The notes beneath the pieces were generated by a model that was not told where the DNA came from, made no database searches, and saw only the letters and a program-made list of their open reading frames with translations. The translations under genes were made by a program, and so were the position numbers. This document shows, in pieces, positions 1 through 64,000 of a stretch of DNA of 64,000 nt (position 1 is its first letter; the number at the start of each line of letters is the position of its first letter). This DNA is from Cutibacterium modestum (GTDB lineage Bacteria; Actinomycetota; Actinomycetes; Propionibacteriales; Propionibacteriaceae), in contig NZ_BJEN01000003.1 in assembly GCF_008326345.1 (NCBI RefSeq), positions 558,001 through 622,000 of the forward strand, written 5' to 3'.

Positions 1-1
1 G

Positions 2-658
2 GAACTCGCCTCCTCGCTGCTTGGGCTCATCAAGCCGACGTCGGGAACAATCCACATTGATGGCAAGGACGCCACTGGTGTGGCCCCCGCCAAGGTCATT
101 GAGGCCGGACTCGGATTCGTGCCCGAGGACCGTCAACGGGACGGTTTTGTTGGCGAGTTCTCCATCGCTGAGAACCTCGTGCTGAACCAGGTTGGTGCCT
201 ACTCCAAGCACGGTAACCTGCAGCTCAAGCGGATCGCCGACAATGCGCGTGACCGTGTTGAGGAGTTCGACATCCGTACCCCGTCGGCCTCGTTACCAGT
301 GTCCTCGCTGTCGGGTGGTAACCAACAGAAGGTCGTGCTGGCACGTGAACTCTCGCGTCCGTTAAGTGTCCTGGTGGCCTCTCAGCCCACCCGCGGTGTC
401 GACGTCGGTGCTATCGAGTTTTTGCACAAGCGTGTGGTTGACGAGCGCGACAACGGTACGGCGGTGCTCATCGTCTCCACCGAGCTCGACGAAATTGAGG
501 GGCTGTCAGACCGTATTGCGGTGATGTACCGCGGTCGTATCGTCGGCATCGCCCCAGCGGGAACCCCCCGCGACGTTCTTGGCCTCATGATGGCCGGATT
601 CAGTTACGACGAGGCATGTGACAGCGTCGCTAAGGGACACAAGGAGGTCTCGGAATGA
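2..658 (+). CDS. Nucleoside/simple-sugar ABC transporter ATP-binding protein (5' partial)
   Basis: This is the C-terminal ATPase domain of a two-domain ABC ATPase of the kind that powers BMP-dependent nucleoside importers. The frame is open from the first bases of the window, so the N-terminal half lies upstream. The visible part begins inside the second nucleotide-binding domain. It shows the ABC signature LSGGNQQK near position 320, a Walker B/D-loop region in which the usual LLLDEPTRG reads VLVASQPTRG, and an H-loop replaced by STELDEI. Degenerate Walker B motifs in the second half are common in this double-ATPase family. The stop overlaps the start of the first permease gene (ATGA), with an AAGGAGG ribosome-binding site just inside the 3' end, so the genes form one operon. 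The substrate (nucleosides rather than sugars) is inferred from the downstream cytidine deaminase. Confidence 0.88.
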   Translation, partial: ELASSLLGLIKPTSGTIHIDGKDATGVAPAKVIEAGLGFVPEDRQRDGFVGEFSIAENLVLNQVGAYSKHGNLQLKRIADNARDRVEEFDIRTPSASLPVSSLSGGNQQKVVLARELSRPLSVLVASQPTRGVDVGAIEFLHKRVVDERDNGTAVLIVSTELDEIEGLSDRIAVMYRGRIVGIAPAGTPRDVLGLMMAGFSYDEACDSVAKGHKEVSE

Positions 659-1920
659 GCGCAGAATCCCCGAAGCCTACTGTGTCGAAGGAAACCACCT
701 CATCGACGGCAGCTTCCACGGCTCCCGCGAAGTCGCGCCGTTCCTTCCCCTGGAATGACCTGTGGGTGACGGTCGCTGCATTTGTGCTGGCTTTCATCGT
801 CTCGGCCATTGTGATGGTGGCGGCTGATCCCGAGATCAACAAGGAGTGGAGCTACCTTTTCTCTCGTCCCGACGCTTTGACTGACTCGTGGGCTCAGATT
901 TCGTCGGCCTACGCGGCCCTATTTCAGGGAGCTTTCGGATCCTGGCAGGCATTCACTGCGACAACGGCCCAGTCAGCCCCTCTCATTTGTGGCGGTCTTG
1001 CCATTGGCCTGGGCTTCAAGGCTGGCCTGTTCAATATTGGTGGTCAGGGCCAGGCGATTGCCGGAGCAACATTGGCCGCGTGGGTTGGATTTAATTTCCA
1101 CTCCTTGCCGCTGCCGGTTCACCTACTCTTTGCCGTAATTGCCGGATTCATTGGCGGAGCGGTCTGGGGTGGCATCGCTGGCGTTCTCAAAGCCCGTGCT
1201 GGTGCCAATGAGGTCATCGTGACAATCATGCTCAACTACATTGCTAGCGGTCTGCTGGCCTGGTTGCTGACGACTAAGGCCTTCCAGATGCCCGGTCGTA
1301 CCGATCCAATCGCCCCGATCGTCGACTGGAACGCTACCTTCCCGCGGATGGTCGGATCTCAGCTGCACCTTGGATTCTTCCTGGCTCTGCTGCTCGCAGT
1401 TGGCACCTGGTGGCTACTCGACCGTACTGTTCTGGGCTTCCGGATCCGTGCGGTGGGCTCTAACCCGAATGCCTCGGCTACTGCCGGTGTGAACACCAAC
1501 TCCATCATTGCGTGGACGATGATTATCTCTGGTGGCCTGGCTGGTATGGCCGGCGTCGAGGTGGCCCTGGGCCCGATCTCCGGTGCCACTCCGACTCAGC
1601 TGTCCATCGGTCTGGTGGGAACCATCGGCTTCGACGCCATCACGGTGGCCCTGCTGGGTCGTTCTAGGCCGCTCGGCATCGTTCTTGCAGGCCTGTTCTG
1701 GGGCGCTATGAACCAGGGCGGCTTGCGTATGCAGGCCATGACCCAGACCTCCCTAGACTTGGTTCGGGTCATTCAGGCGGTGATCGTCATGTTCGTGGCC
1801 GCTCCGATGCTAGTCAAGACGATCCTGCCTTTTCTTAAAACGCGCAAGGAGAATCGCACCAAGAAACGTGACCGTGGGCCGGTCCCGGCCGATACCACCA
1901 CGAAGGGAGCTCTGGCATGA
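655..1920 (+). CDS. ABC transporter permease, nucleoside importer type (first permease)
   Basis: A 421-residue inner-membrane permease of the BPD_transp_2 family, comparable to the NupP/YufP component of nucleoside importers. After a Ser/Thr-rich cytosolic N-terminus there is a hydrophobic segment around residues 37-60, then the conserved GLGFKAGLFNIGGQGQ region and the coupling-loop motif GANEVIVTIMLNYIA. More membrane helices follow, and the tail is basic and charged. AAGGAGG lies seven bases before the ATG. The start overlaps the ATPase stop and the stop overlaps the next permease start (ATGA at both ends), so translation is probably coupled and the subunits made in fixed ratio. The family is clear; the substrate is inferred from context. 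Confidence 0.92.
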   Translation: MSAESPKPTVSKETTSSTAASTAPAKSRRSFPWNDLWVTVAAFVLAFIVSAIVMVAADPEINKEWSYLFSRPDALTDSWAQISSAYAALFQGAFGSWQAFTATTAQSAPLICGGLAIGLGFKAGLFNIGGQGQAIAGATLAAWVGFNFHSLPLPVHLLFAVIAGFIGGAVWGGIAGVLKARAGANEVIVTIMLNYIASGLLAWLLTTKAFQMPGRTDPIAPIVDWNATFPRMVGSQLHLGFFLALLLAVGTWWLLDRTVLGFRIRAVGSNPNASATAGVNTNSIIAWTMIISGGLAGMAGVEVALGPISGATPTQLSIGLVGTIGFDAITVALLGRSRPLGIVLAGLFWGAMNQGGLRMQAMTQTSLDLVRVIQAVIVMFVAAPMLVKTILPFLKTRKENRTKKRDRGPVPADTTTKGALA

Positions 1921-3275
1921 GCCCGGCATCGCGTTTTCCCCGTCCTACCACCTCCGACATCACCAAGACCGGTATCGAGCTTCCCGCTGACGCCAGCGAG
2001 GCCCTCGATAAAGAATTGGAGTTTGAGCAGGTGGAATCCCGTGAAGCCCGTACCCATCGGCTGTCCACGGGTGTACTCATCGGCATCATGGCATTGGTGT
2101 TGTTTTTCCTGCTAACTAAAACGTCAGGAGAGGCACACTTCGCCTTTACTGACGCCCTCGCCGGTAAAGAATTAGGCAGCTTGAGTGTGTCCGGATTCCC
2201 GGTTGTGCTCGTCAGTGCCATCGCGTGTTTGCTGGCGGCTGGAGCTTTCTTTATGGGGCGTAACCGTCACACTCTTACCATCACTGCCGGTGTCGTCGCT
2301 GGAATCGCCATCATCATCGGCTTCCTAAGCTGGGCGGCTGCCGGACGTGGCTTGCCATTCCAGGTTGCAGGCCAGCTTCAGGGCACCTTGTCTGTAGCAA
2401 CACCGCTAGTCCTCGGAGCTCTGTGCGGTGTTATGTGTGAGCGTGCTGGTGTCGTCAACGTCGCCATTGAGGGCCAGATGCTCACCGCAGCCTTTGCGGC
2501 AGCCCTCGTCGGATCCATAACGAAGTCCATTTTCGCCGCCATCGTTGTGGCGATCATCGCATCCGTGCTGACCGCCGCGTTGCTGGCTGTTTTCACCATC
2601 AAGTATTTCGTCGATCAAGTTGTTATGGGCGTGGTCGTCAACTTTTTTGCATCTGGTCTCATGGGTTTCTTCGACGCCCAGTTGCTTTCTCCAGATGCCG
2701 AGGAATACAACGCGGCGCCAATCATGGAAGCCGTCGCGATCCCAGGGCTGTCGAAGATTCCGTTCGTTGGCCCGATTTTCTTCGACCAGACTGTGCTGGT
2801 GTACATCGGATTCCTCTGCATCCCGCTGGTGTGGTTCCTGCTGTGGCGCACTAAATGGGGGCTGCGGGTCCGGTCCGTCGGTGAGCATCCCGAGGCTGCT
2901 GACACTGTGGGTATCTCGGTTGCCGGAGTGCGGTGGTCTGCAGTGCTCATGGGGGGCGTTTTCGCGGGCCTGGGTGGCGCTTACTTCACCATCGGTACTG
3001 TGGGGTCATTTTCGAAAGACATCACGGTAGGTAACGGCTTCATCGCTCTTGCCGCCCTCATCATGGGTCGGTGGCGTCCAGGGCTGGCTGCCGTCATGGC
3101 GCTGTTCTTCAGTTTCGTAACTCAGCTGTCCACCGAGCTGTCGACGATTAGCGCGCCGATGCCTTCGCAGTTCCTGCTCATCTTGCCGTACATTGCGACG
3201 ATCGTCGCTGTAGCCGGTCTGGTAGGCAAAGTGAGATCACCAGCAGCCGATGGGACCCCGTACATCAAGGAGTGA
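1917..3275 (+). CDS. ABC transporter permease, nucleoside importer type (second permease)
   Basis: A 452-residue permease of the same family (NupQ/YufQ-like), which would pair with the preceding permease to form the membrane channel. The N-terminal ~45 residues are hydrophilic. The family motif ERAGVVNVAIEGQML is followed by a VVMGVVVNFFASGL coupling region and many hydrophobic helices to the C-terminus. An AGGGAG ribosome-binding site precedes the ATG, which overlaps the upstream stop. The downstream cytidine deaminase starts two bases after this stop, so importer and salvage enzyme are in one transcript. This is the expected arrangement for pyrimidine nucleoside uptake and use. Confidence 0.92.
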   Translation: MSPASRFPRPTTSDITKTGIELPADASEALDKELEFEQVESREARTHRLSTGVLIGIMALVLFFLLTKTSGEAHFAFTDALAGKELGSLSVSGFPVVLVSAIACLLAAGAFFMGRNRHTLTITAGVVAGIAIIIGFLSWAAAGRGLPFQVAGQLQGTLSVATPLVLGALCGVMCERAGVVNVAIEGQMLTAAFAAALVGSITKSIFAAIVVAIIASVLTAALLAVFTIKYFVDQVVMGVVVNFFASGLMGFFDAQLLSPDAEEYNAAPIMEAVAIPGLSKIPFVGPIFFDQTVLVYIGFLCIPLVWFLLWRTKWGLRVRSVGEHPEAADTVGISVAGVRWSAVLMGGVFAGLGGAYFTIGTVGSFSKDITVGNGFIALAALIMGRWRPGLAAVMALFFSFVTQLSTELSTISAPMPSQFLLILPYIATIVAVAGLVGKVRSPAADGTPYIKE

Positions 3276-3276
3276 C

Positions 3277-3690
3277 GTGAACGTCGACTGGGATGCGTTA
3301 CGCCGTCGAGCTCGCGAGTTGACGAGGCGAGCGTATGTGCCGTACTCCCACTTCCCGGTGGGAGCGGCCGGACTCGCCGAGGATGGCCGTGTCGTCGTCG
3401 GATGCAATGTGGAAAACGCTGGGTACGGCGTCACCTTGTGCGCCGAGTGCGGGCTCGTTAGCGACCTCGTGGCTGGGGGAGGGGGTCACCTCGTCGCCTT
3501 CTGCTGCGTGGACGCTATGGGTGAGACGATTATGCCGTGCGGGCGTTGTCGCCAACTGCTGTGGGAACATGGTGGTCCAACGATGCTCATCGACACCCCA
3601 GCCGGGGTGCAGACGATGACCGAGGTGCTACCGCAGGCCTTCGGTGTCGACAACCTCGATCGTGTCGCTAACCAGCAGGAGAAGTCATGA
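3277..3690 (+). CDS. cdd: Cytidine deaminase
   Basis: Cytoplasmic zinc enzyme that converts cytidine and deoxycytidine to uridine and deoxyuridine in pyrimidine salvage. The 137-residue length fits the small homotetrameric class. Substrate-binding residues sit in CNVENAGYG. The zinc ligands are Cys55 in CAE (with Glu57 as proton shuttle) and Cys88/Cys91 in PCGRC; Cys rather than His as first ligand is normal for the tetrameric form. I chose the GTG at 3277 because AAGGAG lies just upstream and the protein then starts at the usual distance before the first helix. An in-frame ATG at 3250 would lie inside the permease gene. The gene follows the importer by one base and its stop overlaps the next start. 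Confidence 0.95.
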   Translation: MNVDWDALRRRARELTRRAYVPYSHFPVGAAGLAEDGRVVVGCNVENAGYGVTLCAECGLVSDLVAGGGGHLVAFCCVDAMGETIMPCGRCRQLLWEHGGPTMLIDTPAGVQTMTEVLPQAFGVDNLDRVANQQEKS

Positions 3691-4589
3691 TAGTGGCCGC
3701 AGCCGACGGGTCCTCCCTCGACAATCCGGGACCAGCCGGCTGGGCCTGGTACATTGACGACGACACCTGGGCTGCCGGCGGATGGCCGCGCGGCACGAAT
3801 AACATGGGTGAGCTTAAAGCCGTCCTCGACCTGTTGCGCGCTACTCGTAATGCCGACGGGCCACTGACGATCCTGTGTGACTCTCAATACGCTATCAACT
3901 GCTGCACCAAGTGGATTGCGGGCTGGAAGCGAAAGGGCTGGCGTAAACGTGACGGCAAGCCGGTCCTTAACCGGGACCTGTTGGAGTCCATCGACGAGGA
4001 GCTTGCCGGGCGTGACGTTACCTTCGAGTGGGTGAAAGGGCACGCCGGCCATACCATGAACGAGGCCGCTGACCAGCGTGCTCGCGCTGCCGCCACTGCC
4101 TTCCGCGACTGCACTCCGGTCAATCACGGGCCGGGGTTTGACGGGGTTGCTCGCGAATCGGAGCCGGAAGAGGCTGTGCCGGTGCCTGGTCATAGTGACG
4201 AGCAGGAGGGGCTGTTTGATTTGCCGGAGCGTCCTGCCACCCCTGACCAGGAGCTTATTGGCATTCTCATAGACAAAGAGCGCCGCTTTCTGGACACCGA
4301 CGCGGTCGCCCACCGTAGCGCTTTAGAGGAGCTTGCTGCCCCAGACTTCATCGAGCATGACGGGAACGGCAGATTGTGGACGCGAGGCCGGGCCCTGGCT
4401 GATATGCCAGCCCCGGAGGTGAGGGCCAGCATTGAGATTCTCGGAATGGTGAGGACCGGTCCGCAGGATGTTGTGCTGCGGTGGCGGGCTCGGGCTGGAT
4501 CTCGGGTAAGCCTGCGAGTTTCGCTATGGCACCGCGACCCAGATAGAGGCTGGCAGTTGAGGTTCCACCAGGTCACCCCGGTCCGCTGA
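3687..4589 (+). CDS. RNase HI-like protein with C-terminal NTF2/SnoaL-like domain
   Basis: Residues 1-135 form a ribonuclease H fold that would cut the RNA strand of RNA-DNA hybrids. The carboxylate set is visible: Asp7 in DGSSLDNPGPAGW, Glu42 in MGELKA, Asp65 in CDSQY and Asp129 in MNEAADQ, with the catalytic-loop His119 in WVKGHAGH. An acidic linker follows. Residues ~190-300 resemble a DUF4440/SnoaL-like (NTF2-fold) domain: an early DFIEHDGNGRLWTRG block, then antiparallel-strand-like VLRWRA and SLWHRD segments and a final WQLRFHQVTPVR. The role of this second domain is unknown. The start overlaps the cdd stop (ATGA), with AGGAG upstream. The hydrolase domain is clear; the C-terminal call is from pattern only. 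Confidence 0.85.
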   Translation: MIVAAADGSSLDNPGPAGWAWYIDDDTWAAGGWPRGTNNMGELKAVLDLLRATRNADGPLTILCDSQYAINCCTKWIAGWKRKGWRKRDGKPVLNRDLLESIDEELAGRDVTFEWVKGHAGHTMNEAADQRARAAATAFRDCTPVNHGPGFDGVARESEPEEAVPVPGHSDEQEGLFDLPERPATPDQELIGILIDKERRFLDTDAVAHRSALEELAAPDFIEHDGNGRLWTRGRALADMPAPEVRASIEILGMVRTGPQDVVLRWRARAGSRVSLRVSLWHRDPDRGWQLRFHQVTPVR

Positions 4590-4864
4590 CGGCACTCGTG
4601 CCACCAACCAGCGCGCCGATCAGTGGGCTGACCAAGTGAAAGGACGCGCAGGGCGCCCAGACCGACTAGCCCCCCGCGCGTCTCGCATTCGGGTCGTTGA
4701 GGCGTCGGCAACTAAGTTGACGCTTTCCGAACGACAGGGGCGTCGACGTTCCGACATGCATCCGTGATGCCCTCGATCAATACTTGACATCCGCCTGACT
4801 GGGCTCCCACCCCGGTTCGATCCGCTGGACGTCCTCGATGCCGTCAGCCGATAGAGTTAATTAC

Positions 4865-6643
4865 ATGTGTGCCAACATTCTTGCCGCCGTCGCGTGGCCC
4901 TACGCCAATGGGCCTCGACATATCGGCCATGTTTCCGGATTCGGTGTCCCCTCTGACGTCTTTGCCCGGTACATGCGAATGTCGGGCCACCGAGTCCTCA
5001 TGGTCTCTGGCTCGGATTGCCATGGCACCGCTATTTCGGTCAAGGCTGATCAAGAGGGTCTAACGGCTCAGGAGTGCGCCGAAAAATACCACCGCGTCAT
5101 CGCGGCAGATTTGCAGGGGCTCGGGTTGTCCTACGACTTGTACACCTCGACGATGACCGACAATCACGCCCACGTCACCCAGGAGATCTTCACTCGCCTC
5201 CACGAGAACGGCTACGTCGTCAAGAAGTCCGAGATGGGAGCATTCGAGCCGTCAACTGGGCGTACCCTTCCCGACCGCTATATTGAGGGCACCTGTCCGG
5301 TGTGTGGCTACGACGACGCCCGGGGTGACCAGTGCGACAACTGTGGCCGTCAGCTCGACCCGGCCGACCTCATCAACCCCAAGTCTAAAACCACGGGGGC
5401 CGCTCCCGAGTTCCGCGAGACCGAGCACTTCTTTCTCGACCTTCCCGCCGTGGCTGAGTCGTTGACGTCATGGATTGATACTCGCACTGATTGGCGTCCC
5501 AACATCTTGAAGTTCTCCCACAACTTGCTTGAGGAGTTGCGTCCGCGCGCTATCACCCGCGATCTCGACTGGGGTATCCGCGTGCCGGTGGAAGGCTGGC
5601 GGGACAACCCAATGAAGTCGATTTACGTGTGGTTTGACGCCGTTATCGGATACCTGTCTGCTTCGATCGAGTGGGCACGCCGTATTGGTAGGCCTGATGC
5701 TTGGCGCGAGTTCTGGAATGACGAGGATGCTCGCTCGTATTACTTCATGGGCAAGGACAATATCGTGTTCCATTCGGTCATTTGGCCTGGCATCCTGCTG
5801 GGTACAAATGGACGTGGTGACAAGGGCGGCGAACCTTCCGAGAAACTCGGAATCCTTGACCTTCCCACTGAGATTGTTTCCAGCGAGTTCCTGACGATGA
5901 GTGGTTCTAAGGTGTCAAACTCTCGTGGCGCCACCATTTTCGTCGGGGATTTCCTGCGTGAGTTCGGCCCCGACGCTCTGCGTTACTTTATCGCGATTGC
6001 TGGCCCGGAGAACCAGGACACTGACTTCACCTGGGAAGAGTTCGTCCGTCGAGTAAACTTTGAGCTGGCTAACGAGTGGGGCAACCTCGTTAATCGGTTG
6101 ATCTCGATGGCTTTCAAGAATTGCCACGGGATTCCAGCTGCTGGCGAGCTGACTGACGCCGACCGTCAATTGCTGGATGCCTCCGTGGCTGGGTTCGACG
6201 TTGTAGGGGAGTTGCTCGCCCACGCCAAGTTCAAGGCGGCTATTACTGAGGCGATGAGGATCGTTGGGCTTGCGAATGCCTACATTTCTGCCGAAGAACC
6301 CTGGAAGCTCAAGGACAACCCTGAACGCCGTGACACCGTGCTGCATGTGGCTTTGCAAGTCGTCAGTGACGTCAACACCATGCTAACCCCGTTCATGCCC
6401 CATTCGGCGCAGAAGATCTACGAAGCTCTTGGCGGTGAGGGTGTGTGGGCGGCTCAGCCTGAGCTCGTCGAGACCGACGGGGCACCAATCCTCATGGGCG
6501 ATTACGCCACCGAGCAGGCCTCGTGGGGCCGTCGCGATATTACGGTCGGTACCTCGCTGTCCAAGCCTTCACCGATCTTCCGGAAGCTCGACGCTAAACT
6601 CGCTGAGACCGGTCCGGAGTGGGCCCCGGTTAATCCTCAGTAA
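4865..6643 (+). CDS. metG: Methionyl-tRNA synthetase
   Basis: Class I aminoacyl-tRNA synthetase that charges tRNA(Met). The class I HIGH motif is at residues 19-22 after [12 protein letters not shown] zinc knuckle has two CxxC pairs (CPVCG...CDNCG) near residue 145. The KMSKS loop reads [10 protein letters not shown], a relaxed version of the motif. The anticodon-binding helical domain follows, and there is no C-terminal tRNA-binding OB domain, so the 592-residue protein is the short form. I took the ATG at 4865 ([13 protein letters not shown]) because it puts the first strand at the usual distance; an in-frame ATG at 4838 lacks a ribosome-binding site. The 275 bases upstream hold no gene I can recognise. 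A TTGACA-like hexamer occurs at 4783 without a good -10 partner. Confidence 0.95.
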
Positions 6644-6652
6644 CGCCCGCCG

Positions 6653-7276
6653 TCAGAACCACCTGCCATCGTCTGCCAGCCGCTGCAACTGGCAGACAAT
6701 GAGGGCGCAGGCCTCGGCGTCGGAATCAGCTCGGTGGTGATTGAGCCGATAGGTCGGGGCACACGCGTTGAGCACCGTGGGTAGCTTGTAGTTCGGCAGT
6801 CCAGGAATGAGACGTTGCGCTGTCCGGTACGAGCAAAAGAAAGGCGAGGGCAGCGTCGTTGTGCCGAAGTACTCGTCGAGCTGCCGCCACACCCGAGAGT
6901 CAAAGGCGGCGTTATGGGCATAGACGGTCGCCCCATCCACGAATTGAGAGACTCCGTCGGCAATATTGGCCCAAAGGGGGGCATCCACGACGTCAGCTGC
7001 CGAAATGCCGTGCAGATAGGTGAATTCAAAAGAATCCCACCCCTCAGGCGGACGAATTAAAGTGTTCAACCTGTCGACGATGTGTCCGTCATGCACTTTG
7101 ACCATGGCCAGTTGGCAGGCCGAGACACCACCCATGCGGTTGGCCGTCTCAAAATCCACCGCGACGAAACCGCTTTCAGCAATCTGGGTGGGAGAGGGGA
7201 CCAACAAGGACCGACACCGAGTCCTGCGGGTCGGTGCTGAGCCTGCAGTGTTGCGTACACCCTCATGTTCCCGCAT
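6653..7276 (-). CDS. DEDDh 3'-5' exonuclease (DNA polymerase III epsilon-like)
   Basis: A 207-residue exonuclease of the DnaQ/RNase T superfamily, presumably acting on single-stranded or recessed ends in repair or RNA turnover. The four acidic residues and the histidine are visible: Asp41 and Glu43 in FVAVDFETAN, Asp in YAHNAAFDSR, and the closing His and Asp in HRADSDAEA. This makes it the DEDDh type. No polymerase, GIY-YIG or BRCT domain is attached. The start at 7276 is supported by a strong GAGGAGG ribosome-binding site five bases upstream; a longer in-frame version from 7342 lacks one. It converges on metG with only nine bases between stops and no obvious terminator hairpin. Confidence 0.88.
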   Translation of the reverse strand: MREHEGVRNTAGSAPTRRTRCRSLLVPSPTQIAESGFVAVDFETANRMGGVSACQLAMVKVHDGHIVDRLNTLIRPPEGWDSFEFTYLHGISAADVVDAPLWANIADGVSQFVDGATVYAHNAAFDSRVWRQLDEYFGTTTLPSPFFCSYRTAQRLIPGLPNYKLPTVLNACAPTYRLNHHRADSDAEACALIVCQLQRLADDGRWF

Positions 7277-7390
7277 CTGTGCCTCCTCATGCGACTGGCG
7301 CCACGATAGTTCCCGCCTGCGACACCGAGGACTCGTGCACATGGTGGTAGCGCTTAGGGGGTAGAGAGTTACGCACTCGAAGGATGCTCG

Positions 7391-9043
7391 CTAGCCAACC
7401 TGCTTGCGTGCCTCCCGCCTCACCATGATTGCCCCTAGCAGACCGATCAACAGGAACAGCGACGACAATCCGATCGACCACGCTGCTGCATGCGCGAAAC
7501 CAGTTTCAAGGCTATGGATGACGGCGTCGCGGGAATCCCCGAGTGGTCGGATGAAAGGGGCATCAGTAGACGCATTGCGAAGCCCCGGAATGGCCGATCC
7601 CGCCGAGTTTTCGGTGGCGAAAACGAGTTTGTTGAGAACCTTGGCAGGTGCTCCGCTGACCGAGGCCACAGCGTCAGGAATAGTGTGGTTCATGGTCGAT
7701 CCCAGTGCCGACCCGGCGATGGTGGCACCGAGAGCCGAGCCTAGCTGACGTACCGTCGACTGGGTGGCTGAACCCGCCCCGGACTGGTTAGTGGGAATGT
7801 CGTGCAACACCGTCGAGGTGAGCTGGGCCGAAGCCAGGCCGAGCCCAATACCGTAGACAACGAGGGTAAAAACAATCAGCCAGGTGGACCCCTGCGCACC
7901 TACAACCCAGGCCAGCAGCCCGACGCCGACGACCTCGAGGGTCAAGCCGAGTACCACAACTCCGGCAGCCCCCATCTGGGCGGACAGGTGACGAGCAGAC
8001 GCGCCGGATAAGAAGGCACCTAAAGCCATTGCGGCGAGCACAACACCAGTGCGCACCGTTGAGAGGCCAAGTGAGTTCACCAGGAAAAGCGGCAGGACAA
8101 ACATCAGCGAAAACTCGCCGATCGCTACCGTGGCAGCCGTCAAATTTCCCCACGAGAATGTGCCCACGCGAAATAGTGTGAGGTCGAGCACAGCGTCGCG
8201 ACCAACTCGTGCACGGTGGCCCTCCCACACCACAAATAGCGCGATGAACACCAGGCCAGTAGCGATTGCCCACGGCACGGGGGACATCGACCATCTGGAC
8301 GGCCATTCCCACCCGAAGATTTTGAAGGTTACTTTCTTATCCCACCATCCCAGAGAGGTTGCTTCGATGAGGCCAAAGACGAGCAGGCCAAAACCGATGG
8401 CTGAGGCGAGTACACCGTCGACGTCAACACCTTTTTCAGCAGACTTACCGCGAGTCTGCGGCACCCATGCGGCAATTCCAGCCAGCACCAGCAGCCCCAG
8501 CGGAAGGTTGACCCAGAATATCCAGCGCCATGACGCGTACTCGGTCAAGACTCCGCCCAGCAGTGGGCCGAGGGCTGCCATGCCACTCATGATGGCTCCC
8601 CAGATACCGAAAGCGGCGGCGCGGTCCTTGCCCTGAAAGAGTGAGTTCACTGACGACAAGGTGGACGGTAACACCAACGCGCCCCCAACACCCTGGACAG
8701 CACGCGAAGAGATGAGGGAACCAGGGCCTGTTGCAGTCGCGGCTAGAAGGGACCCTCCGACGAAGAGGACCGCACCAGCCGCGAATGTGGTGCGACGCCC
8801 AATCCGGTCGCCGAGGCGCCCAGCTCCGAGGAGGAGAGCAGCGAAGATGACGTTGTATATGGCGTTGACCCACTGGGCGTCAGTGAGATTCAGATTGAGA
8901 GCTGAAATCATCGTCGGTAAAGCAACACCAACAATTGTGCCATCTAAGATGATGAGGGAGAGCCCTGCGGCGAGGACGGCGAGGGCCTTCCAGCGGCCGG
9001 GGAAGGGCTGGGCCGTAGTAGCGGCGGAGGTGGCGTCTGACAC
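7391..9043 (-). CDS. MFS transporter, DHA2 (14-TM) drug exporter type
   Basis: A 550-residue inner-membrane proton antiporter of the QacA/EmrB-like DHA2 family, likely exporting drugs or other hydrophobic compounds. The first helix carries the LDGTIVGVALPTM motif. The loop between helices 2 and 3 has GRLGDRIGRR, the MFS motif A. Motif C-like GPLLGGVL follows in helix 5, after AVQGVGGALVLPSTLSSVN in helix 4. About 14 hydrophobic segments are evident. The GTG at 9043 has AAAGGA upstream; an alternative ATG at 9094 would add 17 residues without a clear ribosome-binding site. No adjacent TetR or MarR regulator is present. Substrate cannot be told from sequence alone. Confidence 0.9.
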   Translation of the reverse strand: MSDATSAATTAQPFPGRWKALAVLAAGLSLIILDGTIVGVALPTMISALNLNLTDAQWVNAIYNVIFAALLLGAGRLGDRIGRRTTFAAGAVLFVGGSLLAATATGPGSLISSRAVQGVGGALVLPSTLSSVNSLFQGKDRAAAFGIWGAIMSGMAALGPLLGGVLTEYASWRWIFWVNLPLGLLVLAGIAAWVPQTRGKSAEKGVDVDGVLASAIGFGLLVFGLIEATSLGWWDKKVTFKIFGWEWPSRWSMSPVPWAIATGLVFIALFVVWEGHRARVGRDAVLDLTLFRVGTFSWGNLTAATVAIGEFSLMFVLPLFLVNSLGLSTVRTGVVLAAMALGAFLSGASARHLSAQMGAAGVVVLGLTLEVVGVGLLAWVVGAQGSTWLIVFTLVVYGIGLGLASAQLTSTVLHDIPTNQSGAGSATQSTVRQLGSALGATIAGSALGSTMNHTIPDAVASVSGAPAKVLNKLVFATENSAGSAIPGLRNASTDAPFIRPLGDSRDAVIHSLETGFAHAAAWSIGLSSLFLLIGLLGAIMVRREARKQVG

Positions 9044-9124
9044 GACAATCCTTTCGACCCTGTCGACTTTACGAAGGTGATGGTTCATCGGCATCGATCA
9101 AAAGGATGAAAACCTCTCCTACGC

Positions 9125-9706
9125 TCAGCCCATCAGGTCTGCGACAGTGGCACTTGCTCGCCTCATACTCATGGGCTGAAATCCCATGACAATAGCTCGT
9201 GACCGCAGGGCCGGCTCAGCCCGGCGTAACGCGAGGCCACGGCGAACTAGCACGGGAGGGGATTTGCGATGCTGCCGCAAATCTCGGACGAGACGCCGGG
9301 CGAAATTCAACCAGCGGGATCGGTCCAACCAGATCGGCAGAACGTTGAGGCCTGCTTGCAGACATGGTTCCAGCAAGTCGAGGGCAAAAATCCCTTCCGC
9401 AACGACTGCCGGAGCATCCCCAACATTGACGACGTGGGTGCCGTCGGCCCGGGAGCGGGAGATGTCGTAGTGCGGGGCGACGGTGCGCCCGGTCACGGCG
9501 AGTTCGTTGAGGGCCTTGACAGCGGTCGGTAGGTTCCAGGAGCCGATATTATCCCAATCCACCATGTCGTGCACTACAGGCAGCCCAGGCTCATCGTGAT
9601 CACGGTAGAAATCGTCGAGGCGTAGCTCGGGTAAATCCGCCATGTGAGTGAGACGGGATTTCCCGGATCCAGAGGGTCCTGCCAACAGGATGATCGTGCG
9701 CGCCAC
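9125..9706 (-). CDS. Uridine kinase-like P-loop NTPase
   Basis: A ~193-residue nucleotide kinase of the uridine/phosphoribulokinase superfamily, which would phosphorylate a nucleoside such as uridine. A Walker A motif GPSGSGKS lies within the first 20 residues. LRLDDFYRDHDE matches the conserved DDFY substrate-binding region of uridine kinases, and VDWDNIGSW follows at the usual place. WLDRSRWLNFARRLVRDLR resembles the lid and adenine-binding region. The GTG at 9706 places the first strand at the start of the protein; an ATG at 9775 is possible, and neither has a clear ribosome-binding site. Pyrimidine salvage would fit the importer and cdd at the start of the window, but the substrate is inferred. 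Confidence 0.7.
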   Translation of the reverse strand: MARTIILLAGPSGSGKSRLTHMADLPELRLDDFYRDHDEPGLPVVHDMVDWDNIGSWNLPTAVKALNELAVTGRTVAPHYDISRSRADGTHVVNVGDAPAVVAEGIFALDLLEPCLQAGLNVLPIWLDRSRWLNFARRLVRDLRQHRKSPPVLVRRGLALRRAEPALRSRAIVMGFQPMSMRRASATVADLMG

Positions 9707-9963
9707 GGTGGAGAAGCTTACCGTTGACCAGTTGGTACGCCCCGGTGGTTGCGGATCTGCTGCATCGCATCGCACATGGTTCGTGCCGGGGTGTTACGGT
9801 CGGGACGCTCCCCGGCGAAGATCATTCTGCAGGAGGCACTGGGTAGGTCCGTGTCAGGGCCATGGCGCTCTTTCTCGGGGGTGCCCGGGGTACCCATGCT
9901 GAGAGCCGGCGCGGTGCCAGCGTACGGTGAGAATTGCATCTGATGTTGGCAGGGAGGTTTCCC

Positions 9964-11635
9964 ATGGGTTTTGATTCGGAGCCGTTGCGCTCTTACGTCG
10001 AACATAATTTCACCTGGGTTGCAGGGCTGGAACGCAACGTGCACCGATTCGGTGACTCGATCGCCATGATCGATCCCGTGACCGACTGTTCCTGGACCTA
10101 TCGTGAGCTTGGTGCCGACGTGGAGCGCTTCGCAGTCGTGCTTGCCGAGCACGGGGTTGGCCCGGGAGATACGTTTGCCTTCGAATTGTTCAACACTCCG
10201 CAGTTTGCTATCTGTTACCTCGCTGCACACCGTCTGGGAGCTATCGGAACGGTTCTTAATTGCCGTCTGGCCGCCGGGGAACTCGTCCACGCCCTGCGTG
10301 ACGCCCGTCCTAAGGTGCTCGTCTATGACGCCGAGGTGATGTCACGGGTACTACCTGCCATCGAAGAGGTCGATTCCGAGGCGGAGGTTCCGGCTCCTTT
10401 CCTCATCCAGGTCGCTCCGGCGGGTACTTCTCCTGACCTGCCTGTGGGCGCTGTCGACTTTGATGTTGCTATGGCTGAGGTTTCCGGCAAGGCACCGGAA
10501 CGCCCCTCAGGTCTTAGCACCTATGACGAGGTCATCCGTCTATACACCTCGGGCACCACCGGCCTGCCCAAGGGCGTTCCGCTTCCGTCCTTTGTCGAGC
10601 TCATGAGCGCCCACGACGTCATCATGCATTTTCCGCTCACCCCTTGGGACCGCACCCTCAACATGACTCCTTGGTTCCATCGCGGCGGGCTTCACTCTGG
10701 AGGCCTAAATCCGACGTTCTACGTCGGAGGATCCGTCGTTCCGATGCGTGAATTCGACCCGGAAACGGTGCTCAACTGGGTGGGTGAGTACAACATCACC
10801 TTCCTCATCGGCGCTCCGACTGTGCTGGAGAGGCTGGCCCGCGCTCAAGAGAAGAACCCACGGGACTTGTCGAACTTGCGTGGGATCGTCACGATGGGTG
10901 CCCCATATAGATGCTCGCTCAGCTCAACGTTACATGGATGTCCTGACCCCGAATATTTCCAATGGTTACGGCACGACAGAGACTTTCTGGAACACGTTCT
11001 TACGTCCATTTGACCTTCCAGGCATGGCTGGAACAGCAGGACGTGCCAGCACTGATGACGACGTCCGGGTTGTGAGGGTCTTCGATGACCGGGTTGCCGA
11101 GCCTGACGAGATGGCCGCGAGGGACGGTGTTGAGATCGGTGAGGTTGCCATGCGCAGCCCCAAGTGTGGGATGTCGTATTCGGGCGAGAACGGGTCGAAG
11201 GATCCGAAGTTCCACAGTGGATGGTTTTACCCGGGTGATCTCGCCACCTGGGACGAGCACGAGTTCGTCACCATTGTCGGACGCAAGGATGAGATGATTA
11301 TCAGCGGTGGGGAAAATGTTTTCCCAGCCCAAGTGGAGTCGGTCCTGGAGTCCCACCCTGGCGTCGCGGAGTCCCTTGTCGTCGGCCTGGCGGATCCGGA
11401 ATGGGGTCAGCAGGTTGCCGCGTACGTGGTTCCCGAGGCCGGCACGGACGTTACTGCCGACGACCTTGACGCTTACTGCTTGGCCAGCGAAGACCTGGCT
11501 CGGTTCAAGAGACCGCGTGCCTACTGCTTCGTCGACGAGTTGCCGATGACCCCGACAGGTAAGAAAAAGCATGTTCAAGCCACCGGCCAGGCAAACCAAG
11601 AGGTACAGAAATTCGTGCGTCCATGTCATCACTGA
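9964..11635 (+). pseudogene. AMP-dependent acyl-CoA synthetase, frameshifted
   Basis: Two overlapping frames together encode one full acyl-CoA/fatty-acid ligase of about 556 residues. The first part holds the adenylate-forming P-loop signature LYTSGTTGLPKG and the PWFHRGG motif. At the CCCC run (10901-10904) the frame moves by +1, and the second part continues with NGYGTTE, the GWFYPGD motif, GRKDEMIISGGEN and a C-terminal MTPTGKKKHV that carries the catalytic-lysine region. The 5' frame alone would stop at 11013. AGGGAGG lies six bases before the ATG at 9964. The single-base gain at a C-run could be a recent slip or a sequencing error. The substrate is probably a medium or branched acyl acid, but this cannot be determined. 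Confidence 0.85.
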
Positions 11636-11656
11636 CAAGGACACATCCTCAGGGGC

Positions 11657-12083
11657 GTTGAGAGGCTGCTGCTTGATATCAACGTGCTGGTATATGCCGT
11701 CAATACCGACGCTCAGTATCACAAGGCTAGCCGTGTCTGGCTCTTGGAAGGGTTGCGAGGTAGTACCCGGGTTATCGGTATGCCGTGGGCGTCGTTACTG
11801 GGATTTGTCCGCATCAGCACGCATCCGCGTATCTTCGCGAATCCGCTCGAGGCTGAGCAGGCGATTTCTGTGGTTAACGCGTGGTTGTCCTATCCTCGTG
11901 TTGTAACCCTCTCCTTGCCACGGCTCGCTCCTTGCGGGTCTGCTCGCGGAATCGGGCACGGCTGGAAATCTCACCAACGATGCCCACTTGGCTGCGCTGG
12001 CTTTGGAATTCGACGCGACAGTGGTGACGTTTGATCGGGACTTCGGCCGATTCGGTGTACGCGTAATGATTTTCGGTAGCTGA
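11657..12083 (+). pseudogene. VapC-like PIN-domain toxin remnant, frameshifted, no start codon
   Basis: A degraded PIN-domain ribonuclease of the VapC type. The N-terminal frame carries LLLDINVLVYAVN, with the first catalytic Asp of the PIN fold, and GMPWASLLGFVRI. Near 11915-11922 the frame shifts by +1, and the C-terminal half continues as NLTNDAHLAALALEFD then TVVTFDRDFGRF, which carries the later acidic cluster, ending at TGA 12081-12083. No ATG, GTG or TTG is in frame upstream of the LLLDIN segment before the stop of the acyl-CoA synthetase gene. No VapB-like antitoxin gene is next to it. It is a toxin-antitoxin fossil rather than a working module. Confidence 0.72.
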
Positions 12084-12232
12084 TCGGAAACAGAGCGAAC
12101 CTTGGGTGATCAGCTGCCGTGCTGGCACCCTGACCATCAGGGGGCATTTCGTAAGCTAACTGGACGTTCGGGGACCCGGGGCGTATGACGGCTACGGTGT
12201 GGTGTGCAGCCCTCTGGCCGATACGACTTGCC

Positions 12233-14070
12233 TTACCAGGAGCCGCCACCTCCGCCGCCGAAGCCGCTGTCGCTGGAGCTGGACGAGAACCCGGAATCGG
12301 AGCTAGATGTGTCGCCCCACGACGGTGACGCTGCTGACGACATCGACGAGGACATGGAATGGCTCATGGTGCTGAAGGTTGAGGTGAAGTCATGAGACAA
12401 TCCGTCCGCTGTGAGGGGAATCCACAATGGCCCCGGAGTCCATTGTCCGGACTTCTCGAGACTGGCAAATGTCGAGACCCATTTGTCGGTGATTCCGAAT
12501 GCCGCAGCCCAGGGTAAGTATGCTGAGAAAATATCGAAATTCTCCTCAACCTTGAGTTGGTTGGCCTCGATGGTCGACAGGTAGTCCCGGAACCCGCGCA
12601 CCTGGTCGCACATGGCGGTACCGAACGCGCTGCGAGCGGGGCGGGCCCACCGCGTCAGGATGGCCAGAGCGATGCTGGCAACGAAGAAAATGGGTGCGGT
12701 CGTCAGGACCACGCGGTTGGGTCCCACGTTCAAGAAATCAGGCAGTATGAGTGATGCCCCGGTGAGGAGGCCACCAGGAACGCGAGGAGGTATATCCACT
12801 GCGTCTTCCCATGCGAGGAGGCGAAAAGTCCCATCTGATCGTTGAGTTCGTCGATCTCGTGCTTGGCATGGGGTAATGCTTGGTTGTCTCTCTCATACCG
12901 CAGCTCCTCGGTGGTCACGGTGTCCTCTATGCCGAGCAGGGAACTGAGAAGACGACTCTCCCATCTAACCAAGCGATCGTCCCCTTTGCGACGGGTCAAC
13001 CGCCACACTGGTTTCTTGCGGAACAGACCGGAAGGCTCCTCCGGGGTGATGGACAGATGACGACGCACCACGAGGTCGAGTAAACCGGCTGTGACGCACT
13101 CGATGTCGGCTTTCCCCTTGAGCAAGGCACCTGCTTGTGCTGGCTCAATCCCCGTAGGGGGCTGGACTACGACGGGGCTCTTGGGCTTGTGCCAGCGACG
13201 ACGCACCCGTTGGAGGTCTGGTGGTGGGATGTAGCCGGGCTCCTCGCCAACGAATTCGAAGTCTCGGCTCCACCCGGTCCGTACGGCTATGCCGATGGTG
13301 ATCACGCATGCTGTGAGGAGTCCATACTGGATCCATGGTCCGTAGGTCGGGTGCGTCTCTACCTTGGTCAGCTTTGCGTCGGCGGCAGAGGTGAAGGTCC
13401 CTACCGGAACACCGGCGACGATCCGCCAGGTGCTGTTGGCGGCAACACTGGTGGTAGAGAAGGTAGCGGTGGTGCTTCCCTCCCCAGAGGAATCGCAGCG
13501 TTTCTCGTTATTGACGTCACAATGGATACGGGATATGGGGTTTGGTGCCGTCACGGTGACTGTGGAGGTATCGACGGGAACGTTCAGGTTGTCGAAGATG
13601 TGCCAGTCGATTTCGTCGAGATGGGATGTCTTGTTGTCGCGCGCGATGAGACCGTGGACGGTGTAGGTGATCCGGTACTTCTGCTCGCCAGTGTAGGTGT
13701 GATCTTCCGACCCGATACGAAGCTGAACCACGCTGCCATTCTGAAGATCCATGGTGGGATCAGCTCCCGACGGACTTGAAACGTGGAAGTCCTGGTAGCT
13801 GACGTGACGAGTGTGGTCGGGGTCGTCGGTGAGGCTCTGCTCGGCAACGAAGGTGAGATATGGTCCGTGCTTTTGGTGAGTGGCGAAGTCGTAGGTGAGG
13901 TTGAGAACAACGTGGGCGGTGCCATTGCGGCTGAACGTAGCGTTGGCGTCGTAGCGTGTGATGCGCTCGCCGTTAGTGCCCTCGTCAGCATGAGCCAATC
14001 CGGCAGGGGCTAGGGTGAGGAAATAAGACAGTAGCAAAGTCATTACGGCCATGAGCCGGGCGTGTCTCAT
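12233..14070 (-). pseudogene. DUF2207 membrane protein, frameshifted
   Basis: Two overlapping frames on the minus strand form one DUF2207 protein of roughly 610 residues. It has an N-terminal signal peptide (LLLSYFLTLAPAGLAHA), a long extracytoplasmic beta-rich domain, a membrane helix near residue 255 and cytoplasmic winged-helix-like segments. A second membrane pair follows (WIYLLAFLVA, then ILPDFL...TTAPIFFVASIALAIL). The C-terminus is Ser-rich and ends GFGGGGGGSW, the typical glycine tail of this family. The frame breaks around 12765-12780, just inside a membrane helix, so the upstream frame ends prematurely at 12730. Function of the family is unknown. A one-base sequencing error is possible, since both halves look otherwise intact. 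Confidence 0.8.
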
Positions 14071-14104
14071 GGCAGCATTATAGAGGCAAGGGCGAGAATT
14101 GCCC

Positions 14105-14508
14105 CTATTGATAAACTCGCCTGCGATTGCTTGTCACTACATTGGCCATCCGGAAATCCAAGACGTGCGACGGCTGCCGCCGGGTTTGCAACCACCATGC
14201 TACTGGGCGGACGTATTCCGTGTACTGCTGGGCCTGCGGAATTGCGGCCGCGAGGATATCCAGGTCGCCGTTGATGTACTCATGAACGAGGATATTGCAT
14301 AGCCCAACACTTAGTTTGAGCGCCTCGGACAGATCATGCGGGCTTATCGGGTCAACGGTTGCAGATTCCGAGGCGAGTTCGTCGGCTTTGCTCCGTGACG
14401 GAATGAGTATGCGACGTCAACATCGTTCGCGGTGTCTGGGGTTCGACGTGCCCTTCCGAAGAGGACGAGCAGATCAACCTCCAGAGCGAGCCAGGGTCAA
14501 AGGAACGC
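14105..14508 (-). pseudogene. MNT/HepT toxin-antitoxin remnant
   Basis: Read on the minus strand this gap between two genes holds fragments of a nucleotidyltransferase-HepT pair. The first fragment (from about 14504 to the stop at 14344) reads LEVDLLVLFGRARRTPD then NDVDVAY, a degenerate MNT motif (GS...DxD). In another frame, 14383 down to the stop at 14105, comes a HepT-like helical segment with ALKLSVGLCNILVHEY. The HepT RNase motif is normally RNxLVHxY (Rx4-6HxY); here the Arg is Cys. Both pieces lack starts and are shortened, so neither would be functional. The fragment is cut off where the phosphoglucomutase gene ends, suggesting a deletion or recombination junction near 14500. Confidence 0.68.
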
Positions 14509-16185
14509 TCAGATTCCGAGAGCCTGAGCCATCTCCTCACGCAGGATAGCCATGTCTGCGTCAAGACGAGCCTTGGTGGCCGTCAGATCTGCCGACGACT
14601 CCGCCGCGGTAGCGCGTACCTCGAGGTAGCACTTGAGCTTAGGCTCGGTGCCAGACGGGCGGGCGACGACGTGAATGCGAGGTCCCGTCAACTCGATAGC
14701 GTTCTGCTGTGGTAGCTTGGATCCATTGCTGGGGTCGTTGAGGTCGCAAACGTCCACGGGACGATCTAGCAGAGTCGTGGGGGGCCGGTTGCGTAGGCGG
14801 TCCATGGAGTCGGAGATAATCGATATGTCGGTGACGCGCACCGCCAACTGACTAGTGCGGTGCAAGCCGTGGGCGGCCCAGATCTCGTCGAGTCGTTCCG
14901 CGATGGTTGTGCCGGATGCCTTGAGCTCCCCAACCAGGCGCATGATTGTGGCCAGAGCGGTGATGCCGTCCTTATCTGGCACGTAGGAGGGATCACAGCA
15001 GTAGCCGATGGCCTCCTCATAACCAAAGACGAGCCCAGGCACACGGCCAATCCACTTGAACCCGGTCAAAGTCATGCGGTGCTCGCGCCCTGCAGCCTTA
15101 GCCATCCGGTTGAGGCACGTCGACGAAACCACTGAATTGGCGTACACCCCATCGAGACCACGACGCAAGGCGTCATCACCAAGAAGAATGCCCAGCTCAT
15201 CGCCGGTAAGCATCCGCCAGTCCCCGTCGATGACGGTCGCTACGGCGCAGCGGTCGGCGTCAGGGTCAGAGGCGATGACGACGTCGGCATCGTGGTCGCG
15301 GGCCAGCTTGATGGCAAGGTCAATAGCTCCGGGTTCCTCGGGGTTCGGGAAGACTACGGTCGGGAAATCCGGGTCCGGATCGAGCTGCTCGGTCACCCCG
15401 ATAAACTCGGGCAAGCCAGCCTTCTCAACGAGACGACGTACGACCCGCGTCCCCACTCCGTGCATGGCGGTATAGACCCAGGTGACGCCGGGATTAGCCT
15501 TGGTGAGCTCGGCGGCCCGAGAGACGTAGGCATCAATGAGCTCATCGCCGATGAGCTCGATGTCGTCGCCGCGAGTAATGGCGCTCACTGGCTCCTCGGA
15601 CACGACCTCGATTTCGTGGGCGATCTCGGTGTCGGTGGGCGGGACGATCTGAGAACCATCCCCCAAATAAACCTTGTATCCGTTATCAGCGGGCGGGTTG
15701 TGGGAGGCCGTCACCATGACACCGGCGACCGCCCCATAATGCTTGATAGCGAATGCCGTCACCGGGGTCGGGATCGGGGAGTCGGCCAGCAGGGCGTGGA
15801 AGCCTGCCCCAGCCATGATCTCGGCGGTATCGCGGGCGAAGACGTCAGAGTTGTGTCGGGCATCAAAACCGATAACAACTGATCCGCCAGTGTTGCCATG
15901 GGCGTGCAACCAGGCGGCAAAACCGGCAGCGGCACGCTGGACGACGACCCGGTTCATACACGACGGGCCGGGGCCTAGCGCAGCACGCAGGCCAGCGGTG
16001 CCGAATGTCAATGGTCCGGCAAAGGCCGACTCCACGGCTGCGATGGCTTCATCGTCACCAGACTGGGCGCGGGCGAGCAGATCCGACAGTTCGGCGCGAG
16101 TGGCCTCGTCGGGATCCTGGTCGAGCCAGGATTGAACTTCTGCGACGAGTTCGGGGTGAGGCCCTTCAGAGCGGGTGGTGGTCAT
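14509..16185 (-). CDS. Phosphoglucomutase/phosphomannomutase
   Basis: A 558-residue alpha-D-phosphohexomutase that interconverts hexose-1- and hexose-6-phosphates, linking glycolysis to nucleotide-sugar and glycogen pathways; members of this group may also use pentose phosphates. The phosphoserine loop TASHNPPADNGYKVY, the metal-binding DPDADRCAV, the sugar-binding GFKWIG...EEAIGY and the phosphate-binding RPSGTEPKLKCYLE are all present and in order. GAGGAACC precedes the ATG. It lies 26 bases after the purine nucleoside phosphorylase gene on the same strand, so the two are likely co-transcribed. Nucleoside phosphorolysis yields (deoxy)ribose-1-phosphate, which a phosphomutase must convert, consistent with the pairing. 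The gene appears intact. Confidence 0.93.
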   Translation of the reverse strand: MTTTRSEGPHPELVAEVQSWLDQDPDEATRAELSDLLARAQSGDDEAIAAVESAFAGPLTFGTAGLRAALGPGPSCMNRVVVQRAAAGFAAWLHAHGNTGGSVVIGFDARHNSDVFARDTAEIMAGAGFHALLADSPIPTPVTAFAIKHYGAVAGVMVTASHNPPADNGYKVYLGDGSQIVPPTDTEIAHEIEVVSEEPVSAITRGDDIELIGDELIDAYVSRAAELTKANPGVTWVYTAMHGVGTRVVRRLVEKAGLPEFIGVTEQLDPDPDFPTVVFPNPEEPGAIDLAIKLARDHDADVVIASDPDADRCAVATVIDGDWRMLTGDELGILLGDDALRRGLDGVYANSVVSSTCLNRMAKAAGREHRMTLTGFKWIGRVPGLVFGYEEAIGYCCDPSYVPDKDGITALATIMRLVGELKASGTTIAERLDEIWAAHGLHRTSQLAVRVTDISIISDSMDRLRNRPPTTLLDRPVDVCDLNDPSNGSKLPQQNAIELTGPRIHVVARPSGTEPKLKCYLEVRATAAESSADLTATKARLDADMAILREEMAQALGI

Positions 16186-16211
16186 GGTTCCTCGATGGGG
16201 TGTGGAGTGGA

Positions 16212-17024
16212 TCAGATGGCAGCCGTGATATCGGCGAGAAGGCCGGCTAGCCGAGGAGCGGCCTCCTTGCCGGCAGCGATGACCTCGGCGTGGTCGAGCG
16301 GGGCATCAGTGACCCCGGCCGCATGATTGGTGACCAGAGATAGGCCGAGCAGGTTGAGACCGGCTTCGCGGACGGCAATGGCTTCGAGGGCGGTCGACAT
16401 TCCGACGAGGTCGGCTCCGATGGTGCGGGCCATGCGAACTTCGGCCGGGGTCTCGTACTGGGGGCCGCGGAACTGAGCGTAGACACCGGTGGGGGTGCCT
16501 GGGGCAACCTTCTCGACGACTTTCAGTAGGCTCGGAGTCCACGCCGTTGACATATCAATGAAAGTGGCACCGCGCAGTGGGGTGGTACCGGTGAGGTTGA
16601 TGTGGTCACGAATGGCGACGACGGTTCCAGGGCCCCACGACGGGTCTAGTCCGCCGCAGCCGTTCGTGAGGATCATCGTGCTGGCGCCGAGTGCCGCGAC
16701 AGCCCGCACTCCGTGGACTACAGGCTCGACCCCGCGGCCCTCATAAAAGTGAGTGCGGCCAGTGAGCACAACGGCGGTTTTCCCGGTGGGCAGGGCCACG
16801 GCCACGAGGTCGCCGCCGTGCCCGGCAACAACAGGTGCGGAGAATCCGGGCAGCGCACCCAATGGGATCCTCCCAAGCGTTTCGCCTAGGCGATCAACTC
16901 CAGCAGACCATCCCGAACCGAGGACGAGGCCCATGTCGACGCTGGTGAGGGACAGGCGGAAACGGATGGCATCGGCAGCATCGCATGCGATGGCCTGAGG
17001 ATCGGTGAACTCCGGTGACGTCAT
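16212..17024 (-). CDS. Purine nucleoside phosphorylase
   Basis: A ~270-residue trimeric-type purine nucleoside phosphorylase, which splits inosine and guanosine with phosphate into base and ribose-1-phosphate. Family features are VLGSGW near residue 34 (phosphate site), the GRTHFYEGR loop with its phosphate-contact residues, ILTNGCGGLDP, the YAQFRGPQYETPAEVRM block with the base-contact Glu and active-site region, and GMSTALEAIAVREAG followed by TNHAAG near the C-terminus. I start at the ATG at 17024 (MTSPEFTD), since the 24 residues further upstream do not look like this family. The ribosome-binding site is weak. It forms a salvage unit with the phosphomutase downstream. Confidence 0.92.
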   Translation of the reverse strand: MTSPEFTDPQAIACDAADAIRFRLSLTSVDMGLVLGSGWSAGVDRLGETLGRIPLGALPGFSAPVVAGHGGDLVAVALPTGKTAVVLTGRTHFYEGRGVEPVVHGVRAVAALGASTMILTNGCGGLDPSWGPGTVVAIRDHINLTGTTPLRGATFIDMSTAWTPSLLKVVEKVAPGTPTGVYAQFRGPQYETPAEVRMARTIGADLVGMSTALEAIAVREAGLNLLGLSLVTNHAAGVTDAPLDHAEVIAAGKEAAPRLAGLLADITAAI

Positions 17025-17213
17025 GGGGCTAACCCTAGAGGTTTTCGTCGCTTCGAGGAGCGCAAACCTCCGGCCATGTGCTGTGGTTTTCATCATCTCG
17101 GATAGCCGTCTGGGATCTCAGCGTCGATACGTGTGACGAATCGAGGGTTTCCTCATGTGGGCAATTTCTCTCGATGTCGACAGATGAGCCGTCGCGACTG
17201 AAAGAATGCCGCC

Positions 17214-18593
17214 ATGACGTCCATGGTGATCATTGGGGCAGGGCCCGGAGGATATGAAGCTGCCAGCGTTGCAGCAGCTGGAGGTGTTGATGTCACTGTC
17301 GTTGAGGAAACCGGTGTTGGAGGAGCCGCCGTCCTCACTGACTGCGTTCCGTCGAAAACCCTCATCGCCACCGCGGAGGTCACATCGACGCTGCGTCGCG
17401 CCGCTGAACTTGGGTTGCGTCACACCGAGACGTTCGAGGTTGACCTTAATGCCGTCAACTCTCGGGTGAGCCGGCTCGCCCAAGCCCAGTCTGACGACAT
17501 TGGCCGGGGGCTAGAGCAAGCGGGGGTGCGGTTAATCAGCGGGCGCGCACGGCTGACGACGGGTGCTCCTGGTCACCTGCATCGGGTGGTTATCAATGAC
17601 GATGAGACCATCGACGCCGACATCGTGCTGTTGGCTACCGGAACTACCCCGCGCGAGCTCCCCACGGCCCGCTGCGACGGGGAGCGCATCCTCACCTGGA
17701 AGCAGGTGTACTCAATGAGGGAGGCCCCTGAACACCTCATCGTGGTGGGGTCGGGCGTCACCGGTGCTGAGTTCGCCTCAGCCTACGATTCGTTGGGATG
17801 CCGGGTGACGCTGGTGTCCTCACGCGACCAGGTTCTTCCGGGCGAAGATCCCGATGCGGCCCGGGTTTTGCAACAGGTCTTTGAGTCTCGCGGGATGGAG
17901 GTTTTGTCGCGTTCCCGCGCAGTGTCGGCGATTCGCGACGGGGACGGCGTCCTCGTCGGGCTGGAGGATGGCCGGACCGTGCATGGATCGCACGTCCTCG
18001 TGGCCGTCGGGTCGACCCCCAACAGCGCCGATCTCGGTTTGGAGGAAGTCGGTGTGGCCGTCGGTCCGCGGGGCCACATCGCCGTCGACAAGGTCTCGCG
18101 CACGAACGTTCCAGGTATCTATGCTGCCGGTGACTGCACCGGCGTGTTCGCCCTGGCGTCTGTGGCAGCTATGCAGGGACGCATCGCGGTGTGGCATGCT
18201 CTAGGTCAGGCACTCCAACCGCTGGATTTGTCCTTGGTGTGTTCCAATGTCTTTACTTCTCCCGAGATCGCCACGGTTGGTGTGACGCAAACTGACGTCG
18301 ATTCCGGAAGGGTGCAGGCAAGGTCCACTCGGCTGGACCTGTCGACTAACCCGCGTGCCAAAATGCAGGGACTTCACGACGGCTTCGTCAAGCTCTTTTG
18401 CCGTCCAGAGACCGGCAATATCATCGGCGGAGTGGTCGTTTCACCGCGGGCCAGCGAGCTCATCCATCCCATTTCGGTAGCAGTGGCTGAACGCATACCC
18501 GTTGACGCTTTCCAACACGACTTCACTGTCTACCCATCCCTATCGGGGTCAGTCTCGGAGGCGGCACGTCGATTGCAAACCTTCGTCGCGTGA
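17214..18593 (+). CDS. LpdA-like NAD(P)H:quinone oxidoreductase (flavoprotein disulfide reductase family)
   Basis: A 459-residue FAD enzyme with the fold of dihydrolipoamide dehydrogenase: FAD-binding VIIGAGPGGYEAA at the N-terminus, NAD-binding VVGSGVTGAEFAS near residue 185, FAD-binding YAAGDC near residue 305, and a dimerisation domain. The redox site reads GGAAVLTDCVPSK. The first Cys of the usual CxxxxC pair is Ala, so it cannot act as a lipoamide dehydrogenase. The C-terminal His-Glu pair of lipoamide dehydrogenases is also absent (YPSLSGSVSEA). The same pattern is known in the M. tuberculosis LpdA/Rv3303c group, which reduces quinones with NAD(P)H. It is divergent from the PNP gene, with a 189-base gap holding their promoters. 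Confidence 0.85.
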   Translation: MTSMVIIGAGPGGYEAASVAAAGGVDVTVVEETGVGGAAVLTDCVPSKTLIATAEVTSTLRRAAELGLRHTETFEVDLNAVNSRVSRLAQAQSDDIGRGLEQAGVRLISGRARLTTGAPGHLHRVVINDDETIDADIVLLATGTTPRELPTARCDGERILTWKQVYSMREAPEHLIVVGSGVTGAEFASAYDSLGCRVTLVSSRDQVLPGEDPDAARVLQQVFESRGMEVLSRSRAVSAIRDGDGVLVGLEDGRTVHGSHVLVAVGSTPNSADLGLEEVGVAVGPRGHIAVDKVSRTNVPGIYAAGDCTGVFALASVAAMQGRIAVWHALGQALQPLDLSLVCSNVFTSPEIATVGVTQTDVDSGRVQARSTRLDLSTNPRAKMQGLHDGFVKLFCRPETGNIIGGVVVSPRASELIHPISVAVAERIPVDAFQHDFTVYPSLSGSVSEAARRLQTFVA

Positions 18594-18599
18594 ACTCAC

Positions 18600-18616
18600 G
18601 GCCCCCGAGGGGGTCG
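18600..18616. terminator. Possible short hairpin between convergent genes
   Basis: A GCCCCC/GGGGGT inverted repeat with a very small loop lies seven bases after the stop of the LpdA-like gene and just before the stop of the convergent hypothetical gene. There is no T-run on either side, so this is only a weak candidate for a shared terminator. Confidence 0.3.
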
Positions 18617-18622
18617 CGTAGA

Positions 18623-19375
18623 TCAGAAATCGTCGAAGAGGGCAGAGAACAAGCCCAGCCCGACTAGGCCGAGACCGCCAACGGCCAGGCCGCTGATGAC
18701 GGGGTCAGATTCGTAACGTCGGTAGTACCCCTGTACCCACGGGGCATAGTCGGGGCCGGCCTGCCAGTAAGGCAGCTGGGCGCCGTTGACATCAACGGTA
18801 CGGATCCACGGGGAACGACCCTGTTGAATGAGCTGGGCATCGGCGGCACATGCGGGAACCTTGCGCGCGACCCCGCCATCGGGGGAGTACATAACGTCCG
18901 TTGTCGACGGGCCGTGGGCCGGATCAAAGAAACACGGTGGACGTACCTCGGGGATTGGCTCACCGTGAGCGCGAGCCTGCACGCAGGCGATGGCGTGACG
19001 ACCCTCCTCGAGGGTTTCCGTCACGAGCGGGATAGAGCGAGTGCCCTTGTCCTGGGCCATCAATGTCTTGGCGCGGTCATAGCAATCAAGGGCCATATTC
19101 CAGTCTTTGCGGCCGTCAGCTGAAATGTCCTTGCCAATCATTTCCATGTCGAGGTCTCGCAAGGCCTCCCCGAAGGTGGTGACGTCTTCTTCCGTTTCCT
19201 GCCGCATCTGGGAGACCTTGGCCTCGATAGCTTTCGTGCGCTCAGCCTGCATCTCACGAGACTGACGCTGGGCACGCATAAGTGATGCTGTCGTCGCCAC
19301 AAGCCCCACAAAGAAGAGAACGAACAGCAGGAGGTCACCGGACATAATCACCAGGATGCCGTCTCGAAGCGACAC
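18623..19375 (-). CDS. Membrane-anchored protein of unknown function
   Basis: A 250-residue protein I do not recognise. An N-terminal hydrophobic helix (about residues 13-31, LLLFVLFFVGLVATTASL) is followed by a charged, coiled-coil-like stretch (QRQSREMQAERTKAIEAK and onward to ~residue 75). A mixed domain with a few Cys follows (ALDCYDRAK, HAIACVQAR, RPPCFFDP, VPACAADA), spaced in a way that would allow pairing. Near the C-terminus is a glycine-rich hydrophobic segment (GLAVGGLGLVGLGLFSALF). In-frame starts exist at 19375 (GTG) and 19345 (ATG); neither has a strong ribosome-binding site. It lies 26 bases downstream of the acyl-CoA carboxylase alpha gene on the same strand and may share its transcript. 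In actinobacteria similar N-anchored proteins accompany such clusters, but no role can be assigned. Confidence 0.65.
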   Translation of the reverse strand: MSLRDGILVIMSGDLLLFVLFFVGLVATTASLMRAQRQSREMQAERTKAIEAKVSQMRQETEEDVTTFGEALRDLDMEMIGKDISADGRKDWNMALDCYDRAKTLMAQDKGTRSIPLVTETLEEGRHAIACVQARAHGEPIPEVRPPCFFDPAHGPSTTDVMYSPDGGVARKVPACAADAQLIQQGRSPWIRTVDVNGAQLPYWQAGPDYAPWVQGYYRRYESDPVISGLAVGGLGLVGLGLFSALFDDF

Positions 19376-19401
19376 TCACAAGAAAGACCATGTTCTGAAC
19401 C

Positions 19402-21171
19402 TCACTCATCAACAATCTCACAGATGACTTCGCCCGAAGAGACCGGCGAGCCGACCGTGGCGTTGAGGTTGCGAACAATGCCCGCGCGGTGGGCGGCGAT
19501 GGGCTGCTCCATCTTCATAGCCTCCATGACAACAATCTGGTCGCCTTCGTTGACCTCTTCTCCTTCCACGACATCGACCTTGACGATCGTTCCCTGCATC
19601 GGGCAGTCCACTGAATTGCCGGTCGCCGCGGCGCGACGCCCGGCACGATTGCGACGGGTGGGGCGGCGCGACTTGGTGCTGGGGACCTGACGAGCGCCAT
19701 GCAAAGATGCGGGGATACGCACCTCAACCCGCTTACCGTTGACCTCGACGACGACCTCACGAGGAGGTTCGGATTCGGCAGACTCGCCCAGGGATCCGTT
19801 ATATGGCTCGATCTTGTTGTTGAACTCGGTTTCGATCCAGTCGGTAAAGACGCCGAAGTGGCCGTCGGCGGCAGTGAAAGCTGGGTCGCGAACCACCGCC
19901 TGGTGGAAAGGAATGACTGTCGGCATGCCGTCGATGACGGTTTCGTCAAGGGCACGGACAGCCCGAGCCAGGGCTTGCTCGCGGCTATCACCAGTGATGA
20001 TGAGCTTGCCGATGAGGGAGTCGAAGGCTCCGGGCACGGTCATGCCTGAGTGGTAGCCCTCGTCCATGCGCACGCCAGGGCCGTACGGCGGCTGCCAGGA
20101 GGTCAGAGTTCCGGGAGCTGGCATGAAGCCCATCCCGGGATCCTCAGCATTGATGCGGAATTCGAAAGAGTGACCGCGCAGCTGCGGGTCCTCGGGCTCC
20201 AGGTGTCCGCCCTGGGCGACATGGAACATCATTTGCACCAGGTCGACTCCAGCAACTTCTTCAGACACAGGATGCTCTACTTGCAGCCGGGTATTAACTT
20301 CCAGGAAGCTGATCGTTCCGTCCAGACCCACGAGGAACTCGCAGGTTGCGGCGCCGACATACCCGGCTTCTTTGAGGATGGCTCGGGAAGACTCGTAGAG
20401 ACGGGTCGACTGCTCATGGCTGAGGAAAGGCGCGGGGGCCTCTTCAACGAGCTTCTGGTGACGACGCTGCAGGGAACAGTCACGGGTCGAAATGATTTGC
20501 ACCGTGCCGTACTGGTCGGCGATGCACTGGGTCTCGACGTGACGCGGCTTGTCTAAGTAACGTTCGACGAAGCATTCCCCACGTCCAAACGCGGTGACGG
20601 CTTCACGGACCGCCGATTCATACAGGGGTGCTACTTCGTCCATCGAGTGGGCCACTTTGAGCCCGCGTCCCCCGCCGCCGAAGGCTGCCTTAATGGCGAG
20701 TGGCAGGCCGTGCTCCTTCGCGAATTCGACGACCTCGTCGGGCCCATCGACCGGATCAGCGGTGCCCGGGACGAGGGGTGCGCCAACTCTCTGGGCGATG
20801 TGACGGGCCTGCACCTTGTCGCCCAGGACGCGGATGGCATGCGGCGGCGGGCCGATCCATAGGAACCCGGCGTCAAGGACGGCCTGGGCGAAGTCGGCGT
20901 TTTCGGAGAGGAACCCGTAGCCAGGATGGATAGCGTCAACGTCAGCGCGGCGCGCGACGTCGAGGATTTTGTCGACGTCGAGGTAAGTCTGGGCGGGGGT
21001 GACGCCGTTGAGAGCGAAGGCTTCATCGGCGAGTTTGACGAACAACCCCTCGGAGTCAGAGTCCGCGTAGACGGCCACGCTCGTGATGCCGGCGTCCTTG
21101 GCGGCACGGATGACGCGTACCGCGATCTCGCCACGGTTCGCGATGAGTACCCGCTTGATAGTCCTATCCAC
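19402..21171 (-). CDS. accA3: Acyl-CoA carboxylase alpha subunit (biotin carboxylase + biotin carboxyl carrier)
   Basis: A 589-residue fusion that carboxylates its own biotin with ATP and bicarbonate and passes the carboxyl group to a beta subunit making malonyl- or methylmalonyl-CoA. Domains in order: biotin carboxylase N-terminal domain ([20 protein letters not shown]), ATP-grasp ([29 protein letters not shown]), carboxylase C-terminal domain, a basic linker around residues 490-515, and a biotinyl domain with the modified Lys in EAMKMEQ. The GTG at 21171 has GGAGGAACC immediately upstream; an ATG 13 codons earlier has none. The beta (34440) and epsilon (34213) subunits and the biotin ligase (36126) are all in the window but 13 kb away. 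Confidence 0.93.
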
Positions 21172-21421
21172 GGTTCCTCCGATCGGCTCTTGGGGACGGG
21201 ATGCTCTCACGGTGAGTCTAAGGGGTCAGCGGATGCCGCACGGTCATTTGTCCACCTCTTCCCACCTCTCGCTGGCCCCGTAGCGAGGTTGGTGTGGGAG
21301 TCCGGGAGAATCTGGTTGCATGGGTGGCAGTGGAGGACTTGCTGACCAGCTTTGCCGTAAATTAGGGGGTAGCCGTTGTGGGTAACCGGGGACGATGCAT
21401 GAGGCCGCTAGCCTGACCGTC

Positions 21422-21949
21422 ATGGCGACACCACAGTTCATCCTGGACCTGAGACGTCGTATTGGTCATGCGCCATTATGGTTGGCCGGCAGTAGTGCTG
21501 TCGTAGTGCGTGATGGCCCTCGGGGGCCTCAGGTGCTGTTGGTGCAGCGGGCCGATGACGGGCAATGGACGCCGGTCTGCGGAATCATAGAGCCGGGGGA
21601 GAGGCCCGATGAGGCCATCCTTCGTGAGATCTACGAAGAGACTGGGATAGTGGCAGAGATTGTGCGACTGGTCCGGCTTAACGTCGCTGCTCCCATCACC
21701 TATCCAAATGGGGATCGCTGCCAGTTCCTTGACCATGATTTCCTGTGCCGGTGGGTGAGCGGTGAGCCTCGAGTTGGTGACGATGAGTCCACCCGCACGG
21801 GCTTTTTTGAACTTGACGACCTGCCGGAGATGGAACCGCGTCACCGTCGTCGTATTGAAACGGCCCTTCACCCGTCAGAGATTGTGATCATGAGCTCGGA
21901 TGCCACAGGTACCGGTGTCATGGAATATGCCGATGAGGAGGTCCGATGA
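21422..21949 (+). CDS. NUDIX hydrolase
   Basis: A 175-residue pyrophosphohydrolase acting on a nucleoside diphosphate linked to another moiety, with Mg2+. The NUDIX box is complete: GIIEPGERPDEAILREIYEETGI (residues ~56-78), matching Gx5Ex7REUxEExGU. The N-terminal strand region (APLWLAGSSAVVVRD, then VLLVQRADDGQW) is normal for the fold. The family does not reveal the substrate; housecleaning of damaged nucleotides is a common role. I chose the ATG at 21422 because the family starts just before the LDLRRRIG helix. The stop overlaps the corA start (ATGA), with GAGGAGG shortly upstream. Confidence 0.88.
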   Translation: MATPQFILDLRRRIGHAPLWLAGSSAVVVRDGPRGPQVLLVQRADDGQWTPVCGIIEPGERPDEAILREIYEETGIVAEIVRLVRLNVAAPITYPNGDRCQFLDHDFLCRWVSGEPRVGDDESTRTGFFELDDLPEMEPRHRRRIETALHPSEIVIMSSDATGTGVMEYADEEVR

Positions 21950-22944
21950 GCCTGTCTCGGCTTTCTTCCCAGGTATGGCAGCACGGCAAGCTTGTCGCCG
22001 AGTCGGTCCCTTTAGAAACTCTCAGCGAGGAATTGTCGAACGACCAGACCTTGAGCTGGTATGACCTCACTGCACCTGACTACGAGGACATCGACACCTT
22101 GGCTGATGAACTTCACCTGGAGTTCCACACCGTTGAGGACGCCGAGGCTCCCGGCGAGCGCCCGAAGGTTATGCGATACCCGGACCACCTCTTCCTCACG
22201 ACCTATACCGCGGCGATCGGTGAGACTGGTGACCCTAATAGCGGTCTCATCGTCTCCCGAGTCTCGGTATGGGTCTTTGAGCATGGCGTCGTCAGCGTTC
22301 ATCGCAACGATCTGCCAGAGATCGCGGAGGTACTCAACCGCCTCGACGCGAACCCCGACCTCGTCTCGAATGGGCCGATGGGTATCGTCCACGCCATTCT
22401 CGACGTCCTTGTTGACGGCCATTTCGACACGGTTCAGCATCTCGACGACGTGGTTGAAGACGTGGAGGATCAGCTCTTCGACGACTCTATCGATACCCAG
22501 CAGGTGCAACTTCGGGTTTACCGGTTGCGCAAGGAGCTGGTGCAGTTTCGTCGGATCGTGCTCCCGATGCGCGAGATCGTCTCGACGATCAGTCGTCCGA
22601 GTAGAGAAGCTGTTGCTGTTCCGCGTGTCCTTGAGCCTTATTTCAATGATCTTTACGATCACTCCATGAGGGTGTCAGAGTGGTCTGATTCCCTGCGGGA
22701 CCTGGTGGCGACGATTTTCGAGACGAATCTTTCCATCCAGGATGCCAAGCTCAATATCGTCATGAAGAAACTGGCGGGTTGGGCGGCCATCATTGCGGTA
22801 CCGACCTTTGTCACCGGGTGGTTTGGTCAGAATGTGCCTTTTTGGGGAGATGGACGACCGTTGGGTCTGTGGATCTCTGCGGTGCTAGTCGTCGCGTCGA
22901 GTGTTCTCCTGTATTTGGTGTTCCGTAGGGAGGACTGGATATGA
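21946..22944 (+). CDS. corA: CorA-type divalent cation transporter
   Basis: A 332-residue pentameric Mg2+/Co2+ channel. The first ~260 residues are the cytoplasmic funnel domain with long helices. Two transmembrane helices follow at the C-terminus (LAGWAAIIAVPTFVTGWFGQ and LWISAVLVVASSVLLYLVF), and it ends with the basic-aromatic tail FRREDWI. The loop motif after TM1, GMN in classical CorA, is GQN here (WFGQNVPFWG); GQN occurs in some CorA-related proteins. GAGGAGGTCCG precedes the ATG, which overlaps the NUDIX stop, so the two are translationally coupled. A strong inverted repeat lies ~100 bases downstream. Confidence 0.9.
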   Translation: MSLSRLSSQVWQHGKLVAESVPLETLSEELSNDQTLSWYDLTAPDYEDIDTLADELHLEFHTVEDAEAPGERPKVMRYPDHLFLTTYTAAIGETGDPNSGLIVSRVSVWVFEHGVVSVHRNDLPEIAEVLNRLDANPDLVSNGPMGIVHAILDVLVDGHFDTVQHLDDVVEDVEDQLFDDSIDTQQVQLRVYRLRKELVQFRRIVLPMREIVSTISRPSREAVAVPRVLEPYFNDLYDHSMRVSEWSDSLRDLVATIFETNLSIQDAKLNIVMKKLAGWAAIIAVPTFVTGWFGQNVPFWGDGRPLGLWISAVLVVASSVLLYLVFRREDWI

Positions 22945-23050
22945 GCGCGGGTGATTGTGCGTGCTTGCGAGGGCGGGACGTGCGCCACGGAAGGGTAATG
23001 GACCGACGCGGCTGGTGCACGGTTGCGCCGAAGGTCGAGGTGTGAAACAG

Positions 23051-23085
23051 CGGGGGTGTCCACCTGTGATGGTGGGCACCCCCCG
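23051..23085. terminator. Long hairpin between corA and the adhesin gene
   Basis: GGGGGTGTCCACC and GGTGGGCACCCCC form a near-perfect stem (one T-G mismatch position) around the loop TGTGAT. On the minus strand the stem is followed by CTGTTTCAC, a partial T-run, so it best serves the adhesin gene ending at 23130. It may stop corA transcription as well. Confidence 0.7.
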
Positions 23086-23129
23086 CCGTGTTATGGGGCG
23101 ATGGCCATCATGGGGCCATCACGCTGAGA

Positions 23130-24502
23130 TCACACACCCGTGCGAGGCATTTGCCTTGGGTGAGCGGGGCCGACCGGAACCGTAGTCTGGGTTGGTGTCG
23201 GAACCACAGGTGTGGTGACTGTGGTGGTTTCGGCGTGTTCACCGCACTTGCCCTGGGCGAGCACCTTGCCGTTGTTGTCGGTGAGGGTTTCCACCCAGTA
23301 GTAGGTGCCGGCCTGGTCGACGGTCACCTTCGGAGAGGCGATGTCGATGGGCTGGGTGTGGTCGCCGGCGGGAACCGCGACGGGCTTGGTCGTGATGATC
23401 GAGTCGCCGCACATGTTCGGTAGTAGCCCTTTGTGGGACAGCTTGAACGTGATGTGGGCGCCTTCGGGAACCGTGCCGGTGATGTGGGCGGTGTCGCCGA
23501 AGGGCTTACCCACCTCGGCGGTCTGGTCGGCGGTGGTGGTCACTTTCACATGATTCGACGGTGTTGGGGTTGGAGTTGGTGTCGGAGTTGGAGTTGGAGT
23601 TGGTGTCGGAGTTGGTGTCGGAGTTGGGGTTGGCTTGATTGGCTGGATGGGAACAATGATGCGATCCTGATGTCCCTTCTGCCCTGCTCCAAGGCTCAGA
23701 GCAGCCCCGGCGAACTCTGAGGTCCCCTGTGCGTCGGACGTTGAGTCCAACGGATCTGAGACAGGAATGGCCTTTTTGATTAAATAATTATAAATACTAG
23801 CTATGTGCTTCTTTGTGCTGTCGGGGACGGGTATAAAGATACCATTTACATATTCGGTGATATCATTACTTTTCAGGGTGAAATCATCACTGAAGTGCCA
23901 TATTGCCGCCTGGGTAGCGGTCACGGCATCCCTATGATCGGATCCTGTTGCATCATCGTTCCCATTGGCAGCGTTAGCTTGCTTCTCTAACTCATCAAGA
24001 GCTACGCTAGGATAGCCGTTTTTCGCAACCCACCCAATTTTAGGGAGTGCATTGGGGAGATTATCGTTGTAGTGTGGCTTCAGCTCACTCCACTTGGTGA
24101 GAGTTCCTGTGTCCTGACGGTACCGTTCCTGAAACGAATTCTTCTCAATGCAGTACGCCAGTACTGGATCACCATCTAATGTATAGGAATCGTCGTTTGT
24201 GTCCGTCGGGTGGAGCGCTGTTAGATCAGCAAGTCCTGCAGCTGTGCCGTCTGCGAGATAGTATCCCGTGTAATAGAAGGGGCCGTTCTCCATCGAGTCG
24301 CTGACGTAACTTGGGAGTTTCTTGTAGAAGGGGGATTCCGCGCGTGCGGTCAGTGACACTGAAGCTTGATCTCCAGCTTTTGCGTGAATTTCATTTACTG
24401 TGTCAGCGTTCGCGGGGGGGGGGGGGCACTAAAAAGCGCAGACCCAACAATCAGCATTCCGGCCAATACTGCGGTCGTGGGGGATTTAAAACTTTGCTTC
24501 AT
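23130..24502 (-). CDS. Phase-variable thioester-domain (TQXA) surface adhesin with PT repeats, phase OFF
   Basis: A ~455-residue surface protein. Translation would start at ATG 24502 (AAAGGAACC upstream) with a signal peptide, MKQSFKSPTTAVLAGMLIVG then SALFSA, running into a 13-C tract. With 13 C the frame ends after ~10 codons; with 11, 14 or 17 C it reads ANAD (a likely signal-peptidase site) and continues through the whole gene to 23130. The mature part has a thioester domain: Cys in LAYCIEKN and Gln in TATQAAIWHF, the residues that form a Cys-Gln bond to host targets in TQXA proteins. Then comes a 12-unit Pro-Thr stalk, a beta-rich domain (ADQTAEVGKPFGD to the Cys in GKCGEH) and a C-terminal QMPRTGV resembling a sortase motif but with no hydrophobic tail. 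The organisation resembles the C. acnes dermatan sulphate-binding adhesins (DsA1/DsA2), as recalled from the literature. Confidence 0.85.
23561..23633 (-). repeat. Hexanucleotide repeat encoding the Pro-Thr stalk
   Basis: Twelve consecutive six-base units of the type CCN-ACN (minus strand) encode 12 Pro-Thr dipeptides between the thioester domain and the C-terminal domain of the adhesin. Variants CCA ACT, CCG ACA and CCA ACC alternate. Such arrays can change length in whole units without a frameshift. Confidence 0.95.
24414..24426 (-). repeat. Poly-C (G on + strand) 13-mer slippage tract
   Basis: Thirteen consecutive G on the + strand (C in the gene) fall at codons 26-30 of the adhesin, at the end of the signal peptide. 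One G plus the tract must be a multiple of three for the reading frame to continue, so lengths of 11, 14 or 17 are ON and this 13 is OFF. It is the only homopolymer of this length noticed in the window. Confidence 0.95.
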
Positions 24503-24635
24503 GTGGATTTAGAGGTTCCTTTTGCTTTTGGTTGTGTAACCATAGATGAATTCTTTAAAAATATGTGAAACGACTTTGGTTAAGGGTTTTCTTTCATTAT
24601 CCTCTTTCCTTGGAAACTACTCAAAATAGCGCGTA

Positions 24636-24664
24636 AGTATATCAGAAATTATGTATAGTCTCAA
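24636..24664 (-). promoter_or_regulatory. Predicted adhesin promoter
   Basis: On the minus strand TTGAGA (24664-24659) and TATACT (24641-24636) are 17 bases apart, close to the consensus for a housekeeping sigma factor. The start would give a 5' leader of about 125 bases before the ATG at 24502. The surrounding ~170 bases are unusually AT-rich for this genome. Confidence 0.6.
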
Positions 24665-25148
24665 CTAAGCAATTTGTATTATGCAACCAAGTAGCAAGAT
24701 TTTCAGTCTCACGTGAGGCGAGCTGATCCCACTGGTCGCGATGTCATCCTCCGCAGCAGGCGCGATGGTTAGGTTGAAGGTGCTTCGGGGGATGCACCGT
24801 CATATCGAACGAATAAGTATCCTCGAGCGGGTGGATGCTTCAGCCAAGTGGCTGTAACCGTGGATGCTGCTTGGCAGGTTAGCTGCGCGATCATCAGTGG
24901 TCCCCACTACACCTCAGCCCAAGACCGATAGGCGGTGCTCAAGGCGACTTTGGTGGTGATCTTTATTGGACGTGGGTGGGATACCGAGCTTGGGTACACC
25001 GTGTATGAGCCTCAGCATCGCAGTGGCTTGGCAAGTTTCCATGTTGGCATGAGGGATAGCCGAATAGCCCGGAGCTGGGGTGAGCGGTCATTGGTCGTTT
25101 CTCCTGGATGCGCACATTCGCACCGTCGAGCCTCTTAGACTTGCCGAC
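24665..25148. other. Non-coding stretch between adhesin promoter and pyridoxine/HMP kinase
   Basis: About 480 bases with no gene that I can support on either strand. The part next to the adhesin is AT-rich and then returns to normal composition near 24720. I saw no TPP riboswitch consensus before the kinase gene and no clear promoter. Confidence 0.5.
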
Positions 25149-25952
25149 GTGACCACGATTGCACTTGCCATTGCCGGCTCCGAGGCGTCTGGTGGCGCCG
25201 GAGCCCAGACCGACCTCAAGACTTTTCACCAGCTCAAGGTGTTCGGATGCACGTCGTTGACCTGCATCGTCTCCTTCGACCCCAACAACGACTGGGGGCA
25301 CCGGTTCGTTCCGGTGGATCCGCAGGTCATCCATGACCAGATCGAGGCTGCCGTTGCCGTCTATGGCCAGATTGACGCCGTGAAGATTGGCATGCTTGGC
25401 ACGCCGACGACGATCGACGTCGTGGCCGAGGCTCTTGAGACCTACAAATTCCCCAAGGTCATCCTTGACCCCGTTCTTATCTGCAAGGGTCAGGAGCCCG
25501 GTGCAGCCCTCGACACTGACAACGCCCTGCGCGAGAAGATCCTCCCGCACGCTGACGTCATCACTCCGAACCTCTTCGAGACTCAGACCCTTGCCGGGAG
25601 CGATGAGATCACCTCCGTCACGGCTCTTAAAGATGCTGCCAAGAAGATTGGTGACCAGGGAGTTCCGGTCGTCATCGCCAAGGCCGGCACCCTACTGGGC
25701 ACCGGTACCGCTCTTGACGTCTACTACGACGGCCATGATTGCGAGGTTCTTGAAGTTCCTGCCGTTGGCCAGGAGCGCGTCTCTGGTGCTGGATGCACCT
25801 TGGCTGCCGCGATCACTGCGGAAATTGCCAAGGGCGCCAATGCTCTCGACGCTGCTCGCACTGCCAAGCAGGTCGTCGTCTCGGCGATCGAGAACCGGAT
25901 GCACGGTAACGCTCCATTCGACTGTGTCTACCAGGGCAACTACCAGGCGTGA
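25149..25952 (+). CDS. Pyridoxine/hydroxymethylpyrimidine kinase (PdxK/ThiD-like)
   Basis: A ~267-residue ribokinase-fold enzyme that phosphorylates vitamin B6 vitamers or the thiamine precursor HMP. The N-terminal AIAGSEASGGAGAQTDLKTF is the substrate-binding glycine-rich motif of the ThiD/PdxK family. VILDPVLICKG holds the conserved DPV and Cys/Lys-type region, DVITPNLFE is the family motif before the nucleotide site, and ERVSGAGCTLAAAI is the GxGC/D anion-hole and catalytic loop; here Cys stands where Asp is usual in ThiD, a mark of the PdxK-like subgroup. I prefer the GTG at 25149. A GTG at 25080 with a GGAG upstream would add 23 residues. A strong hairpin terminator follows. Which vitamin is used is uncertain. 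Confidence 0.85.
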   Translation: MTTIALAIAGSEASGGAGAQTDLKTFHQLKVFGCTSLTCIVSFDPNNDWGHRFVPVDPQVIHDQIEAAVAVYGQIDAVKIGMLGTPTTIDVVAEALETYKFPKVILDPVLICKGQEPGAALDTDNALREKILPHADVITPNLFETQTLAGSDEITSVTALKDAAKKIGDQGVPVVIAKAGTLLGTGTALDVYYDGHDCEVLEVPAVGQERVSGAGCTLAAAITAEIAKGANALDAARTAKQVVVSAIENRMHGNAPFDCVYQGNYQA

Positions 25953-25976
25953 CGTCATCATAGAGTTCGTACGAGG

Positions 25977-26008
25977 TCGGCCCCGGCGCTTAGTAACGCC
26001 GGGGCCGA
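25977..26008. terminator. Hairpin terminator after the kinase gene
   Basis: A perfect 12-bp stem TCGGCCCCGGCG/CGCCGGGGCCGA with loop CTTAGTAA lies 24 bases past the kinase stop. It has no long T-run, but the stem is very stable. It also lies downstream of the convergent SDR gene. Confidence 0.75.
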
Positions 26009-26064
26009 ATTGCGCTGCCGAGTCGATCAGGTTCGACACACTGGACGCACTGAGAGCTCTTCGA

Positions 26065-26700
26065 TCATGGCCTCAGGACTAGCCTCCAGGGCTGCGCGTA
26101 CGGTGCGGCAACTGACTGCGGTCGCAGATACTCGGACGCGTCGTAGAGGCGCCCGGCCTGGGCCTGGAGCTCCACCTGCATGTCAGTGTCCACGCGGCCG
26201 GGGTGAATGGAGGTCACCCGAACTACGCCGCGCTCCTCTTCGCGTAGGGCGTGGGTGAGAGCACGCAGAGCGTACTTTGACGCCGCGTATACGCCACCGC
26301 CGGCGGGGGTCCGCAAGAATCCCGATCCGGAATTAATCATGACGACATCGCCGTGGCTGGCTCGCAACAGGGGAAGTACCAGGCGAGTGAGGTCGGCGAC
26401 GGCGACGACGTTGATCTCCAGCACTCGGCGCCATTCGTCTCGCGTCTGGGAGGCAATATTGCCCGGTGACCTCGCGCTCACTCCTGCACTGTTAACAAGG
26501 GCGTCAAGGCGGTCCAGCTGGGAGACGGCTGCAGCGGTGGCGTCCCCGTCGTTCAAATCGACGACGAAGGGGGAGGCGCTGAGCAGCTCTGATACCACCT
26601 TTTCGACGGCCTCTCGATGGCGTCCGCCCACGATGATGTGGTGGTCGTGTCCCAGCTCGTTGGCGATGGCCCGCCCGATGCCGCGGGTGGCCCCGGTCAT
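26065..26700 (-). CDS. Short-chain dehydrogenase/reductase (N-terminus uncertain)
   Basis: A 211-residue NAD(P)-dependent oxidoreductase of the classical SDR family. TGATRGIGRAIA is the dinucleotide-binding TGxxxGxG motif, NSAGVSARS the NNAG-like motif, and INSGSG with YAASKYALRAL the catalytic Ser-Tyr-Lys set. The only in-frame ATG puts Met two residues before the TGxxxGxG motif, so the first beta strand would be missing. In-frame codons just upstream read KPQRSVL, exactly the missing strand, but no start codon precedes them in that frame. An ATG 32 bases further out is in a different frame, so a small indel near the 5' end is likely. Function may therefore be impaired. The substrate is unknown. 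Confidence 0.75.
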   Translation of the reverse strand: MTGATRGIGRAIANELGHDHHIIVGGRHREAVEKVVSELLSASPFVVDLNDGDATAAAVSQLDRLDALVNSAGVSARSPGNIASQTRDEWRRVLEINVVAVADLTRLVLPLLRASHGDVVMINSGSGFLRTPAGGGVYAASKYALRALTHALREEERGVVRVTSIHPGRVDTDMQVELQAQAGRLYDASEYLRPQSVAAPYAQPWRLVLRP

Positions 26701-26706
26701 GAGGAC
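26672..26706. repeat. Direct repeat copy 1 (SDR 5' end)
   Basis: This 35-base stretch covering the SDR nucleotide-binding motif matches 28249-28283 at 33 of 35 positions, in the same orientation. The two copies bracket the MatC-type permease gene. Confidence 0.85.
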
Positions 26707-26894
26707 AGAGCGTTGGGGTTTTGTACCATGAGGCGAATTCTATGGAACCTTTGCGACAAAGGTGCAAGGCTCACGCCAAGCGTTGCACGGATCCACTACG
26801 ACGAGAGGTGTCTTGTCTGCTCGTTTGGAACACGTGTGGCGTCTCGGGGCCTGTGATACCCGGAGGCCTACACCTTCAAGGCAGAGGAGTGAGG

Positions 26895-28211
26895 ATGATC
26901 AGTCTCGCCATTGGACTGGGACTGGCACTTGCCGTATCTGTGGCCATCGGTCGTGTCAGAAAGATCAACATCGGTCTTGTCGCGATTCCGTTCGCTTATG
27001 TCATCGGCGCGTTCTTTATGCACATGAAGCCATCCGATGTCGTAGAGCTGTGGCCGACCCACATCTTTTTCGTCATCCTCGCAATCTCGCTGTTCTTTGG
27101 ATTCGCGATGGCCAACGGCACTCTTGCAGAGATCGCCAACGGGCTGCTACATAGATTCCGCGCGGCTCCGACCATGCTCCCGATCATGATCTTCCTTGCC
27201 TCCGTGCTCATCGCGGCCTTGGGCGCCGGTTACTACGCCGTCATGGTGCTCATGGCACCCATCGCTCTTCTCGTGTGTCGCAAGGTTGGGATCTCCCCGC
27301 TCATCGGTGCATTGTGTGCCGACTGCGGGGGCCAGGTGGGGTCGAACTTCATGGTTGGTCTCAACGGGGTGATCTTCCGCAACCTCATCACCAGTGAAGG
27401 CTTCAGTTCGAACGAGGCATTCGTGGTGTCGACGACGATCTTCGTCGTCTACCTGGCTATGACCTTTCTCATCATCCTTGCCATGCTCCTCCGCTCCTCG
27501 CGTCAACGAAGACGAGCTGGGACGACGGCCCAGGAAGTGACCTTCGCCGAGCCAATCCCACTGGACCGACGCCAACGCACGAATGTGTGTCTCATTGGAG
27601 TCTTCGTTGTCGTTCTTCTTGTACCACCGATCCTCCATCTCTGTCTGCCCGGAAGTTCGGCCGTGACATGGGTGAACTCGCGGATTGACGTCTCGCTGTT
27701 CGCTGTCCTCTTCGCCGTCGTCTGTGCCTTAATGAGGGTTGGTACAGAGAAGGAATCGTTGTCACACGTGCCGTGGTCGACTCTTATCATGATCGGGGGT
27801 ATGGGCATGCTCGTCTCGATTGCTGTCAAAGCAGGCACGATCTCCTTGCTTGCCGGATGGGTCGGACACACCCCGCGACTGTTCATACCGGTTGTCCTTT
27901 GCCTCCTGGCGGCAGTCCTAAACATGTTCGGCGGCAGCTTCGTCGGCGTTGTCGCACCGGCCCTCTTCCCAATTGTGGCGAATCTTGCGACGGCGACCGG
28001 CATGAGCCCGGCACTTCTTTACACGAGCACGACGATCGGTGGTCTGGCCACTGGCATCTCGCCGTTCTCGGCCGGTGGGGCCATGGTGTTGGGATTTACT
28101 GACGCGCAGGAGAGGGACGACATGTTCCACTGGGAATTCGCCGTTGGCCTGCCGGTGTGCGTCGGGGTGGCTCTTGTTGTGAGCTTGCTGTACTCGCTCG
28201 TGGCCAGCTGA
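26895..28211 (+). CDS. MatC/SLC13-type dicarboxylate permease
   Basis: A ~438-residue inner-membrane transporter. The N-terminus ISLAIGLGLALAVSV...RKINIGLVAIPFAYVIGAFF fits the MatC N-terminal family of malonate/C4-dicarboxylate carriers. It then has about 11 hydrophobic helices, including the ALCADCGGQVGSNF and GGSFVGVVAPALFPI re-entrant-like segments and a final STTIGGLATGISPFSAGGAM. The start is ATG 26895, with AGAGGAGTGAGG directly upstream; frame-extended versions from 26721 have no ribosome-binding site. It is flanked by two copies of the first part of an SDR gene, which suggests that it moved into this site. A perfect inverted repeat follows it. The substrate is inferred from the family. 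Confidence 0.85.
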   Translation: MISLAIGLGLALAVSVAIGRVRKINIGLVAIPFAYVIGAFFMHMKPSDVVELWPTHIFFVILAISLFFGFAMANGTLAEIANGLLHRFRAAPTMLPIMIFLASVLIAALGAGYYAVMVLMAPIALLVCRKVGISPLIGALCADCGGQVGSNFMVGLNGVIFRNLITSEGFSSNEAFVVSTTIFVVYLAMTFLIILAMLLRSSRQRRRAGTTAQEVTFAEPIPLDRRQRTNVCLIGVFVVVLLVPPILHLCLPGSSAVTWVNSRIDVSLFAVLFAVVCALMRVGTEKESLSHVPWSTLIMIGGMGMLVSIAVKAGTISLLAGWVGHTPRLFIPVVLCLLAAVLNMFGGSFVGVVAPALFPIVANLATATGMSPALLYTSTTIGGLATGISPFSAGGAMVLGFTDAQERDDMFHWEFAVGLPVCVGVALVVSLLYSLVAS

Positions 28212-28229
28212 GGTGGGGACGCGGCACCT

Positions 28230-28257
28230 CATCGGGCGATAGCTAGCTCGCCCGATG
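28230..28257 (+). terminator. Inverted repeat after the permease gene
   Basis: CATCGGGCGA and TCGCCCGATG form a perfect 10-bp stem around the palindromic loop TAGCTAGC, 18 bases past the permease stop. No T-run follows. Its right arm lies within the second SDR direct repeat, so the structure may be a recombination product as much as a terminator. Confidence 0.55.
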
Positions 28258-28295
28258 CCGCGGGTGGTCCCGGTCACGAGGACTCTCTTGGTGCT
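28243..28295 (-). pseudogene. SDR 5'-end fragment
   Basis: On the minus strand this reads STKRVLVTGTTRGIGRAS and then stops resembling an SDR. It keeps only the first strand and the TGxxxGIG nucleotide-binding turn. It is a near copy of the start of the SDR gene at 26065-26700, including the upstream strand that the other gene lacks in frame. The remaining ~600 bases of the gene are absent. Confidence 0.7.
28249..28283. repeat. Direct repeat copy 2 (SDR fragment)
   Basis: This matches 26672-26706 at 33 of 35 positions in direct orientation, with the permease gene in between. Confidence 0.85.
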
Positions 28296-28405
28296 GTGGC
28301 TGTTCTGTGAGGTTCCGGCGTTGTAGGCGTTTCCATGGCGCCACCGTACTTGTCTTTCCAACGAGCACTGTCAGGTTATGGTTGGTTGCTGTCACTGCAG
28401 AAAAC

Positions 28406-28690
28406 ATGTGCGATGCCAAATCCGAAATCGGGTGGTTGCGGGCCGTCATCCTGTGTCGCCCTGGCGATGAACTGTGCAGTTACCTGCGTCAGCATCTATC
28501 GGAGCCGTCCAGCGAGGTTACTGGTCGAGGCACTCGTGGTGGTGGCCTACGAGCGCAACATGAATATCAATGCCCGTATGGAGGCTGTCGGCATCGAGGT
28601 GCTGATGATCCTGAGCTCGGAGTTGGGATCGAGCCGTGGCGGTCCACGCTGCATGTTGTGCCCGGCGCTGCGTGATGATGTGCAAGGTAC
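28406..28690 (+). pseudogene. Arginine deiminase (arcA) remnant with large internal deletion
   Basis: The first ~24 codons (frame from ATG 28406) read [19 protein letters not shown], a close match to the N-terminus of arginine deiminase. In another frame, from about 28535, follows [20 protein letters not shown] then [20 protein letters not shown], the C-terminal segment with the catalytic-Cys motif (normally GGPRCMSCP). The ~330 residues between, which hold the guanidino-binding and catalytic Asp/His sites, are missing. Ser to Leu in the Cys motif adds to the decay. Intact arginine deiminase hydrolyses arginine to citrulline and ammonia for ATP production and acid resistance. The C-terminal frame runs without a stop into the lipoprotein gene that follows. 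Confidence 0.82.
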
Positions 28691-28712
28691 TATCAGCGAT
28701 AGCATCACCGGT

Positions 28713-29132
28713 ATGAATGCCAGGGTAGTGGTCGCGGTGACGGCTCTGCTCGTTGTGGCAGGGTGTGCTCCCTCACACGAGGGAGCCGTACCGGGCCCTG
28801 CTGCTGCATCTGCCACCCCGGCTCCCGCTGGTGCGGAAACCCTCGCGGATCTGGGGTTTAAGTATGGCCCCCGGAACTTCCGGTTGCCTAAGGGGCTGGT
28901 TGTCACCTTGCGGGTCGATCACGTCAACAACGTCACCCTGCTTACTGAGCCGGATACGTCGGGTAAAGTGCATGATTTTCTAGCCGATAATTTGTCGGCG
29001 TCGGGATTTACGGTGACTGGAAATGCCGATGGGTCCCTGACCTTCGTCTCGAATCGCGTTGACACCAAGGGATGGAGTGGGGCCTTCACGAGTTCCGACG
29101 AGGCGGCGGGACTGACTTTGCGTTACAGTTGA
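28713..29132 (+). CDS. Small lipoprotein of unknown function
   Basis: A 139-residue secreted lipoprotein. The N-terminal signal [18 protein letters not shown] ends in a lipobox (VAGC), so the mature protein would be lipid-anchored to the outer face of the membrane by Cys18. A Pro/Ala-rich linker (about residues 19-40) leads to a ~95-residue globular domain with alternating strands ([35 protein letters not shown]). I do not recognise the domain. The ATG at 28713 lacks a clear ribosome-binding site. Upstream the frame stays open through the arcA remnant, so expression signals may have been lost or shared. No conserved partner is adjacent. Confidence 0.7.
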
Positions 29133-29150
29133 AGTGGTAATATCTAAGGA

Positions 29151-29339
29151 TCAGAAGAATATAAGAAGTGTAAGGGGCCCCAATAATTTTTCATATGTGA
29201 CAAAGGATAGAGTCAGTGTAATGGCTGCTGCAACGCTCATTCCAAGGATGACTGAGTGGTTTTCTTGGCGGATGTGCGCACTGATAATACCAAGTATCCA
29301 TCCAGTGAGGCAGGGAATGATGATTCGCATCACGTAAGA
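29151..29339 (-). pseudogene. C-terminal fragment of the tandem membrane-protein family (copy 4)
   Basis: About 60 codons, LTGWILGIISAHIR...VILGMSVAAAITLTLSF...LLIFF, align with the last two membrane helices and the aromatic C-terminus of the intact paralog at 30876-31439 (LAGWTLGTL..., ending FFFEF). The N-terminal two thirds are missing. There is an ATG but no ribosome-binding site. Confidence 0.6.
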
Positions 29340-29403
29340 GAAAATTCAGCGGTTAGACTCATTCATGGTCATTCGGAACTGGCTCACGTCATTGGGAGCA
29401 CAC

Positions 29404-29979
29404 TCAGAACTCGAAAAAGAATAATGTCTCTAAAAATAAGCTTAGCGTAAACCAGAAAGCCACGGACAAGAACAGCACTATAGCCACCATGATACTCATC
29501 TTAGAAATGATCCATCGGTTATCATGGATATTACTTACCCGAACACTCCCGAGCGCCCATCCGGCAAAAGGAAACATCATCAACGGAAGCAGATACAGAA
29601 TAAATGCCTTAGTGCTATAAGTAGAATGGGCTGGCACATGAATGGTGTCATGACTCGCAACTAGTGCATAAAAAATGGTGGCCATGACAATTTCAATTAC
29701 AGTCATCATAATAGCACCGATTACTTTAATTCTATGCTCTGTTTTCGTTGGATTTCCACGGGAAATAACGGCCCGTTCTCACAAGCCCGTGAGCCACCCG
29801 AGGGCAGGCAACACCAACGCGACAAGATTCATCTTTTCTTTCCTTGAAGGGTCATCCACAAACACACCAGGAATCAAAAGCACAAGTACCCAGGCAACCC
29901 CGATGATGGTGCCGATGATGAGGCCGTTGAGGGGTGCGCGGCGGTACTGATCGGTGGTCATGTTGTCGTGGATGCTCAT
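29404..29979 (-). pseudogene. Tandem membrane-protein family, copy 3, nonsense mutation
   Basis: One continuous frame of 192 codons is interrupted by a TGA at 29779-29781. Upstream it reads DQYRRAPLNGLIIGTIIG to LGWLTGL, then TGA, then ERAVISRGN and on to FFFEF. The intact paralog has LTGLWER at the same place, so the stop is a Trp codon TGG changed to TGA. N-terminal motif, three or four hydrophobic segments and the aromatic C-terminus are otherwise conserved. Because the rest of the frame is open, the mutation is probably recent. A shortened 66-residue one-helix product is possible. Confidence 0.82.
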
Positions 29980-30162
29980 CGTTGCCTTTCTAGAAGGGTT
30001 GGCGGTGTCTCAGTCTTAGTCTGGCTCTCGCTGGCGGCTGAGGTAATAGGAACACCGTGGCCATCCATGTTAGAAGTAGTTTCTCAAGAGCAGTGTCTTC
30101 GGTGGTGATTATGTCCGTACGGTTACATTCTCCGGCGCACCTCGCTAAAATAGCGCAGGTCA

Positions 30163-30726
30163 TTAGAGCCCAAAGAAAAGGATTATCATAACTGAGTATA
30201 ATTGAAACCACGCTGCCGCGGTTATGAAAAGCGTGACCACTGAAGCAATACTCATGATAAGAATAAAAGGGGCTTCACTGTTCTTGAGTCTGATTCCGAT
30301 ATCGCTGAGGGTTAGCCCAGCAAAAGGAAACACTGCTAACGAAAGCGGGAGCGGGCATATTGCTACTTTCGCGCTTCTAAAAGATATATGATCCGTAAAC
30401 AGGAAAAATCCAATCAAAAACATGAGCACGCCAGCGAGGGTCGCAATAGCAGCGCCTATGATTTGGGCTTTGAGTCTCCGCTTCTTTGGGTCACCGTATT
30501 GCGTATACCCTCCGTTCCCACGGGTCTGTGAGTCACCCAATCAGAGGGAAAATAAACGACATGGTAAATACGGGGGATATTCCTTGGGAGCGAGGACTAG
30601 CGTTTTTCGCACATGAAGTATCACGAATACCGTAGGCCAGACAACACCAACAATGGTGCCGATGATGAGGCCGTTGAGGGGTGCGCGACGGTATTGCTTC
30701 TCGGTCATGTTCTCGTGGATGTTCAT
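30163..30726 (-). pseudogene. Tandem membrane-protein family, copy 2, disrupted
   Basis: It starts like its sisters (KQYRRAPLNGLIIGTIVGVVW) but leaves the family frame soon after and stops at 30541. Aligned with the intact copy at DNA level, the segment equivalent to MSFIFPVTGWL reads MSFIFPLIG then TGA, in another frame. The C-terminal part continues as RLKAQIIGAAIATLAGVLMF and later helices to 30163. At least one frameshift and one Trp-to-stop change are present. Confidence 0.75.
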
Positions 30727-30875
30727 GATTGCCTCTTGTTGTCGGGGTGTCAGTAGGCTTGGTTTTGTGGCAAGTGTGATGCGGGTGTGTGGGGCAGGAG
30801 CATCGTGTCTGCCTTTAATTAGATAACGGGAGAAACTTCACACTCCTCAACATCTTCACTGAAAAGTGAAGACCA

Positions 30876-31439
30876 TTAAAACTCAAAGAAAAAAGCCGCC
30901 TCTATGAAACTGAATATGAAAAACCACATCACCACAGATATGAATAGAGCGATCAGTGTGGCTACGATCATCTTGGCAAGAAAGTGATGGTCATCCCTTC
31001 TGAGGGTAATCTTTAGCGTGCCAAGAGTCCATCCTGCCAGGGAGAACACCGCTAGTAGAATGAGATAGTTTATGAGGGTTTCCTCGCCGTTGATAAACCT
31101 CAGAGTTGACAAGAAGCGCTCGATGGAACCCATAAGTACGCCAGCAAGAGTGAACATAGTCGCAGTGATAGCCCTGACTCTACGCTTTTGTTTCGTTACA
31201 TCGTCGCAGTCGACAGCGGCTCGTTCCCACAGTCCGGTGAGCCACCCAGTCACAGGGAAAATAAATGACATGCCGAATTCAGGCGGGCAGAATTTAATAT
31301 CTTGTCCTGCTAGGGGCGGGGTTATGAGGTATCCCAAGATCACGAGCGCCCAGAGTGCTCCGACGATGACACCAATGATGAGGCCGTTGAGGGGTGCGCG
31401 GCGGTACTGGTCGGTGGTTGTAGTGGTGCGGGTGGTCAT
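30876..31439 (-). CDS. Small multi-spanning membrane protein, intact member of a tandem family (copy 1)
   Basis: A 187-residue protein of unknown function. After a Thr-rich start comes the family motif DQYRRAPLNGLIIGVIVG. Then there are four to five membrane segments: residues ~18-38, a shorter one near TGWLTGL, AITATMFTLAGVLMG, LINYLILLAVFSLAGWTLG and MIVATLIALFISVVMWFFIF. It ends in EAAFFFEF. It is the only complete copy of four in a row. Its ATG overlaps the stop of the secreted GDSL hydrolase gene (ATGA), so the two are translationally coupled and likely act together. Lower GC than its neighbours suggests a different origin. I cannot assign a function; immunity, export or anchoring of the hydrolase are all possible. 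Confidence 0.8.
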   Translation of the reverse strand: MTTRTTTTTDQYRRAPLNGLIIGVIVGALWALVILGYLITPPLAGQDIKFCPPEFGMSFIFPVTGWLTGLWERAAVDCDDVTKQKRRVRAITATMFTLAGVLMGSIERFLSTLRFINGEETLINYLILLAVFSLAGWTLGTLKITLRRDDHHFLAKMIVATLIALFISVVMWFFIFSFIEAAFFFEF

Positions 31440-33262
31440 CGTGGTGCCCTCGTGGTGGTGTGGGGGTCGCAGGCATCTCCGATACCGTCATGGTCGGTGT
31501 CGGTTTGGTCTGGGTTAGCGATGATGGGGCAGTTATCCCGGGTATCGGGGATACCGTCACCGTCTCGGGTGACTTGGATGGGGAAGGTGAGCGTGTCACT
31601 GGTGCCGGTTTGGTCGGTGATGCGTAGGTGTGCCCGGTATTTTCCGATCCGAGTGAGGATACGGGTGATCTCGGGTGTGGTAGTGGTCAGTTCGTAGTGC
31701 CCGTCACCGTTGAGGTCCCACTGCCAGTGCCGGATGTGTCCGATCGACGTGTAGGACGAGGAAGCATCCAGGCTCAACGGATTACCGCTGCGTGCCTGGC
31801 TTTGCCCGATCACAGCAGCACGCATCCGCACCCCAGGAACCCTCCCCAACTGTGCAACGCTGTCAGACGCGCCATTCGCACTCCTGGTTGCCTTCGACAG
31901 GAGAACATCATGGACCAGGCCAGCAATCTTCTCATGGCCAATAATATTCGGGTGATACCAATTATTCTTATCCCCATTTGGAAGTGACCAGGTCTTCCCG
32001 GTCCACCCTTGATCGCCAGCAGTCTCATAGAACTCGTTGATCCAGCGATAAGGATTGCTTAAATCAACATCAATAACGGACGGTTCGGGCTCGTGGGTAT
32101 TGAACAAGCCCGTGGTGGGGGCATAGGCCACCTTGAGAGCGTGGGTGTTGTTCCAGGTCTTGATCGTGGCAGCCTGCCTGGTGCGGAATTCATCCTCGGC
32201 GGCCCGGACCTGAGTTGATGGCACGTCAGTCAAAGGGACATCACGGTCTGCGGGGACAAGGTAGGGGTAGCCGATCAGGACGACACGAGTGTGAGCCGGG
32301 TCAGTCAGCCGATGCTGGATATGCGACAACAATGTCACCGTGTTCGCCATCGTGGCGCCAAGCTTTTTACGTGCTGCGTCAACAGAGCCGCCACACTTAG
32401 CTGCTGACCATCCTATTTCTGCAAAGCAGTTCATGACGACGTCAACGAAGTCCAGGTCGTTGCCTCCAGCGGTCATGAGGACCACGTTGGTGTGGGGATC
32501 CATCTGATCGGCTTGGCCGACAATGTTGTGGTCTCCGGCAGCGATTTGGGCGCCACTCCAGGCCCGCACATCCGTCTGAACCGTCGTAGCAGCCCCGAAT
32601 TCCTGATTCAACCGGCGGGTCAGTACTGAGCCATAATTTTTCGGACTGCGATATGACCCATCGCTAGGGGTAAAAAACTGTGTCCCGTTGCCTGCCGAGT
32701 ATGAATCCCCTAGCACGGTCATCGTCATCAACTTACGGGGCGGTGGCGCAGGGGAGCCCTCTGGTGGATCGATTGACGGAACTTCTTTTCCGCCCAGGGT
32801 TACGCCCATCCAGGTGTCAACGCCTTTTGTTGGTTTTGCCCATAGATCCCAGGTTTTGTTGGCCTTTGTGGCCCAAGAGAACATCCAGTAGGTATTTGAA
32901 TCCCGATCGTCGTGGATACCATTGACGGTGTCAATAAAACCTACCTCCGGGGAATACGTGATTCCCACGGCCTTGAGCGGATCCCTGAGTGCATCGTTAG
33001 TCCAGTTGCCACCCACATTGCACCGCACCAGGATCCCCGCCTTACCTGGCCAGTTATCCTTCTCCGTTGGGGTCGGATGTTTCGGATCTTTGCTGAAGTC
33101 CACGACGACCGTCTGCCCCTCATGTGCGGCATACGGCCCCTCGTGCCAGCCCGGAGCACCAGAGACTGACCCAGCCGCTTGGGCCGTTCCCGTCCCGGCT
33201 ACAGCGCCAGCTGCTAACACCACCGCAACCAGCGGGCCAGTCCATCGTCTACACATCGTCAT
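31436..33262 (-). CDS. Secreted GDSL/SGNH hydrolase with PKD-like and calcium-binding TSP3-like repeats
   Basis: A 608-residue exported esterase or lipase. A Sec signal peptide (residues 1-29, cleavage near AQAA) precedes a ~140-residue N-terminal domain. The SGNH hydrolase domain starts at MTVLGDSYSAGNG (nucleophile Ser187), with block III GGNDLDF and the C-terminal catalytic His in NWYHPNIIGH. Cys pairs (NCFAE...AKCGG) may form disulfides. A PKD-like beta domain (SYTSIGHIRHWQWDLNGDG) follows. The C-terminus has thrombospondin type 3-like Asp-rich repeats (RDGDGIPDTRDNCP, DTDHDGIGDACD) that would bind calcium. The start has AGGAGG five bases upstream. No sortase motif or anchor is visible, so it is probably released or held through its repeats. 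Substrate could be host or microbial lipid; unknown. Confidence 0.9.
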   Translation of the reverse strand: MTMCRRWTGPLVAVVLAAGAVAGTGTAQAAGSVSGAPGWHEGPYAAHEGQTVVVDFSKDPKHPTPTEKDNWPGKAGILVRCNVGGNWTNDALRDPLKAVGITYSPEVGFIDTVNGIHDDRDSNTYWMFSWATKANKTWDLWAKPTKGVDTWMGVTLGGKEVPSIDPPEGSPAPPPRKLMTMTVLGDSYSAGNGTQFFTPSDGSYRSPKNYGSVLTRRLNQEFGAATTVQTDVRAWSGAQIAAGDHNIVGQADQMDPHTNVVLMTAGGNDLDFVDVVMNCFAEIGWSAAKCGGSVDAARKKLGATMANTVTLLSHIQHRLTDPAHTRVVLIGYPYLVPADRDVPLTDVPSTQVRAAEDEFRTRQAATIKTWNNTHALKVAYAPTTGLFNTHEPEPSVIDVDLSNPYRWINEFYETAGDQGWTGKTWSLPNGDKNNWYHPNIIGHEKIAGLVHDVLLSKATRSANGASDSVAQLGRVPGVRMRAAVIGQSQARSGNPLSLDASSSYTSIGHIRHWQWDLNGDGHYELTTTTPEITRILTRIGKYRAHLRITDQTGTSDTLTFPIQVTRDGDGIPDTRDNCPIIANPDQTDTDHDGIGDACDPHTTTRAPR

Positions 33263-33573
33263 GGCTTCCTCCTAGGAAGCGCCCCGACCGGGACCCTTGT
33301 AGACAGCACAGGCGCTCATACGTCGGTGTCGACTCCGCAATCCGCGACGGAACCTCAAACCCGCCCCGGGCTAATCTGGTACTCCGACTCCCACACACCA
33401 ACGTGGACACGGCTGCGCGACAGTGCCGGACTCCCACCGGCTTCCCCACACCACCCAGGCATCAACCCAACCATTGGGCCAGCAGCGAACACCATACACC
33501 CACACTGGCTCTCCCCTGTGGGTTGGGGCGGATGTCGATCATCCGGCTACACCATCTGAGCGCTATCTGCCCG
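33263..33573. other. Gap upstream of the GDSL hydrolase gene
   Basis: About 310 bases between the hydrolase start and the end of the maf gene, with no gene I can support. Short open frames exist on both strands (for example 33326-33559 +) but resemble nothing known and lack ribosome-binding sites. The hydrolase promoter should lie here; no strong -35/-10 pair was seen. Confidence 0.45.
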
Positions 33574-34211
33574 TCAGCCCAGATGGCCACCCTTCGGGCC
33601 GTTCCACAGTGAGGACCACTCGACGTCGAGATCTATGAGCATCTGGCGTAGCAGGGGCAGGGAGATCCCGGTGACGTTATGCGGATCGCCGTTGATACGG
33701 GTGATGAAGGCGCCGCCCAAACCGTCGATCGTAAACGCCCCTGCCACCTTGGCGGGTTCGCCACTGTTCACGTAGGCGTCGATCTCAGCGTCGGTGAGGT
33801 CGGCGAAGGTGACGACTGTCTGCCCGACGCGGGTCTGCTCGCGCAATTGTCCCTCCGCAATGACCGTGACGTGATGGCCGCTCACCAGCACACCCTGGTG
33901 ACCGCGCATCCGACGCCACCACTGCCGGGCACGTTCGGCAGTGTGAGGTTTGCCGAAGATGCGCCCATCAAGATTGAGGACGGAATCGCAGGCCACCACG
34001 ATTGTCCGATCGGCAGGGTGTCGAGGGCCCCGGACTCGATGACTGAGTGAGCTTTGAGATGACACAGCCTCGCCGTCATGGTGATGGCATCTTCCCCGTG
34101 CAGACGCCTCTCATCAGCCCCCGACGCGATGACGACGGGCTCGATACCGGCAGAACGCAACATACGCAGCCGGGCCGGGGACTTTGAAGCGAGAACGAAA
34201 CAAGTCGTCAT
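33574..34211 (-). pseudogene. maf: Maf-like nucleotide pyrophosphatase, frameshifted
   Basis: Two overlapping minus-strand frames make one Maf protein of about 210 residues, a house-cleaning enzyme that hydrolyses modified or canonical NTPs. The N-terminal frame has the signature FVLASKSPARLRMLRSAGI and SGADE. The other frame has RTIVVACDSVLNLDGRIFGKP (the conserved Asp motif), GHHVTV, and GEPAKVAGAFTIDGLGGAF with GDPHNVTGISLPL at the end. The break is between 34015 and 34065, after LCHLKAHSVI. It lies one base past the accE stop and belongs to the conserved acyl-CoA carboxylase cluster. Both halves are well conserved, so a single-base sequencing error must be considered. Confidence 0.82.
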
Positions 34212-34212
34212 G

Positions 34213-34443
34213 TCAGTAACGCCGCAAAGATCCTCGCCAGGCCGCCTGGCCGGGCATAAAAGGCTCACGGATGGTGCGCCAATACGACTTCCAGCCGAAG
34301 GCGATCGGCCGGTCGTCAGGCACGTAGGCATTCGGGCCGGGGCGAGTCAACTCGGCCAGTACCGCCACCAGGGCGCCGAGCTCTTCGTCGGTGAGATGCC
34401 CCTTCGTCACCGTGATCGCGTCGTCCATCCTGTTTTTACTCAC
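34213..34443 (-). CDS. accE: Acyl-CoA carboxylase epsilon subunit
   Basis: A 76-residue accessory subunit found in actinobacterial acyl-CoA carboxylases, where it strengthens the alpha-beta complex. The family pattern is seen: [21 protein letters not shown] near the N-terminus and a C-terminal [13 protein letters not shown]. The GTG start overlaps the stop of accD (GTGA), so it is translationally coupled to the beta subunit. An ATG five codons downstream is an alternative. It ends just before maf. Confidence 0.88.
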
Positions 34444-36014
34444 AGTGGGATGTTCCCATGCTTCTTGGGAGGCAGGGCCTCACGCTTGGTGCGCAGTAGA
34501 CGTAAGGTGCGAATGACCGAGGCGCGGGTCTCGTGCGGATGAATGACCTGGTCGATCCAGCCTCGCTCGGCAGCCTGGTACGGGTTCGACAACGTCGTCT
34601 CGTATTCGTCAATAAGCTCCTTACGCTTGGCCTGCGGGTCAGGATCGGTGGCAAGAGTGCGGCGATGCAGAATGCTCACAGCCCCCTCAGCCCCCATGAC
34701 GGCGATCTGGGCGGTTGGCCAGGCCAAGTTGACGTCGGCGCCCAACGTCTTAGACCCCATGACGATGTAGGCGCCGCCGTAGGCCTTGCGAGTGACAACA
34801 GTCAATAACGGCACGGTGGCCTCAGCATAGGCATAAATGAGTTTGGCGCCGCGTCGGATAATGCCGTCGTGCTCTTGCTCGACACCGGGCAGGAAGCCTG
34901 GGGTATCAACGAAGGTGAGCACCGGGATGTTAAAGGAGTCGCAAGTGCGTACGAACCGGGCGGCCTTCTCAGATGCGTCAATGTCGAGAGTGCCGGCATT
35001 GACCATCGGTTGATTGGCGATGATGCCGATCACGCGGCCCTCAATGCGTCCGAATCCGCAGATGACGTTGGGGGCGAAGAGTTCGTGGATCTCCAGGAAG
35101 GTGTCCTCGTCAAGTACGGTCGTGATGACTTCGTGCATGTCGTAGGGCTGATTCGAGGAGTCCGGGATGAGGACGTCAAGCTTGCGGTCGTGATCGGTGA
35201 TCGTCAGGTCAGCCTCACCGTCGTCGTAGAACGGCGGGTCCTCAAGGTTGTTCTGCGGCAGGTAGCTGATGAGATCGCGGACGAACTGAAGAGCATCGTC
35301 CTCGTCAGTGGCCAGGTAGTGGGAATTGCCCGACTTGACGGAGTGGGTGCGTGCGCCGCCCAGTTCCTCCAAAGAGACGTCCTCACCAGTGACTTGCTTG
35401 ACGACGGCTGGGCCGGTGATGAACATCTGTGAGGTCTGGTCGACCATCACGATGAAGTCAGTGAGGGCGGGGGAGTAGACGTGGCCTCCGGCCGCCGCCC
35501 CCATAATGATGGAGATCTGGGGGATAACACCGGAGGCTCTGGTGTTGCGGCGAAAGATGTCGCCGAAACGGGCTAGGGAAGCCACACCTTCTTGGATACG
35601 CGCACCGCCACCCTCGTTGATGCCAATGAGCGGACAGCCGGTCTTGACGGCGAAGTCGATGATCTTGCAGATCTTCTCGCCGTAGACCTCGCCGAGAGAT
35701 CCGCCGAAGATAGTGACGTCCTGGCTGAACACGCAGACCGGGCGGCCGTGGATCGCGCCGACGCCGGTAATGACGCCGTCAGTGTACGGACGTTTGTGGT
35801 CCATGCCGAAGTTTGTGGAACGGTGACGAGCGAACTCGTCGAGCTCAGCAAAAGAATCCTCGTCGAGCAGCCGCAAGATGCGCTCCCGAGCGGTCATCTT
35901 TCCGGCGGCATGCTGCTTTTCAATGGCCGAGGGGGATGCGGCATTGACGGCCTCGTCGATCCTCCGACCAAGGTCGGCGATCTTCCCTGCCGTGGTGTGG
36001 ATGTCGATCTCCAT
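34440..36014 (-). CDS. accD5: Acyl-CoA carboxylase beta subunit (carboxyltransferase)
   Basis: A 524-residue carboxyltransferase that moves the carboxyl group from biotin to acetyl- or propionyl-CoA. It contains both crotonase-fold halves. In the N-terminal half are [30 protein letters not shown] and [19 protein letters not shown]. In the C-terminal half are [29 protein letters not shown] and [18 protein letters not shown], with the oxyanion-hole glycines. It is the AccD5/PccB type, and likely prefers propionyl-CoA, but substrate choice depends on one or two residues that I cannot assess with certainty. It is coupled to accE by overlap and divergent from the biotin ligase gene. Confidence 0.93.
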
Positions 36015-36125
36015 ATGCCGAGACTATCTGTCTGGGGTGAAGCACGTGGTGCTGAACCGATTTCCGAAACACCTGAATTCGGTTCCACACATCGGCAGCC
36101 GTAACTCCTCGGATAGTCTTCTCGG

Positions 36126-36965
36126 GTGCCTGCCACGCCTCCAGCCAATGCCGAACGCATCGTCGAGCTTGCGGGGAACACCCTTTTCACGGAGCCTCGC
36201 GGGGGAGGAGTTGTCTGTATTGACTCCACCGGCTCCACCAACGCCGACATGGCTGCTTTCGTCCGAGCAGGAGGAACCTCCTTTCGTCTGCTCGTTGCTG
36301 ACCACCAAGAAGGCGGGCGTGGACGGTTCTCTCGTAGCTGGCAGGATGTCCCCGGTACGAGCCTGGCACTTTCGGCGCTGGTGCCCAATGATCGTCCACC
36401 GCAGGACTGGGGCTGGTTGTCGATGGTCGCGGGGCTTGCCGTCGCCAAAGTCATCGAGGAGGTCGGCGGGGCCAACCGTTCCCGAGTGACGTTGAAGTGG
36501 CCCAATGATGTGCTCGTGGACCTGGGCACTGACCATGGCGGCAAGGTGTGCGGAATTCTCTCGGAGCGCGTCGACGGTCCCGCTGGACCCCACGCCGTCA
36601 TCGGGATTGGAATCAATGTCTCCATGGACCTCAAAGAGTTGCCCGTGCCGACGGCGACGTCTTTGGCGCTGTGCGGGTTGAATCACGACAAGAATGGGTT
36701 GCTGGCCAACCTACTCGTACACCTTGGCGAGCTGCTGACGGTGTGGTTGGACGCCGGAACAGTGCGAGATCAATATGTGGCGCGCTGCGACACTATTGGT
36801 ACTCCGGTTCGTCTGACCTTCGACCCGGACATCGTGGGTGGCGGTGAAAAGGCTGTTGACGGTATCGGCGTTGACGTTGACACAGACGGCGCCATTGTCG
36901 TGGAAACCTCTAACGGGCGTCGCAGCTTCAATGCGGCTGACGTCAATCATTTGCGGACGACGTGA
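36126..36965 (+). CDS. birA: Biotin-[acetyl-CoA-carboxylase] ligase
   Basis: A 279-residue biotin protein ligase that attaches biotin to the carrier Lys of carboxylases through biotinyl-5'-AMP. The biotin site (STGSTNADM) and adenylate loop (GGRGRFSRSWQDVPGTSLALS), KWPNDVLV with the catalytic Lys, and GIGINVSMD are all present. The C-terminal SH3-like domain follows (IGTPVRLTFD..., IVVETSNGRRSF). There is no N-terminal helix-turn-helix, so it is a class I, non-regulatory enzyme. It starts at GTG 36126, divergent from accD, its presumed client's partner. Confidence 0.93.
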   Translation: MPATPPANAERIVELAGNTLFTEPRGGGVVCIDSTGSTNADMAAFVRAGGTSFRLLVADHQEGGRGRFSRSWQDVPGTSLALSALVPNDRPPQDWGWLSMVAGLAVAKVIEEVGGANRSRVTLKWPNDVLVDLGTDHGGKVCGILSERVDGPAGPHAVIGIGINVSMDLKELPVPTATSLALCGLNHDKNGLLANLLVHLGELLTVWLDAGTVRDQYVARCDTIGTPVRLTFDPDIVGGGEKAVDGIGVDVDTDGAIVVETSNGRRSFNAADVNHLRTT

Positions 36966-37013
36966 GTTTTACCACCGCGCCCTGAGCGTTCCCACCATCT
37001 AGACTGGCTGACC

Positions 37014-37730
37014 ATGACGACCCACATCCTGGCTCTTGGTGGTGGCGGCTTCTCGATGTCGAATCGCGGTGAGCCCACCGCCCTCGACCGCCACATCCTT
37101 GACCTGTCTGGAAAGTCTTCCCCTCTGGTGTGCTTTGCACCTACCGCAGCTGCTGACGATCCGGTTTACATTAACCGCTTCCTGGCTGCCTATTCAGCCC
37201 TCGGTGTGCGCAGCATGGTGCTGACCCTGTGGCAGGGGGCAGCGGAGTCAGTGGAGCGTCTTTCGCAAGCTGACGTCGTTATCTCTGGTGGTGGATCAGC
37301 CGCCAATCTTGTGGCGCTGTGGAAGATGCACGGGGTCGACCACGTGATCCGTCGCATGATCGCAGCTGACAATGACGTTGTTCTCGCCGGTGTCTCTGCT
37401 GGCGCAGCGTGCTGGTTCTCCGGGTGCCTGACCGACGCTTTTGGGGACCTGCGAGCCTGGCGTGGCGGTATGGGTCTGCTGGACGGGTCGTTCTGTCCCC
37501 ACTTCGACGGTGAGTCCGAGCGGGCGCCTATCTACGCCCAGGCTGTCGCTAACGGGGTGCTTCCTGGCGGGTATGCGGTTGATGATGGGGTTGCGGTGCA
37601 CTTCGTCGACGGAATGTTCACTGGGGCGGTCGCCGAGCATGAAGGAGCCGAGGTGTCAAGGTTCTCTGCATCCGAGGAGCCGACGTCGTCGGGAGTCCTG
37701 CGCGAGGAACTCGACGTCACCGTGCTGTGA
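37014..37730 (+). CDS. Peptidase E-like serine peptidase (family S51)
   Basis: A 238-residue cytoplasmic peptidase of the aspartyl dipeptidase/cyanophycinase-like family S51, which cleaves Asp-X dipeptides or related substrates. The N-terminal strand HILALGGGGFSM, the nucleophile elbow AGVSAGAACWF (catalytic Ser), ISGGGSAANLVALW and FCPHFDGESERAP (likely catalytic His) are all in the expected order. It overlaps the convergent PH-domain gene by 14 bases at the 3' ends. Substrate is not established. Confidence 0.85.
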   Translation: MTTHILALGGGGFSMSNRGEPTALDRHILDLSGKSSPLVCFAPTAAADDPVYINRFLAAYSALGVRSMVLTLWQGAAESVERLSQADVVISGGGSAANLVALWKMHGVDHVIRRMIAADNDVVLAGVSAGAACWFSGCLTDAFGDLRAWRGGMGLLDGSFCPHFDGESERAPIYAQAVANGVLPGGYAVDDGVAVHFVDGMFTGAVAEHEGAEVSRFSASEEPTSSGVLREELDVTVL

Positions 37731-38259
37731 TCGACTCCTCGCAGTAGTCGTCGCTCAGGTATGCGCTGTACCCGCCATATTCGCCGTCTGTCAGGTCCGT
37801 GAAAAGGTCAGCGACTCGACGCACCCCGGGGACGTCGTTGAGTACCATCTGGCCGGACGGGGTGGTGAGGATGAGTTTTCCGCACCCCATCATCCGGTCA
37901 AACACCCCGGCTTGCCACGACACATCGATGAGGCTATCGATCATGACGTCGTGGCCGCGTCGAACGACGACACCGTGACGCAGCATGACACGGCGGTCGG
38001 TGATCGTCATCGTCGTCGTGAACCATTTCAGCCAGGGGGCGAGGGTACCGACAATGATGATTACGGCTGCGATAGCGGCAACGATCGGCCAATACTGTGT
38101 ACGCATATCGGTCGGCATGATTCCAAGCAGAGCAGCCGCCCCGACGACTCCGACAAACCCCATGACGACGGGCCAGAAGAGACTTTTGGCGTGACGACGA
38201 GTGTGCACGAGTACCGTCTCGTCACGGTTACGCCTCAGCGGCTGTCCGATTCGCACCAT
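37717..38259 (-). CDS. PH domain-containing membrane protein (bacterial PH2 type)
   Basis: A 180-residue membrane protein. It has two N-terminal hydrophobic helices (FWPVVMGFVGVVGAAALLGI and YWPIVAAIAAVIIIVGTLA), then a bacterial PH-like domain (TMTITDRRVMLRHGVVVRR, SLIDVSWQAGVFDRMMGCG, KLILTTPSG). A similar protein lies next to birA in mycobacteria (Rv3278c), so its place is conserved though its function is unknown. I chose the ATG at 38259, since the upstream 36 residues look non-native and overlap the purK promoter. It is divergent from purK. Confidence 0.82.
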   Translation of the reverse strand: MVRIGQPLRRNRDETVLVHTRRHAKSLFWPVVMGFVGVVGAAALLGIMPTDMRTQYWPIVAAIAAVIIIVGTLAPWLKWFTTTMTITDRRVMLRHGVVVRRGHDVMIDSLIDVSWQAGVFDRMMGCGKLILTTPSGQMVLNDVPGVRRVADLFTDLTDGEYGGYSAYLSDDYCEESITAR

Positions 38260-38371
38260 GTCTCCAGTATGGACGATCCGTGCCGTGAGGTGATCGCGTG
38301 TGCCAGGCCGCCGACGGTGACTCTGAGTCCCGCCCCTCACGGTGGGCGTCGGGTGTTCGGTGACCATTACG

Positions 38372-39544
38372 ATGAACGTCGTGACGTCCTACACCATCGG
38401 AATCATTGGCGGCGGGCAGCTAGCCCGCATGATGCATCAGGCTGCGATCGGATTGGGGGTACGCACCCGCCTGCTGGCTTCTGACCCTGACGAGTCTGCG
38501 GCCCAGGTGATGTCTGACGTCGTCGTTGGCTCCCACCTCGACCACGACGCCGTCATGAACTTCGCTGCCGGGTGCGACGTCGTGACCTTCGATCACGAAC
38601 ACGTACCAACCGTCCTCGTTGAGGAAATGGAACAGGCCGGCTACGCCGTCCGCCCAGGGTCGGCTGCCATGGTCCACGCCCAGGACAAGGTTGTCATGCG
38701 CGAATTTATGGCGCGCGAGGGTTTCCCGAACCCCGCGTGGAAGGTGTGCGACACCCCCGATGACCTTGTCTCTTTCGGTAATGGCCACGGCTGGCCCGCC
38801 ATTGCGAAAACGTCCCGCGGCGGATATGACGGCAAAGGAGTATTCAAGATCGACGGCCCCGATGGTGTTGGCGAGCCTTTCGACGCCGCGGGGGGTCTGG
38901 CCGACGGCAAGCAGCCGATTCGCATTCTCGCCGAAGAATTCGTTGATTTCCGACGCGAACTCTCCGCGGTCGTCGTGCGCTCCCCGTCGGGCCAAGGAGC
39001 CGCATACCCGGTTACCGAAACCATTCAGCGTCACGGAGTATGTGCCGAGACCATCAGCCCAGCCCCTGACCTGTCCTCGGACCGCCAAGTTGAACTCCAG
39101 ACCATGGCGCTCGACATCGCTGGACGCCTCGACGTCGTCGGAGTGCTGGCAGTCGAGTTGATGGAACGCGAGGACGGATCCGTCGTTGTTAATGAGCTGG
39201 CGACCCGCCCCCACAACACTGCCCATTGGACGATCGACGGGACTGAGACAAGCCAGTTTGAAAACCACATGCGAGCCGTGCTTAACCTGCCGCTCGGCTC
39301 ACCGGCCTTGACCGCCCCCGTCGTCGTCATGGCCAATGTTCTCGGTGGGTCCGAAGAGGACCTGACCGGGGCTTTGCAACATTGCTTCGCTCGTGACCCA
39401 GAACTTCGCGTCGAACTGTACGGGAAGTCCGTCCGGCCCGGACGCAAGGTCGGTCACGTCACCTGTCTTGGTAATGACGTTGAGACGACTCGTCGCCGGG
39501 CCCGCCATGCCGCCGCCTACCTCATGGGAGAATACGATGCCTGA
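38372..39544 (+). CDS. purK: 5-(carboxyamino)imidazole ribonucleotide synthase
   Basis: A ~390-residue ATP-grasp enzyme of purine synthesis that converts AIR, bicarbonate and ATP to N5-CAIR. The N-terminal [16 protein letters not shown]-grasp residues in [15 protein letters not shown] and [17 protein letters not shown], and the active-site [18 protein letters not shown] are present. I took the ATG at 38372; a GTG three codons later would also fit. The stop overlaps the purE start by eight bases. Confidence 0.94.
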
Positions 39545-40127
39545 GACCACCGCCAACAGCCGTAAGCCGCGCCGAGGCAAGAAGGTCGAAACAGCGGCCG
39601 TGGCGGCACGTCGACTAGCAGGCGACGCCAGCGGCCCCCAGGTGTCGATCATCATGGGCTCGGACTCTGACTGGCCGACGATGGAGGCCGCAGCGCAGAT
39701 GCTCACCGATTTCAATGTGGGGTTTGAGGCTGACGTCGTGTCGGCCCACCGCATGCCTGAGGACATGGTCGAGTTTGGTCGAGGCGCGCACGAGCGCGGT
39801 ATCAAGGTGATCATCGCCGGTGCCGGTGGCGCTGCCCATTTGCCGGGTATGGTCGCTGCACTGACCCCGCTGCCGGTTATCGGAGTCCCCGTGCCGCTAG
39901 CCCACCTTGACGGTATGGATTCCCTGCTGTCCATCGTCCAGATGCCAGGTGGTGTTCCGGTGGCGACGGTCGGCGTCGGTAATGCGAAAAACGCCGGTCT
40001 GCTAGCGGTGCGGATTCTTGCCGCATCCTCCCCCGAACTGTGCAAGGCCATGGTCAAGTATCAGTCCGATTTGCGCGATGCGGCTGCGGGTAAGGGCGAG
40101 AACGTACGCCGCCACTCCCGTCCCTGA
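39537..40127 (+). CDS. purE: N5-carboxyaminoimidazole ribonucleotide mutase
   Basis: A 196-residue class I PurE that converts N5-CAIR to CAIR. The N-terminal [12 protein letters not shown] binds the phosphate, SAHRMPEDM has the catalytic His region, and [12 protein letters not shown] the glycine-rich loop. There is a ~35-residue basic N-terminal extension ([11 protein letters not shown]) not typical of PurE; GGGAG six bases before ATG 39537 supports this start. It overlaps purK by eight bases, so the pair is coupled. A hairpin terminator follows. Confidence 0.93.
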
Positions 40128-40152
40128 GCGGTTGTCGAGAATGTCTTGCTGA

Positions 40153-40183
40153 GATGGCCCAAGACCGGTGATCCTGGGCCATC
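40153..40183 (+). terminator. Hairpin after purE
   Basis: GATGGCCCA and TGGGCCATC form a perfect 9-bp stem around a 13-base loop, 25 bases after the purE stop and just before the end of the convergent lacZ gene. No T-run follows. Confidence 0.6.
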
Positions 40184-40196
40184 GACGACCCGTCCG

Positions 40197-43155
40197 TTAG
40201 ACTAAGGACAGGGTTAGTGACAGGCCAACCGGCTGGGCGTACAGCCGATGAGACATGATCGGCATCGGGCCGCAGGACGTCGATCCAAGCGGCGCCGAGA
40301 CGGCATCCAAGGTAAGCCAGGTGTGCCCGTCCGGCTCCAACTCCCAGGTGTGGGCGGCATTCATCAAGGCCTGTGACGTCCACGGTCGGGCCGCGAAAGC
40401 TGGCCAGTTGCCGTCCGCAGTGAGCCGCAGACCGCCGCTCGAACCGCTGATCGTCAATTCGTGGATTCCCTGACGAAGACCGTTCTCCTGGGGCATGACA
40501 TAAGGGGTTTGCAGGTCAGCTACCTCCCCATTCCATCGTCCCCAGATGGCGGCGTGCTGAGAATCGGGGTAATTCTCGGCCGGCCCGAGTCCGAACCACG
40601 AGACGTGGGTCCACTCTGCGGGTAGGCCCATCGTCACGCCAATACGCCCGAGCATGGCCGGCCAGTGTCCGTGTGGATCGACGTGGAGGTCAAGATGGAC
40701 CCCTTCGGAGCCATCGTCGGTTTGAACTGCGCGCCAACTCCACGTCGTTGTCATGGAATTGCTGGTGGCGGCAGCAGCGCTACGAGTAACGACGACCAGG
40801 TCGTCACCTTCGTCACGTACCGACATCGTGGTGTGGACGAGCCGGTCGAGACCAGCCGCGAGCGCCACGTCACCAATATTGGTGCGGGCCAGTGAGCTAG
40901 CCCGGTCGTTGTCGATGGGGGCACGGAAGAGGTCAAGGACAGGAGCGACCAGGCCGACCCTACCCCATGTCACGAGGCGACCACGGTGGTCGAAGTGTGC
41001 CGGCCCGAGACCCCAACCATGATCGTCGCGGCGCGGCTGTGATGACGCCGGAAGGTGGGGCGCAGGCGTGGTTTGGGAGCCAGCAGAGCCGATGTCCGGG
41101 CTACAACGTGACCGGCCGGAGCCCAGAGAGTGTTCTCAAGCAACCTTGCCTCTACGACGACAACCATCCGATCGGAGATCTCGTCAGGAAGAGGCACGCT
41201 CCCAGTCCAGGCGCGGTGGGCCGCCAGGGCACCGACTTCTAAGACTCCCGCCTGGACACACTCACCGTCGTCAAGGAGCTGCCACCTGAATTCCAGGTCG
41301 GATAGATCTGCGAAATCACGTCGATTAATGACATCGATGCCGGTACCACCGCTCAGCTGCTTGCTGTCGACCTCGATGCGTACCGCTCCCATTGTCGCTG
41401 TAAATTCCCGCAGTCCTGGGGAGGGCGCGCGATCGGGCGTGACGAGCCCATCACAGACGAAGTTTGAATCGTGTAGGGCCTCGCCAAAATCGCCCCCGTA
41501 GGCATAGCCACGTCCAGCTTCGATGCCGTGATCGATCCACTCCCAGATGAATCCGCCATGCATGCGGTCGCGGTGGAAGTGCGGGTCGAAACAGCGCTCC
41601 TCGTAGTCGGCGAGCTCCCCGGGACCGTTGCCCATCGCGTGGGCGAACTCGCACATGAGGAACGGCAGCTCGAGCTCGCGTCCGGTCTGTGGAGCAGGCT
41701 CAGCCCCGGGCATGACGGTGCGGTCACGCACGGCTTCGACCCACTCCATGGACGGATACATGACCGTCCACACATCGCAGATGGTGTGGGCGTCGTCCCC
41801 CCCTCATAGTGGGTGAAACGGGACGGGTCACGATCCTTGACCCACTCGTTCATGAGGCGAATACCTTCACCACAGTGGGACTCATTGCCCATCGACCAAC
41901 CGATGATGGCGGGATGATTCTTGTCGCGTTCAACAGTGCGCTGGATGCGGTTGAGTAGGCAGTCGTAACAACGGTCGTCGTCGGTCGGGTTGCCGTCCCA
42001 GCCGCTGCATTCAAAACCGTGGGTCTCCAGGTCGTTCTCAAGGATCACCCACATGCCGTATTCATCGCACAGATCAAGGAAACGAGCGTTCGGTGGGTAA
42101 TGCGAGGTGCGAATGGCATTGACACCGTGGCGCTTCATGAGCTCGAGGTCAGCGCGCATCGTCTCCTCGTCGAGGGTTCGCCCAGTGCGCGGATGCCATT
42201 CGTGGCGGTTGACCCCGCGGAAGACGATTTTTCCCCCGTTGACGGTGATGATGTCCCCGTCAATGGCGACGGTCCGGAATCCGATCTTCACAGTGACGGT
42301 CTCGGTATCGGTGGAGACAGTGGCGTCGTAGAGCCTGGGAGTTTCGGCGGTCCACGGCTGCACATCGGGAATCGTCACCTCGGTATTGCAGGTGGTGGTG
42401 ACGGCGAGTTCGGGAATGGTCACAGTCGCGCCGTCTGGTCCGTCAATGAGGAGTTTGGCGTCACCCTCCCAAGCGGCGTGGACGAAAAGGTCGTCAATGC
42501 CGCCATGAGGCCTAGCCAGGAGGGTGACTTCGCGGAAGATGCCTGACATTCGCCACATGTCTTGGTCTTCGAGGAAGGTGCCGTCGGACCATTGGCTGAC
42601 GGCCGCAGCGAGCACATTGCGGCCAGGGTGCAACTGCGCGGTGACGTCGAATTCGCTGGTCAGACGCGAGCCCTTAGTCCATCCCAATTCGGTCCCGTTG
42701 AGCCAGACACGGGCAAAGGAATCGACTCCCTCGAAGCGCAGCAGCACTCGCTCGGCGTCGGTGAAGTCCTTTCCAACTTCGAAGGTGTGGCGGTAACACC
42801 CGGTGGGGTTCTCATCGGGAACGACGACGTCCTCGTCTGAGGCGGGAATCGGGATGGGGTAGTTGACGTTGAGGTAAGCCGGGCGGCCAAAGGGCGCGTC
42901 TCCGGCTGGGTCGACCATCTGCCAGCAGGACGGCACGGTGAGGTCGACGAATTCGTTGTCGTCGAACTGGGGATCGGTGAAACCGGTTGGTGTGTCGCAG
43001 GGTGAGTCGACCAATTGAAACCGCCAGATTCCAGACAGGTCGAGGGTGGGGGCGTCGGTGTGCAGATGAGCTTGGGGAGCTATCGGACCGTGCCAGGGGA
43101 TGAGGTTCGTCAGGGCATTGTCGAGGCCGTACGCGGTGTCGGCATTGGCAACCAT
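40197..43155 (-). pseudogene. lacZ: Beta-galactosidase (GH2, LacZ type), two frameshifts
   Basis: Three overlapping minus-strand frames make one GH2 beta-galactosidase of about 985 residues. The first covers the sugar-binding domain (GRPAYLNVNYPIP, EDQDMWRMSGIFREV), the immunoglobulin-like domain and the TIM-barrel start with the acid/base Glu in WSMGNESH. The frame breaks at a G7 run (41797-41803, C on + strand), where eight G would restore HYEGGDDAHT. The second frame has the nucleophile Glu in CEFAHAMGNGPG and FIWEWIDHG. It breaks again around 41000-41070, before the third frame (RAPIDNDRASSLARTNIGD, the domain-5 sugar-binding region, to the end). Lactose use through this gene is therefore lost unless both breaks are errors. 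Start is probably ATG 43155. Confidence 0.88.
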
Positions 43156-43372
43156 GGCACTAACCATAGAACGCTGTGATGAATAGAACGCCATGATGAA
43201 AGCGTGTACGTCGTGCTCGCAAAGCGCAGATGCTGGCAGCGCCCGACTATAACCGATGTGAGGACGGCGACCCCAGCCTCAAGGGCGGTCGAGTAGTGCG
43301 GCGGACCCGTCATCTTGGGGGCGCTGAGGTTGCCGTGGGCTTTCCAGCCAGAGGGCTGCATAGAGATAAGAA

Positions 43373-44650
43373 TCAGGACAGTTCGGTCACCTTTGAGGTG
43401 TCGCCGTTGCGCAGTTCGTCCCACAGCTGAGCGGCCTTCTTGGTGTTCCAGAGCACCGACGATCCGGCTGACGTGTACGCCGAGGCCGTCGAGACCGGAA
43501 CGGTCATCTTGATTCCGTCGTTTCCGGAGACCTTCATGAGCCCCCGGGCCGTCTTGAGGGCAGTGAAGGTCGAGGTGTCGCTGCCGAGCGTTACCGCTCC
43601 CGAGGCGGCCATATTTACTTTCCAATAGCGCACCGGGTTGATGAAGGTCCACGGGCTGAGGGCCTTCTTAGCCACCTGGGAGGCTACCTTCTGCTGCCTC
43701 TTGACGCGGCCTAGGTCTCCCTGCGCGTCGGCTTTACGCATACGCACGTACCCGAGGGCCTGGACCCCATCGAGGTCCTGAGTGCCGGCGGGAAGGTTTG
43801 TGTGAGAGTCCTTATCGACCATCGGCTTGTCGAGGGTTACTTGGACCCCGCCGACCGCGTCGACCATCTGGACGAACCCGCCGAATCCGATCTCGACGTA
43901 ACCGTTAATGCGCAGATCAGTGGCCTTCTCAATCGTCTGAACGAGCAACTTTGCTCCGCCAATCGAGTAGGCGGCATTGAGCTTGTTGTGACCATGTCCG
44001 GGAATGCGCAGGAACGTGTCACGCGGCAAGGAGATCAGGACATTCATGCCTTCGGGTGGCATGTAAAGCAGCAGCATGGTGTCGGTGCGTAGACCGGCTT
44101 CGGTGCCGGTGCCGAACTGCTTTTGTTGCCTGGTCGTGAGGTTCTGCCGCTCATCGGTGCCGACCAGTAACACGAGGGTGCCCGGATGGTCTGCGCCTCG
44201 CGGCCCGTCCGGGGTGGCGTCAACCGTTCCGGTATGGCTCAGGGCATATGACGGCACCGCGACGAGCCACACCAGCCATGCCAATAACAACACCATGAGG
44301 ACCCTGAAGGGGTGCCGACGCCGGCGAAGGGGGCGGCTCACGTCCTGCCGCCGCTGTGGGGCCTGACGTCGTGGGCGTCGTTGGCTACCGGATCGGTACA
44401 GATCGGCAGTAGGACGCCGGGAGGGCCACGGTTGTGAGGGCGGCTGGGAGGAGACGCGAGATCTATGGTGACGTGCCTGGGGACGCCCGTCGGCCCGTGG
44501 ACGACCGGTCCCACTCACGGATGCGCGGCGCGATGGGTTCACCGGATCGATACGGGTGGCGTCATTTTCGTCAACCTCGTATAGCCAGTCCAGATCGGAC
44601 TGACGAGATCGCTCGTCGCGGGGACCGCGCCCAGTGCCTCGATAAGACAT
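43373..44650 (-). CDS. LCP-family (LytR-CpsA-Psr) cell-wall glycopolymer ligase
   Basis: A 425-residue membrane enzyme that attaches lipid-linked glycopolymers to peptidoglycan on the cell surface. A long basic, Arg-rich cytoplasmic N-terminus (residues 1-125) precedes a single transmembrane helix (FRVLMVLLLAWLVWLVAVP). The LCP domain follows: LLVGTDERQN, GLRTDTMLLLYM with the conserved Arg/Asp, LISLPRDTFLRIP and GHGHNKLNAAYSIGG. Then IGFGGFVQMVDAVGGV and YVRMRKADAQGDLGRVKRQQ hold the polyprenyl-phosphate-binding Arg residues. It is divergent from the glycosyltransferase gene, an arrangement also seen in mycobacteria, which fits a role in envelope polysaccharide assembly. Start at ATG 44650. 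Confidence 0.92.
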   Translation of the reverse strand: MSYRGTGRGPRDERSRQSDLDWLYEVDENDATRIDPVNPSRRASVSGTGRPRADGRPQARHHRSRVSSQPPSQPWPSRRPTADLYRSGSQRRPRRQAPQRRQDVSRPLRRRRHPFRVLMVLLLAWLVWLVAVPSYALSHTGTVDATPDGPRGADHPGTLVLLVGTDERQNLTTRQQKQFGTGTEAGLRTDTMLLLYMPPEGMNVLISLPRDTFLRIPGHGHNKLNAAYSIGGAKLLVQTIEKATDLRINGYVEIGFGGFVQMVDAVGGVQVTLDKPMVDKDSHTNLPAGTQDLDGVQALGYVRMRKADAQGDLGRVKRQQKVASQVAKKALSPWTFINPVRYWKVNMAASGAVTLGSDTSTFTALKTARGLMKVSGNDGIKMTVPVSTASAYTSAGSSVLWNTKKAAQLWDELRNGDTSKVTELS

Positions 44651-44755
44651 GAGCTCTACCGTAGTCGCAGGTCCGCCCAGATCTGCGATGATGATAGGGC
44701 GAGTCCTGTGGACCGCAGGATTCACAGGCTGTTCAGACCTGGCACAATAGCGTGC

Positions 44756-45778
44756 ATGTCGTCATACCTCGCGCCCCCGGTCAGTGTTGTCATACCGGTC
44801 AGGAACGAGGAGCGGTATCTCGAAGAATCGGTTGCCGGGGTTCTTAACCAGGGCTATCCGGGTCCGATGGAGATCATCCTCGCTATTGCGCCGAGCACTG
44901 ATCGTACCGCCGAAATAGCTCAAGGTTTGACCACCCGAGATGAGCGCATTCGGGTGATTGACAATCCGGACGGCACCACTCCCAAGGCCCTGAACCTTGG
45001 TGTGGCCGTATCTCAGTACGACATCATCGTGCGCGTCGATGCTCATGGTGAGCTTGGCCCGGAGTACATCGCAACCGCCGTTGAACTGCTGGAGCGTACT
45101 GGCGCGGCTAATGTCGGCGGGATTATGGACGCGAAGGGGCGTACTCCCTTCGAGCGAGCTGTGGCGACGGCTTATACCTCTAAGTTGGGTTTGGGTAGCA
45201 GCGCTTTCCACCAGGGAAATGCGCCGGAGGGCCCGGTTGAAACGGTATTTCTTGGCGTCTTCCGCAAGGCGGATCTTGTGGCCGCCGGTGGTTTCAGCCC
45301 GGAGTTCGACCGGGCTCAGGATTGGGAGCTCAACTACCGGTTGCGTCAGTCTGGACGCGAAGTGTGGTTTAGCCCTAATCTCCGAGTGACATACCGGCCT
45401 CGCTCTACCGTCAAGGCCCTGGCGAGGCAGTTTTTCCGTACAGGCCAGTGGCGTCGCGAGGTCATGCGTCGCCATCGCGATTCGGTGAGTCTGCGGTATT
45501 TGGCTGCTCCTATCGCCGTCACGGGAATCACGGTGGGAACCGTCTTTGGTCTCGTTGGGGCCGTTCAGGCGGCCAAGGGAAAAACGCTGAAGCGCTGGCC
45601 GCTGGTCGGCTGGGCAGCCCCCCTGGGCTATGCCAGCATCATCGGAGTCGGGTCAGCCGCCATGAAACGTGAGTTGGATCCCGAGGTCCGGGCCCGTCTG
45701 CCTATCGTATTGGCGATCATGCACATGAGCTGGGGGGCTGGATTTCTCGTCGGTTTGGGCGATCGCTCACACGACTGA
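44756..45778 (+). CDS. Family 2 glycosyltransferase, membrane-associated
   Basis: A ~340-residue GT2 enzyme. VSVVIPVRNEERYLEESV is the nucleotide-sugar-binding start of the GT-A fold, IIVRVDAHGEL carries the metal-binding DxD-like site, RAQDWELNYRLRQSG the catalytic ED region, and ARQFFRTGQWRREVM is a QxxRW-like acceptor motif. Two or three hydrophobic helices end the protein (YLAAPIAVTGITVGTVFGLVG and later). It probably adds sugars to a membrane-bound carrier for an envelope polymer, given the adjacent LCP ligase and mannose-nucleotide enzyme. The start is ATG 44756 with little room for a ribosome-binding site; a CACAAT box about 13 bases upstream hints at a leaderless transcript. Confidence 0.85.
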   Translation: MSSYLAPPVSVVIPVRNEERYLEESVAGVLNQGYPGPMEIILAIAPSTDRTAEIAQGLTTRDERIRVIDNPDGTTPKALNLGVAVSQYDIIVRVDAHGELGPEYIATAVELLERTGAANVGGIMDAKGRTPFERAVATAYTSKLGLGSSAFHQGNAPEGPVETVFLGVFRKADLVAAGGFSPEFDRAQDWELNYRLRQSGREVWFSPNLRVTYRPRSTVKALARQFFRTGQWRREVMRRHRDSVSLRYLAAPIAVTGITVGTVFGLVGAVQAAKGKTLKRWPLVGWAAPLGYASIIGVGSAAMKRELDPEVRARLPIVLAIMHMSWGAGFLVGLGDRSHD

Positions 45779-45780
45779 CC

Positions 45781-46503
45781 TCATACCTCGGTAGCGTCCT
45801 CCTGGGCTGCGATGGTAGTCAGATCGTCGGCGGACTCGACGAGGACTAACGACCCACCACCCAGGAGGCAACTGGTAAGGGTCGTGGCCACGAGCTCGCC
45901 GCCACCGAAACGAATTCGGTCAGGGGAGAGCAAAACTGGCTGGCTCAGTGGCACCAGGCCGAAGAGCTGTTCCCCGGTCCATTTCTGGCGCCCCGTGAGC
46001 CATACAGCGTCGGCAGCGGCAGGACGCGCTGCAATAAAGTTGTCAGGGCCGGCGAGAACCTCGGCATTGTCGATGGCCCCTGGCAGCAGGGTCCTGCAGG
46101 CGGTAGCGAGGGGTGCCAGACTGCACTGGATGAGGATATCGGGGGAGTTGACGGGGTTGGCGTCGGGGCCAATGACCTCTACTGCTGCCTCGTTTTGTCC
46201 AGTCAGATCTACTTGGAGTCCGGCCCACCACGAGGCCAGAAGCCATACGCAACTTGTCCAGTGGCCGGGGCGGGTATCACATACTGAAAGACGGGCGACA
46301 TCACCGGGCTCGACTTCCTCGGTATCGAGTAGGTGAACCGATTTTGTGACCCACGTCAGCAGGGTGCGTGCTGACAGTTCACCGCGGTCTGTGCCGTGGT
46401 ACCACGTCAGTAGTGGCAGTGCTCCTGCGTTCTGACTGCGCCGCCATAGGCCGGTTAGAGGGTCAGGGCTGCGGGTTGGGGTCGGTCGAGCAAGGGTTAC
46501 CAT
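45781..46503 (-). CDS. TIGR03089 family protein
   Basis: A ~240-residue actinobacterial protein that resembles the N-terminal part of adenylate-forming enzymes but lacks their phosphate-loop and C-terminal domain. Features are LLTWYHGTDRGELSARTLLTWVTKS at the N-terminus and SCVWLLASWWAGLQVDL near the middle. It converges on the glycosyltransferase gene (two bases between stops) and is divergent from manC. The same family sits beside LCP and manC genes in mycobacteria, suggesting a link to envelope polysaccharide. Function unknown. Confidence 0.78.
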   Translation of the reverse strand: MVTLARPTPTRSPDPLTGLWRRSQNAGALPLLTWYHGTDRGELSARTLLTWVTKSVHLLDTEEVEPGDVARLSVCDTRPGHWTSCVWLLASWWAGLQVDLTGQNEAAVEVIGPDANPVNSPDILIQCSLAPLATACRTLLPGAIDNAEVLAGPDNFIAARPAAADAVWLTGRQKWTGEQLFGLVPLSQPVLLSPDRIRFGGGELVATTLTSCLLGGGSLVLVESADDLTTIAAQEDATEV

Positions 46504-46579
46504 GGTACCCATTGTGAAGGATGAGACGCTGTGGTGGGTCTATCGCGGTTACGTCGTCGGGGATGGATACTCTGTCGAC

Positions 46580-47656
46580 ATGCAACACGTCCTCATCCTG
46601 GCCGGAGGATCCGGTACTCGCCTATGGCCGTTGTCTCGCCAGGGGGAGCCTAAGCAGTTATTGGAACTTATTAACGGGGTCAGCCTGCTTCGGATGGCTT
46701 ATGAGCGGGTTGCTGGGTTGGTGCCCGATGCCAACATCTTGGTATGCACGGGCGCCTCGTATGCCGACGCCGTCGCCAAGCTATTGCCGGAGGTTCCCGT
46801 TGAGAACATTCTGGGCGAGCCGGTGGGGCGTGACTCCCTCAATGCCGTGGCGTGGTCGGCTGGCATCATCGCTGACCGTGACCCCGAGGGCGTCATGGCC
46901 GTCGTCACTGCTGACCACGTCATTCGTCCTGTCGACGATTTCCGGGCGGCCTTGCAGCACGGTTTTAACCTCGCCAACGCTGACCCCACCGCTTTAGTGA
47001 CTTTCGGTGTTGTCCCCACCGAGCCCAATACCGGATTCGGTTACCTCCATCGAGGTGATTCGCTGGGGCTGGACCCGCGTGCCTACCAGGTACTCGAATT
47101 CGTCGAGAAACCCAGCATCGAGGTGGCCCGCCAGTACCTAGATTCCGGCGAGTATTGGTGGAATTCCGGCATGTTCGTGTGGCGAGCTGCGACCTTGTTG
47201 GACTGCTTGTCTCAACTCAAACCACAGACCCGTCGGCAGGTTGATAAGTTGGTCGCTGATCCGTCCCGATTGGCTGAGGTTTACCCGCTTATGGAAAAGG
47301 TCTCGGTCGATATCGCGGTCATGGAACCGGCATCCCATGGTGGATGTGGTGTTCATGTTGCAGCGATTCCGTTGGAGATCCAGTGGTACGACGTCGGTTC
47401 TTACGAGGCGCTGGCCCCGCACCTACCTGACGATGGGAAGGGCAACAATGTGACTGGACTAACGGTATCAGTTGACTCAGCCAGAAACCTGCTGATCAAC
47501 GACCGTTCTGACGCCGTCCTGGTCGTTGCAGGCTTGCACGACATGGCCGTCGTGAGTACCGATCGTGCCACCCTAGTGGTGCCGTTATCTCAATCGCAGC
47601 AGGTCAAGGATGTGGTAGCCGAGGTTGCTACCCGGGCAGGAGGGCGATACGCGTGA
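46580..47656 (+). CDS. manC: Mannose-1-phosphate guanylyltransferase
   Basis: A ~358-residue nucleotidyltransferase that makes GDP-mannose from GTP and mannose-1-phosphate. ILAGGSGTRLWPLSR is the nucleotide-binding signature; VVTADHVI carries the metal-binding Asp; PNTGFGYLHRGD and FVEKPS with the sugar-phosphate-binding Lys follow; then WNSGMFVW. A single C-terminal beta-helix-like region is present, with no isomerase domain. I chose ATG 46580 since the family begins right at MQHVLILAGG; upstream extension to 46502 is not conserved. The stop overlaps the next start (GTGA). Confidence 0.92.
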   Translation: MQHVLILAGGSGTRLWPLSRQGEPKQLLELINGVSLLRMAYERVAGLVPDANILVCTGASYADAVAKLLPEVPVENILGEPVGRDSLNAVAWSAGIIADRDPEGVMAVVTADHVIRPVDDFRAALQHGFNLANADPTALVTFGVVPTEPNTGFGYLHRGDSLGLDPRAYQVLEFVEKPSIEVARQYLDSGEYWWNSGMFVWRAATLLDCLSQLKPQTRRQVDKLVADPSRLAEVYPLMEKVSVDIAVMEPASHGGCGVHVAAIPLEIQWYDVGSYEALAPHLPDDGKGNNVTGLTVSVDSARNLLINDRSDAVLVVAGLHDMAVVSTDRATLVVPLSQSQQVKDVVAEVATRAGGRYA

Positions 47657-48369
47657 GGAACGCCCGAGAAATTCGCGAACCCCTCGCGTGGACAGTCATT
47701 GTCGTCAGTGTTGGGTTCCTCATTTCCTTTGTTGTGCGCGTGGTCATGATGCTGGCTCACGATCACAGTGGGCTCTTCGGTATGGCTCGGAGCTTGTCTG
47801 GGAGCTCACTGGGAATCGGCATGATTCTGTTGCTGCTGGCGACAGTTTTGGTGTGCAGGTTTATCCGTCCGGCGACGCCGCGTGCTGAATTGCTCGGCAA
47901 GATATCTGCCCTTGTTATCGCCACGGCAGCTGGATTTGACCTCGTTCTCGCTTTGCTGTCACCAATCCATGGACCCGGTGGGACATTTGGGGCTGTCTTG
48001 GAGCTATTTGGGGATCTTTTGGCGATTGCGATCAAGGTCCTCATTGCCTGGGTCTTATTGGTGTTGACGAGGCCCGAGGCCGTCTCGGCTAAGGATGGCG
48101 AAGATCCCGGGGAAGAACCGAAGGTTGCGCAGGATGACTCCGCTGGCCAACTCGTCTCCGCCGGTGATTCTGAGGTTCCGGTTCGCGACGACGCATTCAG
48201 CTGGCCTGAGGGGGTTGGTGCGGTGTGGACGAGGGCTGGGGACGCTGCGAGTGGTGTCGGGGCGTCGTCATGGGATCAGGACGACGCTGGCCGCAGCTGG
48301 AGGGCGGAGGCATCAAGCAATGACGCGTCGGGAAGTGACTCACATGAGACGACGGGTGACCAGACATAG
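47653..48369 (+). CDS. Membrane protein with acidic C-terminal tail, unknown function
   Basis: A 238-residue protein with four hydrophobic segments in the first ~140 residues (AWTVIVVSVGFLISFVV, LGIGMILLLLATVLVC, ISALVIATAAGFDLVLALL, LLAIAIKVLIAWVLLVL). The tail of ~100 residues is rich in Asp, Glu, Ser and Gly and is probably disordered. No conserved domain is recognised. The GTG start overlaps the manC stop, so it is co-translated with manC. Confidence 0.72.
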   Translation: MRNAREIREPLAWTVIVVSVGFLISFVVRVVMMLAHDHSGLFGMARSLSGSSLGIGMILLLLATVLVCRFIRPATPRAELLGKISALVIATAAGFDLVLALLSPIHGPGGTFGAVLELFGDLLAIAIKVLIAWVLLVLTRPEAVSAKDGEDPGEEPKVAQDDSAGQLVSAGDSEVPVRDDAFSWPEGVGAVWTRAGDAASGVGASSWDQDDAGRSWRAEASSNDASGSDSHETTGDQT

Positions 48370-48543
48370 TTGTGGTTGGCTTGAGTGCGGTCCACTCTGA
48401 GGCCATAAATCGATCACATTTGGCGGCGCGACACGCCGCTCGTTACGGGGTTTTTGCGAGAAAAAGTCGCGCGGTGAATCTCACGCGTGTAGTTTGTGCA
48501 TCGGCGCGGAACCCGCCGCGTCTGATCTCGAGGAGCTTCCCCC

Positions 48544-48801
48544 ATGGACGAGATTTTGACCTTGCTTGCCGGAGGCGGTGACGATGAGCCGGAGTGGCAT
48601 GACAAGGCATTATGTGCCCAGACCGATCCGGAGGCGTTCTTCCCTGAAAAGGGTGGGTCCACTCGTGAGGCCAAGCGCATCTGTGAGTCCTGTGAGGTCC
48701 GCCAGGAGTGTTTGGAGTACGCCCTCGAGAATGACGAGAGGTTCGGAATCTGGGGTGGACTGTCTGAGATGGAGAGGCGCCGACTGCGCAAGCGGGCGTG
48801 A
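48544..48801 (+). CDS. WhiB-family iron-sulfur regulator (WhiB2/WhmD-like)
   Basis: An 85-residue transcription factor that holds a [4Fe-4S] cluster. The cluster ligands are Cys24 (KALCAQTD), Cys47 and Cys50 (CESC) and Cys56 (QEC). The turn GIWGG at residues 68-72 precedes a basic DNA-binding tail (RRRLRKRA). In mycobacteria WhiB2, also beside manC/manB and Rv3259, controls cell division and septation; the shared position supports a WhiB2/WhmD assignment. GAGGAG lies nine bases upstream of the ATG. Confidence 0.92.
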   Translation: MDEILTLLAGGGDDEPEWHDKALCAQTDPEAFFPEKGGSTREAKRICESCEVRQECLEYALENDERFGIWGGLSEMERRRLRKRA

Positions 48802-48832
48802 CCTGGTGTCGGGCCGCGGTTATTTCGGCAGG

Positions 48833-48861
48833 ACCCGGTAGAATTAGAACCCGGTAGAATG
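48833..48861 (+). repeat. Short tandem repeat with TAGAAT boxes
   Basis: The 12-mer ACCCGGTAGAAT occurs twice, 17 bases apart, between whiB and the large glycosyltransferase gene. Each copy ends in TAGAAT, which resembles a -10 box, so this may be a doubled promoter element for the downstream gene. Confidence 0.5.
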
Positions 48862-48965
48862 CCCTGTCTGTCCGGGATATCTGTCTGCATGATGCGGCAT
48901 GCGATGATCGCAGACGTGGCGTGCATCCCGTGCTCCATGACGTCGACGAACAGGTGGCCTGCTAG

Positions 48966-51900
48966 GTGAGTGACGAGACGTACTCTGCGGAGACCGGGCC
49001 CGACGTGGGCCGCCAGTCTGACCGCGGTGGTGCTCCCCGCACCGCGGAGGGACTGACTGACTGGACTATTCCTGTCATCTCGTCGGTGCGCGCTGATCCG
49101 GAGGATTGGGCGTGGGCTCACGAGCGACGTAAACCAGCAGACCCTGACATCACGGCCGACCAGGTCGCGGCTATCCTTCTCGTGCATCAAGCGGCGGGTT
49201 GGTTGCCGCGGACCCTCAACGCATTGCGACGTAGTGGTGAGCGCGCCGAAGTACAGATTGCCGTCGATCTTGGCTCTACGGATGGTTCCTCCGAGTTGCT
49301 CCTGGAAGCTGTGGGCGAGGGGTTGCTGGAAGAGTGCGTGACGGCTAGCGCGGATACCCCCCCCGGTGATGGCATTAGCCTGGCGATCGACCGACTCCCT
49401 GACGATGTCACCCATATCTGGATCCTGCACGACGACGTCGAGGTGCGTCGTGATTCGTTGACTTGCATGTTGCGGGAGGCTTCGCGCAAGCCTCACCCTG
49501 ACGTCTTGTACCCCACATTGCTCAAACCGGCTCGGCATAATTACCCGGAGTTCATTGATGAGCAGGGGCAAAGTGTCAGCACCGGCGGTACTCGTGTTCT
49601 GCCGGTCGTCGACCGCGGAGATATTGACCAGAAACAGGCTGATCCGGGCCCGATCCTGGGCGGCTCGACGGCTGGCATGTTCATCCGGTTGGACGTGTGG
49701 CGCCGCCTTAGTGGTTTCGACCCAGCACTTCCCCTTTTCCGTGACGGCGTGGACTTCGGCTGGCGCGCCAATGAGGCGGGTCTGGTCGTCCGCACTGCGC
49801 CGAGCTGCACCATTCATCACCGCCAAGCGGGTCGAGGGTGGCAGCGAGAGTCGCATATAGCCCCCCGTCCGGACGTCACCGACCGTCTCGCAGGGATGCG
49901 AATGGTTGCAGCCCGGACCGGTCACCCCACTCGCACGAGTCTGGCCCTCTTGTTGGTTAGCGTGTGGCGTTTTCTCGTCCTCATGGTGGGCAAGGCCCCC
50001 GCGCGTGCTGCCGACGAGTGGCGGGCCGGGTGGCAGCTGTGGCGGTCACGCTCGGTTGCACGCGAGATGTCGAGGCGCCTGCAAGATTTCCATGCGCAAT
50101 GCGATCCTGATGATCTCGAGAACACCAACCGTCTCATTCCAAGCCGACGCAGTGTCTGGGCTCGGGCAGTCGACCGTTACGCCGGGGACTTGTCTGACCG
50201 GATCCACCCGTGGCGCCATGAGGATGGGACGACGATCGATGATCTCACTGGCGACGACTTCACCGTCCGTGACCACCATTCTGTCGTTAACCCGCACACC
50301 GTGATGGTCAGCCTCATGGTGGTGTTCGGGCTCATTGCCTGCCGCGGTCTTTACGGGTCAGGCAAAGCGACCTCGACCTGGCTCGCGCCAGCGCCAGACG
50401 GGCTGGCTGGAGCATGGCATCGCTGGTTGACCGCTGTTCCCGGCATGTCTGGGGGAAACGCACTGTGGCTGGCGTGGCCAGCTTTCGGCTCAGTGTTGAC
50501 GATTGGAAAGCCGGAAGTTCTGGTCCGGATTCTGCTCGTCGCGGCTCCGTTGCTCGCGGCGATGTCGGCACATCGACTGTTTCGTCGGGTACTCGGCCTT
50601 GGTGCGACGACGGTATTGCTCGCGACCTTCTGGGGCTTGCTGCCTGTCCTCACTGGTGGCCTGGCCCGAGGCTCGGTGACAGCGCTGGCACTCGGGGTGA
50701 TCCTTCCTCATATGGCCCTGCACACCTGGCGGTTGGTCAATCCCGACACCGTAGACGTTGCCGAGTTGCATGGTGCCAGTATTGGCAACCGCCAGGGCGG
50801 GGGAGTCTCCTCGGCGGGTGGTCTGGCTCTCTGGTCAGCCCTGGCTATTAGTCTTGTTCCGGCTTTGTGGGTATACCCGGTTGTGGTGGCCATCGGCGTC
50901 CTTTTGGGCCGCCCTCGGCGTCTGCTGCTCGGTGCCATTGTTGTACTGGGGCCGCTGCTGGTCATCTTCCCGTGGATTCCTCGGCTCGTGGCCGATCCTG
51001 GCCGCATGGCGACCGGGGCAGAGCCCCTGCTTAGCCCGGCTGTTGAAACCCGTGCCGGGCTGTGGCTATTGGTGGGTCGCGCGATTGTTCCTGGGACTGC
51101 TCCGACCGCGTTCACCGTGATAGCGATGGTCCCGTTGTGGATTGCTGCGCTGTGGGCGATCTGGCGCCTCGTCATCGATCGCTCCGCGTCCATCGGGTCT
51201 TTGACTGGTCATCGTCGTGGCCGCGTGCTGGCCCTCATCATCGTCTACCTGCTGTGCCTGGTTCTCGCTGGTGTGGCGTCGCGCACCTTAGTCACCGTCT
51301 GGAATGCGCAGGTGCATCCCGCTATCGAACCGTGGCAGTTGGTGGGCGTCGGAGTGCTCCTGATCCTTGTCGCAGCTGCCCGCCAGTCGGCCATGTTGAA
51401 GCGTGCCGAGGCGGACCATCTGCCCGACGACGCATCCCCGACACTGGGCGAGCTGCTTGTTGGGGTGGGCAACCGATGGTTGCCATGGGTGTTAACGGTG
51501 TCTGTGGCTGCCAGCGGCGTCTGGTGGCTTGTGGGGGGCGCTCGTGGCCCGATGTCCACAACTGATGCCATGCGCCCGGCCTATGTCACAGCAGTCGAGA
51601 GCTCTGCTCGCCACACCCGCACCCTCATGGTGAATGTGCATGGTGACGGCGCCCAGTGGAACCTCGTTGACTTCGATAACCCGAGCTGGGGCAGCGGGGA
51701 GCGTCCAGAAATCTCTGCGGACAGCCGCATCGCTGATTCGGCTGCGGACCTTGCCCTTGCCGTGGCGACCGGAGCTGTCCCAGACGATCTGGCTGATCGC
51801 CTGTCCGGTCTGGGAATCGGTCATCTGTGGCTTCGTGGTGCGGGTGCCGACGTCGTGTCCCAGGTGGGTAATGCTGCAGGTTTGTCTGCCGTGAATACGG

Positions 51901-52298
51901 ATTCCACCACGACGGTGTGGACCGTCGATGGATCTCCCTCGCGGGCTCTGTTTAGAAGCCGTGGTGGCGATCAAGTTCCTGTGGCCAAGAAGGTGTCTAA
52001 ATCAGGAACCGTGACAATCCTTGAGCCCCGTGATGATCGGTGGAAGATCGAGGTAGGGGGCACGCGACTGAGTCCGGTGTCGCGCCACGGAATCGGGGAG
52101 TCCTACCAAGTTGGCTCGGCCCGCGGTGATCTGACATGGTCGATGCCGACCCAGGGATGGGCCTGTGCCATTGAACTGGTTGCCCTCCTCCTTTTGATGA
52201 TGCTGGCCGGACCTCAGGCCGCTCCGCACAACCGCACCGCTGCTCCCCGCCGATCCGTGCTTGACCGTAAGCCTCGCCGTCGTCAGGAGGAGTCATGA
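48966..52298 (+). CDS. Very large membrane glycosyltransferase (GT2 N-terminus, polytopic C-terminus)
   Basis: A 1110-residue protein. Residues ~60-300 form a GT2 domain: VAAILLVHQAAGWLPRTLNAL, AVDLGSTDGSSELL, HIWILHDDVEVRRDSL (DxD), GGSTAGMFIRLDVWRRLSGFD and DGVDFGWRANEAGL. The next ~600 residues have 12 or more hydrophobic helices, and the last ~200 form an extracytoplasmic domain that ends with one more helix and an Arg-rich tail. Similar proteins next to WhiB and DUF5719 are conserved in actinobacteria. The combination suggests that it adds sugars to a lipid carrier or polymer outside the membrane. The GTG start at 48966 is uncertain. The stop overlaps the DUF5719 start. Confidence 0.85.
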   Translation: MSDETYSAETGPDVGRQSDRGGAPRTAEGLTDWTIPVISSVRADPEDWAWAHERRKPADPDITADQVAAILLVHQAAGWLPRTLNALRRSGERAEVQIAVDLGSTDGSSELLLEAVGEGLLEECVTASADTPPGDGISLAIDRLPDDVTHIWILHDDVEVRRDSLTCMLREASRKPHPDVLYPTLLKPARHNYPEFIDEQGQSVSTGGTRVLPVVDRGDIDQKQADPGPILGGSTAGMFIRLDVWRRLSGFDPALPLFRDGVDFGWRANEAGLVVRTAPSCTIHHRQAGRGWQRESHIAPRPDVTDRLAGMRMVAARTGHPTRTSLALLLVSVWRFLVLMVGKAPARAADEWRAGWQLWRSRSVAREMSRRLQDFHAQCDPDDLENTNRLIPSRRSVWARAVDRYAGDLSDRIHPWRHEDGTTIDDLTGDDFTVRDHHSVVNPHTVMVSLMVVFGLIACRGLYGSGKATSTWLAPAPDGLAGAWHRWLTAVPGMSGGNALWLAWPAFGSVLTIGKPEVLVRILLVAAPLLAAMSAHRLFRRVLGLGATTVLLATFWGLLPVLTGGLARGSVTALALGVILPHMALHTWRLVNPDTVDVAELHGASIGNRQGGGVSSAGGLALWSALAISLVPALWVYPVVVAIGVLLGRPRRLLLGAIVVLGPLLVIFPWIPRLVADPGRMATGAEPLLSPAVETRAGLWLLVGRAIVPGTAPTAFTVIAMVPLWIAALWAIWRLVIDRSASIGSLTGHRRGRVLALIIVYLLCLVLAGVASRTLVTVWNAQVHPAIEPWQLVGVGVLLILVAAARQSAMLKRAEADHLPDDASPTLGELLVGVGNRWLPWVLTVSVAASGVWWLVGGARGPMSTTDAMRPAYVTAVESSARHTRTLMVNVHGDGAQWNLVDFDNPSWGSGERPEISADSRIADSAADLALAVATGAVPDDLADRLSGLGIGHLWLRGAGADVVSQVGNAAGLSAVNTDSTTTVWTVDGSPSRALFRSRGGDQVPVAKKVSKSGTVTILEPRDDRWKIEVGGTRLSPVSRHGIGESYQVGSARGDLTWSMPTQGWACAIELVALLLLMMLAGPQAAPHNRTAAPRRSVLDRKPRRRQEES

Positions 52299-53797
52299 GC
52301 GATCGCCCCCGCCGCGCCCTCGCAGATGACGAGGAGCCCAAGGAGATTCCCGAGATTCGACCCGTCGGCGATAGCGCAATCCCAGCGCGTCGCGCGGTCG
52401 ATTCCGATGATGTCAGCGACCAGCAGCCGGTTCATGTTGCCCGCGCCATGACTCAGGGCCCTGAATCCGACGACCACGATGCGACACCCGAGGCGAAGTC
52501 CGATAAGAAGGCCGGGCACCACTGGAAGGGTCCGGTATGGGCACTAGCCTTGGCCGTCGCGGCGGTCGCGATCTCCCTGGCCACCTCAGCGATTCCTTAT
52601 ACCCAGCGCTCTGCCCCGAAGGCCCAACTCATCTCCTCGGGACGCACCCTCGTCTGCCCTCCCTCCCAGGGGAAGGCCAGCCTTGCCGCGGGGTCCTTGG
52701 CGGGAAAGTTACAAGTTGGCACCTCGATCGAAGAGCTCTTTGATACCGCAGTGCCGGTAGTCACAAAGATCGACACCTCAGCGGGTTATATCCGGTCTAC
52801 AGCCGGGCAACGTCGGCCCTCTGGCTCGGCGCTATCTTCAGAAGCGGGCATGACGACGTGGGTGCCGTGCGTGGGTGCGGCTACGGGAGGAGTAGTCAGC
52901 GTCACGAACCCTTCGACCTCCGACCTGGTGGTGGTTAACCCGGACACCCGGGCAGCCACCGTCGACGTCACGATGTTGGGTTCAAAGGGAGAAATTGACA
53001 CCGCCGGGATGCGAGGGATTCGTGTGTCCCCGGGACAGACCAAGGTGCTGCCGATGTCGGTATGGGACAACGACACTACCCCGGTGACCGCCCTTGTTAA
53101 CGCCCGCGAAGGACGAGTTGTCGTTGGCGCCCGTACCTGGGCCGATAAGGGCCGCGAGACGATCGCGATGGCTCCAGCAGCTAAGACCCTCTTTTTGCCA
53201 GCCGTCCCCGCCAAGGTATCGACTGCAACCCTCATCATTTCGAATCCCGGCACAAAACGGTTGAGTGTGTCAGTGACGGCGCTGGCCGGACGTGGGTCCT
53301 TTACCCCTGACGGAGCCGACGAGATCGATATCGATCCCCGATCCACCATCCAGGTGGACCTGTCGAAGGCCTTAGCAGGGGAAGGCGTCGGGCTACGTTT
53401 GTCTGCCGATGACCCGGTTATTGCCAGGTTGTTTGCTCAGGGCAAGCCTGGCACCACCGATTACGCCATGGTCAGCCCGGGAGGGTCGAGCAAGGTGCTG
53501 GAGCAAACCGTAGGGGCGGCTGGAACCCTTGAACTGTCCAACCCGGGACGGGAGGCTGCCACCTTTTCTGGCGAGTTGACAGGCACTAGCGGGAAGAAGA
53601 CGGTGATCGAGGGCACGGTTCCAGCTGGGTCCACCTGGTCGGGGAAGGTCCCAGCAGCTGGCCACCTGCACATTGTTGGGTCGGCTCCGCTTATTGGCGG
53701 GGTAGTATCTGCCAGCGGTTTGGCTGTCCTTCCATTGGAGGTCGCGACGACTACGACGAACGGTCGCAGCGCTGACGTTGATCCTCAACTGCGGTGA
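52295..53797 (+). CDS. DUF5719 family extracytoplasmic protein
   Basis: A 500-residue protein with a ~70-residue charged cytoplasmic N-terminus and one membrane helix (WALALAVAAVAISLATSAI). A large outside domain of repeated beta-sandwich-like blocks follows (VVVNPDTRAATVDVTMLGSKG, LIISNPGTKRLSVSVTALAGRG, TLELSNPGREAATFSGELTG). The repeats, each starting with an N-P-[DG]-T/R turn, suggest three or more similar domains. It is translationally coupled to the giant glycosyltransferase (ATGA overlap, AGGAGGAG upstream) and probably works with it at the envelope. Biochemical function unknown. Confidence 0.83.
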   Translation: MSDRPRRALADDEEPKEIPEIRPVGDSAIPARRAVDSDDVSDQQPVHVARAMTQGPESDDHDATPEAKSDKKAGHHWKGPVWALALAVAAVAISLATSAIPYTQRSAPKAQLISSGRTLVCPPSQGKASLAAGSLAGKLQVGTSIEELFDTAVPVVTKIDTSAGYIRSTAGQRRPSGSALSSEAGMTTWVPCVGAATGGVVSVTNPSTSDLVVVNPDTRAATVDVTMLGSKGEIDTAGMRGIRVSPGQTKVLPMSVWDNDTTPVTALVNAREGRVVVGARTWADKGRETIAMAPAAKTLFLPAVPAKVSTATLIISNPGTKRLSVSVTALAGRGSFTPDGADEIDIDPRSTIQVDLSKALAGEGVGLRLSADDPVIARLFAQGKPGTTDYAMVSPGGSSKVLEQTVGAAGTLELSNPGREAATFSGELTGTSGKKTVIEGTVPAGSTWSGKVPAAGHLHIVGSAPLIGGVVSASGLAVLPLEVATTTTNGRSADVDPQLR

Positions 53798-53802
53798 CGG
53801 TT

Positions 53803-54231
53803 TTAGTCGTCGATGCTGGGATCGATTGTTTCTACCGGGGTGCCAGTCAGTGCTGAGAGCTGTTCGACCAGGGTGCGATGAACAAGGATGGCTAACCCGC
53901 GCCTGCTGGCTGTCCGCAACTCGAGGGGTCGTCGATAGATAACAACCTTGGCGGGGGATTGGTCGCTCCTATCGACGGCAGAGGATAGCGGTACCCGCCC
54001 TTCCGTCCAGTCCGGCATGGTCGGGACGTCTTCGGCCCCAACGACGACGTTATCGAGGATTCCTGGGCATGACATCCATGACATCTGTACTTGCTGAACA
54101 GCCTGCGCCAGACAGGCTGTGAAGAATTCGGCGTGGGTGGGGTCAATGCGGTCGATGCGTCCGCCGTAGGAGCGAGGCAAGACAACTGGCCCACGCTGGC
54201 CACGGCCATGACGGTTACGACGCTTGGACAT
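53803..54231 (-). CDS. Metallopeptidase-fold family protein (Rv3259-like), degenerate motif
   Basis: A 142-residue protein of the small zincin-like family conserved beside DUF3499 in actinobacteria. It starts SKRRNRHGRGQRGPVVLP and ends RGLAILVHRTLVEQLSAL then ETIDPSIDD. In the mycobacterial relative, as I recall it, the equivalent helix has an HE pair (LLHEILVAQVA); here HE is HR, and there is no second His at the HExxH spacing. A peptidase activity is therefore unlikely. It runs against the surrounding operon, converging on the DUF5719 gene and divergent from DUF3499. Start at ATG 54231. Confidence 0.75.
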   Translation of the reverse strand: MSKRRNRHGRGQRGPVVLPRSYGGRIDRIDPTHAEFFTACLAQAVQQVQMSWMSCPGILDNVVVGAEDVPTMPDWTEGRVPLSSAVDRSDQSPAKVVIYRRPLELRTASRRGLAILVHRTLVEQLSALTGTPVETIDPSIDD

Positions 54232-54363
54232 GCCGCCACTGTATTGCGGTTGGCAACAGAGTGCGATCAAGAGCGGTTCTGCGGTGTACCGCAGGAACAT
54301 GTGTCTTTGTGGCGTCCGCGTGGCAACTGTGTGAGTACCAGTGTGTGGCGTACCGTGCCCTGG

Positions 54364-54738
54364 GTGAGAGAGTGCATTCGCCCCGGATGTTCCCGGCCAG
54401 CGGTCGCGACGCTGACCTACGTCTATGCCGAGCGCACTGCAGTTCTCGGGCCTTTGGGGCCTAGCCGTGAACCCGGCGCCTACGACATGTGCGCCGAACA
54501 CGCCGAAACGCTCTCGGCGCCGATGGGATGGGAAGTCATCCGCCTGCCCGGTATCGACAATCCAACTCCAGACCCGCCAGCCGATGACCTGATGGCACTC
54601 GCGGCAGCGGTACGAGAGGTGGGAATGCTCGCGGACGAGGCCGTACCTGAGCCTGACCCCGCCTCGGTACACGTCTTAGGCCGGCGTGGCCATTTATCCG
54701 TCATTACGGACGCCAGCCGTGACGCCCCAAGCCACTAG
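54364..54738 (+). CDS. DUF3499 family protein
   Basis: A ~124-residue actinobacterial protein with conserved Cys in CIRPGCSRPAVATLTYVYAE and YDMCAEHAETL, probably a zinc site. LGPLGPSREPGAYD and APMGWEVIRL are further family marks. I start at the GTG at 54364 (VRECIRPGC), close to the first Cys pair; longer in-frame starts overlap the divergent gene's promoter. It leads a set of coupled genes with the Trm112-like and TobH-like proteins. Function unknown. Confidence 0.82.
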   Translation: MRECIRPGCSRPAVATLTYVYAERTAVLGPLGPSREPGAYDMCAEHAETLSAPMGWEVIRLPGIDNPTPDPPADDLMALAAAVREVGMLADEAVPEPDPASVHVLGRRGHLSVITDASRDAPSH

Positions 54739-54739
54739 G

Positions 54740-55027
54740 ATGACGGTCATGCCTGATTTACCGCTGGCCCTTGAGGCACTCGACCTGTCTCCGGCGTTCC
54801 TCGAGGTGGCAGCTTGCCCGGCGTGTCACTCCCGGTTTGCCCTCGATTTCGACAGTGGGGAATTGGTGTGCTCTTCTCCATCATGTGGGCTGGCTTTCCT
54901 TGTGCGCGACGGCGTTCCCGATCTTCGCCTCGACGCGGCACGTAAGCGAGAATCTTGCCAGGCGGTCAATACTGAGGACACTGAGGCTTTTGAGCCCACT
55001 CATCGTCATGAGACGAGGCCGCAGTGA
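54740..55027 (+). CDS. Trm112-like zinc-ribbon protein
   Basis: A ~95-residue protein with a zinc ribbon: ACPACHSRF and VCSSPSCG give two CxxC-like pairs, followed by LAFLVRDGVPDL, typical of Trm112-like proteins. In other organisms Trm112 activates methyltransferases; in actinobacteria this short form sits between DUF3499 and TobH genes, partner unknown. It starts one base after the DUF3499 stop, with a second ATG at 54749 also possible. The stop overlaps the next start (GTGA). Confidence 0.82.
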   Translation: MTVMPDLPLALEALDLSPAFLEVAACPACHSRFALDFDSGELVCSSPSCGLAFLVRDGVPDLRLDAARKRESCQAVNTEDTEAFEPTHRHETRPQ

Positions 55028-56043
55028 CCTTCGACGACTCACGCCTCGACGCGCCTCTTAATCCACTCGCCGAGGAGGTGTTGCGTCACTTGGCCAGCAC
55101 CGGCACGCGCATCCGTCGCGACTCTGCTGATCTTGACAACGTACGTCGAACGGTCGGTGAGTGGGGACAGCCCAGAGGAGTTCTCGTTGTCGGCCCCGAA
55201 GCCCGGTTGGTGCGGTCTGTCCTTGAGCCGATATGTCCCGTCCCGCTCGTCGCCTGGCCTTTCCTGCGGCTGCCAGCGTGGGTCGGACCCCTTGATCTTG
55301 TCGTCGCCCTCGATACTGATGGATGTTGTGCGGCCCAGGTGGCTGAGGCCCGACGTCGAGGCAGCGCCATCATCGTAACTGCCCCTGAGAAAACCGAGTC
55401 CTGGCAAGCTGCCGGTAGTCACGGCACTGCTCGCATCCTGATGGCCTCCGGGGGTGCCATGTCGGCCGCCGTCGCGGCGTTGTCAGTGCTGAGTGACTTG
55501 GGTCTTGGGCCGGTCGTCGACCCCGGACAGGTTGCTCGGGTTGCGGATATGGTGGCCGAGTCGGCTTCACCGCACCGAAACCTCGCCGTCAATGAGGCTA
55601 AGGACCTCGCGTGTGCGTTAGCCGATGCGGAGCCCCTCTTGTGGGGAGGGTCGGTGCTTGCAGCGCGGGCGTCGCGACGCCTCGCACAGTGGATGAGGCG
55701 AGCCACGGGTCGCATCGCCTTGTCTGCCGACTCAGCATCACTGCGTCCCATCATTGAATCTGCTCCTAGACGGGATCCTTTTGCCGATCCCGATCTTGAC
55801 GGCGAGACGCGTCGCCCTGTCCTTGTCGTCATGGATGATGCCGAGACCGAGCATGCCGCTGTCCACCGCGAGCTAGAGCACCTGTGTGCCAGCCATGACG
55901 TGACGGTGCGCAGCGTTACGTTGCCGCTCGGCATTGATGAGCGGTCCTCGTCGATGGACCGTTACGTCGCCTTGCTGCTCCAGGGGAGTTTCGCCGCCGT
56001 CTACTTGGCCCTCGGGCTGGATCGTCTGGAGGAGATGACATGA
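55024..56043 (+). CDS. TobH-like SIS-domain protein
   Basis: A 339-residue protein of the phosphosugar isomerase-like SIS fold, comparable to mycobacterial Rv3256c/TobH. LDLVVALDTDGCCAAQVAEARRRGSAIIVTAP is the nucleotide- or phosphosugar-binding strand-loop-helix; the second SIS half begins near LWGGSVLAARASRRLAQWM. In many actinobacteria it precedes manA and follows manB, pointing to mannose metabolism; here a cation transporter gene follows instead. Catalytic residues are not evident. Coupled to its neighbours by GTGA and ATGA overlaps. Confidence 0.78.
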   Translation: MTFDDSRLDAPLNPLAEEVLRHLASTGTRIRRDSADLDNVRRTVGEWGQPRGVLVVGPEARLVRSVLEPICPVPLVAWPFLRLPAWVGPLDLVVALDTDGCCAAQVAEARRRGSAIIVTAPEKTESWQAAGSHGTARILMASGGAMSAAVAALSVLSDLGLGPVVDPGQVARVADMVAESASPHRNLAVNEAKDLACALADAEPLLWGGSVLAARASRRLAQWMRRATGRIALSADSASLRPIIESAPRRDPFADPDLDGETRRPVLVVMDDAETEHAAVHRELEHLCASHDVTVRSVTLPLGIDERSSSMDRYVALLLQGSFAAVYLALGLDRLEEMT

Positions 56044-57071
56044 GCCAGGCACATGCAGTCCAGCGGTCGGACGAGGTTAAGGAACCAGCCGATGCACAGC
56101 AGGGTGGCCGCAAGGCGATCATTGCAGCTGTCTTCGCCAACCTCGCGATCGCGGTGACAAAGGCGATTGCATGGGCACTCACTGGGGCTTCGTCGATGCT
56201 GGCAGAGGCCATCCACTCGGTGGCTGATACCGCTAACCAGGTCATTCTCATAATGGGTGGTAAGAAGTCCCACCAGGAAGCGGACGAGGACCACCCCTTC
56301 GGCTACGAGACGGCGCGGTACCTGTCTGGTTTCGTTGTCGCCATTGTCATCTTCACCCTCGGTGGTTTGTTTGCCCTGTACGAGGCCTACGGCAAGATCG
56401 AGTCGACACTTGTTGGTCATCCCGACGAGCTCCTCGATTCCCAGTGGTGGTGGGTGCCGCTGGCAGTCCTCGTGATCTCTATCTGCGCGGAGGGAGCTAG
56501 CCTGCGCATTGCCCTCAAGGAGAGTACCCAGGACCGCGAAGGCATGACGATCTTGCAATACATCCGGAAGGCTAAGGCCCCGGAGCTGCCGGTCGTCATG
56601 CTGGAGGATTCTGCTGCCGTTCTCGGTCTGATTTTTGCTTTCGTGGGTGTGGGCCTAACCCTGCTCACTCATAACCCAATCTTTGACGGCATCGGCTCGG
56701 CCTGTATTGGTATCTTGCTGGTCGTCGTTGCCGGAGTGCTCTCGCGCGAGATGAAATCCCTCTTGGAGGGGGAGTCGGCAACCCCAGAGTCGCGTAAGGC
56801 CATCCACGATGCCTTGGTGAATTCTGATGGCGTTGACTCGGTGATCTACATGAAGACGGTTCATTTGGGCCCTGAGACGATCCTGTTGGCTGCCAAGATC
56901 GCTGTTGATCCGACGGATTCCGCCCTTGAGGTCGCACGCATTATCGATAACGCCGAGGTGTCAGTGCGGGCCGCTGAGCCGCTAGTTGGTCCACTCTTCC
57001 TTGAGCCCGATATCCGTTATGGGGACAATCGCATCACTGATGGGGAGGAAAGATCGGAGGATCAGCCGTGA
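56040..57071 (+). CDS. Cation diffusion facilitator (CDF) family transporter
   Basis: A 343-residue metal exporter, probably for Zn2+, Fe2+ or similar, working by proton exchange. The membrane metal site is in [13 protein letters not shown] (HxxxD). [13 protein letters not shown] is the loop after TM2. Four to six hydrophobic helices follow, with [17 protein letters not shown] as the second HxxxD-type site (here ExSxxxxG), and a cytoplasmic C-terminal domain ([16 protein letters not shown]). The similarity to the ZnT9-like branch, which lacks some canonical ligands, makes the substrate uncertain. ATGA overlap with the TobH-like gene; GGAGGAG upstream. Confidence 0.87.
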
Positions 57072-57499
57072 GCGAACAGGTACTGGTCCTTAACGGCCCG
57101 AATTTGGGTCGGCTTGGTCGACGCGAGCCACAGATTTATGGGACGGCCACCCATAACGATCTGGCGGCCCGGTTGGTCGAATACGGTCGTGAACTGGGGC
57201 TGGACGTTGAGGTGCGCCAGACCGACTCTGAGGAGCGGATGATTGGGTGGATCCACCAGGCCGCCGATGACCGTACCCCGGTCGTCATTAATCCGGCGGC
57301 CTGGAGCCACTACAACATTGCTATTGCAGATGCCCTCGCTCAGTTAGAGGCACCCTGCATCGAGGTGCATATCACCAATATCGCTACCCGGGAGGAGTTC
57401 CGTCATCGCAGCGTGGTGTCCGCGCACGTCACCGGGACGATCGCCGGGCTGGGATTGAAAGGGTACGAGCTGGCCCTGTCGTGGCTGGCCACGGGCTGA
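57068..57499 (+). CDS. aroQ: 3-dehydroquinate dehydratase, type II
   Basis: A 143-residue enzyme of the shikimate pathway that dehydrates 3-dehydroquinate. [17 protein letters not shown] has the catalytic Tyr24 and Arg lid residues, [17 protein letters not shown] and [15 protein letters not shown] carry the substrate-binding Asn and His. Type II enzymes are dodecamers. It starts at GTG 57068, overlapping the CDF stop, with GGAGGATCAGCC just upstream. Confidence 0.94.
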
Positions 57500-57513
57500 A
57501 CCTAGGAGTGTGC

Positions 57514-57756
57514 CTACCGGTTCATCGACTCGAAGATTTCTTTGCACTCTGGGCAGACAGGGAATTTCTCGGGATTGCGGGAGGGCACCCATACCTTTCC
57601 GCACAGGGCGACGACGGGGGTCCCGTTGACCATCGCGTCGGTGAGCTTCGCCTTGGGGACGTAGTGCGAGAAACGCTCGGCGTCACCGTCATCGAAGGAT
57701 GGACGAGTTTTTTCTTCGACCGCTGTGTTGGAACCTGGTGCCACCTGTGTGCTCAT
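57514..57756 (-). CDS. DUF3039 family protein
   Basis: An 80-residue actinobacterial protein. DDGDAERFSHYVPKAKLTDA, GTPVVALCGKVWVPSRNPEKFPVCPECKEI carry the family pattern with three Cys (ALCGK, PVCPEC) that may bind zinc. I start at ATG 57756. Longer frames to 57888 overlap the divergent RDD gene. Function unknown. It converges on aroQ. Confidence 0.88.
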   Translation of the reverse strand: MSTQVAPGSNTAVEEKTRPSFDDGDAERFSHYVPKAKLTDAMVNGTPVVALCGKVWVPSRNPEKFPVCPECKEIFESMNR

Positions 57757-57862
57757 AGTCCACCAGTCTACGTGGCCGATCCCGCGTTGCCACGGACAGC
57801 CCCTGGTCCTGCTGGCAGCGGACGTGGCTGGCATCGTTGGGGCTTCGTGGAACAATAGACCG

Positions 57863-58684
57863 GTGACAAATGCGACTCCACCCCCCATGGGCTGGTACCC
57901 CGACCCTGCTGGAAGCGATCAGGAGCGGTATTGGGACGGCGAGCGTTGGACTCGGAACCTGCGCAATCAGCCGGACCCTCAGCCGCGGCATGGCGCGAAC
58001 CATGTGCCCGAGACACTCGCGCCCGTATCACGGGTTCCGTCATCGCCACGACCTAGCGCAGCTGTTTCGCGTCGCGGCACTGCCGATATATCGAAGAGTA
58101 CGTCGCAGAGCCGGTGGGGATCGACGGCTGACGGAATTCCCCTGGCAGGCTGGTGGTGGCGAGCCTTGTCCACCATCATCGACGCCACCCTGGTGTGGGT
58201 CGTCGTCGGTCTGACGATGCACGAGAAGGTCGCGAGCATCGTCGACAGTTACCAGAGGTTCCTTGCCGAGTCGATGCGTGCGGTCAGCGCTGGGGCTAGC
58301 CCTTCTGACGTCATTACGACGCGAGCCCTGATGGAAGCCGGATTCGTCAACGACCTGTCGAATCTCGTCGGTGCGGTGATCATTTCGCAGGCGATTTACC
58401 AATTCATTATGTTGGCAGCTTGCGCGGGTTCGGTCGGCCAATTGGTATGCGGGCTACGAGTCGTCGCCGTCAACAAGGGCAAGGAGCATCGCCGCCTGGT
58501 GTGGTGGCGTGCTCTCATACGCGCCGCCGCGTGGGCCTGCGTCGAGATGGGCAATCAAGTCATCGTGCTGCTGACACCCTTTAGCTACCTCATGCCGTTG
58601 TGGCAGCGTTCTCGTCAAACCATTCACGACGCAGTGGCAGGCACCCAGGTGGTTCGCCCGGTCCGCGAGTCTGACGTCGAGTAA
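57863..58684 (+). CDS. RDD-family membrane protein with N-terminal DUF2510 domain
   Basis: A 273-residue membrane protein. The first 35 residues (GWYPDPAGSDQERYWDGERWT) form a DUF2510 motif found at the N-terminus of many actinobacterial membrane proteins. After a ~60-residue disordered linker comes the RDD domain: PLAGWWWRALSTIIDATLVWVVVGL (Arg, Asp), two more hydrophobic segments and SVGQLVCGLRVVAVNKG. The final RQTIHDAVAGTQVV is typical. Function unknown. GTG 57863 is chosen because the DUF2510 motif starts there. Confidence 0.85.
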   Translation: MTNATPPPMGWYPDPAGSDQERYWDGERWTRNLRNQPDPQPRHGANHVPETLAPVSRVPSSPRPSAAVSRRGTADISKSTSQSRWGSTADGIPLAGWWWRALSTIIDATLVWVVVGLTMHEKVASIVDSYQRFLAESMRAVSAGASPSDVITTRALMEAGFVNDLSNLVGAVIISQAIYQFIMLAACAGSVGQLVCGLRVVAVNKGKEHRRLVWWRALIRAAAWACVEMGNQVIVLLTPFSYLMPLWQRSRQTIHDAVAGTQVVRPVRESDVE

Positions 58685-58773
58685 ATTTCGATTGTGCCGA
58701 GGCGATTTGTCGTCTTGGCGTAATCTGCCGATCCCGACTTCTGCTCCGGCGATTGGGGCAGCGAAAGGCCGTC

Positions 58774-60873
58774 ATGTCCTTGACGAATCCCCACCTGGCG
58801 ACCCTGGCTGATTATTTCGGCATCGCTCGTGATTATCACGACTGGAAGGGCCAGTACATCGAGGTCGGGGAGGTGACTGTCATCGCTGTCCTTGACGGTT
58901 TGGGAATCGACGCCTCAACCCCGGAACGTGCCGAGCGCGCGTGCCACAAGGTAGCTAACCGGGCGTGGGTGGCGTCGGATGCTGCCCGGAATCGTCGTCT
59001 TACGCGAGGGCCAGGAGGGTCGCGTTGACGTCCACGTCAACGCAGGGGAGCAGGTGAAGGTTCACGTCGTCTGCGAGGACGGTCAACGCCGCGAGTGTTG
59101 GCAGGTCGACAATTAGAACCCTGATCGCCAGGTGGACGATCGTTGGATCGGCGAGGCCACCTTCGGTATCCCCGGTGACCTGTCGTTGGGCTATCACACT
59201 ATTGTTGCGACGACCACGGACCATCGCGCAACCGCCACGCTTGTTGTGTCCCCGAATTGGCTCGGTCTTCCCCGTTCGATGGGCTCGTCTCGAGTCTGGG
59301 GCCATGCCGTGCAGTTGTATTCAACTCGCTCCCGTGCATCTTGGGGCATGGGTGACTTTGCCGATCTGGCAGACCTGTCTACCTGGGCGGCCACCCAGGG
59401 CGCCGGCTACGTGCTCGTGAATCCGCTGCATGCCAGCCAGGTTGTCTCCCCGATTGAGCCCTCTCCGTATTTGCCTTGCAGCCGCCTCTTCCTTAACCTG
59501 TTGTATGTGCGCCCCGAGATCATCCCGGAGTTCGCCGATCTTGACGCCTATGAGCGTTCCGAGGCGCGGTCGGCTCGTGCCCAGGCAGCGGCCGATATCG
59601 AGGCCATCGATTGAGATCGTTCCTGGAACGCCAAGCTGCCAGTGTTAGAAGCCGTTCATGCCCTTGGCCTGGAGGGATCGAGGGAATTGTCCTATCAGGC
59701 ATTCCGCAGGCTGTGCGGTACTCGGCTCGTCGATTTTGCGACATGGTGTGTGCTGACGGAGGTCTACGGCAACGACTGGCACACCTGGCCCGAGGAGTAC
59801 CAGCGCCCAGTAGCCGTGCCGTTTCAGAGTTCGTGCGAGCCTACGAGGAACGCGTCGACTTTTTCATGTGGTTGCAGTGGATCGCTGACCAGCAGCTTTC
59901 GGCAGCCCAATCTGCCGGTCGCGACGCCGGGATGTCTTTGGGGCTCGTTTGCGATATGGCCGTGGGCGTTTCCGGTGCCGGGGCAGATGCGTTGATGCTC
60001 GGGGAACTCTTTGCTGACGGCGTTTCCGTCGGGTCGCCTCCTGACGCTTTCAACCAGGCTGGACAGGAGTGGGGGCAGCCTCCGATTCTCGCCGATTTGG
60101 CATATCAGCCTTTCCGCGACATGGTACGGGCTGCTTTGCGCCACGCTGGGGGTATCCGCATCGACCACATTCTTGGCTTGTTCCGGCTGTGGTGGGTTCC
60201 CGCCGGTCTCGGTCCGCGCATGGGCACCTACGTCCGCTACGACCACGAGGCCATGGTCGGCATTGTGGCGCTGGAAGCTTACCGGGCGGGTGCTCTCGTT
60301 GTGGGCGAGGACCTTGGAACGGTAGAGCCATGGGTGCGCGCCTACTTGCGTGAGCGCGGCATCATGGGCACTTCGGTACTGTGGTTCGAGAACGGGGAGG
60401 ATGGCAATCCGCTGGCTCCTGAACAGTGGCGCGAGTACGCCATGAGTTCGGTCACCACTCACGATTTGCCACCCACTACTGGGTATCTGGCTGGTGATCA
60501 CGTCGAAGTCCGCAATGAACTGGGGCTGCTCACCGAATCTCTCGACCACGAGCGCGGTAAGGCTGCCCGTCAGACTGCCACCTGGATCGCCATCTTGCGC
60601 GAGTGGGGCGTCCTGGTGGGGGATAGCCCCTGCGAGGAGGACATCGTGTTAGCGATGCACCGCATGCTCGCTTGCCCCCCGTCAAAGGTGCTCAGCGCCA
60701 CCCTGACTGACGCGGTGGGAGATCGTCGCACCCAAAACTTGCCGGGTACGGCGAATGAATACCCGAACTGGCGGGTTCCTCTCAGCCATCCGGATGGTTC
60801 CCCGATGTGGCTGGAGGAGGTCTTCATTGACGAACGGGCTGCGCGGCTGTCCCAAGTCATGAACGAAGAATGA
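58774..60873 (+). pseudogene. malQ: 4-alpha-glucanotransferase (amylomaltase), multiply disrupted
   Basis: A GH77 enzyme of ~700 codons broken into four pieces. The N-terminal frame (MSLTNPHLATLADYFGIARD, AVLDGLGIDAS) leaves frame near 58975. The next frame, from LPGIVVLREGQEGR, has an in-frame TAG at 59114-59116 and a TGA at 59612-59614 where Trp (TGG) would fit. It includes SMGSSRVWGHAVQLYSTRS and GMGDFADLADL. Another shift near 59805-59815 leads into the long C-terminal frame. This has the GH77 active-site blocks AALRHAGGIRIDHILGLFR (nucleophile Asp), LVVGEDLGTVEPWV (acid/base Glu) and VTTHDLPPTTGYLAG. Maltodextrin use through this gene is lost. AAAGG precedes the ATG at 58774. Confidence 0.9.
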
Positions 60874-60952
60874 CTGAATGACTGTCATAAATCGAAAGTG
60901 ACCGTCATCTGCGAGAGGTGACCGGCTGGCGCGAGCACAATCACGAAAAACT

Positions 60953-60982
60953 GGGGTCCGGTGCTTCGTAGCACCGGACCCC
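60953..60982 (-). terminator. Intrinsic terminator of hup
   Basis: A perfect 13-bp stem GGGGTCCGGTGCT/AGCACCGGACCCC with a four-base loop lies about 30 bases past the hup stop. On the minus strand it is followed by AGTTTTTCG, a classic T-run, so this is a textbook rho-independent terminator. Confidence 0.92.
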
Positions 60983-61014
60983 AAGCGTTTGGGTCAACGC
61001 CCCTGAACTGTCGC

Positions 61015-61290
61015 TCAGTCAGCGACGGCCTTCTTGAGGGTGCTGGAAGCCGAGATCTTGACGGCCTTGTGAGCCGGGATGGTCATGGACTCGCCAGTGC
61101 GGGGGTTGCGGCCATTGCGAGCGGGACGCTCAACAGCCTCGGCGGTGAACAGACCGGGAAGCTGCACCTTCTCGCCCTCGGCTAGAGCGGCGGTGATGAC
61201 GTCGGTGAGAGCCTTGACGGCTTCGTTGGTTTGGGCCTCAGTGAGCGAGGCCTGCTTGGCGACGGCCTTGATGAGCTCGGACTTGGTCAT
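61015..61290 (-). CDS. hup: DNA-binding protein HU
   Basis: A 91-residue histone-like protein that bends and compacts DNA as a dimer. The helical N-terminus (MTKSELIKAVAKQASLT), the dimer core (VQLPGLFTAEAVERPARNGRNPRTGESMTIP) with the Arg-Pro arm tip, and KAVKISASSTLKKAV are all as in HU. It lacks the long Lys/Ala tail found in mycobacterial HU. GAGGAG lies six bases before the ATG, and a perfect terminator follows, both consistent with strong expression. Confidence 0.95.
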   Translation of the reverse strand: MTKSELIKAVAKQASLTEAQTNEAVKALTDVITAALAEGEKVQLPGLFTAEAVERPARNGRNPRTGESMTIPAHKAVKISASSTLKKAVAD

Positions 61291-61498
61291 GGGGGTCTCC
61301 TCAAATGGACTATGTTCGGTTTTGGCTTGTTGCCGTTCCCTAATATGACACTAGCGGCTGTCGGTTCTCAGTCAAGCCGAAAACCGCGTCATTAGGGGGC
61401 TTTTAGGCAGAAGACGAGGCTTTTGGGCAGGTTTCGGGCACGAATAACCCGCTTGTCACATATTTCAACGTGTCTGGGGCTTTCCTGGTGGTGGGGGC

Positions 61499-62839
61499 TC
61501 AGGAGAGGGTTGTTCCAAGAACGGCGTCAGCGCCATCGTCGCCCTGCTTCACCATGACTGTCGGGATGGCCTGGTCGCCGCGCGAGATGCGTCGTCCGGA
61601 AATGGGCAGCTCGGCGATGGCAGCCCGGTGACGTTTACGCGCCGCCTCCAGCGGTTCACGGCCTACAACCTCGCCGTCGACGATGAGTGGAACGATGAGA
61701 CTGCGGTCGTCAGCATCGGCGGCTGGTCGCTGACCAACCCCGACGACCTCTGCGGTGGCGATCCCACCTGAGCCAATGCGGCGCACCGCATACTTGCGTC
61801 CGCCTACGGTGTTTTTGTGGGACGACTTCTTAGCCACCGGCAGCAACTCGGCGTCACGGCCGTTTGTGGTGGCGCGGGCGACCAGCTTGTAGACGAAGGA
61901 GCAGGTCGGAGCTCCCGAGCCGGTCACCAGGGAGGTTCCGACGCCGAATCCATCGACGGGCGCGCCACGCAGGGCGGCGATTTGCCACTCGTCAAGGTCG
62001 CTGGTGACGATGATGCGGGTGTTTGAGGCGCCGAGGTCATCAAGTAAGTCGCGGACTTGGCGGGCGACGATAGATAGGTCGCCAGAGTCGATGCGAACCG
62101 CACCGAGACGTCCGTCGGTAAGGCGGACGGCTGTGCGTACCGCATTGTCGATGTCATAGGTGTCGACGAGTAAGGTCGTTTCTTCGCCGTAGGCGGCCAG
62201 CTGGGCACGGAAGGCGTCTTCCTCGGTGTCATGGAGGAGGGTGAAGGCATGGGCAGCGGTACCAGAGGTGGGGACGCCATAGCGAATCCCGGCAGCCAGG
62301 TTAGAGGTGGGGCCGAAACCGGCGATCCAGGCGGCGCGGGCGGCAGCGACTGCGGATTCTTCGTGGGTGCGTCGCGAGCCCATTTCGATGATCGAGCGGC
62401 CTTCAGCCATCATGACCATGCGGGATGCAGCGGAGGCGATAGCAGAGTCATGGTTGTAGATGCTGAGCAGCACCGTTTCGAGCACACAGGCCTCTGCGAA
62501 GGTGCCTTCAACGGTGAGCAGCGGGGAGCCAGGAAAGTAAAGATCGCCTTCAGCGTAACCGTGGATGGATCCGGTGAATCGGTAGCGTGATAGCCACTCG
62601 GCCATCTGCGGGCCGACCACCTTGGTGCGTTCTAAGAAGGAGACGTCCTCGTCGGTGAATCGGAAGTTCTCAATGGCGTCGAGGATGCGTCCGGTACCGG
62701 CCACGACACCGTAGCGGCGCCCTTCAGGCAGACGGCGGGGAAACAACTCAAAAACGCAGCGCCGGTCGGCGGTCCCCGATGCCATGGCCGCTTCGACCAT
62801 GGTAAACTCGTAGTGGTCGGTGAACAGTGCGGTCGACAT
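61499..62839 (-). CDS. pncB: Nicotinate phosphoribosyltransferase
   Basis: A 446-residue NAD salvage enzyme that joins nicotinate and PRPP. FTDHYEFTMVEAAMASG opens the protein, with FELFPRRLPEGRRYGVVAG close behind; MGSRRTHEESAVAAARAAW and VPTSGTAAHAFTLLHD hold the phosphoribosyl site and the His that is transiently phosphorylated. VRIDSGDLSIVARQVR binds the PRPP pyrophosphate, and IIVTSDLDEWQI and DGFGVGTSLVTG follow. Start at ATG 62839; longer frames to 63169 overlap clpS. It is divergent from clpS. Confidence 0.94.
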   Translation of the reverse strand: MSTALFTDHYEFTMVEAAMASGTADRRCVFELFPRRLPEGRRYGVVAGTGRILDAIENFRFTDEDVSFLERTKVVGPQMAEWLSRYRFTGSIHGYAEGDLYFPGSPLLTVEGTFAEACVLETVLLSIYNHDSAIASAASRMVMMAEGRSIIEMGSRRTHEESAVAAARAAWIAGFGPTSNLAAGIRYGVPTSGTAAHAFTLLHDTEEDAFRAQLAAYGEETTLLVDTYDIDNAVRTAVRLTDGRLGAVRIDSGDLSIVARQVRDLLDDLGASNTRIIVTSDLDEWQIAALRGAPVDGFGVGTSLVTGSGAPTCSFVYKLVARATTNGRDAELLPVAKKSSHKNTVGGRKYAVRRIGSGGIATAEVVGVGQRPAADADDRSLIVPLIVDGEVVGREPLEAARKRHRAAIAELPISGRRISRGDQAIPTVMVKQGDDGADAVLGTTLS

Positions 62840-62926
62840 GGGCCATAGTTTAATGGGCCATAGTTTGAGGGATGCGTTCTGTGCGCGTGAGGTTTGAGTG
62901 TCCCAGCCGAGTGACAGAATAAGGCC

Positions 62927-63214
62927 ATGCCTGTAGCCACCGCAGAACCCCTTGCACACCGTCTTGCCGACCAGGAGTCGACGCGGACGACGGTCGTCTG
63001 GGACGACCCGGTGAACCTTATGGATTACGTGACGATGGTGTTTATGAGGTATTTCGGTTATCCGCGCGAACGCGCGACCCAACTCATGATCCAGGTTCAT
63101 AACGAGGGACGAGCGACGGTCGCAGAGGGCAGCAAGGAAGAGATGGAGATCGCTGTGCACGCCATGCACGGCTACGGTCTGCAGGCCTCAGTCGAAAAGG
63201 GCGGTCAAGGATGA
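62927..63214 (+). CDS. clpS: ATP-dependent Clp protease adaptor ClpS
   Basis: A 95-residue adaptor that delivers N-degron proteins to ClpC/ClpA. The domain starts at TTVVWDDPVNLMDYVTMVFMRYF, which contains the conserved DDPVN loop; the next helices end at HNEGRATVAEG (HxxG/A ligand region) and EEMEIAVHAMHGYGLQASV. The N-terminal 20 residues are a flexible extension. AAGGCC lies just before the ATG. Its stop overlaps the DUF2017 gene (ATGA). Confidence 0.94.
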   Translation: MPVATAEPLAHRLADQESTRTTVVWDDPVNLMDYVTMVFMRYFGYPRERATQLMIQVHNEGRATVAEGSKEEMEIAVHAMHGYGLQASVEKGGQG

Positions 63215-63762
63215 GGATTGAGGGCACCCGAACCCGCTGGGTCTGGTACCTGGAACACGTCGAAATCATTGGCATTGAGAATGCTCTAGGACACTACGTG
63301 GAGGCCTTGTCGCGTCTGCGTACTGCTCCCAGTTTGGGCGGGGACCCGTTCGCTTTTTGGGAGAGCCAGTTTTCTGGGCTCCAGGAGGACGACAGGGTAC
63401 GCCGGTCCATCCTACCGAGCGCCTACCGTGACGACGACTCAGCGGATGCCCACTTCCATGCCGATCATGACGCTGAGGACGTCGCGGCGCGATGGGAAGA
63501 CGCTCAGGCCTTGCGCATTGACGTGGAGACGTTGCGCCGAACTGGCCGTATCTCCATGAACCCTGAGATGACGCAACGATGGCTTCGCACCGTCAACGCG
63601 CTGCGAGGCATGATGGCCGCAAGACTGGGGATTATCGACCAGGTCACCGCCGACGAAGTCGCTCGGGTGGCCCAAGAAGAATTAGAGGCCGAGGAGGAGT
63701 GCGTCTACGAGTGGCTCGGTCTCGTCGTGGAGGTGCTCGTGGAGGTGGAGCTGTCGGAGTAG
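63211..63762 (+). CDS. DUF2017 family protein
   Basis: A 183-residue actinobacterial protein regularly found right after clpS. The pattern includes LRTAPSLGGDPFAFWE, DDRVRRSILPSAYRDD and TQRWLRTVNALRGMMAARLG. The C-terminus is acidic. It is coupled to clpS by an ATGA overlap and may work with the Clp system, but nothing is established. Confidence 0.88.
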   Translation: MRIEGTRTRWVWYLEHVEIIGIENALGHYVEALSRLRTAPSLGGDPFAFWESQFSGLQEDDRVRRSILPSAYRDDDSADAHFHADHDAEDVAARWEDAQALRIDVETLRRTGRISMNPEMTQRWLRTVNALRGMMAARLGIIDQVTADEVARVAQEELEAEEECVYEWLGLVVEVLVEVELSE

Positions 63763-63765
63763 GTG

Positions 63766-64000
63766 TCAGACTTCATGAACGGTGACCTGTTCGTGTAATC
63801 GCAAACTTAGCTGACGTTCCAGGCGCTGATGCAGGGTCATGACGGCTGCCGGGCATCCCCGGCAAGCTCCTTTCATAGCGACGTCAACCCTGCGCTCCTG
63901 ACCGTCGACCGACACGTCGACTAATTCGATGGATCCACCGTGCATCGCGGCAACCGCGCCGACGGGCCCGGCGATAAGTTCATCGGTACAGCGGCGCAAG
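63766..64000 (-). CDS. NifU-like C-terminal domain protein (5' partial)
   Basis: The C-terminal part of an Fe-S cluster scaffold or delivery protein of the Nfu type; the frame is open to the window edge and the N-terminal part is outside. The cluster-binding CxxC motif is in MKGACRGCPAAVMTLHQRLE, preceded by AAMHGGSIELVDVSV, the conserved DGG/HGG-like strand start. It converges on DUF2017 with three bases between stops. Confidence 0.85.
   Translation of the reverse strand, partial: LRRCTDELIAGPVGAVAAMHGGSIELVDVSVDGQERRVDVAMKGACRGCPAAVMTLHQRLERQLSLRLHEQVTVHEV

What the first reader, a model, noticed from the sequence alone, without database searches (positions are those of the whole stretch)
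24414..24426. Slippage-prone poly-C tract in a signal peptide sets the adhesin gene OFF in this sequence
The tract of 13 C lies between a good signal-peptide start (ATG 24502, AAAGGAACC upstream) and the rest of the adhesin. Counting codons from the ATG gives an early stop with 13 C. With 11, 14 or 17 C it gives an A-x-A cleavage site and an open frame to 23130. A gene predictor would start at a downstream GTG and miss the signal peptide and the on/off switch.
Basis: partly seen in the sequence, partly recalled or inferred. Interest (0 to 1): 0.85.

Follow-up and report, generated by a model that had tools for sequence, protein, structure and literature searches.

The report
Poly-C switch in a skin-bacterium adhesin
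A run of 13 C's sits inside the export signal of a surface-protein gene of a skin bacterium and puts the gene out of frame in this sequence, an on/off arrangement of a kind already described for other surface proteins of its close relative Cutibacterium acnes.

Summary
Thirteen C (minus strand) fill 24414-24426, the longest C/G run in the held 2.63 Mb genome. They lie at the end of a signal peptide starting at ATG 24502; as deposited this frame stops at 24397-24395, straight after the tract. The rest of the gene (frame 24428-23130) encodes a thioester-domain, Pro-Thr-repeat surface protein, orthologue of a C. acnes gene that is probably PPA1715. Orthologues in C. acnes, C. namnetense and a third Cutibacterium have a homologous signal peptide, no run of 8 or more, and no break there. 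The mature part is under ordinary purifying selection on this lineage (dN/dS 0.20), so the break is recent or reversible. A DsA2-like adhesin gene of the same genome carries a C12 tract at the end of its signal peptide and is also out of frame. The kind is known: a frame-shifting C tract near the 5' end of DsA1, and 54 variable tracts in C. acnes, are in print. The gene, the species (most likely C. modestum) and the two tracts at signal-peptide ends are what this adds. Switching within a population was not tested; an assembly miscount is not excluded.

The parts
24414..24426 (-). C13 homopolymer tract at the end of the signal-peptide coding region
   Evidence: longest C/G run of the held genome
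24636..24664 (-). promoter-like site TTGAGA-17-TATACT with TG before the second hexamer
   Evidence: 10 of 12 matches; 3 such sites found in the region, 1.4 expected, sd 1.2, so weak on its own; aligned with similar letters in C. acnes and C. namnetense, not in G006
24514..24522 (-). probable ribosome-binding site AAAGGAACC, about 14 nt before the ATG
   Evidence: AGGA conserved in all four aligned sequences
24427..24502 (-). signal peptide start and hydrophobic core, upstream piece of the adhesin
   Evidence: homologous to MKQMFKSPTTAVLTGVLIAGSALL of C. acnes (L043:3926)
24395..24397 (-). TAA that ends the ATG 24502 frame as deposited
23130..24428 (-). downstream open frame (432 codons and stop), mature part of the adhesin; ORF-caller start GTG 24359
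23769..24158 (-). thioester domain (PF08341) with YCIE and TQAAIW motifs
   Evidence: 57.9 bits, cut-off 22; TIGR03934 TQXA; Cys and TQxxIW also in L019 and L020
23556..23633 (-). Pro-Thr repeat
   Evidence: sequence
23130..23150 (-). C-terminal MPRTG-V then stop: LPXTG-like motif without membrane span or charged tail

Best explanation
This is a simple-sequence contingency locus: a slippage-prone poly-C tract at the signal-peptide end of a thioester-domain, Pro-Thr-repeat surface adhesin of a Cutibacterium species (most likely C. modestum). Shown by the sequence: at the deposited length the reading frame of the conserved ATG ends just after the signal peptide, while the rest of the gene is open in another frame and its thioester part evolves under purifying selection. 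Inferred: no adhesin is exported in this state, and replication slippage changes the tract length and moves the gene between an exported and a non-exported state, in single cells or over lineage time, as proposed for DsA1 of C. acnes.
For: Tract, frame and stop as deposited. The signal-peptide half and the mature half each match one uninterrupted orthologue in C. acnes (L043, 522 aa) and C. namnetense. In pairwise alignments with these two (24535 to 23650) the out-of-phase gaps lie upstream of the ATG or at or within ten bases of the tract, none in the mature part; the C-terminal piece, aligned with C. acnes only, has no gap. Branch dN/dS on 241 codons is 0.20 here, 0.18 in C. acnes, 0.19 in C. 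namnetense. A run of 13 exceeds both chance controls. The DsA2-like gene of the same genome has a C12 tract at its signal-peptide end and also stops directly after it as deposited. Published precedent: DsA1/PPA2127 C tract with a frameshift and premature stop in strain P6 (PMC3224659, passages); phylogroup differences in DsA1 attributed to the C tract, and unlabelled cells in a clonal strain (PMC6560440, passages).
Against: No length variation was observed, because one genome per species is held. In 90 C. acnes genomes tract lengths mostly follow clades, which the authors read as slow accumulation rather than active modification (PMC4746626, abstract, passages, sections 17 and 21). The assembly has 9 contigs and unknown read type, so a homopolymer miscount is possible. 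A leuC-like gene is also split at a G10 tract in this assembly, and the DsA2-like gene has a further out-of-phase difference away from its tract; both would also fit decay or sequencing error. The 24-codon signal-peptide piece differs from C. acnes by 6 nonsynonymous and 2 synonymous changes, so it shows no purifying selection of its own, though the sample is small.
Confidence: 0.72

Rival explanations
1. Lineage-level loss: the tract broke the gene recently in this strain or clade and it is drifting to a pseudogene, without useful switching back.
For: Tract lengths are mostly clade-stable in C. acnes. The DsA2-like gene of the same genome carries a second out-of-phase difference besides its tract. 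A leuC-like gene is split at a G10 tract. The signal-peptide piece has 6 nonsynonymous against 2 synonymous changes from C. acnes.
Against: Own-branch dN/dS of 0.20 in the thioester part is like that of relatives. No stop in 432 codons. No out-of-phase gap in the mature part down to 23650 against C. acnes or C. namnetense, nor in the C-terminal piece against C. acnes.
Confidence: 0.17
2. Sequencing or assembly miscount: the true tract length in the strain differs and the gene is not off.
For: Long C/G runs are hard to call. Four contigs of the C. namnetense assembly begin or end in runs of 15-17. Both adhesin genes of this genome with tracts of 10 or more are out of frame as deposited.
Against: A long tract exists here whatever its exact length, whereas C. 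acnes and C. namnetense have interrupted pyrimidine stretches. In C. acnes, six genomes had their repeat loci checked by Sanger sequencing.
Confidence: 0.09
3. The protein starts at the downstream GTG 24359 and is not exported; the upstream reading is spurious.
For: It is the first start an ORF caller finds.
Against: Start region and signal peptide are conserved in C. acnes and C. namnetense, and a homologous signal peptide is continuous with the mature part in all three orthologues. PPA1715, the probable C. acnes orthologue, is listed with a signal peptide among secreted proteins (PMC3224659, passages).
Confidence: 0.02

Closest known systems
DsA1 / PA-25957 / PPA2127 of Cutibacterium acnes (Lodes 2006, not seen; known here through passages of PMC3224659, PMC6560440, PMC3772855)
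   Same: C tract near the 5' end of a Pro-Thr-repeat surface adhesin, frameshift with premature stop in some strains, LPXTG-like C terminus without membrane tail
   Different: DsA1 is not of the thioester family by the search made and is another locus. [quoted passage not shown] DsA1 of the C. acnes genome held here (L102) has runs of 6 and 7 C but none of 8 or more.
PPA1715 of C. acnes (probable orthologue)
   Same: Homologous signal peptide, thioester domain, PT repeats, 87% and 92% protein identity over two pieces, CorA-like and NUDIX-like genes on one side
   Different: No run of 8 or more and uninterrupted in the C. acnes genome held here; genes on the other side (thiD-, SDR- and MatC-like) are arranged differently
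Homopolymeric tracts of C. acnes (Scholz 2016, PMC4746626)
   Same: Almost all G/C; those inside genes can shift frames
   Different: The study covers 88 C. acnes and two 'P. humerusii' genomes. Its supplementary tables could not be read here, so whether this locus is listed is unknown.
PPA1880 of C. acnes
   Same: PT-repeat putative adhesin with a variable homopolymer at its 5' end (PMC3224659 passages); the likely counterpart in L047, by PT repeats and tract, has a run of 14
   Different: G on the coding strand, in the promoter or the extreme N terminus
Thioester-domain (TED/TIE) adhesins of Gram-positive bacteria (PMC4450167, PMC6194298, passages)
   Same: TED with [YFL]C and TQxxW motifs
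   Different: No isopeptide or ester domain reached E 0.001 in Pfam; PT stalk; no sortase tail

Membership tests
Simple-sequence (homopolymer) phase-variable contingency gene | tract longer than composition predicts, inside or just before a coding region | tested here: met
Simple-sequence (homopolymer) phase-variable contingency gene | tract length changes the reading frame or expression | tested here: met
   as deposited the two halves are in different frames, while orthologues are uninterrupted; expression not tested
Simple-sequence (homopolymer) phase-variable contingency gene | tract length varies reversibly within a species or clone | not testable with these tools
   one genome per species; no reads
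C. acnes PPA1715 orthologue group | orthology by sequence and gene order | tested here: met
   87% and 92% identity over two pieces; CorA- and NUDIX-like neighbours on one side in both, other side rearranged. The locus tag itself rests on KPA position and PT repeats
DsA1/DsA2 dermatan-sulphate adhesin family | homologous non-repeat region of DsA | tested here: not met
   a 99-residue piece of the DsA2-like protein matched one place in this genome, its own, and three in C. acnes; the window gene was not among them. It may work like DsA1 but is not a member.
Thioester-domain adhesin | PF08341 above curated cut-off with Cys and TQxxW motifs | tested here: met
   (0 of 14 control genomes rang)
Thioester-domain adhesin | formed Cys-Gln thioester that binds a host target | not testable with these tools
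   needs mass spectrometry; the structure job did not finish
Sortase-anchored LPXTG protein | LPXTG followed by membrane span and charged tail | tested here: not met
   MPRTG is followed by one residue and stop

The most novel reading that the evidence does not exclude
Cutibacterium repeatedly gains poly-C switches at the same functional spot, the signal-peptide end, in unrelated adhesins: this thioester adhesin and the DsA2-like gene here, and perhaps DsA1 in some C. acnes strains, where papers disagree on whether the tract is in or before the signal peptide. The signal-peptidase region would then be a recurrent cradle for phase switches, giving each species its own set of switchable, possibly covalent-binding surface proteins. 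(Odds lowered from 0.30 to 0.25 on re-check, because the place of the DsA1 tract is not settled by what I saw.)
Probability: 0.25. Interest if true: 0.55.

Novelty: new member of a known kind. Interest (0 to 1): 0.36.

Why it matters
It extends the known C. acnes adhesin switching to a different protein class (thioester domain) and to another skin species. Three relatives lack the tract, so it was most simply gained or lengthened in this lineage. It also shows why automatic annotation would drop the signal peptide and call the protein cytoplasmic. Strain comparisons of adhesin presence in Cutibacterium should score tract length and not gene presence alone.

Tried and rejected
Rejected: membership in the DsA family. 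Rejected: a composition effect for the run of 13. Sequence search of PDB chains with the thioester piece found nothing up to E = 1. The structure job was not finished at any later look and is not used. The one genome-contig scan returned 2 relatives, C. namnetense and a Dactylosporangium bin. Rows dropped: the rows with 'own' (slicing error, one codon) and the C-terminal codon row (wrong frame); otherwise replaces. The G006 slice ran past its intended end (488 codons) and the own-G006 row is not used. In one search only motif ORFs over 150 aa with PT repeats or a tail under 60 aa were printed. Paper searches with C. modestum or with tract, adhesin and humerusii terms showed capped lists (15 of 34 papers; 15 of 195; 10 of 4,768). 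No title there is about this locus, but absence from print is not shown. In PMC8620323 'adhesin', 'homopolymer', 'phase' and 'dermatan' do not occur. All 5 papers that hold 'PPA1715' were listed; I saw passages of 4 of them, not of PMC9143108.

Full report
What is there. The minus strand has 13 C at 24414-24426. From ATG 24502 the deposited sequence reads 35 codons (a basic start, a hydrophobic core and four prolines) and stops at TAA 24397-24395. The rest of the gene is open in another frame for 432 codons to 23130; the ORF list starts it at GTG 24359. It has a thioester domain (PF08341, 57.9 bits against a cut-off of 22; TQXA domain TIGR03934, 57.5 against 30.4), a Pro-Thr repeat, and ends in MPRTG-V. 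A promoter-like site lies at 24664-24636 (3 sites against 1.4 expected) and aligns with similar letters in C. acnes and C. namnetense.

Chance. The held genome (2,626,218 bases, 9 contigs) has 40 C/G runs of 7 or more: 32, 3, 0, 3, 0, 1, 1 of lengths 7 to 13. This tract is the longest. Two order-5 Markov genomes gave at most 10, with 1 and 2 runs of 10, and more runs of 7 to 9 than the real genome. So 12 and 13 stand out; the three runs of 10 do not by this control.

Which organism. G001 is C. acnes: three DsA1 peptides from PMC5527093 occur in its gene L102 and in neither of the other two loci tested. G005 is C. namnetense: its contig of 63,755 bases has the length of the one named (one search lists the same genome's contigs, this one). 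The window's genome is neither. With 2.63 Mb, about 60% G+C in the window and a DsA2-like gene it fits C. modestum (strain HL037PA2 2.61 Mb and 59.94% G+C, PMC8620323 passage). This is inference; the genus has other species.

Relatives. A match to the mature part was found in 8 of 9 Cutibacterium genomes at E <= 0.001, several only through PT repeats; the thioester domain was found in 5 of 9. Three are clear orthologues: C. acnes (87% and 92% in two pieces), C. namnetense (84% and 87%) and G006 (61% and 64%). None of the three loci has a run of 8 or more. All three read from a homologous signal peptide into the mature part without a break; the C. namnetense contig ends inside the PT repeat. 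In the alignment the C. acnes and C. namnetense stretches are C-rich but interrupted, so the pure tract was most simply gained or lengthened on this lineage. Against both, out-of-phase gaps lie upstream of the ATG and at or within ten bases of the tract; none is in the mature part down to 23650, and none in the C-terminal piece, which was aligned with C. acnes only. The C. acnes gene is probably PPA1715: a region at 1,867,701-1,868,420 of strain KPA is described as upstream of PPA1715 (PMC4128656 passage), the held gene lies at a roughly corresponding place, and PPA1715 is a PT-repeat secreted protein with a signal peptide, seen in types IA and IB (PMC3224659 passages).

Selection. On 241 codons the pairwise dN/dS among the three species is 0.19 to 0.20, and the branch values are 0.20 (here), 0.18 (C. 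acnes) and 0.19 (C. namnetense). The mature part has not been idle for long. The short signal-peptide piece (24 codons) has 6 nonsynonymous and 2 synonymous differences from C. acnes, so it says nothing for constraint.

A second case in the same genome. At G000:C3:348281-348292 (L046:4282-4293) a C12 tract sits in a PT-repeat gene whose 99-residue piece is 94% identical to one C. acnes DsA gene (L101, presumably DsA2) and 82% to the other (L102, DsA1). Its signal-peptide frame also stops right after the tract as deposited, and it has another out-of-phase difference near L046:4063. Both C. acnes DsA genes held here read on, with no C or G run of 8 or more. Across nine genomes there are 20 runs of 10 or more, in 8 of 9 genomes. 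Besides the two here, one lies in a PPA1880-like gene of C. acnes (L047). Two contig ends of C. namnetense, from their flanks, look like the same locus. One lies in frame in a lipoprotein signal peptide of G007. For the other 14 I saw no such setting in a look at the nearby frames, which was not a signal-peptide prediction.

Known or new. The DsA1 C tract, its frameshift in strain P6 and strain-specific secretion are in PMC3224659 (passages). PMC6560440 (passages) places the tract in the 5' end of DsA1 and says that some cells of a clonal strain were unlabelled by an antibody to DsA1 and DsA2. [quoted passage not shown] PMC4746626 (abstract, passages, sections 17 and 21) counts 54 variable tracts and argues for slow change by clade, which speaks against fast switching. 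The kind is therefore known. The gene, the species and the placement of two tracts at signal-peptide ends are the additions.

Limits. No isolate-level variation, no reads, no start mapping and no binding data. The structure prediction did not finish. On re-check, wording was narrowed where a comparison covered only part of the gene, and the odds of the novel reading were lowered from 0.30 to 0.25.

Noticed in passing
window 23130-23150; L043, L045, L046, L047, L053, L087, L091, L101, L102: LPXTG-like motifs of Cutibacterium surface proteins are followed by a single residue and stop, with no membrane span or charged tail: 11 of 12 printed motif ORFs, in five genomes. In this genome a pattern for the ending gave 8 hits against 2 for the reversed control; 6 of the 8 end an open frame at a true stop. 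PMC5527093 notes the missing tail for DsA1 (passage). How such proteins would be anchored is open.
   Followed up: partly
L046:4282-4293 (G000:C3:348281-348292): C12 tract at the signal-peptide end of a DsA2-like PT-repeat adhesin, out of frame as deposited, with a further out-of-phase difference near L046:4063.
   Followed up: yes
L048:2324-2333 (G000:C1:37323-37332): A leuC-like gene is split at a G10 tract: aconitase profile 1-197 in one frame and 195-463 in the next. PMC4746626 reports a degraded 3-isopropylmalate dehydratase large subunit at tract HPT_21 in C. acnes.
   Followed up: partly
L049:2325-2334 (G000:C2:525324-525333): G10 tract near the end of a GFO/IDH/MocA oxidoreductase reading frame; PMC4746626 describes a variable tract in a putative oxidoreductase (HPT_06). 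Whether it is the same gene was not tested.
   Followed up: no
G005 contigs C9, C16, C19, C20 (L090, L087, L088, L089): Four contigs of the C. namnetense assembly begin or end in C/G runs of 15-17, so the assembly seems to break at such tracts.
   Followed up: no
L095:2205-2215 (G007): G11 run inside the signal peptide of a lipoprotein-like frame (MDRRGFIIAGGGAVFAALALGGC), in frame as deposited.
   Followed up: partly
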